Shown piece after piece: positions 1-64,000 of a stretch of DNA of 64,000 nucleotides. Source of the DNA: Mesorhizobium sp. AR02 (GTDB taxonomy: Bacteria > Pseudomonadota > Alphaproteobacteria > Rhizobiales > Rhizobiaceae); contig NZ_CP080531.1 in assembly GCF_024746835.1 (NCBI RefSeq), positions 1 to 64,000 on the forward strand, read 5' to 3'. Within the stretch, counting starts at the first letter, position 1. Every line of letters starts with the position of its first letter. Both the position numbers and the translations under genes were made by a program. Below the pieces are notes generated by a model. The model saw nothing but the letters and a program-made list of their open reading frames with translations, had not been told where the DNA came from and searched no databases.

Positions 1-1083
1 ATGGGCTGGACGCTGGGCCGCTATTTCTTCTTCCGCTACGTGGCGATCACGATCTGGTTCTTCCTGGGTCTGCTGGCGCTGGTGTTCCTGATCGATTTCA
101 CCGAACTGTCCGGCCGCACCACCGGCCTGCCCGGTTTCACCTACGGAACGGCGGTGGCCATTTCAGGCCTTCGCATGCCGATGATCATGCTGCAGACAGT
201 GCCGTTTGTCGGCCTGTTCTCGGCGATGGCGACGCTGGTTTCGCTCAACCGCAGATATGAGCTGGTCATCGCGCGGTCCGCCGGCGTTTCCGCCTGGCAA
301 TTCCTTTTGCCATGCTGCATCGGAGCGTTGCTGTTCGGCTTTGTGTCGGTCGGGCTGATCAACCCTCTCGCCGCGCATGCCTTCTCCTTGTCCGAGCAGA
401 TCGAGACCCAGTTGCGCTCCGGCAAATCAAATACGGTTTCGGCCGATGCCGCCCCATGGATCCGCCAGAAAACCAGTACCGGTGACACCATTATCGGTGC
501 GCGGGCCATCCTCAACCAGGGACTGGAGATGGCCGATGCCGTCTTTTTCGTCCTCGACCAGCAAGGCAACATCGTCGAGCGAAAAGACGCCGCGCGTGCT
601 TACCTGCGGGACGGCTATTGGGAATTGCAGGATGTGAAGACCTTCAGGAACGGCACCATCCAGCCCGCGGCCAGCGATCGTGTGCCGACCAATCTGAAGC
701 CTGAATTCGTGCAGGAGCGGCTGGCGCGCCCCGAGACCATTCCGTTCTACGACCTGCCTGGAAAAATCGAGGTTGCCCGTTCCTTCGGCCTCAAGGCAAA
801 TGCGTTTGCCATGCAGTTTGATTCGCTGGTGGCGTTGCCGTTCCTCCTCGTCGCCATGACGCTGATTGCGGCAACAGTTTCAATGCGATTTGCGAGGATG
901 GGGCAATCGGCAACGATGATTCTGGGTGGCGTCGTTGCCGGGTTTCTGCTTTATGTCGTTTCGGTGCTGGTGAAGGCATTCGGCGTGGCGGGGTTCGTGC
1001 CGACCGCCATAGCCGCCTGGGTGCCGGTCGTGGTAGCTATGTTCTTCGGGGTGACTTTCCTGCTATACAAGGAAGACGGCTAG
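1..1083 (+). CDS. lptG: LPS export ABC transporter permease LptG
   Basis: This is an inner-membrane permease of the YjgP/YjgQ family. LptG pairs with LptF and the ATPase LptB to extract lipopolysaccharide from the inner membrane and push it along the Lpt bridge to LptD. The 360 residues show N-terminal hydrophobic segments (about 12-32 and 55-80), a soluble periplasmic middle domain (about 130-265) and C-terminal membrane helices (about 275-357), which is the family layout and length. The first ATG is base 1 of the window, so the ribosome binding site and the expected upstream lptF are not visible. The stop codon shares a base with the GTG of lptD, indicating one operon. Confidence 0.93.
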   Translation: MGWTLGRYFFFRYVAITIWFFLGLLALVFLIDFTELSGRTTGLPGFTYGTAVAISGLRMPMIMLQTVPFVGLFSAMATLVSLNRRYELVIARSAGVSAWQFLLPCCIGALLFGFVSVGLINPLAAHAFSLSEQIETQLRSGKSNTVSADAAPWIRQKTSTGDTIIGARAILNQGLEMADAVFFVLDQQGNIVERKDAARAYLRDGYWELQDVKTFRNGTIQPAASDRVPTNLKPEFVQERLARPETIPFYDLPGKIEVARSFGLKANAFAMQFDSLVALPFLLVAMTLIAATVSMRFARMGQSATMILGGVVAGFLLYVVSVLVKAFGVAGFVPTAIAAWVPVVVAMFFGVTFLLYKEDG

Positions 1084-3509
1084 TGAGGGAGGCGTTTTTG
1101 CCCAGCAACAGGCAGGCCAATCTGGCGCGCCTTTATGCGGCGAGCGCTTTGGCGTGCCTGCTTGCCTGCGCCGTGCCATTGCCTGCCTTCGCGCAGGAAG
1201 TCGGCAAGATGGCGACCAACGTTCCGGCCGGTTCGCAGATGCTGCTGGCCGCCGATACGCTGGTCTACAACAACGACAGCCAGACGGTGACCGCTGTCGG
1301 TGGTGTGCAGATCGACTATGGCGGCAACCGCCTCGTCGCCCAGAAGGTCGTATACGACCGCAACACCAAGCGGATGGTTGCCAGCGGTAATGTTGAGATC
1401 GTCAACAGCGACGGCACCAAGATCAATTCGCAGCATATCGATATCACCGACGATTTCGCCGACGGTTTCGTCAACGCGTTGCGCGTTGAAACCATCGACA
1501 AGGCCTATTTCGCCGCCGAAAGCGCCGAGCGCATGGGTGGTGTGCTGACCACATTCCACAATGGCGTCTACACCGCTTGCGAACCGTGCGAGGACAAGCC
1601 CGACAAGGCCCCGACCTGGCGCGTGAAAGCCAGGAAGATCATCTGGAATGGCGAGAAGAAGACGGTTCGCTTCGAGAATGCGAATTTCGAATTCTTCGGT
1701 TTTCCGCTCGCCTATCTGCCGGCGTTCGAGATCGCCGACCCGACAGTGAAGCGCAAGAGCGGCTTCCTGATCCCCGGCATCAGCTACAACAGCCACCTGG
1801 GCTACAGCGTCAGGATTCCCTATTATTTCGCACTTTCGCCGACATATGACCTGACGGTGACGGGAAGCGGCTACACCAAGCAGGGTTTCCTTGGCGAGGC
1901 CGAGTGGCGCCAGCGCTTCAACAATGGCGAATACACTTTGAAGATCGCCGGCATTCAGCAGCGGGATCCCGACGCCTTCATCGATAGCGCTGGACGCAAT
2001 GTCGATTCGGGCGCTGCCGGCGATCCGAACAAACTCCGCGGCATGATGGGCACCCAAGGCCAGTTCGCCATCAATGAACGCTGGAATTTCGGCTGGGACG
2101 TGCTGCTGCAGACCGACAAGGACTTCTCAAGCACCTACAACATCGACAAGTACAATGCTGCCGTCCACCAGTCGTCGGTCTACCTGACAGGTCTCAATGG
2201 CCGTAACTATTTCGACGTGCGCGCCATGCACTTCGACGTGCAGGAAAATACACTCAACAGCAATATCGCCGCGCGCAGCAACCAGCAGCCCTGGGTGCTG
2301 CCATCACTCGACTATGCATACATCCCCGATGTAGCGGTCGCCGGCGGCCAGTTGTCGCTCAATGTCAATGCGCGGGTCCTCCGTCGCGGTGAACTTGATC
2401 AGACTTTCAACACCCCATACGACGCCAGCACGCCCGTGCAGCGCGTGCGCGGCATTGAAGGCGAATCCGGCCGTCTCACTGCCGAGACTGAGTGGAAGCG
2501 GTCGTTCGTCACCGATGACGGGCTGGTGCTGACACCGTTGCTGGCGCTGCAGGGCGACGTCGACTACCTCAATGCCTCGTCGGCTTCGCTCACCGCCATC
2601 AACCAGATGGCGGCCAACCCTGATATTAATGCCAGCGCCGATATGCGTTCGTCGTTCGCCCGCTACATGGCAACCGCCGGTCTCGAAATGCGTTGGCCGC
2701 TGCTGTTTTCCATGGCCAGCGGGTCCAGCCATGTCATCGAGCCGATGGCGCAGGTGTTTCTGCGTCCCAACGAACAATATGTCGGTGGCCTCTCCATTCC
2801 GAATGAAGACGCCCAGAGCATGGTGTTCGACGCGACCACCCTGTTCGAACGCGACAAGTTCTCCGGTTACGACCGCATCGAAGGCGGCTCGCGGGCCAAT
2901 GTCGGCTTCCGCTATTCCGGCTCCTACATCAACGGCTGGGGCACCAATGCCATTTTCGGCCAGTCCTATCAGATTGGCGGCGTGAACTCCTTCGCAGAGC
3001 CGGATCTGGTCAATGTCGGCGCCTACTCGGGCCTTCAGACCACCAAGTCTGACTATGTCGGTCTGTTTGGCGTCAACAGCCCGAATGGGTTCGCGGCTTC
3101 GGTCAGCGGCCGCTTCGACGAACAGACCTTCGAGATGCGCCGCGCCGAGTTCAAGGCCGCCTATTCAGGCCTGCCGGTGTCGTTGAGTGCCAAATACGCC
3201 TTCATCCAGGCCCAGCCGCTCTATGGTTTCACCACCGACCGTCATGAGGTGACGCTGGGTGCGTCGACGCATCTTGCCCAGAACTGGCGCGTGTTCGGGA
3301 CAGGAACCTATGATCTGCAGGAAAGCCTGCTGGTCAAGGATGGGGTCGGCTTCGCCTACAACGATTCCTGCTTCACCTATCTGATGACGTACTCGCAGTC
3401 GCGTGACCTGAACACCAGGGAAGTGACACAGAGCATCGGCTTCAACCTGTCGTTCCGCACCCTTGGCGACTTCGGCTCGTCGACCAGCGCAATCGACACC
3501 ATCCAATAG
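1083..3509 (+). CDS. lptD: LPS-assembly protein LptD
   Basis: This outer-membrane beta-barrel inserts LPS into the outer leaflet. A signal peptide ends near an AFAQE-type site (about residue 38). An OstA/LptA-like periplasmic domain follows (about 55-170), then the C-terminal barrel with alternating aromatic strands to residue 808. The GTG at 1083 overlaps the lptG stop. An in-frame TTG at 1098 lies 4-5 bases after a GGGAGG sequence and may be the true start, shortening the protein by five residues without affecting the signal peptide. The next gene is a SurA-like chaperone, the usual partner in barrel folding. Confidence 0.93.
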   Translation: MREAFLPSNRQANLARLYAASALACLLACAVPLPAFAQEVGKMATNVPAGSQMLLAADTLVYNNDSQTVTAVGGVQIDYGGNRLVAQKVVYDRNTKRMVASGNVEIVNSDGTKINSQHIDITDDFADGFVNALRVETIDKAYFAAESAERMGGVLTTFHNGVYTACEPCEDKPDKAPTWRVKARKIIWNGEKKTVRFENANFEFFGFPLAYLPAFEIADPTVKRKSGFLIPGISYNSHLGYSVRIPYYFALSPTYDLTVTGSGYTKQGFLGEAEWRQRFNNGEYTLKIAGIQQRDPDAFIDSAGRNVDSGAAGDPNKLRGMMGTQGQFAINERWNFGWDVLLQTDKDFSSTYNIDKYNAAVHQSSVYLTGLNGRNYFDVRAMHFDVQENTLNSNIAARSNQQPWVLPSLDYAYIPDVAVAGGQLSLNVNARVLRRGELDQTFNTPYDASTPVQRVRGIEGESGRLTAETEWKRSFVTDDGLVLTPLLALQGDVDYLNASSASLTAINQMAANPDINASADMRSSFARYMATAGLEMRWPLLFSMASGSSHVIEPMAQVFLRPNEQYVGGLSIPNEDAQSMVFDATTLFERDKFSGYDRIEGGSRANVGFRYSGSYINGWGTNAIFGQSYQIGGVNSFAEPDLVNVGAYSGLQTTKSDYVGLFGVNSPNGFAASVSGRFDEQTFEMRRAEFKAAYSGLPVSLSAKYAFIQAQPLYGFTTDRHEVTLGASTHLAQNWRVFGTGTYDLQESLLVKDGVGFAYNDSCFTYLMTYSQSRDLNTREVTQSIGFNLSFRTLGDFGSSTSAIDTIQ

Positions 3510-3599
3510 CCGGCGAGACATCGTTTCGCCGCATAGGGCTGGCACGGATTCGCGCACCCGGGTGAGGACGAAATTGGGCGGAACCGGGATAGAATTGGG

Positions 3600-4532
3600 A
3601 TGCTAATGATGAGGAAATACCTCTTTTCAGCAGGGTTTGCGCTGCTTGTGGCGGCGACATCCGTGTCGATGACTGTCATGACGCCGCCGGCTTTCGCCAG
3701 CGAGATCAAATACGTCGTCAACGACATACCGGTCACGTCAGGCGATATCGCGCATCGCGCCGCCTTTTTGAAGCTGCAGCGGAAGAAGGGCGATGCCGCC
3801 CAGGAAATGATCGACCAGACGCTGCGCATGGCCGAAGCCAAGCGGCTTGGCATCCGCATCAGCGATGCCCAGGTCGAGGCTGCCTATCAGCGCTTTGCCG
3901 CGGGCAACAAGATGCAGCTCAGCCAGCTCGACGGCGTGATGGAGAAATCCGGCGTCGGCAAGGACCATTTCAAGGAGTTCATCCGCGCCCAGATGGCCTG
4001 GAACCAGGCCTTGAGTGCGCGCTACCGTTCCGGCGAAGGCGGCAGCGTGACCGAACAGGATGCGGTCAGGCGCATGCTCGACAAGGGCGGGGCCAAACCG
4101 AGCGCCACCGAATACATGCTGCAGCAGGTCATCTTCGTCGTGCCCGCCGCCGAACGCAGCGCGACGCTGGCCAAGCGCAAGCGCGAGGCCGATGCCATGC
4201 GCGCCCGCTTCAACGGCTGCAACACGACGCGCGAGTTCGCCAAGGGCCTCATCGACGTCACCGTTCGTGATCTGGGCCGGGTGCTGGCGCCGCAATTGCC
4301 GCCGGACTGGGCCGAACAGATCAAGGCGACCAAGGTCGGCGGCGCCACCGTCACGCGCGAAACCGATCGCGGCGTCGAGTTCATCGGCATCTGCTCATCG
4401 CGCGAAGTGTCCGACGACAAAACAGCCCAGATGGTGTTCCAGAGCGAAGGCTCCAGCGACAAGGCCGCCGACGATCTCAGCAAGAAATATGTCGACGAGC
4501 TGAAGGCGAAAGCCCGCATCGTCAAGCGCTGA
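3600..4532 (+). CDS. SurA-like periplasmic chaperone / peptidyl-prolyl isomerase
   Basis: This is a predicted periplasmic folding factor of the SurA N-terminal-domain family. It has a signal peptide (about residues 1-34, cleaved after PPAFA), a helical SurA_N domain (about 40-150) and a divergent parvulin-like segment (about 165-285). Position between lptD and pdxA is the conserved alphaproteobacterial context, where SurA assists outer-membrane proteins such as LptD. Three ATGs lie close together (3600, 3606, 3609), so the exact start is uncertain by up to three residues. The rotamase core is weakly conserved, so chaperone rather than isomerase activity is the safer inference. Confidence 0.85.
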
Positions 4533-4533
4533 C

Positions 4534-5562
4534 GTGAAGAGCGCGATGACCGCGCTGGCGCTGAGCGTCGGCGATCCATCCGGCATCGGCCCCGAAATCG
4601 CCATCGCCGCCTTCCTGGCGCGCGAGGCAGTCGGCTTGCCCGCCTTCTATCTTTTGACCGACCCGACGCTGATCGCCTCGCGGGCAAGCCAGCTGGGCGT
4701 GTCGGTGCCGATCGTCGAGACAATACCGGCGCAAGCGGCGCAGGTTTTCGCCCATACCTTGCCGATCGTTCCACTGGCGGCCCAGTTCGTCGACAGTCCC
4801 GGCCGGCCGGATCCGGCCAATGCGGCCGGCACCGTCGAGGCCATCGACCGCGCTGTCGCCGCCTGCCTTGCCGGCGACGCAGCCGCCGTCGTCACCTGCC
4901 CGATCGCCAAGAAGCCGCTCTACGACGCAGGGTTCCGCTTTCCCGGCCACACCGAATATCTGGCGCATCTGGCAGCCCGGCACAGCGGTGTCGACGCAAT
5001 GCCGGTCATGATGCTGGCAGGTCCCGACCTGCGCACGGTTCCCGTCACCATCCACATCGCTCTGGCCGAGGTGCCGAAGGCCCTGACCACCGAGCTGATT
5101 GTCGCGACCGCGCGCATCACTGCGGCCGACCTCGCCAGCCGCTTCGGCATCGCCAGGCCGAGGCTTGCCATTGCCGGCCTCAATCCGCATGCCGGCGAAG
5201 GGGGTTCCATGGGCCTGGAGGACGAGCGTATCGTGCGCCCGGCAGTCGACATCCTGCGCGCCGAAGGCATCGATGCTTTCGGCCCCCTGCCGGCCGACAC
5301 GCTGTTCCATGCGCGGGCGCGGGCAGGCTACGATGTGGCACTGTGCATGTATCACGACCAGGCATTGATCCCGGCCAAGACGCTGGCCTTCGACGAGGCG
5401 GTCAACGTCACGCTCGGCCTGCCCTTCATCCGCACCTCGCCAGACCACGGCACGGCCTTCGACATCGCCGGCAAGGGCATTGCGCGGCCGGACAGCCTGA
5501 TCGCGGCGCTGAAGCTCGCCAGAAGGCTCGCCGACACTGACGCAAAGGCCGTGGCTGCATGA
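4534..5562 (+). CDS. pdxA: 4-hydroxythreonine-4-phosphate dehydrogenase PdxA
   Basis: PdxA oxidises 4-phosphohydroxy-L-threonine in the DXP-dependent pyridoxal 5'-phosphate pathway. The 342-residue protein has the family signatures GDPSGIGPE near the N terminus, PGHTEYLA with the metal and substrate-binding His around residue 136, and the HDQALIP motif around 275 with another metal-binding His. The GTG start at 4534 lies one base after the surA-like stop; an in-frame ATG at 4546 is the alternative and would remove four residues. Clustering of pdxA with rsmA after lptD-surA is conserved across proteobacteria. Confidence 0.94.
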
Positions 5563-5587
5563 GCGCCGCCGTCTCGGGTCCGAACGC

Positions 5588-6427
5588 ATGAGCATCGACG
5601 GTCTGCCGCCGCTGCGCGACGTCATCGAGCGCCATGGGCTGCAGGCAAAAAAGGCGCTTGGCCAGAATTTCCTGCTCGACCTCAATTTGACCGGCAAGAT
5701 CGCACGCAGCGCGGGCGACCTGACAAACACCGTGGTGATCGAGGTCGGACCGGGGCCCGGAGGGCTGACAAGGGCGCTTCTTTCCAACGGCGCCCGCCGG
5801 GTCGTCGCCATCGAGCGTGATGAACGCTGCCTGGCTGCCCTTGCCGAAGTCTCCGCTCACTATCCCGGCCGGCTGGAGGTGATTTCCGGCGACGCGCTGA
5901 AGACCGACTTCGCCGCCCTCGCCTCTGCGGCTGCCGGAGACAGTGGTCAGGTGCGGATCGTGGCCAACCTGCCTTACAACATCGGCACCGAGTTGCTGGT
6001 GCGGTGGCTGACGATCCCGGCCTGGCCGCCCTTCTACGCCTCGATGACACTGATGTTCCAGCGCGAAGTGGCCCAGCGCATCGTCGCCGCGCCCGGCAGC
6101 GACGCCTATGGCAGGCTTGGCGTGCTGGCCGGCTGGCGCACGCAGGCCAGGATCGCCTTCGATGTGCCGCCCCAGGCCTTCACGCCACCGCCCAAGGTCA
6201 CCTCTTCGGTGGTGCATCTGGAGCCACGCACGACACCCCTGCCCACTGACGTGAAGAAACTCGGCCGCGTCACAGAAGCCGCCTTTGGCCAACGCCGAAA
6301 GATGCTGCGACAGAGTGTGAAAAGCCTCGGCGGCGAGGCCTTGCTCGAGCGCGCGGGCATCGATCCTACCCGCCGCGCCGAAACGCTCAGCGTCGAGGAA
6401 TTCGTGAGGTTGACGAACGCTGTTTAG
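5588..6427 (+). CDS. rsmA: 16S rRNA (adenine1518-N6/adenine1519-N6)-dimethyltransferase RsmA
   Basis: RsmA (KsgA) dimethylates two adjacent adenosines in the 3' hairpin of 16S rRNA late in 30S assembly. The 279 residues show the N-terminal KKALGQNFL signature, the SAM-binding loop [10 protein letters not shown] (about residue 54), and the catalytic NLPYNIG motif (about 127). A C-terminal helical domain has the QRRKMLRQS segment typical of the family. It lies 25 bases after pdxA on the same strand and is the last gene of the lpt-pdxA-rsmA run; the next gene is convergent. Confidence 0.95.
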
Positions 6428-6515
6428 CTCTCTTCGCCCCGGGTCCGAAGGACGGGTCGAGACAGGCGGCCCCTGATACCGGCAGGCAGATGGGGGCAGC
6501 GCGCACCAACGAGGG

Positions 6516-6575
6516 TATGGTGCCGCCCCTCATCCGGCCCTTTGGGCCACCTTCTCCCCGTGAACGGGGAGAAGG
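6516..6575. repeat. Palindromic intergenic element (two hairpins), RIME-like
   Basis: Between the convergent rsmA and gmk genes lie two perfect hairpins: GGCCC-TTT-GGGCC (6536-6548) and a 10-bp stem CCTTCTCCCC/GGGGAGAAGG (6550-6559 with 6566-6575). There is no T tract on either side, so it is not a classical terminator. The layout resembles repetitive intergenic mosaic elements described in rhizobia; related C- and G-rich stems occur in this window near 31.1 kb and 62.7-62.9 kb. Confidence 0.6.
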
Positions 6576-6583
6576 AAAAGACC

Positions 6584-7258
6584 TCATTCCGTCTTCTCGT
6601 CCAGCAACCCCGAGACAAAATCAAACAGACCGGGCCGGCGGTCGCGCCGCAATCGTTCGGCGACGACGATGCCGCGCACCTCGGCGAAGGCGCGGTCGAG
6701 ATCGTCATTGACGATGACGAAATCATATTCCTTCCAGTGCTCGATCTCGTTGCGGGCGTTCTTCAGCCGCGTCTCGATCACCGCTTCCTGGTCCTCGGCG
6801 CGGCGCTTCAGCCGGGCCTTCAATTCCTTCATCGACGGCGGCAGGATGAAGATCGAGACGATGTCGGCGCGCATCTTCTCCTTCAGCTGCTGTGCGCCCT
6901 GCCAGTCGATGTCGAACAGCATGTCGCGGCCTTGCGCCAACGCCAGTTCGGCGGGTTCGCGCGGTGTCGCATAGCAGTTGCCGTGCACCTCGGCCCACTC
7001 CAGCAGGGCGTCGGAATCGCGCAGCCGCTCGAACTCGCGCATGGTGCGGAAATGGTAGTGAACGCCCTCGATCTCTGAGCCGCGGCGCGGTCTGGTGGTG
7101 ACCGAGACCGACAGTTCGAGGCTGGAATCGCTTTCCAGGAGGTTGCGCGCGATCGTCGACTTGCCGGCGCCGGATGGCGACGACAGCACGAGCATCAGCC
7201 CCCGGCGGCGGATGCGGGACCCCAAATCCCTGGGAACCATCGGTTCCTTGGCAACCAT
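6584..7258 (-). CDS. gmk: Guanylate kinase
   Basis: Gmk phosphorylates GMP to GDP with ATP in the cytoplasm. The 224-residue protein carries the P-loop SPSGAGKST (about residues 27-35), the SVTTRPRR nucleotide-binding segment and the DIDWQGA motif (about 115). It is the last gene of the minus-strand fab-mltG-yicC-gmk cluster, four bases after yicC. An in-frame ATG codes for MVPRD seven residues later and could be the start; the upstream ATG is used here because it sits immediately after yicC, suggesting translational coupling. Confidence 0.94.
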
Positions 7259-7261
7259 CGG

Positions 7262-8152
7262 CTACTCCAGATTCTGGACCTGTTCACGAAACTGGTCGAC
7301 CACGGCCTTCAGCTCCAGCCCGATCGCGGTGACGGCTGCGGCGTTCGACTTCGAGCACAGCGTATTCGATTCGCGGTTAAATTCCTGTGCCAGAAAATCG
7401 AGCTTGCGGCCGACGGCGCCGCCACCCTCGAGCAGGGCCCGGCCAGATGCGACATGCGTTTTCAGCCGGTCGATCTCTTCGCGGATATCAGCCTTGGTGG
7501 CGAGGAACGCCGCCTCCATGTGCAGCCGGCTCGCATCCAGATTGGCGGACGCGTCCATCAGCAGCCTGACCTGCTCGGCGATGCGCTCACGGATCGCCGC
7601 CGTCTCGCGTGACGGATCCGCCTCCGCGCGCAGCGTCAGTGCCTCGATGGCGTCGATGTGGCCGGACAGCAGCAAAGCCAGTGCCGCGCCTTCGCCCTGC
7701 CGCGCCTGCTCCAGCCCTTTCAGCGCTACGTCGAGCGCAGCCATGATGGCGATGTCGAGCGCCGCGCGCGCCTCTTCTGTTTCCACGGTTTCGGGAATGT
7801 CGAGGACGCCACGCAGCGACAGCAATCCGTCAGCCGTTGCGGGGGCAACGCCGAATTGCTCCTGCAGCCGCTTCGCCAGCCCGGCAAGGTCCTTTAGAAA
7901 CGCCTCGTTGACGACGGGTTGGGCCTGCGCGCCGGCGGCGCGGCCGATGGTCAGCGTCGCCTGGAAATTGCCGCGGGCGAAACGCTTCTGCAGCGTTTGC
8001 CTGACAGTCGGCTCCAGCCGTTCGAAACCTTGCGGCAGCCGCAACCGCACCTCGACGCTCTTGCCGTTGACGGACTTGACCTCCCAGGCGATCGAGGTGC
8101 CGTTATGCTCGGCGACGGCACGCGCAAATCCGGTCATGCTCTGCAAATTCAT
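7262..8152 (-). CDS. YicC/YloC family endoribonuclease
   Basis: Members of this family (E. coli YicC) are endoribonucleases. The protein opens with the family hallmark MNLQSMTGFARA and ends with the conserved C-terminal domain (about 205-296), including EFNRESNTL and a KAVVDQFREQVQNLE tail. The frame stays open 25 codons further upstream, but that extension lacks family similarity, so the ATG at 8152 is chosen (296 residues, normal length). It is tightly coupled to gmk downstream, a very common arrangement, with mltG upstream on the same strand. Confidence 0.9.
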   Translation of the reverse strand: MNLQSMTGFARAVAEHNGTSIAWEVKSVNGKSVEVRLRLPQGFERLEPTVRQTLQKRFARGNFQATLTIGRAAGAQAQPVVNEAFLKDLAGLAKRLQEQFGVAPATADGLLSLRGVLDIPETVETEEARAALDIAIMAALDVALKGLEQARQGEGAALALLLSGHIDAIEALTLRAEADPSRETAAIRERIAEQVRLLMDASANLDASRLHMEAAFLATKADIREEIDRLKTHVASGRALLEGGGAVGRKLDFLAQEFNRESNTLCSKSNAAAVTAIGLELKAVVDQFREQVQNLE

Positions 8153-8308
8153 GTCGCCTGCACACCCCTGGCGCATCACCCCAAAGCCAGTTTTCCGGAC
8201 GGGGCAAGTGCTGCTTAAAACAACCACGCCGCGGGTGCGTCAAAATCGGACGCTTGGCGTTCTTTCAAATGTCAGGCTGTCGCCTTCCAGGCAACGCCTT
8301 TTTTCGTC

Positions 8309-9592
8309 TTACTGGGCGTCACCCGCATCGCCGCCGGCATCGCCATTGTCGCCACCGGTGCTGTCGCTGCCGTCGGCAGGCTTGCCGTCAGCAGGCTTAT
8401 CGGTAGCGGGCTTGTCGGCATTGCCGTTGGTACCAGCGGCAGCGGCGGCCTTGGCCGCGTCATCGGCCTGCTTCTTCTGCAACGCACGATAGCGGGCGAC
8501 GTTCTCATTGTGCTCGTCCAGCGTCGCGGCAAAGACGTGACCGCCGGTGCCGTCGGCGACGAAATAAAGATCGTCGGTCTTCGATGGATTGGCCACGGCC
8601 TCAAGCGCCGCACGGCCCGGATTGGCGATGGGCGTCGGCGGCAGGCCGCTGATCACATAGGTGTTGTAAGGCGTCTGCTTCTGGATATCCGACTGGTAGA
8701 TCGGGCGGTCCGCGGGCTTCCCCTTGCCGCCGAACAGACCATAGATGATGGTCGGATCGGATTGCAGGCGCATGCCCTTGGCCAACCGGTTGAGGAACAC
8801 GGCGGCGACGCGCGAACGCTCGTCACCCCTGCCGGTTTCCTTCTCGACGATCGAGGCCAGGGTAACGAAGTCCTCGATATTGGCGAGCGGCAGGTCCGGC
8901 GCGCGCCGCTGCCAGACCTCGTCGACCAGCTTCTTCTGATCGGCCACCAGCTTGTCGATCATCTGCTGGCGCGTCGCGCCGCGGGTGAAGCGCAGCGTGT
9001 CGGTGGCAAGGCTGCCCTCGGGCGGCGTCTTCGCCGGCATGTCGCCGCTCAAGGCGGGCTCACCGGCGATACGCTGCAGGGCCTGCTCGACCGTCAGCCC
9101 TTCCGGAATGGTCAGTGAGTACATCACCGACTTGCCGCTCTTCAAAAGCTCCATGATGTCGCGCATGGATGCCTTGGGCTTGATCTCGTATTCGCCGGCC
9201 TTGAGCGCGGAATCGTTGCCGAAGGCACGCACGCCAAGGCGGAAGACGCGGGCATCGCTGATCAGTCCACGGCGCTCAAGCTGGTCGGCGATGTCCTGGA
9301 CGCCGGTATTCGGCTTGACCAGGAAGGTGTCGCCATTGGCCGAGGGACCGGGTTCGGTGAATTCCTGCTTGCCGAAGTAAAGCGCCGCGCCCGCCGCCAG
9401 AACCATCAGCATCACCAAGGAGATGACGAAGTTCATGAACACGACGACCTGGCTGCGCGAAGCGCGCGAGCGCTTCGGCGGCGGCGTCCCGGCTTCGGGC
9501 CGCAGGGCCTCGCTGGCTGTCTTCGGCACGATCGGCCCTGTGTTTGCCGGCCTTTGCCCGAATTCTCCGTTGCCCGCCGGATTTGTGTTCAT
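8309..9592 (-). CDS. mltG: Endolytic murein transglycosylase MltG
   Basis: MltG cleaves nascent glycan strands and is thought to end peptidoglycan polymerisation. The 427-residue protein has a cytoplasmic Pro/Arg-rich N terminus, one membrane helix (about 50-70), a LysM-like segment (about 85-140) and the YceG domain with the catalytic-Glu motif ASIVEKETG (about 245). The C terminus is a Asp/Gly/Ala-rich tail of roughly 45 residues, low-complexity and probably dispensable. It follows fabF on the same strand, as yceG does in many proteobacteria, though pabC is absent here between the two. Confidence 0.93.
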   Translation of the reverse strand: MNTNPAGNGEFGQRPANTGPIVPKTASEALRPEAGTPPPKRSRASRSQVVVFMNFVISLVMLMVLAAGAALYFGKQEFTEPGPSANGDTFLVKPNTGVQDIADQLERRGLISDARVFRLGVRAFGNDSALKAGEYEIKPKASMRDIMELLKSGKSVMYSLTIPEGLTVEQALQRIAGEPALSGDMPAKTPPEGSLATDTLRFTRGATRQQMIDKLVADQKKLVDEVWQRRAPDLPLANIEDFVTLASIVEKETGRGDERSRVAAVFLNRLAKGMRLQSDPTIIYGLFGGKGKPADRPIYQSDIQKQTPYNTYVISGLPPTPIANPGRAALEAVANPSKTDDLYFVADGTGGHVFAATLDEHNENVARYRALQKKQADDAAKAAAAAGTNGNADKPATDKPADGKPADGSDSTGGDNGDAGGDAGDAQ

Positions 9593-9694
9593 CTTGCCCT
9601 ACCGTTTGATCGCCCAACGAATCCCCTGCGGCAGAGTAGAGGCGAATATGGCAAAATTGACGGCACGCCGAAGCATCGTCCGGCAGCCGGACGA

Positions 9695-10957
9695 TCAGCC
9701 ATTGTAGCGCTGGAACACAAGCGAGGCGTTGGTGCCGCCAAAACCAAAGGAATTTGACAACGCCACGTCGATCTGGCGAGAGCGAGGCTTGTTCGGCACC
9801 AGGTCGATCGCGGTTTCGCGCTCGGGGTTGTCGAGGTTGATGGTCGCCGGCGCGACATTGTCCCGGATCGCGAGGATCGAAAAGATCGCTTCCGCGGCAC
9901 CCGCCGCCCCCAGCAGATGGCCGATCGACGACTTTGTCGACGACATCGAAATCTTCGAGGCGGCATTGCCGACGAGCCGCTCGACGGCGCCGAGTTCAAT
10001 CGTATCGGCCATGGTCGAGGTGCCGTGCGCGTTGATGTAGTCGACATCGGCGGGCGTCAGCTTTGCCCTGTTCAACGCCGCAGTCATGCAACGGAAAGCC
10101 CCGTCGCCATCTTCCGCGGGGGCCGTGATATGATAGGCATCGCCAGTGAGGCCGTAGCCGGTCACCTCGGCGTAGATTTTCGCCCCGCGCGCCTTGGCGT
10201 GCTCCAGTTCCTCAAGCACCACGACACCGGCGCCCTCGCCCATGACGAAGCCGTCGCGGTCACGGTCATAGGGACGCGACGCCGTCTGCGGCGTGTCATT
10301 GCGATCGGTCGACAGCGCCCGGCAGGCGGCGAAGCCGGCGATCGAGAGCCGCGTCACCGGCGCCTCGGCGCCACCGGCGACCATGACGTCGGCATCGCCC
10401 CACATGATCAGCCGGGCAGCATCGCCAATGGCGTGCGCGCCGGTCGAACAGGCCGTGACGACGGCATGGTTCGGGCCTTTCAGCCCGTGCCGGATCGAAA
10501 CCTGGCCGGAGACGAGATTGATGATCTGGCCCGGGATGAAGAAGGGGCTGATGCGGCGTGGGCCGCGTTCCTTGAGGATCATCGCGTTCTCGGCGATGCC
10601 CTCGATGCCGCCAATGCCCGAACCGATGAGCACGCCGGTGGCGCATTGCTCTTCGTGGGTCTTGGGTTCCCAGCCGGAATCCTTCAGCGCCTCATCGGCG
10701 GCGGCAATCCCGTACAGGATGAAGTCGCCGATCTTGCGCAATTCCTTCGGCTCGAGCACGGCCTCGGGATTGAAGGTGGCATTGCTGCCGTCACCACGCG
10801 GAACGACGTGGGCGATCTTGCAGGCAAGATCCTCCACCTCGAACTCGGTGATGCGCTTGGCGGCGCTGCGGCCGGTCAGAAGTTCCTTCCAGCTGTGCTC
10901 GAAGCCCATGCCGAATGGCGACAACAACCCAAGGCCCGTGACGACGACACGCCTCAT
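9695..10957 (-). CDS. fabF: Beta-ketoacyl-ACP synthase II FabF
   Basis: FabF condenses malonyl-ACP with growing acyl-ACP chains in type II fatty acid synthesis. The thiolase-fold protein (420 residues) contains the nucleophile motif TACSTGAHA, the two catalytic His motifs NAHGTSTM and KSSIGHLLGA, and the C-terminal GFGGTNAS glycine loop. It sits between acpP and mltG on the same strand, 34 bases after acpP, and encodes the partner enzyme of that carrier protein. Confidence 0.96.
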   Translation of the reverse strand: MRRVVVTGLGLLSPFGMGFEHSWKELLTGRSAAKRITEFEVEDLACKIAHVVPRGDGSNATFNPEAVLEPKELRKIGDFILYGIAAADEALKDSGWEPKTHEEQCATGVLIGSGIGGIEGIAENAMILKERGPRRISPFFIPGQIINLVSGQVSIRHGLKGPNHAVVTACSTGAHAIGDAARLIMWGDADVMVAGGAEAPVTRLSIAGFAACRALSTDRNDTPQTASRPYDRDRDGFVMGEGAGVVVLEELEHAKARGAKIYAEVTGYGLTGDAYHITAPAEDGDGAFRCMTAALNRAKLTPADVDYINAHGTSTMADTIELGAVERLVGNAASKISMSSTKSSIGHLLGAAGAAEAIFSILAIRDNVAPATINLDNPERETAIDLVPNKPRSRQIDVALSNSFGFGGTNASLVFQRYNG

Positions 10958-10991
10958 CGCAGGTCCTCCCCGGTGATGACTGCTGAAAGCG

Positions 10992-11228
10992 TCAGGCCGA
11001 AGCCTTGTCGATGTACTTAACCGCGTCGCCGACGGTCAGGATGGTCTCGGCCGCGTCGTCGGGAATCTCGACGCCGAATTCTTCTTCGAACGCCATGACG
11101 AGTTCGACCGTGTCGAGGCTGTCAGCGCCCAGATCATCGATGAAGCTCGCCTGCTCCGTCACTTTGTCGGCATCGACGCCAAGGTGCTCGATGACGATCT
11201 TCTTGACGCGCTCTGCGGTGTCACTCAT
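10992..11228 (-). CDS. acpP: Acyl carrier protein AcpP
   Basis: This is a small acidic carrier whose 4'-phosphopantetheine arm holds acyl intermediates. The 78 residues include the attachment motif [10 protein letters not shown] with the modified Ser near residue 37. The chosen ATG (MSDTAERV) matches the family N terminus; an ATG three codons upstream (11237) gives an unusual MPQ extension. A GAGG sequence precedes the start. Neighbours are fabG upstream and fabF downstream. A 7-bp dyad (TTAGCGG/CCGCTAA, 11264-11285) lies in its leader. Confidence 0.95.
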
Positions 11229-11263
11229 TTGGGGCATCCTCGTCTTTTGTTTGTCTGTCTTCG

Positions 11264-11285
11264 TTAGCGGGCAGAATGCCGCTAA
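11264..11285. promoter_or_regulatory. Dyad symmetry in the acpP upstream region
   Basis: TTAGCGG and CCGCTAA form a perfect 7-bp inverted repeat separated by eight bases, about 35-55 bases upstream of the acpP start. It could be a protein operator or an mRNA hairpin for this highly expressed gene. No regulator is identifiable from the sequence. Confidence 0.3.
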
Positions 11286-11427
11286 TCAAGCTGAAAGATG
11301 GTCCTGCCGGAAACGCAACGGCCACGGACCGGTTTTTGCCCGAACCGCCGGGTTGCGGGCCGCATTACACGAAAAATGGCTGAGGTCCAAGGCGAAATGG
11401 TCTCTTTTCACAGCCCCGCTGTATCCG

Positions 11428-12165
11428 TCAAATCATGGCCATGCCGCCGTTGACATGGATGGTCTGGCCGGTGACGTAGGCGGCCTCGTTGGAGGCGAGG
11501 TAGGCGACGGCGGACGCCACTTCAACACTCGTGCCCATGCGGCGCGTCGGAATCGCCGCCATGATCGCCTCTTTCTGCTTGTCGTTGAGCTTGTCGGTCA
11601 TCGCCGATTCGATGAAGCCCGGGGCAACGCAGTTGACGGTAATGTTGCGGGTGGCGATCTCCTGCGCCAGCGATTTGGAGAAGCCGATCATGCCGGCCTT
11701 GGAGGCGCAGTAGTTGGTCTGGCCGGGATTGCCGGTCACGCCGACCACCGAGGTGATGTTGATGATGCGGCCATGGCGGCGGCGCATCATCGGATGGGTG
11801 AGTTCGCGGGTCAGCCGGAAAACGGCGGTCAGATTGACTTCGAGCACTGAGTCCCAATCGGCGTCCGACATGCGCACGAACAGGCCGTCCTTGGTGATGC
11901 CGGCATTGTTGACCAGGATATCGACGCCTTCGAGCTCGGCCTCCGCCTTCTGGCCAAGCGCCTTGACCTCGTCGCGGTTCGACAGATTGGCCGGGAACAG
12001 TTTGACCCGCTCGCCGAGTTCGCCTGCCAAGGTCTCCAGTTTCTCGATGCGGGTGCCGTGCAGGCCGACGATGGCGCCTTGCGCATGCAGCACACGGGCA
12101 ATCGCTTCGCCGATGCCCCCCGATGCGCCGGTGACGAGCGCCTTGCGGCCGGTCAGTTCGAACAT
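11428..12165 (-). CDS. fabG: 3-oxoacyl-ACP reductase FabG
   Basis: FabG is an NADPH-dependent short-chain reductase that reduces 3-ketoacyl-ACP. The 245 residues show the cofactor loop TGASGGIG (about 13-20), the NNAG motif (about 87), the catalytic Ser in ITSVVG (about 139) and the YCASK motif (about 152). The ending VNGGMAMI is typical of FabG. It lies between fabD and acpP, separated from acpP by about 200 bases that probably hold a separate acpP promoter. Confidence 0.96.
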   Translation of the reverse strand: MFELTGRKALVTGASGGIGEAIARVLHAQGAIVGLHGTRIEKLETLAGELGERVKLFPANLSNRDEVKALGQKAEAELEGVDILVNNAGITKDGLFVRMSDADWDSVLEVNLTAVFRLTRELTHPMMRRRHGRIINITSVVGVTGNPGQTNYCASKAGMIGFSKSLAQEIATRNITVNCVAPGFIESAMTDKLNDKQKEAIMAAIPTRRMGTSVEVASAVAYLASNEAAYVTGQTIHVNGGMAMI

Positions 12166-12225
12166 TTTTTGTCTCCTGATCTGAGAGAACAGCCTTCACA
12201 CGGAAGGGGTCAAATCGCCAGTGGA

Positions 12226-13173
12226 TTATGCAAGCGCGGCCAGCGCCGCCTCGACATCGGCCGGCGTGCCGACGGCTGATGTGGCGATGTCGCGGTTGAT
12301 GCGCCGTGCCAGGCCCGACAGCACCTTGCCGGCGCCGATCTCATAAAGCGTGGTGACGCCGTTGGCGCCGAACCATTCCACCGTTTCGCGCCAGCGCACA
12401 CGGCCGGTAATCTGCTCGACCAGGCGCCGCGCGATCTCGTCGGGATCACTGGTCGGGGTCACGGTGACGTTGGACAGCACGGGTACCGCCGGCGCATGCT
12501 TCGTTACCCCGGCGAGCGCGTCGCGCATGACATTGGCCGCCGGCGCCATCAGCGCCGAATGGAAGGGCGCCGAGACCTGCAGCATCAGCGCCCGCTTGGC
12601 GCCCTTTTCGGTGCACAGTTTGGCCGCCAGCTCGACCGCGGCCTTGGCGCCGGAAATCACCAGTTGGCCGCCGCCATTGTCGTTGGCGATCTGGCAGACC
12701 TTGCCGGCCCCTTGCGCGGCCTCGGCGCAAGCGGCTTCGACATCTACCTGTTCCAGTCCGATGATCGCAGCCATCGCGCCCTCGCCCGCCGGCACCGCTG
12801 CCTGCATGGCGTTGCCGCGGATGCGCAGCAGACGGGCGGCATCGGCAACGGAAACAAACCCTGCGGCGGCAAGGGCTGAATATTCGCCCAGCGAATGGCC
12901 GGCGACATAGGCGACCTTGTCCTTCAGCGAGAAACCGCGCGCTTCCAGCGCCCTGATCGCCGCCAGCGAAACCGCCATCAGCGCCGGCTGCGCGTTGGCC
13001 GTCAGCGTCAAGGTCTCTTCCGGACCTTCCCAGATCAGCTTTGACAGGTTTTCGCCGAGCGCGTCGTCGACTTCCTGGAAGATCCTGCGCGCCTCGGGAA
13101 AGGCATCGGCGAGATCCTTGCCCATGCCGACAGCCTGGCTGCCTTGTCCCGGAAAGGTGAATGCAATGGCCAT
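12226..13173 (-). CDS. fabD: Malonyl-CoA-ACP transacylase FabD
   Basis: FabD moves the malonyl group from CoA to ACP, supplying FabF and other condensing enzymes. The 315-residue protein begins MAIAFTFPGQGSQ, carries the catalytic Ser in GHSLGEYSA (about 92) and the conserved His segment SAPFHSALM (about 200). The frame is open 26 codons further upstream, but the ATG at 13173 matches the family start. It is the first gene of the minus-strand fab cluster and is divergent from the phosphoglycerol transferase gene. Confidence 0.95.
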   Translation of the reverse strand: MAIAFTFPGQGSQAVGMGKDLADAFPEARRIFQEVDDALGENLSKLIWEGPEETLTLTANAQPALMAVSLAAIRALEARGFSLKDKVAYVAGHSLGEYSALAAAGFVSVADAARLLRIRGNAMQAAVPAGEGAMAAIIGLEQVDVEAACAEAAQGAGKVCQIANDNGGGQLVISGAKAAVELAAKLCTEKGAKRALMLQVSAPFHSALMAPAANVMRDALAGVTKHAPAVPVLSNVTVTPTSDPDEIARRLVEQITGRVRWRETVEWFGANGVTTLYEIGAGKVLSGLARRINRDIATSAVGTPADVEAALAALA

Positions 13174-13452
13174 GCGAGGGCTCTCCAAGACTGGTTTTAC
13201 TTGTCTGATAACACGAATTTTCCCTGCCTGTGGCGCAAGGCAGGCCGCCAAGTCAAGCCCGGTTCAGCCCAGCCCCAAGTCGGAACCATGCGCCGAGTGC
13301 CTGTTTCGAAAGGGCTTTTTGGCGATCACACCTGATGAAAACCGCTCACGAATCGTTTGCTGGCTCTTCTTATTTCCGCCACAGGCGCTAGCTTTGCGTG
13401 ACAATTTTATGACAACCGAGTGACTTGGGTTGTCGCTGGGTGGGAAGTTAAA

Positions 13453-15381
13453 GTGGCAAAGAGTTCGAAACGCGCCAGCAAAGCTGCGCCTCAATTCCTG
13501 GAAGACGATCCGTCCACCGGCTATCTGCCGGGCCGGAGATGGCCGGTCGTCCGTTATGGGCTGATCAGCCTGGCGATCTCCGCCATCCTGGTGTTTGCCA
13601 TCGAATTGATCGTGCGCGGTGACGTTGCCGGTACCGCTTCCTTCTTCCTGCAGCCGCTCAAGCCGGGCTGGACGACCATCGTCGTGTTCGCGCTGATCCT
13701 CATCGGTCTCGATGCCGTGCTCGGCCGCAGCCACCAGAGCCTGATGATCGTCGCGCCTTTGACCTTGTCGCTGGCCTTTGTCGGCCATCAGAAATCGCAC
13801 TATCTCGGCGATCCTCTCTACCCGACGGATTTCCTCTACTCCCGCCAGATCTTCGCCCTGTTGCCGCTCCTGGTGCGTGACCGGCCGATGACCGCGCTCG
13901 CCATGGTCGTCGGCATCGTCGCCGGCCTGTCGCTGCTCGTCTATGGCTGGCGGCTGTGGCGCCGCAAGGTTCCCGCGCTCAGCCACAAGGGCCGCCTTGC
14001 CCGGCTGACGCTGGCGGTGCCGCTGCTCGCCTTCTTCGTCTCGATCATGGACTACGCCACCTTCTCCTGGACCAGGGACCGGCTGCAGATCATCCCGATC
14101 ATGTGGGACCAGAAGGAAAACTACGCCTCGAACGGCTTTGCCCTCGCCTTCGCGCTCAACGTGCCGATGGCGCATGTTTCGGCACCGCCGGGCTATACGG
14201 ACAAGGCGATCGCGGCGATCGAACGGCCGCAGATGACGGCCTCGGTGCCCGATGAAAAGCCAGACATCATCGTCGTCATGAGCGAATCCTTCTGGGATCC
14301 GACCAAGCTGCCCGGCGTCACCATCACGCCGGATCCCATTCCCACCGTGCGGGCGTTGCGTTCCGGTTCGATGTTCTCGCCTGAATTCGGCGGCATGACC
14401 GCAAACATCGAATTCGAGGCGCTGACCGGTTTTTCCAACGCCTTCCTGCCGGCCGGCAGCATCCCCTACCAGCAATATGTGCGCACGCCGACGCCTTCGA
14501 TGGCGACCTTCCTCAAGAGCGAGGGCTACCGGGCGCGCGCCATCCATCCAGGCACCAACTGGTTCTGGAACCGTGGCGCGGTTTATGCCGATTTCGGCTT
14601 CAACGATTTCAAGTCGGAAGAGACGCTGCCGCCGATGGAAAAGCGCGGACCGCTGGCATCGGATGCGGCGATGACGGACGAGATCATCCGCGAAGCCGAC
14701 GCCAGCGACGACCCGGTGTTCTTCTTCGCGGTCAGCCTGCAGAACCATGGCCCCTATGAACCGAACCGCTACGACAACCCGACCCATGCGGTGCAGGCGC
14801 CGATCAGCCAGTGGGCGCGCGACTCGCTGCTGAGCTACGCGGAGGGTTCAGCCGACGCGGACCGCGGCCTTGAACGGCTGATCGAATGGGCCAAGAAGCG
14901 CGAGCGGCCGACGATTGTCGCCTTCTTCGGCGACCATCTGCCGCCGCTGGGGCCGGTCTATGTCGAGACGGGTTTCCTGAAGGACAACGTCGCGCCGCGC
15001 AAGGAGCCGACACCGCAAGCCGCCCGTGAACATCACGAGACACCGCTGATCATCTGGTCGAACCGCTCCGGTCCGGTCAAGGACCTCGGCACGGTGAGCC
15101 CGGCCTTCCTGCCCTATCATATCCTCACCGCCGCCGGCATCACCCATCCCTATTATACGGGCTTTCTGGGCGAGATGCGGGAACGCTACCGCGTCGTCGA
15201 CCGCAATCTGCTGCTGACCCCGGCTGGCCAAGCTACGCCCGATTGGTCGCGTCAGAAGGATATCGACCCGGCGATCCGCGATTTCCGGCTTATCCAGTAC
15301 GACATGATGTTCGGCAAACGCCAAGCCGCGCCCGACTTCTTCCCTGAGACGGTCGACAAGGTTGTCGCCCATACGAGTTGA
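13453..15381 (+). CDS. LTA synthase-like sulfatase-family phosphoglycerol transferase
   Basis: This is a membrane-anchored alkaline-phosphatase-superfamily enzyme. The N-terminal third has about four or five hydrophobic helices (roughly residues 35-200). A periplasmic sulfatase domain follows (about 255-540) with the metal/nucleophile segment VVMSESFWDPT, a GGMTANIEFEALTG block and the FFGDHLPPLG metal site. Relatives transfer phosphoglycerol from phosphatidylglycerol, in Gram-negatives usually to periplasmic glucans. The GTG at 13453 follows a GGGAAG sequence; a GTG at 13420 would add 11 residues. The substrate is not shown by the sequence; decoration of cyclic beta-glucan is my inference. 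It ends 46 bases from a convergent gene. Confidence 0.82.
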   Translation: MAKSSKRASKAAPQFLEDDPSTGYLPGRRWPVVRYGLISLAISAILVFAIELIVRGDVAGTASFFLQPLKPGWTTIVVFALILIGLDAVLGRSHQSLMIVAPLTLSLAFVGHQKSHYLGDPLYPTDFLYSRQIFALLPLLVRDRPMTALAMVVGIVAGLSLLVYGWRLWRRKVPALSHKGRLARLTLAVPLLAFFVSIMDYATFSWTRDRLQIIPIMWDQKENYASNGFALAFALNVPMAHVSAPPGYTDKAIAAIERPQMTASVPDEKPDIIVVMSESFWDPTKLPGVTITPDPIPTVRALRSGSMFSPEFGGMTANIEFEALTGFSNAFLPAGSIPYQQYVRTPTPSMATFLKSEGYRARAIHPGTNWFWNRGAVYADFGFNDFKSEETLPPMEKRGPLASDAAMTDEIIREADASDDPVFFFAVSLQNHGPYEPNRYDNPTHAVQAPISQWARDSLLSYAEGSADADRGLERLIEWAKKRERPTIVAFFGDHLPPLGPVYVETGFLKDNVAPRKEPTPQAAREHHETPLIIWSNRSGPVKDLGTVSPAFLPYHILTAAGITHPYYTGFLGEMRERYRVVDRNLLLTPAGQATPDWSRQKDIDPAIRDFRLIQYDMMFGKRQAAPDFFPETVDKVVAHTS

Positions 15382-15427
15382 AGGGGTTCCGATCCCTTCA
15401 GATGTAGCGGCCTCTTGAGTTGAGCGC

Positions 15428-17065
15428 TCAATTCGTCAATTGCAGCTTCGAGAACTTGTTGGCGATTTGCTGGAAAACGTTCGGCAGTTTTGCCGGATCG
15501 TTGACGGCATAGTAGCCGCTCGGGTCGGAAGCGCAGGCGCTGTAGAGCGTGCGGTTGGCGGCGGTGTCGGACTGCAGCACCATTGTGTAGATCTGCACGC
15601 CCTCGTTCTTCAACTGCGTGCACACGCTCTTGGTCCAGCCGTCGACATTGCGCGCCGCCGTCGTCTGGTTGTCCGACCCGAAGCGGCCACCCGCCAGGTA
15701 GCCATAGGACGTATAGTCGGACTTGGTCGGCTGATTGCTGGCGCCATAGACGACATTCTCGCCATCGGTAAGCAGCATGACGATCTTGCTGACGCCTGGC
15801 GTCTTGAATGGCACCCCGTCGGTATAGGGCGCGCCGGGCGACAGCACCCGCATGCCCCACGACAGACCCTCCGAGACGTTGGTGCCGGAACCATTCCACT
15901 CCGTCATTTGGCTCGCCGCCTTGCGCAATTTGTCGAAATCGTCGGTCAGGGGGACGACAGGGGTCGGGCAGGAGCGGTTGGGGCCAACGGTGATGGCGCT
16001 GCCGGTCTCGGTGACGATCTTGTTCGTCGACGCGACATATTTGGCGACCTTTTCCAGGTCCGCGCCCAACAGTGCGTCGACCACGCTGCCAAGCAGGCCG
16101 CTGAGGTCGATGCCCAGTATGTTGACGCCCGGCTCGGCGAGTTTGACCTTGTCGATGGTGTCGTCGAGATACGAATTGTTGTAGCCGGTCGCCGAGTTGC
16201 CATAGGAGCCTGACGGCTTGGTGGCCGGCGCCGGATCGTCGGGAGCGAAATAAGGCACGAACAGCGTGTCGGGTTTGTTCGGATCCGGCGGCGTATCAGA
16301 AATGTTGTAGGCACCGGGGCGAGCCTCGACGCAGCCTTTCCATCCGGTATCTTTCCATCCGCCCTTCAGCCCCAATTGCTTGAACAGCGCCATATGGTTC
16401 GGCCGCTTGCCATTGATGACGGGGAAATTGATGCCGTTGGTGAAGGACTTGCCGTCCATGTCGATCCAGGACGGGTCGAACCCGTCGCCATTGACATTGA
16501 CCGCCGTGACGAAGGGAACCAGCGAGGCCCGCACCTGGCGCGTCGGCGATTTTGTCGCCTCGAGCGTGTCCAGCAGTGACTTCGTCGCCGTTCTCAACGC
16601 CGTCATGCGGGCGCCGGCCATCGAGCCGGTATTGTCCAGCACCAGCACGACTTCGAGCTGATTGTTCGATTCGACAGCCGAGGTATCGACGACGATGTGT
16701 TTGTTCTGGCCGAACAGGAAGGCAAAGTTCAAATTGACGTCCGCCGAGGCGACAGCTTTCGTCTTGATGTAGTTGACACCTTTGTCGACGGTCAGCGTCG
16801 CCTGCGCGTTGGCGAGTTCGCCATGCCCGGCGATGTTGGCCTGAAAATAGCGATCGAACGCGTCGGTGCGGGTGATGTCGAGATCGCCGAGATGCGAGGA
16901 GGCAAGATTTGCCGCGTCGAGCGCATTCTGCAGGTTGCTCTTGGCGCGCATGATGGTGGACACGTCGACCGCAAAGGCCACCGCCGAGAGGATGGCCGGC
17001 AGGCCGAGCCCCATCAGAAGCGCAAAATTGCCGCTCTTCGAGCGCCAGAATCTGTTGAGAAGCAT
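15428..17065 (-). CDS. TadE/TadG-like protein with von Willebrand factor A domain
   Basis: This is a predicted envelope protein of the Flp-pilus TadG type. It has a positively charged N terminus with the SGNFALL motif, a membrane helix (about residues 14-37) and the TadE/G-like segment. A vWA domain follows with a MIDAS motif DNTGSM (about 130) and a long region ending in another vWA strand (LLTDGENVVYG, about 460). The ATG at 17065 is preceded by GGGGGG; longer upstream reading adds 82 codons without family features. No other tad genes are nearby, so it is an orphan. A role in surface adhesion is inference. Confidence 0.8.
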   Translation of the reverse strand: MLLNRFWRSKSGNFALLMGLGLPAILSAVAFAVDVSTIMRAKSNLQNALDAANLASSHLGDLDITRTDAFDRYFQANIAGHGELANAQATLTVDKGVNYIKTKAVASADVNLNFAFLFGQNKHIVVDTSAVESNNQLEVVLVLDNTGSMAGARMTALRTATKSLLDTLEATKSPTRQVRASLVPFVTAVNVNGDGFDPSWIDMDGKSFTNGINFPVINGKRPNHMALFKQLGLKGGWKDTGWKGCVEARPGAYNISDTPPDPNKPDTLFVPYFAPDDPAPATKPSGSYGNSATGYNNSYLDDTIDKVKLAEPGVNILGIDLSGLLGSVVDALLGADLEKVAKYVASTNKIVTETGSAITVGPNRSCPTPVVPLTDDFDKLRKAASQMTEWNGSGTNVSEGLSWGMRVLSPGAPYTDGVPFKTPGVSKIVMLLTDGENVVYGASNQPTKSDYTSYGYLAGGRFGSDNQTTAARNVDGWTKSVCTQLKNEGVQIYTMVLQSDTAANRTLYSACASDPSGYYAVNDPAKLPNVFQQIANKFSKLQLTN

Positions 17066-17274
17066 CCTTACCCCCCGGAAATGCTTACCGCTTGATCTGC
17101 GCGGTTGCCCGGGCTTTTGCGCCTTCCATGATGAATCGACCGTTGACGGCAAGGGCTCAACCCTGCACAACCTGACATTGTGGTTAAGGGCCGGTTGCCG
17201 GGAAATCGCCAGACCGTAACCGGCGCTACCGCCTGATTTCCGGCGCCCTGCGACATCGGCGACGCCGCTTGCCC

Positions 17275-17302
17275 TTGCCTTATCAGTGGATTGCTGTATA
17301 GA
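17275..17302 (+). promoter_or_regulatory. Candidate sigma-70 promoter of rpsF-rpsR
   Basis: TTGCCT (17275-17280) and TATAGA (17297-17302) are separated by 16 bases, close to the rhizobial housekeeping consensus. Transcription would begin near 17309, leaving a leader of about 220 nt before rpsF, consistent with leader-mediated control of a ribosomal protein operon. Confidence 0.45.
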
Positions 17303-17440
17303 CGCCGCCAATCTGCCGGTCCCAGCTGGGGGCTGAACGGAGGGCCGGAGGCTTTATCAAAAGCCTTCGCGTGAAGCCAGAAGTGCTTCCGCCTCCCGTG
17401 TCTCCGCTCTCGACCGTCTCGTCATGCTCCTTTCTTCCCC

Positions 17441-17520
17441 GTGCCTTTCGAGGTCTGCGGGTCAGAGAAGTTGCAGAGGCTTTTGCCGCCGGGAACCGGG
17501 AGAGAAACGAAGAAAGGCAC
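17441..17520 (+). promoter_or_regulatory. Structured rpsF leader sequestering a purine-rich segment
   Basis: GTGCCTTTC (17441-17449) is perfectly complementary to GAAAGGCAC (17512-17520), enclosing 62 bases. The 3' arm contains AAAGG, the best ribosome-binding candidate ahead of the ATG at 17530. The inner loop contains a second C/G-rich hairpin (CCGCCGGGAACCGG region). In several bacteria the S6:S18 complex binds its own mRNA leader; this element is in the right place for such feedback, but I cannot confirm the consensus. Confidence 0.35.
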
Positions 17521-17529
17521 TGAACCATA

Positions 17530-18033
17530 ATGGCTCTTTACGAACATGTGTTTCTTGCCCGGCAGGACCTCTCGCAGCAGCAGGTCGATGCGCTTGTCGA
17601 ACAGTACAAGGGTGTCATCTCCGCGAATGGCGGGTCCGTCGGCCGGGTCGAGAACTGGGGACTGAAGTCCCTCACCTACCGGGTCAACAAGAACCGGAAG
17701 GCATACTACACGCTCATGGACCTCAACTGCCCGCCGGCAGCGCTCAACGAGATGGAGCGCCAGATGGGTCTGTCCGAGGACGTCCTGCGTTTCCTGACCA
17801 TCAAGGTCGAGGCGCATGAGGAAGGTCCTTCGGCCATGATGCAGAAGCGCGAAGAACGCTCCGAGCGCGGCAGCTTCGGCGACCGCGACCGCGGCGATCG
17901 TGGCCCGCGTTCGTTCGGCGACCGTGATCGCGGCGACCGTGGCGATCGTCCGCCGCGCAGCTTCGGTGGCGACGCCGGTGGCGATCGTGGTCCGCGCCGT
18001 CCGCGCGAAGGCTTTGAAGGGGGTGCAGAATAA
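17530..18033 (+). CDS. rpsF: 30S ribosomal protein S6
   Basis: S6 binds the central domain of 16S rRNA together with S18. The core (about residues 1-97) begins [15 protein letters not shown] and contains the [11 protein letters not shown] strand. The protein is 167 residues, longer than E. coli S6 without its glutamates, because of a C-terminal tail (about 105-167). That tail is rich in Arg, Asp and Gly, with repeats of RDRGDRG and PRSFG. Such RGD-rich tails are seen in rhizobial S6. Its stop overlaps the rpsR ATG by one base, so translation of the two is coupled. Confidence 0.96.
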
Positions 18034-18281
18034 TGGTCGACATCAACCAGATCCCGACCCGGCGCCCGTTCCATCGTCGCCGCAAGACCTGCCCGTTCTC
18101 CGGCGCCAACGCGCCCAAGATCGACTACAAGGACGTGCGTCTGCTGCAGCGCTACATTTCCGAGCGCGGCAAGATCGTGCCGTCGCGCATCACCGCCGTC
18201 AGCCAGAAGAAGCAGCGTGAACTCGCCAAGGCGATCAAGCGCGCCCGCTTCCTCGGCCTGCTGCCCTACGTGGTCCGCTAA
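18033..18281 (+). CDS. rpsR: 30S ribosomal protein S18
   Basis: S18 is a small basic 30S protein that forms a heterodimer with S6. The 82 residues contain the RRKTCPFSG segment and the core motif [19 protein letters not shown] in two parts, then [21 protein letters not shown] and the LLPYV ending. Length and sequence are typical. It overlaps rpsF by one base. A very stable hairpin follows eight bases after the stop and may end or stabilise the rpsF-rpsR message. Confidence 0.97.
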
Positions 18282-18288
18282 TTCTCTC

Positions 18289-18312
18289 GAACGGGCGGTT
18301 CGCCGCCCGTTC
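18289..18312 (+). terminator. UUCG-tetraloop hairpin after rpsR
   Basis: GAACGGGCGG (18289-18298) pairs perfectly with CCGCCCGTTC (18303-18312) around a TTCG loop, a 10-bp stem capped by an exceptionally stable tetraloop. Only a short CTTTC follows, so it may act as a weak terminator, a 3'-end protector or a processing barrier between rpsR and rplI. Confidence 0.45.
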
Positions 18313-18496
18313 CTTTCGCCGGCCATGACGGGCATGACCGGTTCAGCCACCAAATCCCGAGTTGAGGTCAAGGCCTCTAACTGCCGCGACAGGCAGGACA
18401 GCGACACCGGCGGCAACGCCTTTTGCTTCCTGACCTGTTCCAGAGAATTCGGCGCCTGCCTTAATAGACGGACGCCCAGCCCAAAGGAACAAAACC

Positions 18497-19081
18497 ATGG
18501 AAGTCATTCTTCTCGAACGCGTTTCCCGCCTCGGCCAGATGGGCGATACCGTCAAGGTCAAGGACGGCTTTGCCCGTAATTTCCTGCTGCCGCAGGGCAA
18601 GGCGTTGCGCGCCAACGAAGCCAACAAGAAGAAGTTCGAAGGCCAGCGCGCCCAGCTCGAGGCCCGCAATCTCGAGCGCAAGTCGGAAGCCAGCCAGGTT
18701 GCCGAAAAGCTCGACGGCAAGAGCTTCATAGCCGTTCGCTCCGCCGGTGAAACCGGCCAGCTCTACGGCTCGGTGTCGACGCGCGACATCGCCGATCTGC
18801 TGACGGCGGAAGGTTTTTCGGTCAACCGCAACCAGATCCTGCTCAACCAGCCGGTCAAGACCATCGGTCTGACCAATGTGGCGATCGCGCTGCATCCGGA
18901 AGTCGAAGTCACCATCACGCTCAACATCGCCCGCACGGCTGATGAAGCCGAGCGTCAGGCCAAGGGCGAGACGCTGACCACCGCCGAAGCGATCTATGGC
19001 GACGACATCAACGACAATGCGCGGCCGGAAAACTTCTTCGATCCGAATGCCGAGTTCGAAGGCGGCGAAGACAACGCCTGA
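18497..19081 (+). CDS. rplI: 50S ribosomal protein L9
   Basis: L9 binds 23S rRNA domain V and spans the ribosome surface. The 194-residue protein starts MEVILLERV with the N-terminal rRNA-binding domain, including [15 protein letters not shown], a long connecting helix (about 40-75) and the C-terminal domain (about 80-150). A acidic tail of about 40 residues is an alphaproteobacterial extension. It lies 215 bases after rpsR, so it may have its own promoter. A strong intrinsic terminator follows at 19147-19175. Confidence 0.96.
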
Positions 19082-19146
19082 TCGCGTACGACAAGCGAGG
19101 GAGCAGCGCTCCAATCACTTTGTCGTCATCCAGCCTTTCTGGACCA

Positions 19147-19175
19147 ATGCCCGGGCCTCTCGCCCGGGCATTTTT
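19147..19175 (+). terminator. Intrinsic terminator after rplI
   Basis: ATGCCCGGGC and GCCCGGGCAT form a 10-bp GC-rich stem (19147-19156 with 19162-19171) with a five-base loop, followed by a T run to 19175. It closes the ribosomal protein transcription unit and isolates cfa. Confidence 0.85.
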
Positions 19176-19184
19176 GTACCAAAT

Positions 19185-19212
19185 GGAACTTTTCGAACCC
19201 CTATATATTGTT
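19185..19212 (+). promoter_or_regulatory. Candidate general-stress (EcfG/RpoE2-type) promoter of cfa
   Basis: GGAAC (19185-19189) is followed after 18 bases by TTGTT (19208-19212), which fits the GGAAC-N18/19-TT pattern reported for RpoE2 of Sinorhizobium meliloti. It lies about 45 bases upstream of cfa and just after the rplI terminator. cfa genes are stress or stationary-phase controlled in other bacteria; the link here is inference. Confidence 0.35.
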
Positions 19213-19256
19213 GCAGAATTAAGGCAGCCAGTCTGACCGTGAGGGGACATTTGGTT

Positions 19257-20549
19257 ATGAATATTCTGCTGAAGCGCGTTCTCGACCGCCTGGTGCGCAC
19301 GGGCAATCTCAAGGTAACCGGGCCCAAAGGCGCCACCTTCGTCTTCGGCGACGGCAGCGGTGAGCCGGTGCACATGCACATCAAGACCCGACACGCCGAA
19401 CGCGCCATCACCTTCGATCCGATGCTGGCGGTGCCTGAATCCTACATGGACGGAGAACTCGACATTCTCGAAGGCGGCGTGCTCGGACTGATGCGCATTG
19501 CCTTCCAGAACATGGGCAGCGGCGGCATCGACGCGACCTGGTCGAAAGCCATCGAGGGCCTGCGCCATGCCTTCCGCCGCCTGCAGCAGATCAACACCAC
19601 CTCGCGCTCGCGCCGCAACGTGCAGCGCCACTACGATCTGTCGGGCGACCTCTACCGGCTCTTCCTCGATGAGGACATGCAGTATTCCTGCGCCTATTTC
19701 GAGCAGCCGGACATGACGCTCGACGAGGCGCAGGCTGCCAAGAAGCGCCATATCGCCGCCAAGCTCAGGCTGAGGCCCGGCCAGACCGTGCTCGACATCG
19801 GCTCCGGCTGGGGCGGGCTTGGCCTCTATCTCGCCAAGGCGTTCGACGTCGACGTGCAGGGCGTGACGCTGTCGACCGAACAGCACGGCGTCGCCACCGA
19901 CCGGGCGCATGCGCAAGGCCTGGAAAGCCACGTCCATTTCGAGCTGAAGGATTATCGCGAACTCAACGAACGCTTCGACCGCATCGTTTCGGTCGGCATG
20001 TTCGAACATGTCGGTGTGAACCATTTCCGCACCTTCTTCGACAAGGCGGCAACATTGCTGAAGCCCGATGGCGTCATGCTCCTGCACACGATCGGCCGCT
20101 CCGGCGTGCCGTGGGCGACCAGCGCCTTCATCCGCAAGTATATTTTCCCGGGCGGCTACATACCGGCCATGTCGGAGGTGCTGCCGGCGATCGAGAAGTC
20201 CGGCCTCGTGGTCACGGACGTCGAGATCCTGCGGCTCCACTATGCCGACACGCTGAAGCACTGGAGCCAGCGCTTCGCCGCCAACCGCGACAAGGCCAAG
20301 GCGATCTACGACGAACGCTTCTGCCGCATGTGGGAATTCTATCTGGCCGCTTCGGAAGCCGCCTTCCGCTGGCAGGATCTGGTCATCTTCCAGTTCCAGA
20401 TCACCAAGAAGAACGACACGCTGCCGATGACCCGCGACTATATGGCCAAATGCGAAAAGGCGCTGGAATTGCGTGACATGGGCCGCCGCGAGGCGGTTCC
20501 AGTCGAGAAACCCGCCAAGCCAGCCCGGCGCCGCAAGGTGGCAGAGTAG
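19257..20549 (+). CDS. cfa: Cyclopropane-fatty-acyl-phospholipid synthase
   Basis: Cfa adds a methylene group from SAM across cis double bonds of membrane phospholipid acyl chains. The 430-residue protein has an N-terminal lipid-binding domain (about 1-120), the YSCAYFEQPDMTLDEAQ substrate-loop segment (about 150), the SAM-binding motif LDIGSGWGG (about 180) and the VGMFEHVG catalytic region (about 245). The ATG at 19257 starts MNILLKRVLDRLV; upstream in-frame sequence runs back across the terminator and is not coding. A basic tail ends the protein. A terminator overlapping the next gene's leader follows. Confidence 0.92.
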   Translation: MNILLKRVLDRLVRTGNLKVTGPKGATFVFGDGSGEPVHMHIKTRHAERAITFDPMLAVPESYMDGELDILEGGVLGLMRIAFQNMGSGGIDATWSKAIEGLRHAFRRLQQINTTSRSRRNVQRHYDLSGDLYRLFLDEDMQYSCAYFEQPDMTLDEAQAAKKRHIAAKLRLRPGQTVLDIGSGWGGLGLYLAKAFDVDVQGVTLSTEQHGVATDRAHAQGLESHVHFELKDYRELNERFDRIVSVGMFEHVGVNHFRTFFDKAATLLKPDGVMLLHTIGRSGVPWATSAFIRKYIFPGGYIPAMSEVLPAIEKSGLVVTDVEILRLHYADTLKHWSQRFAANRDKAKAIYDERFCRMWEFYLAASEAAFRWQDLVIFQFQITKKNDTLPMTRDYMAKCEKALELRDMGRREAVPVEKPAKPARRRKVAE

Positions 20550-20606
20550 ATACGCCATCGGAACGCCGTTCGCCATTGGCGCTTGCCATTCCCGGCGCCT
20601 GCCCTG

Positions 20607-20639
20607 AAAAAGGCCTCGTGATCGTCGCGAGGCTTTTTT
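20607..20639 (+). terminator. Intrinsic terminator of cfa abutting the ynfA start
   Basis: AAAAAGGCCTCG (20607-20618) pairs with CGAGGCTTTTTT (20628-20639), with one bulged G, and ends in six Ts. The next base but one starts the ynfA ATG at 20641. GAGG in the 3' arm (20629-20632) is also the only plausible ribosome binding site of ynfA, eight bases from the ATG, so transcripts reading through would have that site in a stem. Confidence 0.75.
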
Positions 20640-20640
20640 C

Positions 20641-20964
20641 ATGACCTATCTCCTCTATGCCGCTGCGGCCCTGGCCGAGATCGCCGGCTGTTTTTCGGTA
20701 TGGGCCTGGTGGCGACTGGAAAGATCGCCGCTGTGGCTGGCACCGGGCTTTGCCTCGCTGCTTCTGTTTGCCTGGCTTCTGGCGCTGGTCGACACCAATG
20801 CCGCGGGCCGCGCCTATGCCGCTTATGGCGGCATCTACATCGTCGCCTCGCTTGCCTGGCTGTGGCTGGTGGAGGGCGTGCGCCCCGACCGTTGGGATCT
20901 TGGCGGTGCTGCGCTCTGCATAGCCGGCGCCTCGATCATCCTGCTCGCACCGCGAGGAGCCTAG
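20641..20964 (+). CDS. YnfA/UPF0060 family small membrane protein
   Basis: This is a 107-residue inner-membrane protein with four predicted helices and the family pattern AEIAGCF near residue 13 and [12 protein letters not shown] near 58. E. coli YnfA is a small-multidrug-resistance-like protein; substrate here is unknown. The ATG directly follows the T tract of the cfa terminator, so the ribosome binding site is embedded in the terminator stem. Its stop is one base before the GTG of the next gene, suggesting coupling with it. Confidence 0.85.
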
Positions 20965-20965
20965 C

Positions 20966-21937
20966 GTGGAGCTGCCGGCCTCTCTTCGACAAGCTGTCGA
21001 TCGTATCCTGGAAAAAGTCCCCCTGCCGGAACTGAAGCAGGCGGCCAAGACACTCTCCGACCGCTACCGCGCCGAACTGCGCGACGGCCGTCTGCACATG
21101 GCACAGGACATGGCGGTCAAGGCCTATCTGGCAACGCGGCTGCCGGCGACCTATGCCGCGGTCCGCGCCAGCCTCGACACGCTGAACGCGGCCCGGCCGG
21201 ATTTCGCGCCGAAAACCCTGCTCGATGTCGGCGCCGGTCCTGGCACGGTGCTTTGGGCCACCAGCGAGCTCTGGCCTGATCTCGAACAGGCTGTTTTGCT
21301 TGAAGCGAGTGCGGCAGTGCGCAAGGTCGGCGAGACGCTTGCCGCCGATGCCATCACGGCCAGAACCGTCTGGCAGGCCGGCGACGTCACAACAGATCTT
21401 GCCGATTTTCAGCCGGCAGACCTCGTCACCTGCGCCTATGTGCTGGACGAGATAGTGCCGGCATCCCTATCCAAGATGGTCGATCGGCTATGGCAGCTCG
21501 CGACAGACACATTGCTGATCATCGAGCCGGGCACGCCGGCGGGCTGGCAGCGGATTCTGGCGGTGCGCGCGCAGCTGATCGCGTCCGGCGCGCATCTGCT
21601 GGCGCCTTGTCCGCACGAGGCGCCCTGCCCGCTCAATCCGCCCGACTGGTGCCACTTTTCCCGCCGCGTCGCCCGCTCTCGTCTGCACCGATTGGCCAAG
21701 GACGCCGAAGTGCCTTGGGAAGACGAGAAATTCATTTTTGTCGCCGCTTCGCGCCAGCCGGCCGCCTCCCATGCCGCGCGGGTCATTGCGCCACCGAAAT
21801 CCGGCTCTGGCAAGGTTCTGCTCAAGCTTTGCCAGGAAAACGGCACGGCCACGGAGCACCTGTTCACCAAGCGTGACGGCGCGGACTTCAAGCTGGCCCG
21901 GCGGCTGGACTGGGGCGACAGGCTGGCGTCCGAATAG
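20966..21937 (+). CDS. Rsm22-family methyltransferase-like protein
   Basis: This is a class I SAM methyltransferase-fold protein of the Rsm22/METTL17 family, associated with small ribosomal subunit assembly. Visible features are the SAM loop LLDVGAGPGTVLWA (about residues 82-95), and a Cys-rich segment CPHEAPCP followed by WCHFSRRV (about 214-236). Its four-Cys spacing is the Fe-S-binding pattern known for this family. The GTG at 20966 is preceded by GAGGAG inside the ynfA end. Catalytic activity is uncertain: family members may act as assembly factors. Confidence 0.78.
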   Translation: MELPASLRQAVDRILEKVPLPELKQAAKTLSDRYRAELRDGRLHMAQDMAVKAYLATRLPATYAAVRASLDTLNAARPDFAPKTLLDVGAGPGTVLWATSELWPDLEQAVLLEASAAVRKVGETLAADAITARTVWQAGDVTTDLADFQPADLVTCAYVLDEIVPASLSKMVDRLWQLATDTLLIIEPGTPAGWQRILAVRAQLIASGAHLLAPCPHEAPCPLNPPDWCHFSRRVARSRLHRLAKDAEVPWEDEKFIFVAASRQPAASHAARVIAPPKSGSGKVLLKLCQENGTATEHLFTKRDGADFKLARRLDWGDRLASE

Positions 21938-22058
21938 GACGGTAACGGCGCTCGGACAGCGCCATCCAAGAAAAATTTGGGAGCGATGTCGAATCCAGAC
22001 TGTGCCGTTCGACCATTGGCGTTCTCGGACCTTCCGAGACGCCAACAGGAGAAAGACA

Positions 22059-22772
22059 ATGAACTATATCGCAGGATTTGTCGCCGCCGTGCCTGCCGCC
22101 AGCAAGGAAGCCTATCGCAGGCATGTCACCGAGGCGGCATCGGTGCTGAAGGAATTCGGCACGACCCGGATGGTTGAAGCCTGGGGTGACGACGTGCCCG
22201 GCGGCAAGACCACCGACTTCAAGCGCGCCGTGAAGGCAACGCCGGATGAGGTCGTCATCTTTTCGTGGCACGAATATCCCGACAAGGCAGCGGCGGACGC
22301 CGCCTACCAAACGATGATGAGCGATCCGCGTGTGGCAAAGATCGTCGCGACCATGCCCTTCGACGGCCAGCGCATGATGATAGGCGGCTTCGCATCGATC
22401 ATCGACGAGGGCCCTTCCGGCAAGCCCGGGTATATTGATGGCTCGCTGGTGCCAGTTCCCATCGCCAACAAGGCCACCTACCTTGCCGTGGCGGCAAAGC
22501 ATGCCGCCGTGATCCGGGAATTCGGCGCCACCCGCATCGTCGAAGCCTGGGGCGACGACATCTCCGACGGCGAGGTCACCGACTACAGGACGGCGGTGAA
22601 AGCGACGGACGGGGAAGCCGTCGTCTATTCCTGGGTCGAATGGCCGTCGAAACAGGTTCGTGACGAAGGCTGGAAGAAGGTGATTGCCGACCCCCGCATG
22701 TATGCCGACATCATGCCCTACGACAACGGTCGAAGGGTCCATGGCGGCTTCGCGCCGATCCTCGACGCCTGA
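22059..22772 (+). CDS. Tandem-duplicated DUF1428 (YbaA-like) protein
   Basis: This is a 237-residue protein made of two copies of a domain that is normally a single chain of about 115-120 residues (E. coli YbaA). Copy 1 spans about 1-118 and copy 2 about 122-237. Both keep the same landmarks: an I/V-D/A-G start, EFG-T-R-VEAWGDD, VKAT, an SW-E-P block, DPR and a MPxD..R...GGF ending. Dimeric alpha/beta-barrel (ferredoxin-like) folds often work as dimers, so the fusion may mimic one. AGGAGA precedes the ATG. It is followed by the YCII-ECF pair on the same strand; biochemical function is unknown. Confidence 0.85.
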   Translation: MNYIAGFVAAVPAASKEAYRRHVTEAASVLKEFGTTRMVEAWGDDVPGGKTTDFKRAVKATPDEVVIFSWHEYPDKAAADAAYQTMMSDPRVAKIVATMPFDGQRMMIGGFASIIDEGPSGKPGYIDGSLVPVPIANKATYLAVAAKHAAVIREFGATRIVEAWGDDISDGEVTDYRTAVKATDGEAVVYSWVEWPSKQVRDEGWKKVIADPRMYADIMPYDNGRRVHGGFAPILDA

Positions 22773-22794
22773 CCTCGGAAACCAGGAGACCATC

Positions 22795-23160
22795 ATGCGC
22801 TATGCCTGTCTGATCTACTATCACCCTCAGACACTGTTCGGCGGAAGCCCGCAGGCCAATGCCGCACTTGCCGAGTGCGCCGGATATGACGAGGTGCTGA
22901 AGGCGAGCGGCCATTTCGTCACCGGCGAAGCTCTGGTGCTGCCAGACCAAGCGATGACCTTGCAGGTTCGCGACGGCAAGATGTCAGCTGTCGACGGCCC
23001 GTTCATGGAGACCAAGGAAATCCTGGGCGGGATCGTCGTCATCGAAGCCCGCGACCTCAACGAAGCGGTGCGGGTGGCAAGCGGACATCCATTGGCCACG
23101 ATCGGCCATATCGAAGTCCGTCCGATCGTCGACTTCAGCCAGCCTCGGCCGGTGCTGTGA
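22795..23160 (+). CDS. YCII-related (DGPF domain) protein
   Basis: This is a 121-residue dimeric alpha/beta-barrel-fold protein with the DGPF signature (AVDGPFMETKE, about residues 64-74) and a central His/Asp region. In many genomes DGPF proteins are paired with ECF42 sigma factors, and here the stop codon overlaps the GTG of just such a sigma factor, giving a clear two-gene unit. CAGGAGA precedes the ATG. The molecular role of DGPF proteins is unresolved; they are thought to be part of the sigma-factor response. Confidence 0.88.
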   Translation: MRYACLIYYHPQTLFGGSPQANAALAECAGYDEVLKASGHFVTGEALVLPDQAMTLQVRDGKMSAVDGPFMETKEILGGIVVIEARDLNEAVRVASGHPLATIGHIEVRPIVDFSQPRPVL

Positions 23161-24386
23161 ACGCCGCCGGCACGCACGCTTGCCTGGAGACGGTGTACCG
23201 CACCGAGGCGCGGCGCGTGCTGGCGACCTTGATCCGCCTGCTCGGCGGCTTCGACGCGGCGGAGGAGGCCTTGCATGAGGCCTTCGCCGCCGCCGCCGAG
23301 CAATGGCCGCGCCAAGGCGTGCCGGCCAATCCCTATTCCTGGCTGGTCTCGGCCGGCCGCTTCAGAACCATCGATCGCTGGCGCCGGGAAGCGCGGCTGG
23401 CCAGCACCTTGCCGGAACTTTCGGCTTTGGCGGAGCCGATAGCGGAACCGACCATGCCTGAAGACATCGCGGACGATGAACTGCGGCTCATCTTCGTTTG
23501 CTGCCATCCAGCGCTGGCGCCGGATGCACGCATTGCCCTGACCTTGCGCGAAGTGGGTGGCTTGACCACTGAAGAGATCGCCCGCGCCTATCTGACACCG
23601 GCGCCGACCATTGCCCAGCGCATTGTGCGGGCCAAGGCAAGGATACGCGACGAGGCTATTCCCTACGAGGTGCCTGACCGCAGCGAACTGCCGGCGCGCC
23701 TCGAGAGTGCGCTGCAGGTGATCTACCTGATCTTCAATGAGGGCTACGCGGCAACCCAGGGACCAAGCCTGACGCGCGCTGATCTGTGCGCCGAGGCGAT
23801 CCGTCTCGGCCGGCTGGTGGTGGATCTGCTCGACCAGCCCGAGGCGCATGGACTGCTGGCGTTGATGTTGTTGCATGAAGCAAGGCGCGCGACCCGGGTC
23901 GATGCGAATGGCGATCTCGTCTTGCTTGAAGATCAGGACCGGTCGCGATGGGACGGGGGGCTGATCGCCGACGCCAACGGCCTCATTGGACGGGCACTCT
24001 CTTCGCGGCAAGTTGGACCTTACATCCTCCAGGCGGCCATCGCCTCCATCCACGCGGAAGCGGCAAATACGGCGGATACCGACTGGTCACAGATCATTGC
24101 ACTCTATGATGTGCTGGGACGCGTCGCCCCCTCCCCGGTGGTGACGCTGAACCGTGCCGCCGCCCTTGGCATGCGCGACGGGCCGCAAGTCGGTTTGACG
24201 GCGATCGAAGACGTGATGGCACAAGGCAGCCTCGATGGCTACCATCTGGCACATGCAGCGCGGGCTGACATGCAGCGGCGGCTTGGCCTGACAGAGGCAG
24301 CAAGAGCCTCCTATCTGCGGGCTCTCGAAATCGCCCAGCAGCCGGCCGAACGGCGATTCATCATGTCGCGACTTGGGCAGCTCTAG
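23157..24386 (+). CDS. ECF42-type RNA polymerase sigma factor with C-terminal extension
   Basis: This group IV sigma factor is 409 residues long, about twice the usual ECF size. Sigma region 2 lies near residues 10-75 (FDAAEEALHEAFAAA, then PYSWLVSAGRFRTIDRWRR) and region 4 near 105-165 (LTLREVGGLTTEEIARAYL). The remaining 230 residues form the DUF6596/TPR-like extension, with IYLIFNEGYAA and DLCAEAIRLGRLV, that defines ECF42. No anti-sigma factor is adjacent, in keeping with control by the C-terminal domain. GTG start overlaps the DGPF gene stop (GTGA). Confidence 0.9.
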   Translation: MNAAGTHACLETVYRTEARRVLATLIRLLGGFDAAEEALHEAFAAAAEQWPRQGVPANPYSWLVSAGRFRTIDRWRREARLASTLPELSALAEPIAEPTMPEDIADDELRLIFVCCHPALAPDARIALTLREVGGLTTEEIARAYLTPAPTIAQRIVRAKARIRDEAIPYEVPDRSELPARLESALQVIYLIFNEGYAATQGPSLTRADLCAEAIRLGRLVVDLLDQPEAHGLLALMLLHEARRATRVDANGDLVLLEDQDRSRWDGGLIADANGLIGRALSSRQVGPYILQAAIASIHAEAANTADTDWSQIIALYDVLGRVAPSPVVTLNRAAALGMRDGPQVGLTAIEDVMAQGSLDGYHLAHAARADMQRRLGLTEAARASYLRALEIAQQPAERRFIMSRLGQL

Positions 24387-24422
24387 TGCGGCGATTCAGG
24401 TTGGACAAGCATAGGAATTTTC

Positions 24423-24469
24423 TTGTTTTGTTCTATCCGCGCCGGTATCTTTGACGCTCGATTCGTCAA
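24423..24469 (+). promoter_or_regulatory. Possible dnaB promoter and adjacent dyad
   Basis: TTGTTT (24423-24428) and TATCTT (24446-24451) are 17 bases apart. Immediately downstream TTGACG (24451-24456) and CGTCAA (24464-24469) form an inverted repeat. Together they could be a promoter with an operator, about 140 bases before dnaB. Evidence is pattern only. Confidence 0.25.
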
Positions 24470-24604
24470 TCGAATTTCGTACCCTGCGCGCACAAATTTT
24501 TTCGACGCTGTGAATCGTGTGCACAAGCGGGATAAGTCAAAGTTTGTTTAGGCCTCATCAATCGCCTCTGCTAGCGACGGATCGGGATCGAAATCGGGGA
24601 TATC

Positions 24605-26095
24605 ATGGCAGAGGCAGCGCGGAAATTCGGCGTGGCGGAGCAACCGCTCTATCGCGAGGCGCCGAACAACATCGAGGCCGAGCAGGCACTGCTCGGCGCG
24701 ATCCTTGTCAACAACGATGCCTTCTACCGGGTCTCCGACTTCCTGAAAGCCGGCCATTTCTACGAGCCGCTGCACAGAAAAATCTTCGATGTCGCGGCCG
24801 AGCTCATCCGCATGGGCAAGGTGGCGACGCCGATCACGCTAAAAACCTTCCTGCCGGCCGACGAGAAGGTCGGCGACATGACGGTGGCGCAATATGTCGT
24901 GCGGCTGGCGGTCGAAGCCGTCACCGTCGTCAACGCCACCGACTATGGCCGCGCCATCTATGACCTGGCGACGCGCCGCGCGCTGATCACCGTCGGCGAG
25001 GACATGGTCAACATCGCCTATGACGCGCCGGTCGACATGTCACCTTCCGAGCAGATCGAGGATGCCGAGCGCCGCCTGTTCGAACTGGCCGAAACCGGTC
25101 GCTATGATGGCGGTTTCGAGAGCTTCACCGACGCGGTCAAGACCGCGGTGGACATGGCCAACGCGGCCTATATGCGCGACGGCCATTTGTCGGGCCTCGC
25201 CACCGGCATGCGCGATCTCGACCGCCGCATGGGCGGCCTGCAATCGTCCGATCTGATTGTCCTTGCCGGCCGCCCGGGCATGGGCAAGACCTCGCTCGCC
25301 ACCAACATCGCGTTCAACGTCGCGGAGGCCTATGTACCGGCGCAGCAGGCCGATGGCTCGTTCAAGGCGGCCAACGGCGGTGTCGTCGGCTTCTTCTCGC
25401 TCGAAATGTCGTCCGAACAGCTCGCGACCCGTATCATTTCCGAACAGACGGAAATCTCGTCCTCGAAGATCCGCCGCGGCGAAATCACCGAGATGGATTT
25501 CGAAAAGCTGGTCGCCTGTTCGCAGACCATGCAGAAGATCCCGCTTTTCATCGACCAGACCGGCGGTATTTCCATTGCGCAGCTGTCTGCCCGCGCGCGT
25601 CGCCTGAAGCGCCAGCGCGGCCTCGACCTGATCGTCATCGACTATATTCAGCTGATGCAGGGCTCATCCGCCAGGGCCTCGCAGAACCGCGTGCAGGAAA
25701 TCACCGAGATCACCACGGGCCTGAAGGCGCTGGCCAAGGAGCTTGCCGTGCCGATCATCGCGCTGTCGCAGCTGTCGCGCCAGGTCGAAAGCCGTGATGA
25801 CAAGCGGCCGCAGCTCTCCGACTTGCGTGAATCCGGTTCGATCGAGCAGGACGCCGACGTCGTGATGTTCGTCTACCGCGAGGAGTATTATCTCAAGAAC
25901 CGTGAGCCGAAGCTTGGCACGGAAGAATACGTCAAGTGGGAAATCGAGATGAACGAGATGCGCGGCAAGGCCGAGGTCATCGTCGCCAAGCAGCGTCACG
26001 GTCCGACGGGCTCGGTGACGCTGGCCTTCCACGGCGAATTCACCCGCTTCTCCGATCTGGCGGAAGAGCATCATATTGCGGAGAGGTTTGAGTAG
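24605..26095 (+). CDS. dnaB: Replicative DNA helicase DnaB
   Basis: DnaB unwinds DNA ahead of the replication fork as a hexamer. The 496 residues include the N-terminal helical domain (about 20-125, with NNIEAEQALLGAIL), the RecA-like domain with Walker A GRPGMGKTS (about 220-228), Walker B IVIDYIQLM (about 342) and the QLSRQVESR/LRESGSIEQDAD block. An insertion near residues 240-258 after Walker A is seen in alphaproteobacterial DnaB. It is followed by radA with 44 bases between. The upstream gap of 218 bases has a weak promoter-like pair. Confidence 0.96.
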   Translation: MAEAARKFGVAEQPLYREAPNNIEAEQALLGAILVNNDAFYRVSDFLKAGHFYEPLHRKIFDVAAELIRMGKVATPITLKTFLPADEKVGDMTVAQYVVRLAVEAVTVVNATDYGRAIYDLATRRALITVGEDMVNIAYDAPVDMSPSEQIEDAERRLFELAETGRYDGGFESFTDAVKTAVDMANAAYMRDGHLSGLATGMRDLDRRMGGLQSSDLIVLAGRPGMGKTSLATNIAFNVAEAYVPAQQADGSFKAANGGVVGFFSLEMSSEQLATRIISEQTEISSSKIRRGEITEMDFEKLVACSQTMQKIPLFIDQTGGISIAQLSARARRLKRQRGLDLIVIDYIQLMQGSSARASQNRVQEITEITTGLKALAKELAVPIIALSQLSRQVESRDDKRPQLSDLRESGSIEQDADVVMFVYREEYYLKNREPKLGTEEYVKWEIEMNEMRGKAEVIVAKQRHGPTGSVTLAFHGEFTRFSDLAEEHHIAERFE

Positions 26096-26139
26096 CTTTT
26101 TGACCTACCATCCCGCTCCGTTCCAACCGCAGCAGCCTG

Positions 26140-27543
26140 ATGGCTAAATCGCGCGTCCAGTTCATCTGCCAGAATTGCGGATCGGTGCATCAGCGCTGGG
26201 CCGGCAAGTGCGATGCCTGCGGCGAGTGGAACACGCTGGTCGAGGAAGGCACGTCCGGCGGCATCGGCTCGGGACCAGCCAATACGCGCAACGCCCGCAA
26301 GGGCCGCGCGGTGGTGCTGACCACATTGTCGGGCGACATCGAGGACGCGCCGCGCATCATCTCCGGCATCGGCGAGCTGGACCGCGCCACCGGCGGTGGC
26401 TTCGTGCGCGGCTCGGCGCTGCTGGTCGGCGGCGATCCCGGCATCGGCAAGTCGACGCTGCTCACCCAGGCCGCGGCGGCTCTCGCCTCGCGAGGCCACC
26501 GCATCGTCTATGTCTCGGGCGAAGAAGCCGTCGCCCAGATCAGGCTGAGGGCGCAGCGGCTCGGCGTTGCCGACACGCCGGTGGAACTGGCAGCCGAGAC
26601 CAATGTCGAGGACATTCTTGCCACGATCGCCGACGGCAAGCGGCCGGATCTGGTCATTCTCGATTCCATCCAGACGCTGTGGACCGATCTCGCCGATTCG
26701 GCCCCGGGCACCGTCACCCAGGTTCGCGCCGCCGCCCAGGCGATGATCCGCTATGCGAAATCCACAGGTGCGGCGATCGTGCTCGTCGGCCATGTCACCA
26801 AGGAAGGCCAGATCGCCGGACCGCGGGTCGTCGAGCACATGGTAGATGCCGTGCTCTACTTCGAGGGCGAAGGTGGCCATCACTACCGCATTCTGCGCAC
26901 GGTGAAGAACCGCTTCGGACCGACCGACGAGATCGGCGTCTTCGAAATGTCGGACAAGGGCTTGCGCGAAGTCTCCAACCCCTCGGAGCTGTTCCTCGGC
27001 GAGCGGCATGCGAAATCGCCAGGGGCGGCCGTTTTCGCCGGCATGGAAGGCACAAGGCCGGTGCTGGTCGAGATCCAGGCCCTGGTGGCACAATCCTCGC
27101 TCGGCACGCCGCGGCGCGCCGTCGTCGGTTGGGACGGAGCTCGCTTGTCGATGATCCTGGCGGTGCTCGAAGCCCATTGCGGCGTTCGCTTTGGCCAGCA
27201 CGACGTCTATCTCAACGTCGCCGGTGGCTACCGCATCAGCGAGCCGGCGGCCGATCTCGCGGTCGCCGCCGCGCTGGTTTCCTCGCTCACCGGTCTTGCC
27301 CTTCCCGCCGATTGCGTCTATTTCGGCGAAATCAGCCTTTCGGGCGCGGTGAGGCCGGTTGCGCATGCGCAGCAGCGCCTCAAGGAAGCCGAAAAGCTGG
27401 GTTTTGGTAGCGCGGTTCTGCCCTTGGGCAGCGAGGAACTTGCCGGAGGGATCGGGGCCGGCGCTTTCCAGCCCACCGAGCTTGCCGACCTCGTGGCGCG
27501 CATTGCCGGCTCACGGCGCAGCCGCGCCGACGATGAAGAGTGA
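26140..27543 (+). CDS. radA: DNA repair protein RadA
   Basis: RadA is a RecA-like ATPase that drives branch migration in recombination. The 467 residues contain an N-terminal zinc finger (CQNCG and CDACGEW, residues 9-28), Walker A GGDPGIGKST (about 101), the RadA-specific VKNRFG motif (about 254) and a C-terminal Lon-like domain (about 285-450). Organisation and length are standard. It lies in the conserved dnaB-radA-cvpA-purF order. Confidence 0.96.
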   Translation: MAKSRVQFICQNCGSVHQRWAGKCDACGEWNTLVEEGTSGGIGSGPANTRNARKGRAVVLTTLSGDIEDAPRIISGIGELDRATGGGFVRGSALLVGGDPGIGKSTLLTQAAAALASRGHRIVYVSGEEAVAQIRLRAQRLGVADTPVELAAETNVEDILATIADGKRPDLVILDSIQTLWTDLADSAPGTVTQVRAAAQAMIRYAKSTGAAIVLVGHVTKEGQIAGPRVVEHMVDAVLYFEGEGGHHYRILRTVKNRFGPTDEIGVFEMSDKGLREVSNPSELFLGERHAKSPGAAVFAGMEGTRPVLVEIQALVAQSSLGTPRRAVVGWDGARLSMILAVLEAHCGVRFGQHDVYLNVAGGYRISEPAADLAVAAALVSSLTGLALPADCVYFGEISLSGAVRPVAHAQQRLKEAEKLGFGSAVLPLGSEELAGGIGAGAFQPTELADLVARIAGSRRSRADDEE

Positions 27544-27590
27544 CGCGGCTCGCCGAGCCGTGAAAAAGAGATCGGAGTGGGGCGAAAGAC

Positions 27591-28259
27591 ATGCCGATTA
27601 CGCTGCTTGACGGAATCCTGGTCGGCTTCACCCTGGTCTCGGCGATGCTCGCCATGGTTCGCGGCTTTTCGCGTGAGGTTCTGTCGGTCGTCTCCTGGGC
27701 GGCGGCAGCGGCGGCGGCTTTCTTCTTCTACAAGCCGGTTCTGCCCTACCTGAAGCCCTACATCGACAATGAGAAGATCGCCATGGCGGCCTCCGCCGGC
27801 GTCGTCTTCATCATCGCACTGATCGTCGTTTCGGTCATCACCATGAAGCTCGCCGACTGGATCATCGATTCGCGGATCGGCGCGCTCGACCGCACGCTCG
27901 GTTTCCTCTACGGCGCAGCACGCGGCATCCTGGTCGTCGCGGTCGCCCTGCTGTTCTTCAACTGGCTGGCGGGCGCCAAGGCACCCGCCTGGGTCACGGA
28001 TGCCAAGTCGCGGCCCTTGCTGGAATCGATCGGCACAAAGATCGAGAACCTGCTGCCGGCCGACGCCGAAAACGCAATCCTCAAGAAGCTCAGCCCGAAA
28101 GCGGGCGCCGAAACTCCGGCTGCCCCGGATGCGCCAGCGGCGGATGTGCCGGCAACAGGTGACGATGCCAATACACCGGCCCCTGACGACAATGACGCTG
28201 GCCCGGCGGACAACACCGCCAAGCCGGCGCCGGCGGCACCTGCGGCACCGGCAAACTGA
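27591..28259 (+). CDS. CvpA family membrane protein
   Basis: CvpA proteins are inner-membrane proteins of uncertain role, named for colicin V production in E. coli and usually found next to purF, as here. Residues 1-165 include about four hydrophobic segments and the motifs VRGFSREVLS and DRTLGFLYGAARG. The C-terminal 45 residues are Ala, Pro and Asp-rich low complexity. The gene lies 47 bases after radA and 104 bases before purF. The start follows an AAAGAC sequence with a weak ribosome binding site. Confidence 0.88.
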   Translation: MPITLLDGILVGFTLVSAMLAMVRGFSREVLSVVSWAAAAAAAFFFYKPVLPYLKPYIDNEKIAMAASAGVVFIIALIVVSVITMKLADWIIDSRIGALDRTLGFLYGAARGILVVAVALLFFNWLAGAKAPAWVTDAKSRPLLESIGTKIENLLPADAENAILKKLSPKAGAETPAAPDAPAADVPATGDDANTPAPDDNDAGPADNTAKPAPAAPAAPAN

Positions 28260-28313
28260 CGCCCGAAACGGGCGCCGGTAAAGACGATGGTGTGAAAGGC
28301 TGCACGGCGTGCG

Positions 28314-28342
28314 TTGCTTTCGACGCGCGAGCGCCTTATATG
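28314..28342 (+). promoter_or_regulatory. Candidate sigma-70 promoter of purF
   Basis: TTGCTT (28314-28319) and TATATG (28337-28342) are separated by 17 bases. The in-frame ATG at 28340 overlaps the -10 box and would be untranslatable from this transcript, which supports the ATG at 28364, preceded by GGAG, as the purF start. Confidence 0.45.
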
Positions 28343-28363
28343 GCGATTTTAGCGGAGCTTAAG

Positions 28364-29833
28364 ATGGCAGACGCAGACGACGTGCTTTCCGCCGAGGCCG
28401 ACGACCATTTCCATGACGAATGCGGCGTGTTCGGCATTTTCGGCCGGCAGGACGCAGCCGCAATCGTCACACTCGGCCTGCATGCGCTGCAGCATCGCGG
28501 CCAGGAAGCGGCCGGCATCGTTTCCTATGACGGCACCCAGTTCCATGTCGAACGCCATGTCGGCCTGATCGGCGACACCTTTACCAAGCAGCGTGTCATC
28601 GACAGCCTGCAAGGCAACCGCGCCATCGGCCATACGCGCTACGCCACGACCGGCGGCGCCGGCATGCGCAACATCCAGCCCTTCTTCGCCGAATTGGCCG
28701 ATGGCGGTTTTGCTGTCGCCCACAACGGCAATCTGACCAACGCCATGACGGTGCAGCGCGCGCTGCAGAAGCAAGGTGCGATCTTCTCCTCCACCTCTGA
28801 CACCGAGACGCTTTTGCACCTGGTTGCGACCAGCAAGGAGCGCGACCTGAACTCGCGCTTCATCGATGCGGTGCGGCAGGTCGAGGGCGCCTTCTCGCTG
28901 GTGGCGATGACCGCCAAGAAGATGATCGGCTGCCGCGATCCGCTCGGTATCCGCCCGCTGGTGCTGGGCGATCTCGACGGCGCGTGGATCCTCGCCTCCG
29001 AAACCTGTGCGCTCGACATTATCGGCGCGCGTTTCGTGCGCGACCTGAAGCCCGGCGAGATGGTCGTCGTCACCTCCAAGGGCATTGAAAGCCTGTTCCC
29101 CTTCGAGCCGCAGAAGACCCGCTTCTGTATCTTCGAATATGTCTATTTCGCGCGGCCGGATTCCTCGGTCGAAGGCCGCAATGTCTACGAAGTGCGCAAG
29201 CGCATCGGCGCCGAGCTGGCGCAGGAAAACCCGGTCGAGGCCGACATCGTGGTGCCGGTGCCGGATTCGGGCACCCCGGCGGCGATCGGCTTTAGCCAGG
29301 CCGCCGGCATTCCCTTCGAACTCGGCATCATCCGCAACCACTATGTCGGCCGTACCTTCATCCAGCCCGGCGATTCGATCCGCCACATGGGCGTCAAGCT
29401 GAAGCACAACGCCAACCGCCGGATGATCGAGGGCAAGCGCGTGGTGCTCGTCGACGATTCGATCGTGCGCGGCACCACCAGCCAGAAAATCGTGCAGATG
29501 GTGCGCGATGCCGGCGCCAGGGAAGTGCACATGCGCATCGCCTCGCCGCCGACCAGCGCCTCCTGCTTCTACGGTGTCGACACGCCGGAGAAGTCGAAGC
29601 TTCTGGCTTCGCGCATGTCGGTGGAAGAGATGGCCGAGTTCATCCGTGTCGATTCGCTCGGCTTCCTGTCGATCGACGGGCTCTACCGCGCCGTCGGCGA
29701 GGCGAGCCGCGACAACGATCAGCCGCAATTCTGCGACGCCTGCTTCACCGGCCAGTATCCGACCCGCCTGCTCGACTTCGAAGGCCACGACAATGTGCGC
29801 ACGCTGTCGCTGCTGGCGAACAACGGGGCGTAG
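28364..29833 (+). CDS. purF: Amidophosphoribosyltransferase PurF
   Basis: PurF makes phosphoribosylamine from PRPP and glutamine, the first step of purine synthesis. The 489-residue protein has a short leader ending before Cys20 in HDECGVFG; removal of such a propeptide exposes the catalytic Cys in this class. The Ntn glutaminase domain spans about 20-250 (GHTRYATTG, HNGNLTN). The phosphoribosyltransferase domain has the PRPP loop VLVDDSIVRGTTS (about 362-374). The ATG at 28364 has GGAG six bases upstream. It is followed by an SDR gene 27 bases later. Confidence 0.95.
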   Translation: MADADDVLSAEADDHFHDECGVFGIFGRQDAAAIVTLGLHALQHRGQEAAGIVSYDGTQFHVERHVGLIGDTFTKQRVIDSLQGNRAIGHTRYATTGGAGMRNIQPFFAELADGGFAVAHNGNLTNAMTVQRALQKQGAIFSSTSDTETLLHLVATSKERDLNSRFIDAVRQVEGAFSLVAMTAKKMIGCRDPLGIRPLVLGDLDGAWILASETCALDIIGARFVRDLKPGEMVVVTSKGIESLFPFEPQKTRFCIFEYVYFARPDSSVEGRNVYEVRKRIGAELAQENPVEADIVVPVPDSGTPAAIGFSQAAGIPFELGIIRNHYVGRTFIQPGDSIRHMGVKLKHNANRRMIEGKRVVLVDDSIVRGTTSQKIVQMVRDAGAREVHMRIASPPTSASCFYGVDTPEKSKLLASRMSVEEMAEFIRVDSLGFLSIDGLYRAVGEASRDNDQPQFCDACFTGQYPTRLLDFEGHDNVRTLSLLANNGA

Positions 29834-29860
29834 GCTAGACCACCTTACGGAAATTCTCGC

Positions 29861-30601
29861 ATGACCCTAGACCTTACCGGCCGCGTCGCGGTCGTCACCG
29901 GCGCTTCGCGCGGCATCGGCTATTTCATCGCCAGGGAATTGGCAGCCGCCGGTGCGCATGTCATTGCGGTTGCGCGCACGGTCGGTGGGCTGGAAGAACT
30001 CGACGACCAGATCAAGGCGGCCGGCGGCCAGGCGACGCTGGTGCCGCTCGATCTCGCCGACATGGCCGGCATCGACCGGCTGGGCGGCGCTATCCATGAG
30101 CGCTGGGGCAAGCTCGACATTCTCGTCGCCAATGCCGGCGTGCTCGGCGTCATCTCGCCGATCGGCCATGTCGAGGCTAAGACGTTCGAGAAGGTGATGA
30201 CCATCAACGTCACCTCGACCTGGCGGCTGATCCGTTCGGTCGACCCGCTGCTGCGGCTCTCGGATGCCGGCCGGGCCATCATCCTGTCGTCCAACGCGGC
30301 GCATTCGGCGCGTGCCTTCTGGGCGCCTTACGCGGCATCGAAGGCTGCGGTCGAGACCATGATGCGCTCCTGGGCGCACGAGACGCAAAGCCTGCCGCTG
30401 CGTATCAATGCCGCAGATCCGGGCGCCACACGCACCGCCATGCGGGCCCAGGCCGTGCCCGGCGAGGATCCGGAAACGCTGCCGCATCCCCAGGAGATCG
30501 CCAAGCGCATCGTGCCGCTGGCCAGCCCCGAGCTGAAAGAGACCGGACTGATCTTCCAGGCCAAGCACAATCGCTTCGTCGCCTACAGGCAGCCGGAATA
30601 G
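29861..30601 (+). CDS. SDR family NAD(P)-dependent oxidoreductase
   Basis: This is a 246-residue classical short-chain dehydrogenase with cofactor loop TGASRGIG (about residues 14-21), NAG motif (about 91) and the YAASKAA catalytic segment with Tyr near 158. The catalytic Ser lies in IILSSNAAHS. It follows purF closely on the same strand and is commonly found there in rhizobia. The substrate is unknown. Confidence 0.88.
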   Translation: MTLDLTGRVAVVTGASRGIGYFIARELAAAGAHVIAVARTVGGLEELDDQIKAAGGQATLVPLDLADMAGIDRLGGAIHERWGKLDILVANAGVLGVISPIGHVEAKTFEKVMTINVTSTWRLIRSVDPLLRLSDAGRAIILSSNAAHSARAFWAPYAASKAAVETMMRSWAHETQSLPLRINAADPGATRTAMRAQAVPGEDPETLPHPQEIAKRIVPLASPELKETGLIFQAKHNRFVAYRQPE

Positions 30602-30845
30602 CCGTATTCTTTTTGCCGGAAGAATTCTGGCGCTGCCGACGTTCTTGAGATGTTTTTGCAACCGACTGAGCCGGCCAGGCCTTAAAAATTTGGTCTCGAA
30701 AACCAGCCGGATCATCACGCGGCTGTGATTTGAAGGGGAAAGGCTGCGCGGCGGTCATGCTTTCGTCATTTCCCCGGAGTTGGTAGGATCGTCGCGACTT
30801 CCCACAACAACGAGCGCCCGAGCTGGGCAGAACAAGGACATCCCC

Positions 30846-31064
30846 ATGGCTACGACCGCAGCGTTGGTCTGGTATCTGGTAATCGCCGGCCCGCAGGGCG
30901 GCATGGTGGTGCTGCCCAGCACGTTCGACAAGCGCGAACAGTGCACCGCCGCCATCACAGAATATCAGAAGCAGCCGACACCCACCGGCTGGTCCATACA
31001 GTGCGTGCCGAGTGCGTCGCCCTTCACCGACGAAGGCGATGCCGAGACGCCGTCGGCGCAGTAG
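30846..31064 (+). CDS. Small hypothetical secreted or membrane protein
   Basis: This is a 72-residue protein that I do not recognise. The N terminus is hydrophobic (about residues 4-22, containing LVWYLVIAGPQGGMVVL) and could be a signal peptide or anchor. Two cysteines at about positions 34 and 53 could form a disulfide. An AGGACA sequence precedes the ATG. The frame is open 22 codons further upstream. It stands alone between the SDR gene and a palindromic element. Confidence 0.5.
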   Translation: MATTAALVWYLVIAGPQGGMVVLPSTFDKREQCTAAITEYQKQPTPTGWSIQCVPSASPFTDEGDAETPSAQ

Positions 31065-31084
31065 TTGATGGATAGGCCGGCGGG

Positions 31085-31134
31085 ACAGCGCCCCCCTCTG
31101 CCCTGCCGGGCATCTCCCCCACAAGGGGGAGATC
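31085..31134. repeat. Palindromic intergenic element, RIME-like
   Basis: A C-rich block including CTCTGCCCTGCCGGGCATC is followed by a 9-bp hairpin ATCTCCCCC/GGGGGAGAT (31112-31120 with 31125-31133). The same block occurs near 62.72 kb and, inverted, near 62.84-62.89 kb. It lies between the hypothetical gene and the convergent osmC gene. Confidence 0.65.
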
Positions 31135-31140
31135 GCAGCT

Positions 31141-31647
31141 TCAGCGCCGTGCGCTCACCGTCAATTCCGGCTTCTGGTTGATGGTCTGGAACACCACGCA
31201 ATAGCGCTCGGTCAGCTTCAGCAGCGAATCGATGCGCTCCTGCGGTTCGTCCGTGTCGAGAGCGAAATTGAGCCGGATGGCGCGAAAACCGACGGGCGCG
31301 TCCTTGGCGACACCGAGCGTGCCGCGAAAATCAAGATCGCCTTCGGCTTCCACCGTGGTAGCGCCGAGCTTGAACTCGAGCGCCGTCGCGACCGCCTTCA
31401 GCGTCACCCCGGCGCAGGCCACCAGGGCTTCCAGCAGCATGTCGCCGGAGCAAAGCTCGAGCCCGGAGCCGCCGGTTGCCGGATGCAGACCGGCGATGGC
31501 GATCGCCCTACCCGTCTCCACCTTGCAGGCCACCGACTGGTCGTCGATCGAGCCCCGCGCCTTCAGCGTGATCAGCGCCTGCGAGGCATCGTCGCGATAG
31601 GCCTGCTTCAGCGGCGCCTGCATCGCCTTCAGTTCGGTGGCGTCCAT
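31141..31647 (-). CDS. OsmC family peroxiredoxin-like protein
   Basis: OsmC/Ohr proteins reduce organic hydroperoxides with a Cys pair. The 168 residues contain the first conserved Cys region (LELCSGDMLLEALVACAG, about 75-92) and the second Cys in ERYCVVF (about 148), with the alpha/beta swapped-dimer OsmC pattern. The ATG at 31647 (MDATELKAM) is preceded by AGAGGGA; an upstream ATG at 31686 lacks one. It belongs to the wider OsmC family rather than clearly to Ohr. Confidence 0.85.
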   Translation of the reverse strand: MDATELKAMQAPLKQAYRDDASQALITLKARGSIDDQSVACKVETGRAIAIAGLHPATGGSGLELCSGDMLLEALVACAGVTLKAVATALEFKLGATTVEAEGDLDFRGTLGVAKDAPVGFRAIRLNFALDTDEPQERIDSLLKLTERYCVVFQTINQKPELTVSARR

Positions 31648-31866
31648 TCGCTGTCCCTCTTCGTCGAATTTTTCTGTCGCCGGCATACGCCGTCTAATCG
31701 AGATGTGCTCCCATCATCTCGCGATGGCAATGGCATTCATTCCTGCGGCGAAGCAGGCCAGCCGCCGGCGCGAAACACCGATATCCCAAATGGGACATTG
31801 ACGGACAAGGCTTCAAAACCGTCTGATCCGGCCAAGTTTGTCGTTCCATTTTCCGGTGATCCCGCA

Positions 31867-32973
31867 ATGCCACGTACCCTTTCGACGAAGCCGAAACAGG
31901 ATGGGTTTCGAGCGCCCGGCGAATTCGAGCCGAAATCAGGGTGCTGGCTGATCTGGCCGGAGCGGCCCGACACCTGGCGCCTGGGCGCCAAACCGGCGCA
32001 GAAGCTATTCGCCAATGTTGCCGAGACGATCGCGCAAAGCGAGCCGGTGACGGTGGCCGCATCAAGCCGCCAGTGGCAGAATGCCAGAGCGCGATTGCCC
32101 GCCCATGTGCGCGTCGTGGAAATGTCGACCAACGATTCCTGGCTGCGCGACAGCGGCCCCAACTTCGTCGTCGACGATCACGGCGAGGTGCGCGGCGTCG
32201 ACTGGATCTTCAATGCCTATGGCGGTTTCGACGGCGGGCTCTACGCGCCGTGGGATCTGGATGATCTAGCGGCGCAAAAAGTACTCGAGATCGAGAATAT
32301 AGATCGCTACCGCGCGCCGCTGATCGCCGAGGGCGGCGGGCTGCAGTGCGACGGTCAGGATACCCTCATCACGACGAAGCAGTGCCTGCTCAATCGAAAT
32401 CGCAACGCCCACCTCGGCAAGGCCGAGGTGGAACAGCAGCTTGGCGATTATCTTGGCATCGACACCATCATCTGGCTGCCACGCGGCTTTGCCTTCGATG
32501 AGACGGACGGCCATGTCGACGACGTCTGCTGCTTCGTGCGCCCCGGCGTGATCGCGCTGAGCTGGACTGATGATCGGGAAGACCCGCAATATGAGATCGT
32601 GCGGGAAGTCGAGGAGGTGTTGCGTCTGGCCCGCGACGCGCGCGGCCGCAGCCTGGAGGTCCACCGGCTGCCCCACCCCTTGCCGATCGAGATAACGGCG
32701 GAAGAAAGCGAAAGCGTCGACAGCGTCGATTCGACCTGGGCACGACCGGCCGGAAACCGGATCGCGGCGAGCTACATCAACTACTATCCGGGCAACAGCG
32801 TCGTGGTCGTGCCGGAATTCGGCTCCGATCTCGATGTGAGGGCCAAGGAAACACTGGCCGCGCTGTTTCCCGACCACAGGATAGTCGGCATCGAGAACTC
32901 CCGCGAGATCTTGCTTGGCGGCGGCAATGTCGCCTGCATCACCTTGCCGGTCTATGCCCCGCAACGACGTTGA
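31867..32973 (+). CDS. Agmatine deiminase family protein
   Basis: Agmatine deiminase hydrolyses agmatine to N-carbamoylputrescine, a route from arginine to putrescine. The 368-residue protein keeps the active-site blocks: WLRDSGP (Asp), the DGHVDD His motif (about 215) and the nucleophile Cys in GGGNVACITLP (about 357). The substrate-loop block reads EGGGLQCDGQDT. Length fits the family. The ATG at 31867 has only a weak ribosome binding site. A polyamine-type binding protein follows 94 bases later. Agmatine as substrate is inferred from the family; other peptidyl-arginine-deiminase-fold activities are possible. Confidence 0.82.
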   Translation: MPRTLSTKPKQDGFRAPGEFEPKSGCWLIWPERPDTWRLGAKPAQKLFANVAETIAQSEPVTVAASSRQWQNARARLPAHVRVVEMSTNDSWLRDSGPNFVVDDHGEVRGVDWIFNAYGGFDGGLYAPWDLDDLAAQKVLEIENIDRYRAPLIAEGGGLQCDGQDTLITTKQCLLNRNRNAHLGKAEVEQQLGDYLGIDTIIWLPRGFAFDETDGHVDDVCCFVRPGVIALSWTDDREDPQYEIVREVEEVLRLARDARGRSLEVHRLPHPLPIEITAEESESVDSVDSTWARPAGNRIAASYINYYPGNSVVVVPEFGSDLDVRAKETLAALFPDHRIVGIENSREILLGGGNVACITLPVYAPQRR

Positions 32974-33067
32974 CGGACGACATCATGCCGGCAAGGCCGG
33001 CGGCGAAAGCGGAAACGGAACGCTGCGCGGTCCAGCAGGCCAAGCAGCAGCGAAAGGGAGGACACTC

Positions 33068-34171
33068 ATGCGCGCGCTCATCTTCTCAACCCTGCTTGCC
33101 GGGCTCGCTTGCGGCATCTGCGCAAGCGCCGCTTTGGCGGACGAGGAAAAAGTCGTCAATGTCTACAACTGGTCCGACTACATCGCGCCGGACACCGCCG
33201 AGAAGTTCGAGAAAGAGACGGGTATCAAGGTTCGCTATGATGTCTATGACGGCAATGAGGTCCTTGAAACCAAGCTGCTCACCGGCGGTTCGGGATATGA
33301 CGTGGTCTATCCCTCGGCCTATCCGTTCCTGAAGAACCAGGTGAAGGCGGGGGCTTTCCTGGAACTCGACAAGTCGAAGCTTGCAAATCACCCGAAGATC
33401 GATCCGCAAGCCCTCGCGCTGATCGCGGGCGCCGATCCGCAGAACCTGCATGCCGTGCCCTACATGGCCGTCACGGACGGCATTGGTTACAATGCCGCAG
33501 CGGTCAAGCAGCGGCTGCCGGACGCACCGACGGATTCCTTCGCCATGGTCTTCAACGTCGACGTGGTCAAGAAGCTCTCCGATTGCGGCGTGGCCATGAT
33601 CGATGCCCCCGCTGAAGTCATCCCGATGGCGATGAACTATCTTCACATCAATCCGAGGTCGACGAGCCCCGACGATCTTGCCAAGGTCGAGGAACTGATG
33701 GCCAAGGTGCGGCCCTACATCCGCTATTTCCACTCGTCGAAATACATCAACGACCTGGCAAACGGCGACATCTGCGTGGTGTTGGGTTGGTCGGGCGACA
33801 TACTTCAGGCAAGGACTCGTGCCGCCGAATCCACCAAGAAGCTGCAAATAGCCTATTCCATTCCCAAGGAAGGTACGCTCATCAACTTCGATACGATGGC
33901 GGTGCCGAAGGATGCGCCGCATCCCGAAAACGCCCAGGCCTGGATCAACTTCAACTTGCGCCCCGACATCGCCGCGGCCAACTCCAGCTACGTCTCCTAC
34001 GCCAATGCGATACCGGACTCCTTGTCACTGATGGACAAGGCAATAGCCAGCGATCCCGGCGTCTATCCTCCCGATGACGTGAAGGCCAAGCTGTTCGTGG
34101 TGGACAACAACGACGCAAAGCTGCTGCGGTCGCAAAATCGCATGTGGACGCGCATCGTGACGGGACAATAG
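33068..34171 (+). CDS. Polyamine ABC transporter substrate-binding protein (PotF/PotD-like)
   Basis: This is a periplasmic binding protein of the spermidine/putrescine family. It has a signal peptide (residues 1-24, cleaved after ASAALA), the start VVNVYNWSDYI typical of PotF, and the GGSGYDVVYPSAYPF segment. Ligand-site Trp and Asp candidates lie at LGWSGDI (about 239). GGGAGG lies eight bases before the ATG at 33068. No permease or ATPase genes are adjacent, so it either serves a remote transporter or acts as a sensor. Proximity to agmatine deiminase supports polyamine use. Confidence 0.87.
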   Translation: MRALIFSTLLAGLACGICASAALADEEKVVNVYNWSDYIAPDTAEKFEKETGIKVRYDVYDGNEVLETKLLTGGSGYDVVYPSAYPFLKNQVKAGAFLELDKSKLANHPKIDPQALALIAGADPQNLHAVPYMAVTDGIGYNAAAVKQRLPDAPTDSFAMVFNVDVVKKLSDCGVAMIDAPAEVIPMAMNYLHINPRSTSPDDLAKVEELMAKVRPYIRYFHSSKYINDLANGDICVVLGWSGDILQARTRAAESTKKLQIAYSIPKEGTLINFDTMAVPKDAPHPENAQAWINFNLRPDIAAANSSYVSYANAIPDSLSLMDKAIASDPGVYPPDDVKAKLFVVDNNDAKLLRSQNRMWTRIVTGQ

Positions 34172-34248
34172 GAGCAACTCCAGGAAAAGTGTGTTGCGGT
34201 TTTCCGTTCAGAATTGCGTCAAAACAAAAAGAGCTGACGCTGAAGCCG

Positions 34249-35004
34249 TCAGTCCTTCGCTGCCTCGCGAACGGTCGCCAGCAACTCGACCTGGGAGTGC
34301 ACGCCGAGCTTGCGATAGATCTGCTTGATGTGGTTGCGGACGGTGCCCGGTGAAATGGTAAGGCTTCGCGAAATGGTCTTGGCATTGCCGCCATCGATCA
34401 GGTGCCGGGCGACCTCATTTTCCCGGCTGCTCAACCGCGATCGTGCCGAATCGGCCGTCACGCTCTTGTCCCGGGAGCGGCACAGATGAAGCAATCTTTG
34501 CAGAATGAGCCTTGTCGCGCTGCTTGCCGCGCAAGCCATCGCCAGATCCTGCTCGCCGAAGGCAGCAGCCCCGTTTCGCCGTAGAAAGGTGACATAGCCT
34601 GCGGTCAGCCTGTCGAGATTGAAGACGCCTGTTATCTCGTCGAAACTGTCGGAGGGGCCATAGAATTCGCGATAGTAGGGCGTGAACTGGAAATCACCAT
34701 TGCGGAGAGCCGATAGCGGCAACAGGAAATCCTGTCGGGTGCTGGCGAACCTCTGGAAGAAGGGATCCTGGCGGTAGATGCGGGCATCATAGTCGCGGTT
34801 CCAGCGATCGGGCCCGGCATCGTCGATGGTCAGGGACGTAATGTCGCGACGGTAAAAGCCGACATAGACACGGTCTGAACCAAGCAGATCTCGCGCCGCC
34901 GCCGTGAAGCGCGCCGACAGTTCTTCGGGCGTCGCCGCCATTGCCGCAGCAGCCACACCGCCGCTCCAGCGTCCAAACTGATCGAGGGGAAAATTCGACT
35001 GCAT
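34249..35004 (-). CDS. LuxR-family transcriptional regulator
   Basis: The protein (251 residues from the ATG at 35004) has a C-terminal GerE-type helix-turn-helix (about 185-245: LSSRENEVARHLIDGG, SLTISPGTVRNHIKQIYRKLGV). The N-terminal sensory domain has no family that I recognise. It does not show the usual acyl-homoserine-lactone-binding signature. The frame is open to 35088. It faces the PotF-like gene convergently and is divergent from an EamA transporter, either of which could be a target. Confidence 0.8.
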   Translation of the reverse strand: MQSNFPLDQFGRWSGGVAAAAMAATPEELSARFTAAARDLLGSDRVYVGFYRRDITSLTIDDAGPDRWNRDYDARIYRQDPFFQRFASTRQDFLLPLSALRNGDFQFTPYYREFYGPSDSFDEITGVFNLDRLTAGYVTFLRRNGAAAFGEQDLAMACAASSATRLILQRLLHLCRSRDKSVTADSARSRLSSRENEVARHLIDGGNAKTISRSLTISPGTVRNHIKQIYRKLGVHSQVELLATVREAAKD

Positions 35005-35231
35005 TCCAGCCCACAGTAGCGCAAGCCGTTGCAAGTTCAACCTGGCGGGAACCGCGCCGCCAGTCTCAAGAGAACCGGAAGGGACCATCCCTGCCCCAAC
35101 GCAAGCTCAGCGCTGGTGCAGCGCTGCGCCGACTTTCGCTCGTATAGCTTGGAGCCGGGACCTGACTTTCCAGAGTCCCGCGCCGCTTCACAGCACTTCC
35201 ACCGCTTCCCGCAACGCTGGTCCCGCGCCTT

Positions 35232-36119
35232 ATGGCCGATGTCGCCATTCTCGAAACACGCGAAAGGGTTCTCGCCGGAATCCTGCTGACCGGTGCCGCC
35301 TATCTGCTGTTTTCGACGCAGGATGCTTCGATCAAGCTGCTGGTCACCGGCATGACAGTCTGGCAAATCATGTTCTTCCGCAGCATCACCATTCTCGGCG
35401 CCTGCGCGGCCATCGGTGGGCGACAGCTGTTTGCCGACACGGTGCGCTCGCCGATCGTGCGGCCAATGCTGGTGCGCGCCGCCTTCACGCTTGCTGCCTG
35501 GCTTTGCTACTACAATGCCGCCCGCAGCCTGCAGCTCGCCGAACTGACCACCGTCTACTACGCGGCGCCGATCATCGTCACCGTGTTTTCGGTGTTCCTG
35601 CTTGGCGAAAAGGTGCCGATGCTGCGCTGGCTGGCGGTTTTGATCGGCTTTGCCGGTGTCTTCGTCGCTTGTGATCCGACCCATCTCGGCCTGTCGGTGC
35701 CGGTGCTGCTGGTGCTGGCGGCCGCGCTTTTGTGGGCCATCGCCATCGTTCTCCTGCGCAAGACCGCACTTGCCGAGCGCTCGATGATCCAGCTTCTCCT
35801 CAACAATTTCTATTTCCTGGTGTTTTCGGCGGTGCCGGCGCTGTTGTGGTGGCATACGCCTGACCTGACCCAGTTGCTGCTTCTTGCCAGCGTCGGCGTG
35901 CTTGGCGGCCTGGCGCAATATCTTCTCTTCGAAGGCATGAAGCGCACGCCGGCATCGATCCTCGCGCCGCTTGAATACAGCTCACTGTTGTGGGCGTTCG
36001 CACTCGGCTTTGCGATCTGGGGCGACGTGCCGCGCCGCGAAGTGTTCCTGGGTGCTGCCCTGATCATCGCCGCCGGGCTGCTGATCGTCGGCGGCGAGCA
36101 TTTCCGCAAGCGACTGTGA
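35232..36119 (+). CDS. DMT (EamA) family transporter
   Basis: This 295-residue membrane protein has ten predicted helices arranged as two EamA repeats (about 17-145 and 158-287). The motif RAAFTLAAWLCYYNAARSL in the first repeat is typical of RhaT/EamA-type exporters. The substrate is unknown. It is followed 60 bases later by a second, related transporter on the same strand, so the two may be a duplicated pair, and it is divergent from the LuxR-type gene. Confidence 0.85.
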   Translation: MADVAILETRERVLAGILLTGAAYLLFSTQDASIKLLVTGMTVWQIMFFRSITILGACAAIGGRQLFADTVRSPIVRPMLVRAAFTLAAWLCYYNAARSLQLAELTTVYYAAPIIVTVFSVFLLGEKVPMLRWLAVLIGFAGVFVACDPTHLGLSVPVLLVLAAALLWAIAIVLLRKTALAERSMIQLLLNNFYFLVFSAVPALLWWHTPDLTQLLLLASVGVLGGLAQYLLFEGMKRTPASILAPLEYSSLLWAFALGFAIWGDVPRREVFLGAALIIAAGLLIVGGEHFRKRL

Positions 36120-36179
36120 TGTGGATGGCCGTCACTGCTGACACTACGATGTCAGGACCGGACAGCGTAGGGTTCCGGC

Positions 36180-37085
36180 ATGACTGACATTGCAGCCGCA
36201 ACCGAAACCACTGAGCGCACGCTTGGCATCATCCTTGTGTCGTCATCGGCGGCCGTGTTTGCCTTGACCGGCGTGCTGACAAAATCGATCCATGCCGATC
36301 CGCTGACCATCATCTGCTGGCGCGGCTTTGTCGGTTCGATCTTGATCGGCCTCTATGTATTGTGGCGGCGACGCCGCTCCGGCGGGCGCGGGAGCCTGCG
36401 ATTGGGCTGGCGCGGCTGGCTGCTGGCGGTGGAAGGGGCACTGGCCAGCATCGCCTTCATCTCGGCATTCAAATTCACTTTCGTTGCCAACGTCACCGTT
36501 ATCTACGCCACGGCACCTTTCGTCACCGCGCTGCTGGCCTGGGTTCTGACGCGTGAACCCTTCCGCATGCAGACGATGATCGCCGCAGCCGTGTCGCTCT
36601 GCGGCGTGGCGATCATGGTCTGGTCCAGCTTTGGCACCGGCAATCTGTTCGGCGACGGACTGGCGCTGCTGATGACCATCGGCAGCGCTCTCTACATGAT
36701 CATGGTGCGGGCCTTTCGCGACACACCCGTGGTTTGGGCTGGCGCGGTATCGGCCTTCCTGTTGTTCGTGCTCGGCTGGTTCGTTACCGATCCGCTGGCG
36801 GTTTCGCCAAGGGATGCCGCTCTGCTCGTCACCTTTGGCGCGTCCTTCGCGCTGTCGTCGATCCTGTGGACGGAAGGCGCACGGCTCATCCCGGCAGCCG
36901 AATCCGGGCTACTCGGCTCGGCCGAAGTGCCGTTCGCGATCTTGTTCGCTTTCCTGTTTCTGGGCGAGATTGCGCCAGAAGCAAGCCTCGTCGGCGGCGC
37001 CATCGTGCTGTGCGCGGTGTTCGCCCATGCCGGCCGCGACTGGTTGGCGGCCCGCTCACAGCAAGCAGCGTCAAATATTTCTTAA
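36180..37085 (+). CDS. DMT (EamA) family transporter
   Basis: This is the second EamA-family protein in tandem (301 residues, ten predicted helices, two repeats at about 17-148 and 162-292). It shares the layout of the preceding protein but is clearly divergent in sequence. It has a short hydrophilic RRRRSGGRG loop after helix 2. Two near-identical terminator hairpins follow the gene. The substrate is unknown. Confidence 0.85.
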   Translation: MTDIAAATETTERTLGIILVSSSAAVFALTGVLTKSIHADPLTIICWRGFVGSILIGLYVLWRRRRSGGRGSLRLGWRGWLLAVEGALASIAFISAFKFTFVANVTVIYATAPFVTALLAWVLTREPFRMQTMIAAAVSLCGVAIMVWSSFGTGNLFGDGLALLMTIGSALYMIMVRAFRDTPVVWAGAVSAFLLFVLGWFVTDPLAVSPRDAALLVTFGASFALSSILWTEGARLIPAAESGLLGSAEVPFAILFAFLFLGEIAPEASLVGGAIVLCAVFAHAGRDWLAARSQQAASNIS

Positions 37086-37187
37086 AAAAGTGACACAGTC
37101 ACGGAACCATCATCGGGGTCAGGCATTATTGGTGCGACGGGCCACCCCCCAAGTCCCCCCAAACCCCTCGGCCCGTCCTACTCCCAA

Positions 37188-37250
37188 GCCGACCGCAAGG
37201 TCGGCTTTTTCTTTGCTCAATAGGCCGACCGCAAGGTCGGCTTTTTCTTT
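37188..37250 (+). terminator. Duplicated intrinsic terminator
   Basis: The hairpin GCCGACC-GCAA-GGTCGGC followed by TTTTTCTTTGC occurs twice, at 37188-37210 and 37224-37246, 36 bases apart and identical through the T tract. Both have a 7-bp stem and a GCAA tetraloop. They end the tandem EamA unit ahead of the convergent LysR gene. Confidence 0.85.
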
Positions 37251-37291
37251 GCCTTACACAGGCGGCAGAGGCGCCGAAGCCCACGGCGGCT

Positions 37292-38155
37292 TCAACCGAA
37301 ATGCCCAGACGAAGCCAGGTTGCCGCTGAGCAATGCCGCCAGATCGCCCGCAGGACCGTCGGCGCCAGAGCGCAGCCGGATCGCGAACTCAGCGATGGGA
37401 ACCGGTGGCAGGCCAAGCTCGCGCGGCGCCTCGACGATACCGGAATGGGCAAAGCGCGGGGTTCGCAAGGTCAGCGCAACGCCTGCATTCACGGCGGTGC
37501 GCAGGCCGGCCAGGCTGGCACTGCCGGCGGCGATGCGGTAGCGGCGGCCGGCGGCATCGAGCGCTGCGAGTGCGGCCTCGCGAAACCCGCAATAGGGATC
37601 GAGCAACGCCAGCGGCAGTTCTTCCTGCCGCGAGGCCAGCCCCTTCTGTGAACACAACCAGATCATCGGCTCGCGCAGCACGCCGACCTCGTCCGGCGCT
37701 GCGGTCTGGCGCATGACGATTGCCAGATCGAGGCTGCCGGCCTGCAGCGCCTGCGCCAATTCGGTGGAGCGACCGACCCGCAATTCGATCCTGACGCGCG
37801 GATGGCTGGTGGCGAAGGCACGCAGCAGGTCCGGCAGGCCGCTGTCGGCGAAATCCTGCGTCGTGCCGATAGCGACACGCCCGGCAGCCCGGGCCCCCTT
37901 CAGCGCCAGCCACGCCTCGCGATGCACGGCAAGAATGCGCCTGGCGTGGCCGACAAGGTCCTCCCCGGCCGGGGTCAGGCCACGACCCCGGCCCTGCGGC
38001 GCCAGAAGCGGCTCGCCGACGATCTCCTCCAGCCGCTGCATCTGGGCAGTCACCGCCGAGGGCGAACGGCCGACACTGGAAGCCGCCTGCGCCAGCGAAC
38101 CGCTATCGACGAAAGCGAGGAAGGTTTTGAGCAAATCCGGATCGAGCGTTTCCAT
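37292..38155 (-). CDS. LysR-family transcriptional regulator
   Basis: This 287-residue regulator has an N-terminal winged helix-turn-helix (about 5-65: SLAQAASSVGRSPSAVTAQMQRLE) and a C-terminal LysR substrate-binding domain. The ATG at 38155 starts METLDPDLLKTF; an upstream start at 38179 adds eight residues with no family support. It is divergent from the tautomerase gene across about 110 bases containing AT-rich sequence with AATTCGATAATATCGAA, a likely operator. It probably controls that gene. Confidence 0.88.
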   Translation of the reverse strand: METLDPDLLKTFLAFVDSGSLAQAASSVGRSPSAVTAQMQRLEEIVGEPLLAPQGRGRGLTPAGEDLVGHARRILAVHREAWLALKGARAAGRVAIGTTQDFADSGLPDLLRAFATSHPRVRIELRVGRSTELAQALQAGSLDLAIVMRQTAAPDEVGVLREPMIWLCSQKGLASRQEELPLALLDPYCGFREAALAALDAAGRRYRIAAGSASLAGLRTAVNAGVALTLRTPRFAHSGIVEAPRELGLPPVPIAEFAIRLRSGADGPAGDLAALLSGNLASSGHFG

Positions 38156-38156
38156 A

Positions 38157-38174
38157 ATTCGATAATATCGAATC
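38157..38174. promoter_or_regulatory. Dyad in the LysR/tautomerase divergent region
   Basis: ATTCGATAATATCGAAT (about 38157-38173) is an almost perfect palindrome directly before the LysR start and in the gap shared with the tautomerase gene. LysR-type regulators bind such interrupted dyads; autoregulation from here is inference. Confidence 0.4.
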
Positions 38175-38267
38175 TTCACTTAAAAACAATTCGATTTTTT
38201 TGACTCTCGGATAATGACATTGTCCCTCCACCGGCGATCAGACGCCGCTCAAACCCAGGAGAAGAAA

Positions 38268-38675
38268 ATGCCCATCATCAACATCAGCGTCACCGGCAAG
38301 CCGGACGCCGCTTTGTCCGCCGGCATCGCCAAGGAAATCACCGAGATCACCGCTACGCAGTTGCGCAAGGATCCGACGATCACCGCCGTTGCCGTCACCT
38401 ATATCGACCCGCAGCACTGGTTCGCGGGCGGCAAGTCGCTGGCCGAGCATGGCACCAACACGTTCTGGCTGGATATCAAGGTGGTCGACGGCACCAACAC
38501 CAAGCTCGAGCTGGAAGCCTATCTCAGGGCTCTCTTCGATGCCTTCGGCCGCCTGCTGGGCGGCGTGCACGAGGAAAGCTATGCCTTCGTGCATGAAGTG
38601 CCGGCAGCCGCCTATGGCTATGGCGGCAAGACGCAGGAGTTCCGCTTTATCAGCGGGCGGCTGAAGGCGGCATGA
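38268..38675 (+). CDS. Tautomerase family protein
   Basis: This 135-residue member of the tautomerase superfamily starts M-P-I-I-N-I, leaving an N-terminal catalytic Pro after Met removal. It is longer than the roughly 62-residue 4-oxalocrotonate tautomerase and resembles the fused or longer forms. AGGAGAAGAAA precedes the ATG. The gene is divergent from a LysR regulator, a common arrangement. The natural substrate is unknown. Confidence 0.83.
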   Translation: MPIINISVTGKPDAALSAGIAKEITEITATQLRKDPTITAVAVTYIDPQHWFAGGKSLAEHGTNTFWLDIKVVDGTNTKLELEAYLRALFDAFGRLLGGVHEESYAFVHEVPAAAYGYGGKTQEFRFISGRLKAA

Positions 38676-38682
38676 GGGCCTC

Positions 38683-38712
38683 GTTCCTTCTCCCTCCGGC
38701 GGGAGAAGGAAC
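38683..38712 (+). other. 12-bp hairpin after the tautomerase gene
   Basis: GTTCCTTCTCCC (38683-38694) and GGGAGAAGGAAC (38701-38712) form a perfect stem with a six-base loop, just after the stop codon. There is no T tract, so it is more like a repetitive palindromic element or mRNA stabiliser than an intrinsic terminator. The stem core CCTTCTCCC/GGGAGAAGG matches the hairpin at 6550-6575. Confidence 0.55.
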
Positions 38713-38814
38713 ACCGCCGCTTCCCACATTGACCTCCGGCCCACTTCCGCTAGGCTCTGCCCCGAAGCGGCCGCAAAAGAGCTGCATGATAAAAATCGTT
38801 GGGAGAGACGCGGC

Positions 38815-41037
38815 ATGATCCTGACACTGGCGCTGCTTGCGGGTCTTGTTGTGGCCTGGCTGCTGATCGGCGTGGTCGAAAAATTCCGTCTCGGCCCGCG
38901 CTTCACCCAGGCGCTGCTTTATGTGCCGTTCAAGCTCGCCTACCGGATCAGCGACAATCGCATCAGCATCGCCCGCAAGACGCAGGCCCCGGTCATCTAC
39001 GTCATCTCGCACCAGTCGCGCTTCGAACCGGCGCTGATGCTGTCGCTGCTGCCCGACGACACGCTGCATATCCTCGACGAGGTCTCGGCGCGCTCACCCT
39101 GGCTCGAACCCTGGCGCGAGCTTGGCCGCACCATTGCCTTCAATGCCGAACATCTTTTTGTCAGCCGCCGGCTGGTGCGTGTGCTGAAGGGCAAGGGCCG
39201 GCTCGCCGTCTACCTGCCGGATGCGGTCGAGCCCGACGTCAAGACGTTCCGCCTGTTTCGCGCCGTCACCCGCATCGCCATGCAGGCCGACGCCTGCATC
39301 GTGCCGATTTTCGTCGACGGCGCGCGCAGCCTGCCAGTGTCGCTGACGCCGGCGGACAAGGCGCCGCGGCACTGGTTTCCTCAGCTGTCGATCAGTGTGC
39401 TGGAGCCGATGACCATCGCCGAACTGGTGGCGCGCAATCCGGATCAGGCCTCGAACACCAATGCGCTGTTCGACCGCGTTGCCGAGGCGCGGCTTTTCGG
39501 CGCCAACCTTGATCGCGGCCTGTTCCTGGCCATGCGTGACGCGGCAGCCAGAGTCGGCGCCTCGCATCCGATCATCGAAGACGTCATCTCGGGCGCGCTG
39601 AGCTACCGCAAGATGTTCATCGGCGCGCGCGTGCTGGGCAGGCGCTTCGAGGCGGTGACGGCGCCGGGCGAAGCGGTTGGGGTGATGCTGCCCAACGCCA
39701 ATGGCGTCGTCCTGTCATTTGTCGGCCTTCTGTCGGCGGGCCGGGTGGCTGCGATGATCAACTACACGGCTGGGCCGGCGAGCGTCACGGCAGCCGTGCG
39801 CACGGCCGTCATCCGCACCGTCATCTCGTCACACGCCTTCGTCGAGAAGGCCGATCTCGCCGATATCGTCGCCGCGGTCGAAAAGGGCGGCGCCAGGCTG
39901 CTGTGGCTGGAAGATATTCGGACCAGCGTCACCGCGCTGGATAAGCTTGCCGCCGCCTTGCTGTGGCGCTTGCCGCTGCAGCGGCAGGATGCGGCCAAGC
40001 CGGGGGTGATCCTGTTCACCTCGGGTTCGGAAGGCACGCCAAAGGCGGTAGTCCTGTCGCAAAAGAACCTTTACGCCAATGCCATGCAGGCCGAGGCGCG
40101 CATCACCATCTCGCCGGCCGATATCCTGCTCAACGTGCTGCCGGTGTTCCATTCCTTCGGCCTGACGGGCGGCACCATCCTGCCGCTGGTCACCGGGGTA
40201 AAGCTGTTCCTCTACCCCTCGCCGCTGCATTACAAAATCATCCCCGAGATTGCGCGCAAGGTGAAGCCGACCATCATGTTCGGCACCGACACCTTCCTCG
40301 CCAACTATGCGCGCACCGCCAAGGACGGCGATTTTTCCAGCCTGCGCTTCGTCGTTGCCGGCGCCGAGGCGGTGAAGCCTGAAACCCGCCGCGTCTATCG
40401 CGAGCGCTTCCAGGCCGAGATCATCGAAGGCTTTGGGCTGACCGAGGCCGCACCCGTGGTTGCCGTCAACACAGCCATCCACGGCCGCGACGGTACGGTC
40501 GGCCGGCTGTTGCCGGCGATGCGCATGAAACTGGAACCGGTCGAGGGCATCTCGGACGCCGGCCAATTGTGGCTCGATGGACCCAATTTGATGATGGGTT
40601 ACATGACCGCGGACCGCCCCGGTGAGTTGCAGCCGCTGACCGGCTGGCACGACACCGGCGACATCGTCGCCGTCGACCGCGAAGGCTTCATCACCATTCG
40701 CGGCCGCGCCAAGCGCTTTGCCAAGATCGCCGGCGAGATGGTGTCGCTGGGCGCGGTCGAGATGCTGGTGCAGTCGCTGTGGCCTGAAGAACGCCATGCG
40801 GCGGTGGCGGTGCCCGACAAAAGGCGCGGCGAGCGCATCGTGCTGGTCACCACCGCCGACGATGCCAATCCCGAAGAGCTGCGTCAGTTCGGCAAGAAGG
40901 CCGGGGCCGCCGAACTGATGGTACCCAACGACATCGTCAAGGTGGAAGAAATCCCGGTGCTTGGTTCCGGCAAGACCGACTATGTCTCGACCAGGAAGCT
41001 GGCGATCGACAGGCTGGGACTGGGTGTCGCGGCGTAG
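38815..41037 (+). CDS. Aas-like acyltransferase / acyl-[ACP] synthetase fusion
   Basis: This is a 740-residue bifunctional protein. Residues 1-20 form a membrane anchor. Residues about 25-210 form a PlsC-like domain, but the acyltransferase motif reads HQSRFEP (H-X4-E, not H-X4-D) and the FPEG-type block reads YLPDAVEP. Residues about 225-725 form an AMP-binding acyl-activating domain with TSGSEGTPK, GFGLTEAAP and DTGDIVAVD motifs. Known relatives (E. coli Aas) re-acylate lysophosphatidylethanolamine. GGGAG precedes the ATG. The next genes encode phosphatidylserine synthase and decarboxylase, reinforcing a phospholipid role. Confidence 0.83.
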   Translation: MILTLALLAGLVVAWLLIGVVEKFRLGPRFTQALLYVPFKLAYRISDNRISIARKTQAPVIYVISHQSRFEPALMLSLLPDDTLHILDEVSARSPWLEPWRELGRTIAFNAEHLFVSRRLVRVLKGKGRLAVYLPDAVEPDVKTFRLFRAVTRIAMQADACIVPIFVDGARSLPVSLTPADKAPRHWFPQLSISVLEPMTIAELVARNPDQASNTNALFDRVAEARLFGANLDRGLFLAMRDAAARVGASHPIIEDVISGALSYRKMFIGARVLGRRFEAVTAPGEAVGVMLPNANGVVLSFVGLLSAGRVAAMINYTAGPASVTAAVRTAVIRTVISSHAFVEKADLADIVAAVEKGGARLLWLEDIRTSVTALDKLAAALLWRLPLQRQDAAKPGVILFTSGSEGTPKAVVLSQKNLYANAMQAEARITISPADILLNVLPVFHSFGLTGGTILPLVTGVKLFLYPSPLHYKIIPEIARKVKPTIMFGTDTFLANYARTAKDGDFSSLRFVVAGAEAVKPETRRVYRERFQAEIIEGFGLTEAAPVVAVNTAIHGRDGTVGRLLPAMRMKLEPVEGISDAGQLWLDGPNLMMGYMTADRPGELQPLTGWHDTGDIVAVDREGFITIRGRAKRFAKIAGEMVSLGAVEMLVQSLWPEERHAAVAVPDKRRGERIVLVTTADDANPEELRQFGKKAGAAELMVPNDIVKVEEIPVLGSGKTDYVSTRKLAIDRLGLGVAA

Positions 41038-41041
41038 GGTT

Positions 41042-41860
41042 CTAACCTATGTCCGAAGGCGGCACTTTCTCGCCCTCGAGCTTGGCCCGCTTGGAGTAGG
41101 CGCGCACGGAAAACGGCAGGAAGATCAGATAGCCCGCGACCGAGGCCGTCAGCGTGTACCAGGGATAGGTCATCAGCAAGAGGACGTAGAGCACCACGGC
41201 CAGAATGACCGGCAGCACCCTGTCGCCAGGGATCTTGATGCTCTTGCCGGAATAGACCGGCAGCCGGCTGACCAGAAGGAAGGCGACCAGGATAGTGAAG
41301 CCGGTGGCGACAAAGGCTGCCGGGCGGCTTGGCTCCACCCCGAGCCGCAGGAAATAGAGATAGAGCGGCAGCATCACCAGCACCGCGCCCGCCGGTGCGG
41401 GCACACCGACGAAATACTCGGACTGCCATAGGGGGCGCTCGGCCTTCTCGTCGTCGAGCACGTTGAAGCGGGCAAGCCTGAGCCCGCAGGCGATGGCAAA
41501 CAGAAGCGCCGCGATCCAGCCCGGCGAGCCGGCGCGGTCGAGCAGGAAGGCATAGAGCACCAGGGCCGGGGCGACACCGAAATTGACGATGTCGGCCAGC
41601 GAATCCATCTGCGCGCCGAATTTGGAGGTCGCCTTCAGCATGCGCGCCAGGCGGCCATCGATGCCGTCGAGGAAGGCGGCCAGCAGCACCATCACCACCG
41701 CCGGTTCGAAGCGGCCTTCGAAGCCGAAGCGGATGCCGGACAGGCCGGCGCAGATCGCAAGCACGGTGACCAGATTGGGCAACACCATGCGCATCGGGAT
41801 CTCGCGGATGCGAGGGCCGCCGCTGGCATGGGCCTCGAATTTCTTGAAGGGGGCGCCCAC
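41042..41860 (-). CDS. pssA: CDP-diacylglycerol-serine O-phosphatidyltransferase PssA
   Basis: PssA joins serine to CDP-diacylglycerol to make phosphatidylserine. The 272-residue membrane protein has the CDP-alcohol phosphotransferase signature DGIDGRLARM, then GAQMDSLAD (about residues 65-90), and about eight predicted helices. It starts three bases after psd, so the two steps to phosphatidylethanolamine are co-translated. Its 3' end lies four bases from the convergent Aas-like gene. Confidence 0.94.
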   Translation of the reverse strand: MGAPFKKFEAHASGGPRIREIPMRMVLPNLVTVLAICAGLSGIRFGFEGRFEPAVVMVLLAAFLDGIDGRLARMLKATSKFGAQMDSLADIVNFGVAPALVLYAFLLDRAGSPGWIAALLFAIACGLRLARFNVLDDEKAERPLWQSEYFVGVPAPAGAVLVMLPLYLYFLRLGVEPSRPAAFVATGFTILVAFLLVSRLPVYSGKSIKIPGDRVLPVILAVVLYVLLLMTYPWYTLTASVAGYLIFLPFSVRAYSKRAKLEGEKVPPSDIG

Positions 41861-41863
41861 CGT

Positions 41864-42562
41864 CTACGAAATCCTGACGAGCGGGGTGCCTGCGACGCCG
41901 CCGAATTCGGCGAGCACGGTTTCACCGCCGACCGCTGTCTGGCCAACGGCAACACGGGGCGTCGCGGTCAAAGGCAGGAAGACATCGACGCGCGAGCCGA
42001 AGCGGATCAGGCCGAAACGCTCACCGGTGCCGATCGAGCCGCCGGCCTCGGCCCAGCAAACGATGCGCCGCGCCACCAGGCCGGCGATCTGGACGGCGGC
42101 AACCGTGCCGTTGGGGCTTTCGATGACCAGGCCGTTGCGCTCGTTCTCGGTGCTGGCCTTGTCGAGTTCGGCATTGAGGAATTTTCCCGGCCGATGCTCG
42201 ATCTTGGCGATACGGCCGCGCACCGGGGCGCGGTTCACATGGCAGGAAAAGACATTCATGAACACCGAGATGCGGGTCATCTCGATAGTGCCGAGGCCGA
42301 GTTCACGCGGCGGCACCGCCGGTCCAACCGCCGAAATGATGCCGTCGGCGGGGCTGACCACCAGGCGGTCGTCGACCGGCGTGACGCGCTCGGGATCGCG
42401 GAAGAAATAGACGCACCAGGCGGTCAGGATCAGGCCGATCCAGAATAGGATCGAGGAGAAATAGCCGAGGAAAAGCGTTGCAGCGCCAAAGGCCGCGATG
42501 AAGGGATAGCCTTCACGATGGATCGGTACGAACGCGTTCTTGACCGTATCGACAAGGCTCAT
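41864..42562 (-). CDS. psd: Phosphatidylserine decarboxylase proenzyme
   Basis: Psd decarboxylates phosphatidylserine to phosphatidylethanolamine using a pyruvoyl group formed by self-cleavage. The 232-residue short-form protein has a N-terminal hydrophobic segment (about 20-50), the [10 protein letters not shown] block and the cleavage motif RFGSRVD (about residue 189), where the Ser of GS becomes the pyruvoyl group. This matches the short soluble-like Psd class of alphaproteobacteria. It is upstream of pssA in one unit. Confidence 0.94.
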
Positions 42563-42897
42563 CGGGTATAAACGGGCTCCGTTTCAAGTCCGGCCTCAAT
42601 AGCCGAAAGCCCCCTTCGCCGCAACGCAACAATCGGCGACGCCGCATTGGCTGCGGTTGGCGGGCGCGACGATGGGCAACGGCACGTGCGATATTGGCGG
42701 CACGATCAAGACCCGCGGGTCGATACCGGCGACAACGAACAAGCCGCCGTCATGCGGTGCCGACGCCCTATCGGCAATTTTTCCTGAACGAAATGACAGG
42801 GCGGCTGTCGGAAAGAAGACCCCTCGCCCGTCCTTAGTGAGACAGCGTCCTTCCAAGGCCTTTTCAGCCATGATGACGCGCAACAGGGAGTTCCGTA
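42563..42897. other. Divergent intergenic region psd / SMP-30 gene
   Basis: This 335-base gap has no convincing gene. An open minus-strand stretch (42596-42883) lacks a recognisable family, codon-position bias that I can support, or a ribosome binding site. GGGAG before the ATG at 42898 is the ribosome binding site of the next gene. I find no clear promoter. Confidence 0.4.
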
Positions 42898-43761
42898 ATG
42901 CGGATACAATCGGTCAACCCGGCGCGCCTCGTTACCGCAGGCCTCGCCTTCTGGGAATCGCCGCGCTGGCATGACGGACGCCTGTGGGTCTGCAATTGGG
43001 GCACTGGTGAGATCATCGCGGTCGATGCCGACGGCAATCGCGAAATCATGCTCACCGTGCCGGCTGTCCTGCCTTACTCCATCAACTGGCTGCCGGACGG
43101 CCGTCCGCTTGTCGTCTCAGGTCGGGAAGGCCTGCTGCTGCGGCAGGAAGCTGATGGCAGGCTCGTCACCCATACCGATTTGCGCGGCTTGTCGAAAAGC
43201 CCATGGAACGAGATCGTCGTCGACGGGCGCGGCAACATCTATGTCAATGGCGGCGGGCCGGCGCCGGCTGCCGGTGAGTATTTCGGCCCGGGCACCATCG
43301 TGCTGATCACGCCGGACGGTGCGGTCCGGCAAGTGGCCGACAACATCGCCTTCGCCAACGGCATGGCGGTGACCGCGGACAACAAGACGCTGATCCTTGC
43401 CGAATCCCATGCCAACCGGCTGACCGCCTTCGATATCGCCGCCAACGGCCGTCTCGCCAACCGGCGCGCCTGGGCCGATCTTGACGGCTTTCCCGACGGC
43501 ATCTGCCTCGATGCTGAAGGCGCGGTCTGGTACGCGGATGTTCCCAACAAGCACTGCGTGCGGGTGCGCGAGGGCGGCGAGGTGCTGCAGACCGTCACGG
43601 TCGATCGCGGCTGTTTTGCCTGCATGCTGGGCGGCGCGGAGAGGCAAACGCTGTTCATCGTCGCCGCCGAGTGGCGCGGCTTCGAGCACATGGTCAGCGA
43701 CGCCCGCACCGGTCAGGTGCTCAGCGTCGAAGCGCCGGCCCCTGGCGTCGGCTGGCCGTAA
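42898..43761 (+). CDS. SMP-30/gluconolactonase family protein
   Basis: This 287-residue six-bladed beta-propeller protein has repeated blocks such as ESPRWHDGRLWVCNWG, FANGMAVTADNKTL and GFPDGICLDAEGAVWYAD, where the family's divalent-metal ligands Glu, Asn and Asp sit. Members hydrolyse sugar lactones; the specific lactone is unknown. A GGGAG sequence lies before the ATG. It ends two bases from a convergent ABM gene and is divergent from psd. Confidence 0.85.
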   Translation: MRIQSVNPARLVTAGLAFWESPRWHDGRLWVCNWGTGEIIAVDADGNREIMLTVPAVLPYSINWLPDGRPLVVSGREGLLLRQEADGRLVTHTDLRGLSKSPWNEIVVDGRGNIYVNGGGPAPAAGEYFGPGTIVLITPDGAVRQVADNIAFANGMAVTADNKTLILAESHANRLTAFDIAANGRLANRRAWADLDGFPDGICLDAEGAVWYADVPNKHCVRVREGGEVLQTVTVDRGCFACMLGGAERQTLFIVAAEWRGFEHMVSDARTGQVLSVEAPAPGVGWP

Positions 43762-43762
43762 G

Positions 43763-44110
43763 CTACGCCTCGGGAATGCGCTGATAATTGGCGATGTCGG
43801 CGCGCACCCCAAGCCGGGCGATCGTCTCCTGCGGATTGAAGGCGATGCGCTCATGCGCGGCCTTGACGATCGGTACGACCTTGTCGACGGCCGCCTGGCT
43901 TTCCCATTCGACGATCGTCACCAGGTTGAATTCGCCCGGCCCCGAAAATTGCTCGAGCAGGAAATCCTGCACGAAACCCTGCTGCTGGCGCAGCAATTCG
44001 TGCGTCGTCCTGACCTTGACGAGGATCTCCTCGCGGGCAGCGGCGGGGACGACGAACTTGTCCACCCTGAACACGCTGCCGCCGTTAACATTCTGATTTA
44101 TGTCGTTCAT
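43763..44110 (-). CDS. Antibiotic biosynthesis monooxygenase (ABM) domain protein
   Basis: This is a 115-residue single-domain dimeric alpha/beta-barrel protein of the ABM family, which includes small cofactor-free oxygenases and heme-degrading enzymes. The pattern VDKFVVPAAAREEILVKV, then LLRQQQGFVQDFLLEQ and FNLVTIVEWES is characteristic. Function cannot be fixed without partners. GGAACAATT precedes the start. It lies between convergent SMP-30 and the ABC exporter gene. Confidence 0.82.
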   Translation of the reverse strand: MNDINQNVNGGSVFRVDKFVVPAAAREEILVKVRTTHELLRQQQGFVQDFLLEQFSGPGEFNLVTIVEWESQAAVDKVVPIVKAAHERIAFNPQETIARLGVRADIANYQRIPEA

Positions 44111-44197
44111 TTCAATTGTTCCGTTCCTGGATGATGGTGTTTTCGGGCTCCAGGAACGGCGTACAATCTCAACTTAAGTTGAGGTCAAGCGCAAAAA

Positions 44198-46141
44198 TCA
44201 ATTTACCTCCGACGTCCGCCGGCGAACGATGACGCCGAGTTCGTCGCCCTCGCGGGCGAGGCGCAGACGCTCCTCGGCCTCGGTCGCCTCGCGCTGGCGG
44301 TCCCACATCGAAGCATAGAGGCCGTGCTTGCGCATCAATTCGACATGGGTGCCACGCTCGGCGATCTGGCCATCCTTCAGCACGATGATTTCGTCAGCGG
44401 AAATCACCGTCGACAGCCGGTGGGCAATCACGATGGTGGTGCGGCCCTTGCTGACGAGATCGAGCGCGGCCTGGATCTCCTGCTCGGTGTGGCTGTCCAG
44501 CGCCGAGGTGGCTTCGTCGAGCATCAGGATCGGCGGTGCTTTCAGGATTGTGCGGGCAATCGCGACACGCTGCTTCTCGCCACCCGAGAGTTTCAGCCCG
44601 CGCTCGCCGACCATCGACTTGTAGCCGTCGGGCAGCTTCTCGATGAACGGCCCGATCTGCGCGAGTTCGGCTGCCTTGCGCACCTCCTCTTCGCTCGCAC
44701 CGACGCCGCCGTAACGGATGTTGTAGGCGATGGTGTCGTTGAACAGCACCGTGTCCTGCGGCACCATGCCGAGCATCGCGCGCAGGCTGTCCTGGGTGAC
44801 CTCCCTGATATCCTGGCCGTCGATCAACACCTGGCCGGCCTGCACGTCGTAGAAGCGGAACAGCAGGCGCGAGATGGTCGACTTGCCAGCGCCCGACGGC
44901 CCGACGATGGCGACGGTCTTGCCGGCCGGCACCTCGAAGCTGACGCCTTTCAGGATCTTGCGGTTCGGATCATAGGAGAAATGCACGTCGCGGAACTCGA
45001 CCTTGCCGGCGCCGACGACCAACGGCCTGGCATCCGGCTTGTCGACGATCTCCTGCGGCACGTCGAGCAGGTCGAACATGTGCTCGATGTCGGTCAACCC
45101 TTGCCGGATTTCACGGTAGATGAAGCCGATGAAGTTGAGCGGTACGGAAAGCTGCACCAGCATGGCGTTGATGAAGACGAAGTCGCCGACCGTCTGTGTA
45201 TGGGCCTGCACCTCCAGCGCCGACATGCACATGACGACGACCGTGCCGAGGCCGAAGATGACGCCCTGGCCGAAGTTCAGCCAACCGAGCGAGGTCCAGG
45301 TCTTGGTGGCGGCGATCTCGTAGCGCGCCATCGAGCGGTCGAAGCGCTCGGCCTCCATGCGCTCATTGGTGAAATACTTGACCGTCTCGAAATTGAGCAG
45401 CGAGTCGATCGCCTTGGTGTTGGCGTCGGTATCGCTGTCGTTCATGTCGCGGCGGATCGAGATGCGCCAGTCGCTCGCTTTGACCGTGAACCAGACATAG
45501 AGGCAAACGGTAGCCGCCACCACGGCCACGTATTTCCAGCCATAGGTGAAGCCGAATATGCCGGCGGTCAGCGCGAATTCGAGAATGGTCGGCGCCGTGT
45601 TCAGCATGATGAAACGCACGATCGTTTCGATGCCCTTGGTGCCGCGCTCGATGATGCGCGACAGGCCACCGGTGCGGCGCTCCAGATGAAAGCGCAGCGA
45701 CAGCTGATGCATATGCACGAAGGTGCGGAAGGCGAGCTGGCGCACCGCATGCTGGCCAACGCGGGCAAACAGCGCATCGCGCAACTGGTTGAAGCCGAGC
45801 TGGACGAGCCTCAGCACGTTGTAGGCAATAACCAGCATCACCGGGGCGAGCATGAAAGAAGGCAGCGGCGGTGGCACCTTGGAGCCGCCCGCCAGCGCAT
45901 CGGTTGCCCATTTGAAGAAATAGGGGCCGGCGACCAGCGTCACCTTGGCGACGACCAGCAGCAGTGTCGCCCAGGTGACGCGCGCCCTCAGATCGGCGCG
46001 GTCGGCCGGCCACATATAGGGCCAGAGGTTGCGCAATGTCGTGAGCGTTGAGGTGTCGGCGGAGACGGTTTTTTCGACCACTTTTCTTGCCTTTTGGGTG
46101 AGAGGGTCAGCGGCCGGAGCAGCAGGAATTGACGAGCGCAT
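44198..46141 (-). CDS. Atm1-like ABC exporter (fused permease-ATPase)
   Basis: This is a half-size type IV ABC exporter of 647 residues. The membrane domain covers about 50-345 with six helices. The ATPase covers about 375-610, with Walker [10 protein letters not shown], signature LSGGEKQRVAIAR and Walker B ILMLDEATSALD. It resembles Atm1/HMT1-type exporters of glutathione or metal-thiol conjugates. The ATG at 46141 overlaps the arsR-type gene by 35 bases; an in-frame GTG at 46081, just past that gene's stop, is an alternative start. Control by the adjacent ArsR protein is likely. Confidence 0.86.
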   Translation of the reverse strand: MRSSIPAAPAADPLTQKARKVVEKTVSADTSTLTTLRNLWPYMWPADRADLRARVTWATLLLVVAKVTLVAGPYFFKWATDALAGGSKVPPPLPSFMLAPVMLVIAYNVLRLVQLGFNQLRDALFARVGQHAVRQLAFRTFVHMHQLSLRFHLERRTGGLSRIIERGTKGIETIVRFIMLNTAPTILEFALTAGIFGFTYGWKYVAVVAATVCLYVWFTVKASDWRISIRRDMNDSDTDANTKAIDSLLNFETVKYFTNERMEAERFDRSMARYEIAATKTWTSLGWLNFGQGVIFGLGTVVVMCMSALEVQAHTQTVGDFVFINAMLVQLSVPLNFIGFIYREIRQGLTDIEHMFDLLDVPQEIVDKPDARPLVVGAGKVEFRDVHFSYDPNRKILKGVSFEVPAGKTVAIVGPSGAGKSTISRLLFRFYDVQAGQVLIDGQDIREVTQDSLRAMLGMVPQDTVLFNDTIAYNIRYGGVGASEEEVRKAAELAQIGPFIEKLPDGYKSMVGERGLKLSGGEKQRVAIARTILKAPPILMLDEATSALDSHTEQEIQAALDLVSKGRTTIVIAHRLSTVISADEIIVLKDGQIAERGTHVELMRKHGLYASMWDRQREATEAEERLRLAREGDELGVIVRRRTSEVN

Positions 46142-46454
46142 TCAGCGATGCCGACAGGTTGGCGAGCGCGGCATGATCGACCGCATAGCGCGAGCGCTGG
46201 CGGTCGGGCTCGAAGCGGACCAGACCGGCCTCGACCAATATTTTCAGATGCTGCGAGACGGTTGACTGCGCCAGATCGAAACGATCGACCACTTCACGGC
46301 AGCAGCAGGAATTGCTGGCCGAGAGGTGCTTCAGTATCTCAATCCGTGCCGGATGCGACAACGCCGCGAATCGCGCCGCGACAGCGCGGCTGTCGGAGAT
46401 GCAGTTGGGTAGAGCGCTGGTAATGCGGTCTGGTTCAAGGGTGGATTCTGTCAT
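46107..46454 (-). CDS. ArsR-family metal-type regulator
   Basis: This 115-residue winged-helix regulator has the HTH VVDRFDLAQSTVSQHLKILVEAGLV (about residues 55-80, quoted in part). A distinctive CCC run just before it (SNSCCCREV, about 48-54) and a CC pair at the C-terminal end (NSCCSGR) look like soft-metal ligands of the ArsR/SmtB type. It lies immediately upstream of, and overlaps, an Atm1-like exporter gene, so it probably derepresses that exporter when thiophilic metals or metalloids bind. Confidence 0.87.
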   Translation of the reverse strand: MTESTLEPDRITSALPNCISDSRAVAARFAALSHPARIEILKHLSASNSCCCREVVDRFDLAQSTVSQHLKILVEAGLVRFEPDRQRSRYAVDHAALANLSASLNALVNSCCSGR

Positions 46455-46521
46455 CGTTCATCGGCGATAGACGATGGACGGCACCGCCGCAAGCTACTCT
46501 TCCGGGCAGATCCGACGGCGG

Positions 46522-47454
46522 CTAGTGCTCCGGTATGGATTTCTCGATCCCTGGAATAGCGGCAATCTGTTCCGCCAGAAACTCGACCAGCAAGCGCACC
46601 CTGGCGACGCCCGCGCGCTCCGGGACAATCAACATGTTCAGCGGGACGGACGTCAGCGAATAATCCGCCAGGATCGTCTCGAGCAAGCCCGCCGCCAGAA
46701 GATCGTCCACAAGCCATCGATGCGCCGGCGCGATCCCTCGAGCGGCAACCATGGCCTGTCGCGCGGCAAGCCCATGATCGATACGCAGTCGCCCCGCGAA
46801 AGGCACCATATGGCGTTCGCCGCCGGCGCCCTGCAAAGCAAGCGTTTCGCTGCCCGCCACGTTCGACATCCGGATGCCCTCATGCCGGGACAGATCCGAA
46901 GGGACAGACGGTCTTCCCCGCGCCGCCAGATAATCCGGAGATGCCACGAGCAGACGCCGCGACTGGCCGAGGGCCCGCAGCTTCAACGAGCTGTCCGTGA
47001 GCGGCCCCAGGCGAAGCGCGATGTCGACACCCTCGCGGACGAGATCCACCCGCTCATCCGTGAGGCTGAGGTCAACCCCGATGTCAGGATGACGGTCCTG
47101 AAAAGCGAAGATCAGCCGGCTGACGTGCAAGACACCGAAGGCCGCCGTACAGCTTATCCGGATCGTGCCGGCGGGCGCGCCACGCGTGCCCCGGGCCTCA
47201 TCGCTGGCCTGTTCGACGAGGCGCAGGATCTGAACGCTGTTGGCATAATAGCGGCTGCCTTCGGCGGTCATTGTCACCCGCCGGGTCGTTCTGCTGAGCA
47301 AAGGCACGCCGACCGCCTCTTCGAGCTCACGCACCTGCCGCGTGATCGTTGATTGCCCTACCCCAAATTCCCGCGCGACGGCTGACAGGCTGCCACGTTC
47401 GGCCACGCGAATGAAGGTGCGCATACGCTCGAATGTAATGTCGGACTTATCCAT
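46522..47454 (-). CDS. LysR-family transcriptional regulator
   Basis: This 310-residue regulator has an N-terminal HTH (about 10-65: FIRVAERGSLSAVAREFGVGQSTITRQV) and an effector domain. The ATG at 47454 starts MDKSDITFERM. It is divergent from a flavodoxin-fold quinone reductase gene 94 bases away. Such LysR-reductase pairs usually regulate the reductase in response to quinones or electrophiles; this is inference. Confidence 0.88.
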   Translation of the reverse strand: MDKSDITFERMRTFIRVAERGSLSAVAREFGVGQSTITRQVRELEEAVGVPLLSRTTRRVTMTAEGSRYYANSVQILRLVEQASDEARGTRGAPAGTIRISCTAAFGVLHVSRLIFAFQDRHPDIGVDLSLTDERVDLVREGVDIALRLGPLTDSSLKLRALGQSRRLLVASPDYLAARGRPSVPSDLSRHEGIRMSNVAGSETLALQGAGGERHMVPFAGRLRIDHGLAARQAMVAARGIAPAHRWLVDDLLAAGLLETILADYSLTSVPLNMLIVPERAGVARVRLLVEFLAEQIAAIPGIEKSIPEH

Positions 47455-47548
47455 TATTCGGCACAATATTATGCATTACCTGCATATAGTGGATCGTACC
47501 GCCATTGGCTACCTTCCCGTCAGTCTCCTCAATATCGGATCTGACCCC

Positions 47549-48346
47549 ATGAAAGTCCTGCTTGTCTTCGCTCACCCTGAACCACGCTCGCTGAGCGGCG
47601 CCCTTCGTGACGTCGCCATCAAGGAGCTCGAAGCCCAAGGGCATGAGGTGCGCGTATCGGACCTGTACGCCGATGGCTGGAAATCCGAAGTCGATCGCGC
47701 TGACTTCCCATCGCTGGCACCTGATTCGCGATTCATCCCGGTCGCGGCTTCCAAGAAGGGTTTCGAAGGCAACACGCTAACCGGGGATGTTAAGGCCGAG
47801 ATCGAGAAACTCCTGTGGGCCGACACCTTGATCCTGCAGTTCCCGCTGTGGTGGTTCGCCATGCCGGCGATCCTCAAGGGCTGGGTCGACCGTGTGTTCG
47901 CCTACGGATTCGCCTATGGCGTTGGTGAGCATAGCGATCGGCGCTGGGGCGATCGCTATGGTGAGGGGACCCTTGTCGGAAAACGCGCGATGCTGATCGT
48001 GACCGCTGGAGGTTGGGAAGAGCACTATACGCCGCGCGGGATCAACGGACCTATCGACGACCTGCTGTTCCCGATCAATCACGGGATCCTCTATTACCCG
48101 GGATACGACGTGCTTCCGCCGTTCGTGGTCTACAAGGTCGATCGTCTCGAAGAGGCTGGCTTCGAACCCGTGGCCGAATGCCTGCGTGACAGGATGCGGA
48201 CACTGGCAACGACGCCACCCATCCCATACCGTCGGCAAAATGGCGGAGATTATCTCATCCCGAGTATGAATCTCCGCCCTGAACTGGGCGATCCCGGCGC
48301 AACCGGTTTCACGCTTCACTCCAACCAAGCAGGCGATGCCAGCTGA
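47549..48346 (+). CDS. NAD(P)H dehydrogenase (quinone), flavodoxin-like fold
   Basis: This 265-residue protein of the NQO1/MdaB-type flavodoxin fold begins MKVLLVFAHPEPRSLSGAL and contains the FMN/FAD-binding block LQFPLWWFAMPAILKGWVDRVF (quoted in part, about residues 95-112) and the VTAGGWEEHY loop. It reduces quinones or similar electrophiles by two electrons using NAD(P)H. The start at 47549 fits the family. It is divergent from a LysR regulator and convergent with the LysM gene. Confidence 0.85.
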   Translation: MKVLLVFAHPEPRSLSGALRDVAIKELEAQGHEVRVSDLYADGWKSEVDRADFPSLAPDSRFIPVAASKKGFEGNTLTGDVKAEIEKLLWADTLILQFPLWWFAMPAILKGWVDRVFAYGFAYGVGEHSDRRWGDRYGEGTLVGKRAMLIVTAGGWEEHYTPRGINGPIDDLLFPINHGILYYPGYDVLPPFVVYKVDRLEEAGFEPVAECLRDRMRTLATTPPIPYRRQNGGDYLIPSMNLRPELGDPGATGFTLHSNQAGDAS

Positions 48347-48359
48347 TCGAGGTGGACTT

Positions 48360-50000
48360 CTACTCCGGCTTGGTCGGCGCCGTCGTCGCCTGCTCGCCCA
48401 TTGCCTTGAGGTCGGCGGCTTCGCCTTCCTTGGACTTTTCCGGCACCTTGAACACCTGGCCTGGCCAGATGCGATTGGGATCCCTGATCTGGTCCTGGTT
48501 GGCCAGGTAGATGGTCGAATAGCGCACGCCATGGCCGTAAACGCGCCGCGAAATCCGCCACAGCGTGTCGTTGCGGCGGATGATGACGGCGCCGTCGGCA
48601 TGTTCGAGCTTGGGTGACACGACCTCCGGCACATCGCTTGGCGGCGTGGCCGCAGCGACAACGGCCGGAGCCTCGGTGGCGGGCGCAGCCGGCGCCGGTG
48701 CCGTCTCCGCCGGAGCGGCGGCAAACGCCGGTGCCTCGGCGGCAGGTGCCGCGGGCGCCGGAGCGGGCTCGGCCGGGGCAGCCGCAACAACGGCAGGGGC
48801 GGCAGGGGCTTCAGCGGCGGCAGGTGCGGCCGGCTTGGTCTCTGCTGGCTTGGCATCCGCTGGCTTGGTCCCGGCGGGCGCCACCGCGGCAACCGCTTCG
48901 CCCGGCTCACGCTCGAACGGCACGGCGGCGCGGGCCACCACCTTCACGCCGTCGGCATCGAGGCCGTCGACATGGATGGTGTAACTGCCGACCGGAATGT
49001 CGCGCGTCGCCTCGACGAGGAAATGACCGTCCGGCGATGTCTGCGCGTCACCGAGCAGGATGTCGTTGGCATAGGCGCGCACCTTGCGGCCCGGATCGGC
49101 GAGGCCGGCGACAAAGATCTTTTTGCCGTCGATCTCGACCGCCTCGACAACGATCTTGGGTTCGGCCACGGCTGCGGCGGGTGGTGTTGCCGGCGCGGCC
49201 GGAGCCGGTGCAGCCTCGACAACGGCCGGTGCGGGTGCCGGTGCGGCTGGCGCCGGGGCAGCAGCTGCGGGCGCTTCGGCGGCCGGAGCCGCCGCCGGTG
49301 CAGCCGGCGCGGCAGCCTGGTCGCCGGTGGCAGGTGCTGCCGGTTTGGTCTCGGGCGCCGGAACCGTCAGCAGTTCAGCCGGTTTGCCAGGCTCTTCGAC
49401 CATGGCCAGCACCTGGCCGGCAGCATCCTTGGGAACCGAAACGACGGCGGTCTGCACCGAGACGGTCACCACCGTGCCGACCGCCGAACGCAGTGCAATT
49501 GTGTAGTCGCCCGGCTTCAGCGGATCGTCGAGCACGATGACAAAGGCGCCATCGGGGCCCGCCACCGTTGAACCGAGCACGGTTGTGCCGTTCAGGATCT
49601 GGACCTTTGAATTGGGCGCTGCATTGCCGGCAATGACGATCGAACCATTGCTCTCGACGCGCACGACATCGAAAGTCGGTGCGATCGGGCCGGCCGCTGC
49701 TGGCGTGGCCGGAGCCGCCGCATCGGTTGCTGGTGCTGCCGGAGCCTCCGTTGCAGGCGCGGCCGGGGCCGCCGTCTGCGGCGCCGCGGCCGGAGCAGCC
49801 GGCACCGCCGGCGCTGGCAATCGCCCTTCCGTGCCGGGATCAGCCGGTTTCGGCGCAGCCGGCGGCGTCAAGGCCGCGACCTGCGCCGGCGGCGTTGGAT
49901 GAAGATACGGGTCGAGTGCGCCCGATACATAGGCGGTTCCCGCGGCCGCGACGGTCCCACCCGCCGCGAACAGGAACGCCTTCAATGGATTAATTGCCAT
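48360..50000 (-). CDS. LysM domain-containing Ala/Pro-rich envelope protein
   Basis: This 546-residue protein has an N-terminal hydrophobic segment (about 6-28), then long Ala/Pro/Glu low-complexity linkers alternating with two Ig-like or bacterial-Ig-like modules (about 110-190 and 275-365). A C-terminal LysM domain (about 475-530: NDTLWRISRRVYGHG, PNRIWPGQVFKVP) should bind peptidoglycan. It is probably anchored in the inner membrane and spans the periplasm. Function is unknown. A direct repeat and a minus-strand terminator-like hairpin lie upstream. Confidence 0.85.
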   Translation of the reverse strand: MAINPLKAFLFAAGGTVAAAGTAYVSGALDPYLHPTPPAQVAALTPPAAPKPADPGTEGRLPAPAVPAAPAAAPQTAAPAAPATEAPAAPATDAAAPATPAAAGPIAPTFDVVRVESNGSIVIAGNAAPNSKVQILNGTTVLGSTVAGPDGAFVIVLDDPLKPGDYTIALRSAVGTVVTVSVQTAVVSVPKDAAGQVLAMVEEPGKPAELLTVPAPETKPAAPATGDQAAAPAAPAAAPAAEAPAAAAPAPAAPAPAPAVVEAAPAPAAPATPPAAAVAEPKIVVEAVEIDGKKIFVAGLADPGRKVRAYANDILLGDAQTSPDGHFLVEATRDIPVGSYTIHVDGLDADGVKVVARAAVPFEREPGEAVAAVAPAGTKPADAKPAETKPAAPAAAEAPAAPAVVAAAPAEPAPAPAAPAAEAPAFAAAPAETAPAPAAPATEAPAVVAAATPPSDVPEVVSPKLEHADGAVIIRRNDTLWRISRRVYGHGVRYSTIYLANQDQIRDPNRIWPGQVFKVPEKSKEGEAADLKAMGEQATTAPTKPE

Positions 50001-50050
50001 ATTTCCCTACCCCTTAGCCACCTAATGCCGGTCTAGCGTGTTTTGCCAAG

Positions 50051-50107
50051 ACCGACAAGAAAAACGGACCGACAAGAAAAAGCCCCGGCTCGTTGGCCCC
50101 TGGGGCT
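50051..50107 (-). terminator. Minus-strand terminator-like hairpin and direct repeat upstream of the LysM gene
   Basis: ACCGACAAGAAAAA occurs twice (50051-50064, 50068-50081). The second copy runs into AGCCCC (50081-50086), which pairs with GGGGCT (50102-50107). Read on the minus strand this is a GC stem followed by a T-rich tract, as in an intrinsic terminator. It would block transcripts entering the LysM gene from upstream. Confidence 0.45.
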
Positions 50108-50143
50108 TGACCGCGCTTTCAGACCCAATCACCAATCATCGGT

Positions 50144-50755
50144 ATGAACACGATTCGATCCGTCTGCGTCTATTGCGGCTCGTCTCCGGGCCGCGATGAA
50201 ATCTATGCGAAGGCCGGACACCTGCTTGGCCGCTCAATTGCCAAAGCGGGCCTGCGGCTGGTCTATGGCGGCGGCACCAAAGGCATTATGGGCGCCGTAG
50301 CCGAAGGCGCGCTCAAGGCCGGCGGCAAGGTGACAGGCATCATTCCCCGCTTCCTGATCAACAAGGAAGCAACAGAAACCGCGCTCGACCGGCTCGATGA
50401 ACTCCTCATCACCGACAACATGCACGAGCGCAAACACAGGATGTTCGAGAAATCCGACGCCTTTGTGGCGTTGCCCGGCGGCATCGGCACAGTCGAGGAG
50501 ATCGTTGAAATCATGACCTGGGGGCAGCTCGGCCATCACCGCAAACCGATCGTCTTTGGCAATATCAACGGATTCTGGGATCCGATGCTGTCGTTGCTTG
50601 ATCACATGGCGGCAGAGGGCTTTATCCACACCGCGCAACGGGTCAAGCCGCTGGTCGTCAACGACCCGGAGGCCATCGTCGCCGCCATAATGGTGGCAGG
50701 CTCCTCCGTCGACGCCCCGACCGAGGGCGTGCAGTCGGTGATAGACAAGATGTAA
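50144..50755 (+). CDS. LOG family protein (TIGR00730), putative cytokinin riboside monophosphate phosphoribohydrolase
   Basis: This 203-residue Rossmann-like protein has the LOG hallmarks GGGTKGIMGAVAEGAL (about residues 43-58) and PGGIGTVEEIVE (about 111-122), the nucleotide-binding and catalytic motif. Family members release free cytokinin bases from nucleotide forms, though many bacterial homologues act on AMP. In a plant-associated bacterium, cytokinin activation is possible but not shown. The ATG at 50144 follows a GGTATG context. A perfect octamer repeat array lies just after the stop. Confidence 0.87.
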   Translation: MNTIRSVCVYCGSSPGRDEIYAKAGHLLGRSIAKAGLRLVYGGGTKGIMGAVAEGALKAGGKVTGIIPRFLINKEATETALDRLDELLITDNMHERKHRMFEKSDAFVALPGGIGTVEEIVEIMTWGQLGHHRKPIVFGNINGFWDPMLSLLDHMAAEGFIHTAQRVKPLVVNDPEAIVAAIMVAGSSVDAPTEGVQSVIDKM

Positions 50756-50806
50756 GGTTAGGGGAGTAAGGGAATAGGGCATTAAGGCAGCAGGGAAAGA
50801 CAGTAC

Positions 50807-50982
50807 CTACTGCCCTACTGCCCTACTGCCCTACTGCCCTACTGCCCTACTGCCCTACTGCCCTACTGCCCTACTGCCCTACTGCCCTACTGCCCTACTG
50901 CCCTACTGCCCTACTGCCCTACTGCCCTACTGCCCTACTGCCCTACTGCCCTACTGCCCTACTGCCCTACTGCCCTACTGCC
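50807..50982. repeat. Perfect octamer tandem array (22 copies of CTACTGCC)
   Basis: The unit CTACTGCC repeats without error 22 times (176 bases). The bases just upstream (50761-50806) carry imperfect inverse-orientation units such as AGTAAGGG, AATAGGGC and CAGCAGGG, so a cruciform or slipped hairpin could form. The array lies between the convergent LOG and LysR genes and contains the LysR stop codon. It is a likely hotspot for copy-number variation. Confidence 0.95.
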
Positions 50983-51851
50983 CTCCGCAAATCCCCAATC
51001 ACCGCGCGCCGATCCTGTCGCCGCCAAGCCAGGTGAATCGAGACCGTGCGGTCGAACCATGGCAGATCGCGGAACACGATCCGTGGCGGTGCGGCGGCAC
51101 GCAGGCTGGATTGCACCGTCGCCAGGCCAAGGCCGGCGCTGACCAGGCCGAGCGAGGTCAGTGGATCGGCTGTTTCATAGGCGATATCGGGCAGAAAGCC
51201 GGCCTTGGCGCAGGCGGCCAGGAATTGGCCGCGATTGGTGTCGTCAGGCTGGCGTACCACGGTGATCCAGGTGCGGCCATCGAGATGGTGCGGCCTGATG
51301 TCCGACAACTGGACAAGCGGGTCATCTTCGGGGATCGCCAGCACCAGCGGCTCGCGCCGCACCAGCATGCTGTCGATGTCCGGATCGCCGACCGGGGCCG
51401 GAGCGTAGACGAAGCCGAGGTCGAGCACGCGCTGCCGCAAATCGTCGAACTGCGCCGCCGTGCGCCGGCTCCTGAGCTGAAGATGGAAATCGGGCCGCTC
51501 GCGGCGGAATTGCCTGAGCATGTCGGCGACCAGCCCGGCATGCACCGCACCCTCGACATAGCCGATGGCGAGACGGCCGACCGCGCCGCTGGCGAGGTTG
51601 CGACCGAACTCCTCCACGCGCAGTGCATTGGCGAGCAGCGCGCGGGCCTCGGTGAGGAAGGCGCGGCCCTCGGCATTGAGATGAACCCGCTGCTTTGCCC
51701 GTTCGAACAGAGCGACGCCCAGCTGCTGCTCGAGCTGCATGATCTGCCGGCTGAGCGGCGATTGCGAAATATGCAGCAGTTCGGCCGCACGACCGACATT
51801 GCCGGTTTCGGCGACAGTGATGAAGTAGCGGAGCTGGCGCAGGTCGAACAT
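50967..51851 (-). CDS. LysR-family transcriptional regulator with repeat-encoded C terminus
   Basis: This 294-residue regulator has an HTH at about residues 4-62 (RYFITVAETGNVGRAAELLH, SQSPLSRQIMQLE) and a substrate-binding domain with CbnR/BenM-type features. The ATG at 51851 follows GAAGAG; a TTG four codons upstream is the longer reading. Its last codons (ending AVGQ) and TAG stop lie in the octamer array. It is divergent from a small muconolactone-isomerase-like gene 104 bases away and likely regulates it. Confidence 0.86.
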   Translation of the reverse strand: MFDLRQLRYFITVAETGNVGRAAELLHISQSPLSRQIMQLEQQLGVALFERAKQRVHLNAEGRAFLTEARALLANALRVEEFGRNLASGAVGRLAIGYVEGAVHAGLVADMLRQFRRERPDFHLQLRSRRTAAQFDDLRQRVLDLGFVYAPAPVGDPDIDSMLVRREPLVLAIPEDDPLVQLSDIRPHHLDGRTWITVVRQPDDTNRGQFLAACAKAGFLPDIAYETADPLTSLGLVSAGLGLATVQSSLRAAAPPRIVFRDLPWFDRTVSIHLAWRRQDRRAVIGDLRRAVGQ

Positions 51852-51954
51852 TTTTCTCTTCAAGTCTCTATAGGTCTCAACTTTAGCTTAATCAGTCTTG
51901 GACAGTCTGACCAGCCACAGGGATAGTCGGCCATCCCAACCAAAGGAGACCGAC

Positions 51955-52245
51955 ATGCAGTTCTTTGCCCTTCTCACCCGCAACACCGCAAAGTCCGGAG
52001 ACGCCGACTTTGCACCACTTCTGCCCGGCGAGGCCGAACAGCGGCGCACGCTCTACGCCGAGGGCGCGGTGCGCCAGGTCTGGAACCGTGGCGACATTCC
52101 CGGCAGCGGCATGATGTTCGAGGCATCAGACGACGCCGAGGTGCGCGGCCATCTCGCCACTCTGCCACTGATCAAGGCCGGCATGATGGACATCGCCGCG
52201 ATCGTGCCGCTCAACCCCTACCCCGGTTTTGGGCCGAAGCGCTGA
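51955..52245 (+). CDS. Muconolactone isomerase-like / YCII-like small protein
   Basis: This 96-residue dimeric alpha/beta-barrel protein begins MQFFALLTRN and has the AEQRRTLYAEGAVRQVW segment and an LPLIKAGMMDI block resembling muconolactone-isomerase-like domains. Such proteins are often stand-alone and of unknown activity. AAAGGAGACCGAC precedes the ATG. It is divergent from a LysR gene, which suggests an inducible catabolic or stress function. Confidence 0.75.
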   Translation: MQFFALLTRNTAKSGDADFAPLLPGEAEQRRTLYAEGAVRQVWNRGDIPGSGMMFEASDDAEVRGHLATLPLIKAGMMDIAAIVPLNPYPGFGPKR

Positions 52246-52391
52246 ACCGCATCAGACGGAGCGGTCGACGGCGCTCACCGCCGGCCGCTGGTCGAGCAGC
52301 AACGTAGAAGCCTCGCGGACGCTCCGGCGATTTCCATTTGCGGCGAATCTCCTGGTTGGTTATCGGGGAGATGGGCAAGGGGGATTGAACG

Positions 52392-53468
52392 GTGGTAGAC
52401 AGAACAGGCGGCGATGCGGATCGCGTTCCACGCGCTTCCGTCGTCATGACCGTCTATACGGACCAGCGCTTTCTCGATGCCGCGGTCAACAGCATCCTGA
52501 CCCAGGAGTTCGACGATTTCGAACTCGTCATTGTCGATGACGGCACGGGCCAGGACGCAGTCTTCCAGGAGCTGGCGCGTCGCGATCCGCGCATCCGGCT
52601 GGTCACCAACCCGACCAATCTCGGCACCGCAGCCGCCGCCAACCGCGGCATCGAGACGGCCCGAGGCGAGATCATCCTGCGCCTCGACGCGGACGATATC
52701 GCCGAGCCTGCGCATGTCGGGCGACTGGTCGCGGCCCTGGACGAGGATAGCGAACTTGGCCTCGTCGGACATGCGGTGACGCTGATCGACGAAGCCGACC
52801 GCGTCGTCGGCGCGCAGCTTATGCCCGAGACGGATCTGGAGATCCGCTGGACGATCCTGTTCCACAATCCCTTCTACCATTCGACGATCGCCTATCGCCG
52901 CGGCTGCTTTGAGGCCGCCGGGCGCTACAGGATCGATGAACTGGTCTCGCAGGACCATTATCTGTGGTTCGACATGCTGCCTTTGTGCCGGGCGCGAAAT
53001 CTTGCCGAGCCGCTGACGCGCTACCGGCTGAACGCACTCGGCCTGACCGCGACAAACGCAACGAATGCCCGCAATCGCACGCATCCGATCCGCCAGGCAT
53101 CATGGGCGCGCCTCGGCCTGACCTATGACCTTTATGACGACGCCTTCGCCCAGGACCTGACCCAGTTCATCCGCGGGCACGTGATTGCCGTCGACCGACG
53201 CGCCGCCGCCTACGGCAAGTTGCTTGGCGTGCTCAACGCCTTCCTCGCAGCGTCACGGCCCTGCCGGCGCACGGAGGATGCGGTTGCGGCAAGGCAGCTG
53301 GCCCATGGCATCGTCGCGCGCATGCTCGCCAGCCCGCCGCCGGGTCTCACGGAGATGCTGCGCGTCTGCTATCTGTGCTGGCCGCTCGACTGGCGAACCG
53401 TAACCGGCGCGGTGACAAAGCGGCTGGCGATTGGGCTCAAGGCGTGGTTGCCCAAAACAGGCAGCTGA
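52392..53468 (+). CDS. Glycosyltransferase family 2 protein
   Basis: This 358-residue protein has an inverting GT-A domain (about 15-230) with SVVMTVYTDQRFL, VIVDDGTG, a LRLDADDIAEP DXD-type metal motif (about 97) and YHSTIAYRRGCFE. The C-terminal 120 residues are helical. It starts with GTG after a GGGGGAT sequence. The next gene also carries sugar-transfer and methyltransferase domains, so the two probably build or modify a surface polysaccharide. Donor and acceptor are unknown. Confidence 0.86.
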   Translation: MVDRTGGDADRVPRASVVMTVYTDQRFLDAAVNSILTQEFDDFELVIVDDGTGQDAVFQELARRDPRIRLVTNPTNLGTAAAANRGIETARGEIILRLDADDIAEPAHVGRLVAALDEDSELGLVGHAVTLIDEADRVVGAQLMPETDLEIRWTILFHNPFYHSTIAYRRGCFEAAGRYRIDELVSQDHYLWFDMLPLCRARNLAEPLTRYRLNALGLTATNATNARNRTHPIRQASWARLGLTYDLYDDAFAQDLTQFIRGHVIAVDRRAAAYGKLLGVLNAFLAASRPCRRTEDAVAARQLAHGIVARMLASPPPGLTEMLRVCYLCWPLDWRTVTGAVTKRLAIGLKAWLPKTGS

Positions 53469-53549
53469 CTGAATCTATGCCGGACCAATTGACGAGGAAC
53501 AGCATTCTGGAAACCGCAGATGCCGCCTCTGCCGTAAAGAGTGAGAATT

Positions 53550-55142
53550 ATGAACCCTGATTATTCTGCCTGGTTTGCAGGCAAGAGCCTTTCGACCGAC
53601 TGGACCTCGCGCTTCTTTCCCCTCTGGGCCACACTGCTCCAGTCGCGCCGCGATGAGGCCCTCGATGTTCTGGAGATCGGCTCCTGGGAGGGCCGGTCGG
53701 CGATCTTCTTTCTCAACTATTTCGGCAAATGCCGGCTGACATGCATCGATACATTCGGCGGCAGTCCCGAACACACCCTGCGCCACAAATGGAGCGACCA
53801 GCTTGCGCATGTCGAGCAACGCTTCGACAGCAACCTGGCCGCGTTCGGCGAACGGGTCGAGAAGATCAAAAGTCCCTCGTCCCAGGCATTGGCCCGGCTT
53901 ATCACCGACGAGCGACGTTTCGACCTCATCTATGTCGACGGCAGCCATCACAGCGCCGATGTCCAGGCGGATGCCGTGTTCTCCTGGCAGATGGTGCGGG
54001 ACGGCGGGATTGTCATTTTCGACGATTACGAATGGACTTTCTTTGCCGACGAGGTCGAGCGTCCAAAACTCGGGATCGACAGTTTCCTGTCGGTGCAATC
54101 AGGCCAATACCGCGAGCTGTACCGAGGAGAACAGGTCATCATCCAGAAGATCGGCGTCGCCAGGAACGAGCGCTCGGCAATTTCTTCTCGGCCGCCTCCT
54201 GTCCCGCGGGAAGAACCCGTCGACAAACCCAAAGCCGATGGATCCGAAAACGACGTCGAGTTTGTGCTGATCGCCGAGGCGGGCATTCTCGAAGCACAGG
54301 CCCTGCTGCTGTGCGAAAGCATAAGGTGTTTCGCCGGCTCTTATTCACGATCCCGGATAACGGCGGTTTCGCCCAGAAGCAGCCGTCGCCCTTCGCCGTC
54401 GACGATAGACCGGTTCGAGCAACTGGGTGTGGACTATCTGCCAATCGAAATCGACAGCCGCTGCCCGCAATATGGCCCCTCATACCGGGTACATTCGCTT
54501 GCTCATGTCGAAAGACGGACCGGGCCGCCGGTCATCATCATGCTTGATAGCGACGCGATATTCATCGCCGAGCCCGACTTTTCGTTGGGCACATGCTCCG
54601 CCGCTGCCCGACCGGTGGACAGCAAGGGGATGTGCACGACAGGCCCTGGCGACCCGTTCGACGCCTACTGGCGACAGCTATGCGTCCTTGCCGGTGTCGA
54701 CTACGAGCACCTGCCGATCGTGCGCACGAGCGTCGACGGCCTGGCTGTGCGCGCCAGCTACAATGGCGGGCTCATCGCCGCAAAAAGGGCGAGCGGCCTG
54801 TTTCAGCGCACCGAAGATATTTTCAGGAAGCTGGTGGCCGCCAATATGAAACCATGGGCCGGCGCCGAGCCAACCTACGGCACCGGGACCGGCATCCTGC
54901 AGGGGAAGCCACGGCCTTCTGGGGCACGAGCCAGGCTGCCTTCTCACTGGCGGCCACCGCCGGCAACCATTCCGTCAGGCTTTTGCCGGCCACGCATAAT
55001 TTTCCGCTTCACAACTTCAACCCGGCCACCGCACCTGAGCCGGCCCGGCTGGTTCATATTCACTATCATGGACTGTTCAACGAGGGTTCGGCGGCCGCGA
55101 ACCCGATGCTGGACGGAACGCTGGCGCTGCCTGCGGGAATAG
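53550..55142 (+). CDS. SAM methyltransferase + glycosyltransferase-like protein, frameshifted 3' end
   Basis: As read, the frame gives 530 residues. Residues about 1-200 are a class I methyltransferase (LEIGSWEGRSAIFFLN, DLIYVDGSHHSADVQ, IVIFDDYEW). Residues about 225-450 form a GT-A-like domain with the DXD-type motif MLDSDAIFIAEPDF. Family-like sequence stops at the G4 run 54902-54905; the remaining roughly 80 residues (Pro/Arg-rich) look like out-of-frame translation. The true continuation is in the -1 frame and leads into the sulfotransferase (55199-56245). A start at GTG 53541 would add three residues. Confidence 0.72.
   Translation: MNPDYSAWFAGKSLSTDWTSRFFPLWATLLQSRRDEALDVLEIGSWEGRSAIFFLNYFGKCRLTCIDTFGGSPEHTLRHKWSDQLAHVEQRFDSNLAAFGERVEKIKSPSSQALARLITDERRFDLIYVDGSHHSADVQADAVFSWQMVRDGGIVIFDDYEWTFFADEVERPKLGIDSFLSVQSGQYRELYRGEQVIIQKIGVARNERSAISSRPPPVPREEPVDKPKADGSENDVEFVLIAEAGILEAQALLLCESIRCFAGSYSRSRITAVSPRSSRRPSPSTIDRFEQLGVDYLPIEIDSRCPQYGPSYRVHSLAHVERRTGPPVIIMLDSDAIFIAEPDFSLGTCSAAARPVDSKGMCTTGPGDPFDAYWRQLCVLAGVDYEHLPIVRTSVDGLAVRASYNGGLIAAKRASGLFQRTEDIFRKLVAANMKPWAGAEPTYGTGTGILQGKPRPSGARARLPSHWRPPPATIPSGFCRPRIIFRFTTSTRPPHLSRPGWFIFTIMDCSTRVRRPRTRCWTERWRCLRE
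54902..54905 (+). other. Frameshift site (G4 run) splitting a three-domain gene
   Basis: Before this run the protein reads ...GTGTGILQG in the upstream frame; after it, the good sequence continues GEATAFWGTSQAAF in the -1 frame. A fifth G would fuse both into one frame with no stop, giving 898 residues from 53550 to 56245. This may be a single-base deletion, phase variation or a sequencing error in a homopolymer. Confidence 0.8.
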
Positions 55143-55198
55143 CCGAATGGCTCGAAGCCCGGCTGCCGTTGCGGCAAGAGCCGCCGCCGGCCGCGCTG

Positions 55199-56245
55199 AT
55201 GCCGGACCGCCCGCGCCATTCCCAGAGACAAGCAATCCTCGTGCTTGGGATGCATCGGAGCGGGACCTCGATGCTTGCCGGCACCATCGCCGCATTGGGA
55301 TCGGCCCCTCCCAAAAAACCATTACGCGCCGACGGCAACAATCCCAGGGGAGATTGGGAAAGCACCCCGCTCAATTTCGCCAACGACGAACTGCTCGCAG
55401 CGGCAGCCTCCTCGTGGCATGACTGGCGGCCGCTCAATCCGCAATGGCTGCAATCGCCGGCGGCAGAGCGTCACCGCCACAAGATCAAGGCGATCCTGGC
55501 AAGCGAGTACGGCGACGAACCACTGTTTTTCGTCAAGGATCCCCGGATCTGCCGGTTCGTTCCGTTCATGTCGTCGATCCTTGCCGAAATGGAGGTCGAC
55601 CCGGTGGCTCTGCTTCCGCTACGCAACCCCCTCGAGGTCGCCTGCTCGCTGGAGCGGCGGGATGGATTGCCGCTGGCAAAATCCCTTTTGCTCTGGCTGA
55701 GGCACGTACTCGATGCTGAATTTCATTCGCGCCACATGCCACGTCATTTCATGCGCCACGAACAATTCCTGATCGACTGGCGACATCATGTCGAGCGCGC
55801 GGCGGAGAAGACCGGCATCGTCTGGCCGATCCGCTCCGACCAGGCAGAGACCGAAATACGGCGCTTCCTGACAGCGGACCTGCATCATGAACGGGCAACG
55901 GCCGAGGAATTGCAGAACCATCCGGATGCAACACCGCTGATCCGCACCGCCTACGACATTCTATGTGCCATGGCAGACGACGGCGACAGCCAGAAATTGC
56001 GCGATGAGCTGGACCTGACGCGGGCGAAATTCGATGAAAGCTGCGACATCTTGGGCGCTGCTGCGGCAGCCGAGCGCGACACAATCAGCCGCGCCTATCA
56101 TGAGCTCGGCCTCGAACGGAACGCACTGGTGCATGATCGAGACAATCGCGTCGCCGAGCGCACCGCACTGCTCGCGTCACCCAGTTGGCGACGACTGACA
56201 GCCCCGTTGCGGTGGATGCGAAGTCCATCCAAGCGTCGAAGATGA
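55199..56245 (+). CDS. Sulfotransferase-domain protein (3' part of the frameshifted gene)
   Basis: The frame is open from before 54905 and carries the C-terminal end of the glycosyltransferase-like domain (VHIHYHGLFNEG). Next comes a sulfotransferase domain with the 5'-phosphosulfate P-loop LGMHRSGTSML (about 15 residues after the ATG at 55199), FFVKDPRICRF (3'-phosphate region) and LLPLRNPLEVACSL. A helical tail follows. PAPS-dependent sulfation of a sugar is the family role. ATG 55199 gives a minimal 348-residue protein; translation may instead depend on the upstream gene being in frame. Confidence 0.75.
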   Translation: MPDRPRHSQRQAILVLGMHRSGTSMLAGTIAALGSAPPKKPLRADGNNPRGDWESTPLNFANDELLAAAASSWHDWRPLNPQWLQSPAAERHRHKIKAILASEYGDEPLFFVKDPRICRFVPFMSSILAEMEVDPVALLPLRNPLEVACSLERRDGLPLAKSLLLWLRHVLDAEFHSRHMPRHFMRHEQFLIDWRHHVERAAEKTGIVWPIRSDQAETEIRRFLTADLHHERATAEELQNHPDATPLIRTAYDILCAMADDGDSQKLRDELDLTRAKFDESCDILGAAAAAERDTISRAYHELGLERNALVHDRDNRVAERTALLASPSWRRLTAPLRWMRSPSKRRR

Positions 56246-56396
56246 CAGCGGCTGGTGCGTCGAGGCCCTCTCTGCTCGACACACTGTGATCGGCTGTCAA
56301 GAAACCGTCACACGGAACCGGGTTCGCGCGTGCTAGAAATTGCGGTTAGGTGCTGCTGTGCGGCGCTGCGTTCGAAACCTGCATCTGGCACTGCCC

Positions 56397-57395
56397 ATGG
56401 ATACCGCCCTCGCCCCGGAAGGCACCGACCTGTCGCCTTACCTGCCCGATGAGCACGGGCTGTTCTTCATCTATCATTTCACCGCTGAAGGCGTGCGGAC
56501 CAAGGACGCCAGCGCCGCGCGCTGGACATGGCGCAGCTACCAGATCACCGATCTGCAAGCCCGCCAGGAAATCGCCGCCGAGAAGGCTCTACCGGCCCCG
56601 GCGCGCGATGCTTTCCTCGCGCCCAGCCATGGCTGCCACATCGACTACGAGGATGACTGGCTGTTTGGCGACCTGCCGGACCTCAGGCACGATTTTTCAG
56701 AGGCGCGCGGACTCGTCCATTTCCGCTTCGCCTTCAACGACACGATGCTGATCGGCGCCCGCAAGCAGCCTCTGGAGTCGGTCGACGCGGTCCGCAAGGC
56801 GGTGGAGAATGGATCGCGGAAATTCCGCTCGCCAGCGGAACTGATCGAGGCGGTCATGGGTCAGTCGCTCGACGGCATGTCGGGCGAGCTTGGCAAACTC
56901 GGCGGCGCGCTCGACGGCATCGAGGATCGCGTCGTGCGCGATGCGTGGCACAATGAACGCCAATCGCTGGTCGAGGCGCGCCGGCAGCTGGTGGTGATCC
57001 ATCGGCAGATGGCGACGCTCACCAACCTGTTTCGCCATCTCGACCATTCGCATCGCGACGAGCTGCCCGACCTGATCAACGACATGGCGGCCCGGCTCTC
57101 ACACCGGGCGCTCACCCTCTACAATGACGGCGAGCAGTTGCAGGCGCGCACCCGGCTGTTGCAGGACGAATTGATGGCCAAGCTGACCATGCAGTCGAAC
57201 CAGCTCCTCTATGTTCTCTCCGTCATGACGGCAGTGCTGCTGCCGATGACCATCATCTCGGGCCTGTTCGGCATGAATGTCGGCGGGCTGCCGCTGGTCG
57301 ATACACCAGCGGGGTTCTGGGTGGTGACGGCTGTGTCGGTGGTTATCGCTTTGGCCACCTACCTGTTCGTCAGGCGGCTCGGCCGCGGGTTGTAG
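56397..57395 (+). CDS. CorA-family zinc transporter ZntB-like
   Basis: This 332-residue protein has a large cytoplasmic N-terminal domain (about 1-265, helical) and two C-terminal membrane helices with the CorA-family GMN motif (GLFGMNVGGLP, about 287). Weak sequence detail favours ZntB (metal:proton symport) over magnesium CorA, but this is not certain. The ATG at 56397 has only a weak ribosome binding site; a TTG upstream gives a longer frame. Its 3' end overlaps the convergent rarD gene by 26 bases. Confidence 0.83.
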   Translation: MDTALAPEGTDLSPYLPDEHGLFFIYHFTAEGVRTKDASAARWTWRSYQITDLQARQEIAAEKALPAPARDAFLAPSHGCHIDYEDDWLFGDLPDLRHDFSEARGLVHFRFAFNDTMLIGARKQPLESVDAVRKAVENGSRKFRSPAELIEAVMGQSLDGMSGELGKLGGALDGIEDRVVRDAWHNERQSLVEARRQLVVIHRQMATLTNLFRHLDHSHRDELPDLINDMAARLSHRALTLYNDGEQLQARTRLLQDELMAKLTMQSNQLLYVLSVMTAVLLPMTIISGLFGMNVGGLPLVDTPAGFWVVTAVSVVIALATYLFVRRLGRGL

Positions 57396-58305
57396 CGGCG
57401 GCCCGGCGGGCCGTAACCAGCATCGACCAGGAATAGATCGCCAGTGCCGTCCAGATCAGGGCAAAGGCAATGGCCTGGGCCGTGCCGAACGGCTCGTCGA
57501 AGATCAGCACGGCGATCAGGAACACCATGGTCGGCGCGATGTATTGCATGATGCCGATGGTGGAGAGGCGCAAAAGCTTGGCGCCGAATGCAAACAGAAG
57601 CAGCGGCACCGACGTGACCGGACCGCAGCCGATCAGCAACGCCGTATCGGTGCTGTTGCTGGAGACAATGTGGTCCTGCCCGGTCGCGATCAGGTAGACG
57701 ATATAGCCGAGAGCCGGCACGGACAGCAAAAGCACTTCGAGCAGAAAGCCCTGGCTTGGCCCGATCGGCAGCGTCTTTCGGAAGAAGCCGTAGGCGGCGA
57801 AGGAAAACGCCAGCGCCAGCGACACCCAGGGCAGCTTGCCGCCCTCGATTGTCAGCACCGTGACGGCAACCGTCGCCAGCACCACCGCCGCGATCTGCAG
57901 CCGGTCGAGCCGCTCCCCAAGCAGCAACGCGCCGACGACGACGCTGACCAGCGGGTTGATGTAATAGCCAAGCGCGGTCTCGACGGTGCGGTCGACGGCG
58001 ATCGCCCAGACATAGATGCCCCAGTTGACCGAGATCAGCGCCGCCGTCAGCGCCGCCATGGCGATGGTGCGGGGTGAGCGAATTGCCGCCTTGAAATCGG
58101 CCGTGCGGCCGGCCCAGACCAGAACAGCGGCGGCGATCGGCACCGACCAGACGATGCGGTGTGCGATCACCTCGGCAAGCGGCAGATGCGCCACCGCCTT
58201 CATGTAGAAAGGCAGCAATCCCCACAAGAGATAGGCACCCAGCGCCAGCAGGAAGCCGCGGCGGGCCTTTGAATCTGCGTCGAGCGTAGTTGCTTCAGTG
58301 ACCAT
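57370..58305 (-). CDS. rarD: RarD family EamA transporter
   Basis: This 311-residue membrane protein has ten predicted helices in two EamA repeats. It has the RarD-type start RRGFLLALGAYLLWGLLPFYMKA (quoted in part) and the IAHRIVWSVP and INPLVSVVVGALLLGERL blocks. E. coli RarD is linked to chloramphenicol sensitivity by name only; the substrate is unknown. Its last 26 bases overlap the end of the convergent ZntB-like gene, so transcripts would be antisense over that stretch. Confidence 0.87.
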   Translation of the reverse strand: MVTEATTLDADSKARRGFLLALGAYLLWGLLPFYMKAVAHLPLAEVIAHRIVWSVPIAAAVLVWAGRTADFKAAIRSPRTIAMAALTAALISVNWGIYVWAIAVDRTVETALGYYINPLVSVVVGALLLGERLDRLQIAAVVLATVAVTVLTIEGGKLPWVSLALAFSFAAYGFFRKTLPIGPSQGFLLEVLLLSVPALGYIVYLIATGQDHIVSSNSTDTALLIGCGPVTSVPLLLFAFGAKLLRLSTIGIMQYIAPTMVFLIAVLIFDEPFGTAQAIAFALIWTALAIYSWSMLVTARRAAATTRGRAA

Positions 58306-58388
58306 GGCCCAACGCTATGGCCCAGTAACCTTGGCAAGACCATCGCAAAGTTGTGATGGATCAATGGACTTTCGCTGATGGTTCAACC

Positions 58389-61427
<3,039 letters not shown>

Positions 61428-61431
<4 letters not shown>

Positions 61432-61919
61432 GGTCTTTCCTCCGGCGGCCATTGGTCGGTGTCGTGATCGGGATGCTGGTAGGAGACAAGCTCGGCGAGA
61501 TAGGGGGCCGAGCCCATATCCGCCATCGTATCCTCGCCCGGCAATTGCGGAATGGTGTCGACATAAGGCAGTTTTGCCTCCGTGCCCCATTGGATGGTCG
61601 GTACGATATCAGCCGGATCGTCGAAGGCGGCTATCGCCAGCGCCATGCCGTCGGGCGCCTCGAAGGTCAGCGGCGTGCCGCATTCGGCGCAGAAGCCGCG
61701 CCAGGCGGCATTGGAGGAACGGAAGCGCTTGGGTTCGCCGCGTGTCCACTCGACCTTGGCGCCGCGCACCGAGACCAGCGGCAGGTAGAAATTGCCGCTC
61801 GCCTTCTGGCACATGCGGCAGTGGCAGACCGACGCGTCGCCAAGCGTGCCCTCGACACGGAAGCGCACCGCCCCGCACTGGCAGCCGCCCGTGTAGACTG
61901 GCCGGTTGTCGAGGCTCAT
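61428..61919 (-). CDS. GFA family protein (first of a tandem pair)
   Basis: This 163-residue protein has GFA-family zinc motifs GGCQCGAVRF, CHCRMCQK and FCAECGTPL in the same order and spacing as the downstream paralogue. It overlaps that gene by four bases (ATGA). The C-terminal segment ends SYQHPDHDTDQWPPE, paralleling [14 protein letters not shown] of its neighbour. Activity on S-hydroxymethylglutathione is possible but not shown. Confidence 0.88.
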
Positions 61920-61925
61920 CGCGTC

Positions 61926-62312
61926 TCACTCCGGATCATGGCAGACAGCCTCGACATTGTTGCCGTCGGGATCGAAGACGAAGGCGCCGTAGTAGTTCGG
62001 GTGGTAGTGCGGACGGAGCCCCGGCCCGCCATTGTCCTTGCCGCCGGCGGCAAGCGCCGCGGCATGGAAGGCATCGACCTCGGCGCGGCTGCGCGCGGTG
62101 AAGGCGACGTGCTGATGGGCCTTCTGACCGTCCTTGCCTTCCTGCAGCCAGAACACCGGCCGATCGCGGCCATAGCCACCGACCTTTTCACCGCCGGTGT
62201 ATTCAAGCGGCACCATATACAGCAGCGAGGCACCAAGCGGCGCCATCGCCTTGTCGTAAAAGGCCTTCGAAGCCTCGAAATCGGCAACGTCGATGCCGAG
62301 ATGGTCGATCAT
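61926..62312 (-). CDS. VOC family (glyoxalase-like) protein
   Basis: This 128-residue metalloenzyme-fold protein starts MIDHLGIDVADFEASKAFYDKAM, with the His of the VOC metal site near the N terminus. Later HHQVAF-like (HQHVAFTARS) and GRDRPVFWL segments also fit. Many such proteins are of unknown activity. It sits six bases upstream of the first GFA gene. Its own start overlaps the end of the DUF559 gene by four bases, so all six genes from here to cimA may form one chain. Confidence 0.87.
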   Translation of the reverse strand: MIDHLGIDVADFEASKAFYDKAMAPLGASLLYMVPLEYTGGEKVGGYGRDRPVFWLQEGKDGQKAHQHVAFTARSRAEVDAFHAAALAAGGKDNGGPGLRPHYHPNYYGAFVFDPDGNNVEAVCHDPE

Positions 62313-62716
62313 GGAAATGCCTCCCTTGCTGGTTCGTGTGCTGGCACTTCGGCACCGGTCAAACCGGCTGCGATCACGATGTGCTGGCAGACATTGTCGA
62401 TATCGCGAACAACGTCGTCGTTCCAGAAGCGCAGGATGGTCCAGCCCAGCGCTTCGAGCCTGGCTGTTCGCGCAGCATCAGACGCCGAAACCTCATGAGA
62501 AGCGTGCTGGGAACCATCCAGCTCAACGATCAGCTTCTTGTTGGGGCAAGCAAAATCGACGATGTAGCCAGCTATCGGCATTTGACGTCGAAACGCCAGC
62601 CCCATGAGTCGGTGTGCACGTATCTCATTCCAAAGCTTCAGTTCAGCGTCGGTCATGCCCTTGCGCATCTTGCGTGCATTGCCGCAATTGACGGGAGATA
62701 CGCGATAATGGGTCAT
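62309..62716 (-). CDS. DUF559 domain (Vsr-like fold) endonuclease family protein
   Basis: This 135-residue protein contains ELKLWNEIRAHRLMGLAFRRQ and IVDFACPNKKLIVELDGSQH (quoted in part), the DUF559 hallmark. The Asp, Glu and Asp-Gly-Ser-x-His positions match the restriction-endonuclease-like core of Vsr-type enzymes. It is a small protein often found singly in rhizobial genomes; biological role is unknown. It overlaps the downstream VOC gene by four bases and is preceded by an inverted pair of repeat elements. Confidence 0.85.
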   Translation of the reverse strand: MTHYRVSPVNCGNARKMRKGMTDAELKLWNEIRAHRLMGLAFRRQMPIAGYIVDFACPNKKLIVELDGSQHASHEVSASDAARTARLEALGWTILRFWNDDVVRDIDNVCQHIVIAAGLTGAEVPAHEPAREAFP

Positions 62717-62722
62717 CGCGAG

Positions 62723-62890
62723 GCGCCCCCCTCTGTCCTGCCGGACATCTCCCCCTCAAGGGGGGAGATCGGCAGCTTCGCAGACGGCGCCCAATCATCG
62801 ACGTCTGCGATTGGCGAAAGCGGAAATGAAGTCCAATCTCCCCCCTTGAGGGGGAGATGCCCGGCAGGGCAGAGGGGGGTGCTTGGCGCC
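62723..62890. repeat. Inverted pair of palindromic intergenic elements
   Basis: The arm at 62723-62768 (C-rich, CTCTGTCCTGCCGGACATC, then a CTCCCCCTCAAGGGGGGAG hairpin) recurs inverted at 62835-62890 (CTCCCCCCTTGAGGGGGAG, then GATGCCCGGCAGGGCAGAG). The arms are about 45 bases with a few mismatches and surround about 65 unrelated bases. The same element is present once at 31085-31134. It lies between the DUF559 and cysS genes, with no open frame of note. Confidence 0.8.
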
Positions 62891-62894
62891 ACCC

Positions 62895-64000
62895 TCACCG
62901 CTTGACCTCCCACGTCGTGATGCGTTCGCCGGTGGCCGGATCCTTGCCGTCCTTCAACTGTACACCTTGCGCCAAAAGGTCGTCGCGGATGCGATCGGCT
63001 TCGGTCCAGTTCTTGGCGGCGATGAGAGCGAGGCGATTGGCGATTGCCTTGGCGACCTTGTCCTCATCCACCTCAGCCGAGGCGACATCGAAGCCAAGGA
63101 ACAGCAGAGAGGCCTTTAGTGCAGCGGCAGCCTCGTTGCCGTCCGCGGCCTCTCCGGCCAACTGCGTCAGCATCTGGAAAGCGGCATAGGTGGCGAGATC
63201 GTCCGACAAGGCATCGATGACCTCCACCGGCACCTGCCCGGCCGCCGGCGCCAGGTCCGCCGCGCGTTTCCATTTGCGCAGCGTGTTCTCCGCCTCCTCC
63301 AGCTTGCGCACGGAAAAGTCGATCGGCTCGCGGTAATGCGTCATCAGCATCGCCAGCCGCAGCACCTCACCCGGCCAGTTGCGGCCGCCAAAGGTCTCGG
63401 TCTCCAGCAATTCGTGGATCGAGTAGAAATTGCCGAGGCTCTTCGACATCTTCTGGCCCTCGACCTGCAGGAAGCCATTGTGCATCCAGACATTGGCCAT
63501 GACTGACGTGCCGTGGGCGCAACGCGACTGGGCGATCTCGTTCTCATGATGCGGGAAGATCAGGTCGAGGCCGCCGCCATGGATGTCGAAGACTTCGCCG
63601 AGATAGGCCGCCGACATCGCCGAGCATTCGATGTGCCAGCCCGGTCGGCCCCTGCCCCACGGGCTTTGCCAGCCTGGCTCTTCCGGCGACGACAGCTTCC
63701 ACAGCACGAAATCGCCGGGGTTCTTCTTGTGAGCGTCGACGGCGATGCGGGCGCCGGCCTGCTGCTCGTCGAGATTGCGCTTCGACAATTGGCCGTAGTC
63801 CGGCATCGACGCGGTGTCGAACAGCACTTCGCCTGCCGCGACATAGGCATGGCCGCGTTGGATCAGGCTTTGAATCAGGGTGATCATGTCGGCCTTGCCG
63901 TCGGCGCGAGGCTCGACGAATTCAGTGGCGCGCGGTTCGACCGTCGGCTCAAGGCAGCCGAGCGTAGCCACATCCCTGTGAAACTGGTCGGCGGTCTTTT
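62895..64000 (-). CDS. cysS: Cysteinyl-tRNA synthetase (C-terminal part; runs off the window)
   Basis: CysRS charges tRNA-Cys. The visible 368 residues include [21 protein letters not shown], the zinc/ATP-site block [14 protein letters not shown], the KMSKS motif in [11 protein letters not shown], and the C-terminal helical domain ending [12 protein letters not shown]. The frame stays open to the end of the window, so the N-terminal HIGH motif and start lie beyond 64000. Homology over the whole visible length is clear. It is followed downstream by the repeat element and DUF559 gene on the same strand. Confidence 0.94.

Follow-up and report, generated by a model that had tools for sequence, protein, structure and literature searches.

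Organization of the locus

The window analyzed here, meaning the whole stretch of DNA under study, consists of the first 64,000 bases of the 7,468,087-bp contig C2 in an 8.91-Mb genome labelled G000. On its plus strand lies a two-gene cassette, made up of a GT2 glycosyltransferase gene and a gene that joins methyltransferase, glycosyltransferase-like, and sulfotransferase-like parts, flanked by a YciI-like gene and by corA. The left border is the gene at 51898..52245, which we take to be YciI-like and which matches Pfam MIase with 27.8 bits (cut-off, 26.7). The GT2 gene at 52392..53468 (Pfam Glycos_transf_2, 94.2 bits; cut-off, 23.3) directly precedes the broken gene that is the subject of this report. 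Its upstream piece (53550..54902) holds the methyltransferase domain and the first part of a middle, glycosyltransferase-like module, and its downstream piece, in the -1 frame (54905..56245), comprises the remaining part of the middle module (up to about 55190), a sulfotransferase-like module, a coiled coil, and a C-terminal tail. The family sequence leaves the first frame at a GGGG run (54902..54905), past which that frame continues as a stop-terminated, out-of-register tail (54903..55142). The corA gene (56340..57395; Pfam CorA, 164 bits) lies outside the cassette and serves as the conserved neighbor that marks the locus. Two named species, Mesorhizobium huakuii and M. carmichaelinearum, have related loci.

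One predicted gene in two frames

The first frame opens with the ATG at 53550, has its last family codon at 54900-54902, and then reads through 79 out-of-register codons to a stop at 55140-55142. The remaining family sequence stands in the -1 frame, where the first stop comes only at 56243-56245. The pieces measure 451 and 446 codons, which together with the codon at the break give the 898-codon restored frame proposed in the initial annotation. When the pieces were used as separate queries in protein searches, both matched P0003 over their whole length, the upstream piece with 97% identity (E = 0) and the downstream piece with 88% identity (E = 1.4e-260). Seven public proteins of 886-905 aa (P0003-P0008 and P0010) cover 99-100% of each piece; P0125 (947 aa), which was above the length limit of the upstream-piece search, covers the downstream piece and also has a methyltransferase domain. 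Because separately searched pieces match the same full-length proteins, the case for a break is far beyond chance.

Among 146 genomes of the genus, the downstream piece was matched in 53 and the upstream piece in 38, many of these matches being to single modules only. Both pieces stand in one open frame in nine other genomes (G007, G017, G025, G026, G119, G095, G021, G015, and G125), and the middle module runs in one open frame across the break point in three further ones (G044, G045, and G049); thus the point is unbroken in every one of the 12 other genomes with matches to its left and right. The G007 locus, which also has corA as a neighbor, is 96% and 91% identical to the upstream and downstream pieces, and its gene is one open frame of 905 codons. 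P0005 of M. huakuii (902 aa), annotated as a class I SAM-dependent methyltransferase, covers both pieces fully, with 90% identity to the upstream one and 81% to the downstream one, and, unlike the window gene, is an unbroken single frame. We also looked for homologs encoded as two independent genes, an arrangement that would have spoken for separate origins of the two frames; the relatives turned out to be single-frame proteins. Since the break cuts through a module that elsewhere forms a whole protein by itself (about 316 aa; 35 aligned sequences), the pieces constitute one predicted gene in two frames, not two separate genes. A search of G000 returned one match to the downstream piece and no near-identical second copy of it, and the upstream piece has one distant partner in that genome, 42% identical over the methyltransferase part.

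Nine sister sequences were aligned at the G run. The nearest two, G007 and G017, are one base longer than the window at this site, in line with the original proposal of one gene broken by a single base at a run of four Gs, and they carry one more difference just after the run, which in the family frame would be a synonymous change. In the remaining seven, the site holds three or fewer consecutive Gs, and none of the nine needs a frame change there. Thus, neither a conserved frame change nor a long repeat tract is kept in the relatives. The site is unexceptional, because the gene contains 24 runs of at least four bases, of which this is one and of which A6 at 55313 is longer.

Domain content and probable function

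The N terminus of the upstream frame matches Methyltransf_24 (PF13578) with 72.4 bits against a Pfam cut-off of 26.3, which bears out the methyltransferase part of the gene as first described. The sulfotransferase P-loop in the same description was also recovered: the motif LGMHRSGTS, near 55244-55270 inside the sulfotransferase-like module, is invariant in all 18 relatives of alignment A2. A P-loop-like PAPS-binding motif is a hallmark of sulfotransferases. The window's second frame gave no match to Sulfotransfer_3 (PF13469) at an E value of 0.1, and when six relatives were scanned with that model, four scored under its cut-off of 27 (13.2, 16, 17.2, and 25.6 bits) and two were unmatched, one of which is without the sulfotransferase-like module. 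By eye, the window reads NPRGDWES at a place where the 18 rows of A2 carry Y, H, or F in the position of the D.

The middle module corresponds to 54243-55190 of the window and belongs to a family of about 316 aa whose members either stand by themselves or are combined with a methyltransferase, GT2, or sulfotransferase part. Alignment A1 comprises 35 stand-alone members, taken from the 120 proteins listed as matches to the upstream piece; the closer ones are 65-72% identical to the middle module of the window and consist of this single module. A DSD motif, which in the window lies 5' of the break, is invariant in 35 of 35, and a DxD motif is a trait of GT-A glycosyltransferases. Searches of the middle module found no PDB sequence match, no NCBIfam match (one member scanned), and no glycosyltransferase family among the Pfam matches of the 35 members, which were stray matches only. 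We infer that the module is GT-A-like because the DSD is invariant and a GT2 enzyme is either its neighbor or fused to it. The GT-A-like domain of the initial annotation therefore stands as a likeness in motif and context, and the domain databases did not return a convincing match for it.

The gene is thus predicted to encode a multipart enzyme composed of a class I SAM methyltransferase, a glycosyltransferase-like middle, a sulfotransferase-like module, a coiled coil, and a C-terminal tail. In the simplest reading, such an enzyme probably acts on the sugars of a surface glycan, by adding, methylating, and sulfating them, a role suggested by its domains and by its neighbors, namely, the adjoining GT2 gene and, in G045 and G049, the fusion of GT2 with the middle module. 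Sulfated surface polysaccharides are known from Mesorhizobium. In the portions of the literature available, no such protein is named, and a search with combined terms gave none.

An accessory cassette

The corA gene is matched in 143 of the 146 genomes, and we surveyed the best 30 of these 143 loci over about 1.5 kb upstream. Six of the 30 (G000, G007, G119, G026, G025, and G021) carry the end of the trimodular gene, two (G045 and G049) carry a version in which GT2 is fused to the middle module, and one (G116) carries a scar. In the remaining 21, only the corA leader is found and the cassette is absent within 1.5 kb upstream; a YciI-like gene lies upstream of corA in 15 of these cassette-free loci.

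The scar in G116 (stretch L186, 1022-1470) adjoins corA and consists of the first part of the GT2 gene, a piece from near the GT2 end, and the extreme end of the trimodular gene. It matches the window up to 52495, then at 53310-53383, and then from 56210 onward, a pattern that reads as two internal deletions, which together took out the bulk of the cassette and spared its two ends. In the search of the 146 genomes, neither piece was matched elsewhere in G116. A midpoint-rooted tree of corA DNA from the 30 loci places G116 beside G000 and G007, with G119 outside (support, 100/98, 97/90, and 95/81). Judged by these sequences, the cassette has evidently been lost at least once among the closest relatives of the strain. 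The cassette is dispensable, and because at least one close relative has lost it, a real loss-of-function mutation in G000 is plausible, if unproven.

Age of the break

If the gene had been broken for long, the downstream piece might be expected to decay. The -1 frame has no second lesion in the form of a stop up to 56243-56245, which agrees with the original remark that the open second frame makes the break recent or an error. With the pieces analyzed apart, dN/dS between G000 and G007 is 0.116 upstream and 0.206 downstream. For the downstream piece, the G000-G025 value of 0.248 compares with 0.211 and 0.220 in the intact pairs G007-G025 and G026-G119, a slight, nominal excess. G000 deviates at none of the 133 upstream and none of the 91 downstream columns that are invariant in the other rows, and its private changes (nonsynonymous/synonymous) number 3/4 upstream and 2/8 downstream, compared with 0/2 and 3/9 for G007; P0005, P0008, and P0125 were left out of these last two counts, as was G017 for the downstream part. 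By dN/dS, invariant columns, and private changes in the aligned relatives, there is no clear sign of relaxed selection downstream, although so short a G000 branch gives the test little power. With invariant columns unchanged and no clear downstream decay, we conclude that the apparent break is either recent or absent from the organism itself.

Frameshifts in the assemblies

The break is known from the assembly of one strain, and the cleanliness of that assembly bears on its meaning. In a strict census, queries had to be intact in both third genomes and both parts of a broken match had to be at least 40 aa long and at least 80% identical; the broken gene itself was omitted by this rule, since G017 is broken there. 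Intact queries, partial or absent ones, and clean frameshift places numbered 175, 10, and 2 in G000; 168, 14, and 0 in G025; 167, 19, and 18 in G017; and 168, 32, and 1 in G026. A three-genome census of G000, G025, and G026 found frameshifts in G000 for 2 of 213 queries taken from G026 and for 4 of 200 taken from G025, the latter four being the broken gene and three weak or shadow-ORF-like cases; the corresponding counts were 1 of 199 and 2 of 210 in G025 and 2 of 279 and 1 of 272 in G026, and many G026 queries were scored as absent because only 400 kb of G026 was compared. Pairwise comparison over 800 kb with no third genome scored 15 cases in G000 among 574 queries from G025 and 9 cases in G025 among 581 queries from G000, with much noise in both sets, and a looser preliminary census list contained many shadow-ORF artifacts. 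In cleanliness, G000 is comparable to G025 and G026 and unlike G017.

The 18 clean frame breaks of G017 fall within 400 kb (stretches L104-L123), several of them at homopolymers by eye. One further break in G017, near the C terminus of its own copy of the gene studied here, was considered as a parallel loss; given the 18 clean frameshift places, this idea was dropped, and the break is most likely assembly noise. Gene breaks in the G017 assembly are unsafe to interpret as biology without reads. Outside the window, at about C2:120,019 (L069), G000 has a second fresh single-base frame break. The gene affected is conserved, encodes about 650 aa, and is unbroken in G017, G025, and G026; by eye it is presumably an acyl-CoA carboxylase alpha subunit with a biotin part.

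Origin of the frame break

The explanation we judge slightly more likely than not is a recent deletion of a single base from the short G run in an accessory glycan-modifying gene of G000. Real mutation is slightly favored because the density of frameshifts in G000 is close to that of two good sister assemblies. Translation would then yield the methyltransferase, a truncated middle module, and the 79-codon out-of-register tail ending at 55142; the sulfotransferase part would not be made in a useful amount, and the middle and sulfotransferase functions, and with them the combined function, would most likely be lost. A serious competitor, to which we give appreciable but lesser weight, is that the strain is intact and the consensus dropped one base of a G homopolymer in sequencing or assembly. 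G runs are usual sites of sequencing errors, all sequence 3' of the break is conserved as in intact sisters, and the pattern exists in the sister assembly G017. Long-read errors are known to break genes, and in one report correction lowered pseudogene rates from 23.3% to 5.6% (PMC12007338). Error stays quite possible because G000 itself has the further fresh break at C2:120,019, where the gene hit is also well conserved; against it, the frameshifts of G000 are few compared with those of G017 and about equal to those of G025 and G026, and in a dispensable cassette a real break is unsurprising.

Mechanisms that would keep the gene in use are far less convincing. Both frames are open between 54593 and 55142, and a one-base backward slip at the run would join them, so some full-length protein could in principle arise there by phase variation or by programmed -1 frameshifting. 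We consider this very improbable, because the run has only four Gs, is one of 24, and is absent from the seven more distant sisters. Slippery sites usually follow the pattern X XXY YYZ, from which the heptamer at the run departs. The phase variation raised in the initial annotation thus finds little footing in a tract so short, which is not even the longest run of the gene. Slightly less credible still is gene fission, with the methyltransferase and a reinitiated sulfotransferase both working as separate proteins: the methyltransferase domain is complete 5' of the break, the matches of the downstream piece include sulfotransferase-like proteins of about 320-430 aa that have none of the other modules, and in-frame ATGs at 55106 and 55199 precede the P-loop, but no ribosome-binding site is evident by eye in the 20 bases before either ATG, and fission would leave the middle module split in two. 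Two independent neighboring genes, as suggested by the gene call for the window sequence, which lists P0009 (388 aa) and P0124 (331 aa), are scarcely believable, and we rejected this reading because single-frame relatives (seven public proteins and nine genomes) span both pieces and the break lies within a stand-alone module. We see no sign of a new mechanism; the break is an ordinary recent single-base loss or an error.

Relation to known systems and wider meaning

A more ambitious interpretation, which we regard as unlikely, is that the interval from the YciI-like gene to corA acts as a hotspot for repeated fusion, splitting, and loss of a modular glycan enzyme (GT2, methyltransferase, the undescribed glycosyltransferase-like module, and sulfotransferase) and that the break is an adaptive step of surface change, for example, toward phages or plant hosts, perhaps leaving a working methyltransferase. 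If that were true, closely related Mesorhizobium strains would differ in sulfation or methylation of a surface glycan. The GT2 fusion of G045 and G049 (compare P0012 of M. sophorae) resembles the window gene in adjoining corA and in sharing the middle module and C-terminal tail; it differs in that GT2 is fused to the middle module and the methyltransferase and sulfotransferase modules are absent. Among rhizobial enzymes, NodH and LpsS are separate, single-function sulfotransferases, and what they would share with the window gene is the presumed kind of reaction (bacterial glycan sulfation).

As a single broken accessory gene, the case serves chiefly to correct the annotation, in which P0009 and P0124 are fragments of the same interrupted gene. 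More broadly, nitrogen-fixing bacteria have a patchily distributed cassette that combines a glycosyltransferase-like module without an assigned family with methyl- and sulfotransferase modules. Should the cassette yield a sulfated or methylated surface glycan, its gain and loss would offer a testable explanation of why related strains differ at the surface.

Elsewhere in the window, two adjoining minus-strand ORFs (60955-61590 and 61428-61919) are alike and both contain the motifs CQCGAVRFR and CHCRMCQK; by eye, we take them to be a tandem pair of GFA-like proteins. A small minus-strand ORF nearby (62309-62716) presumably encodes a DUF559 or Vsr-like endonuclease domain, which it resembles by eye.
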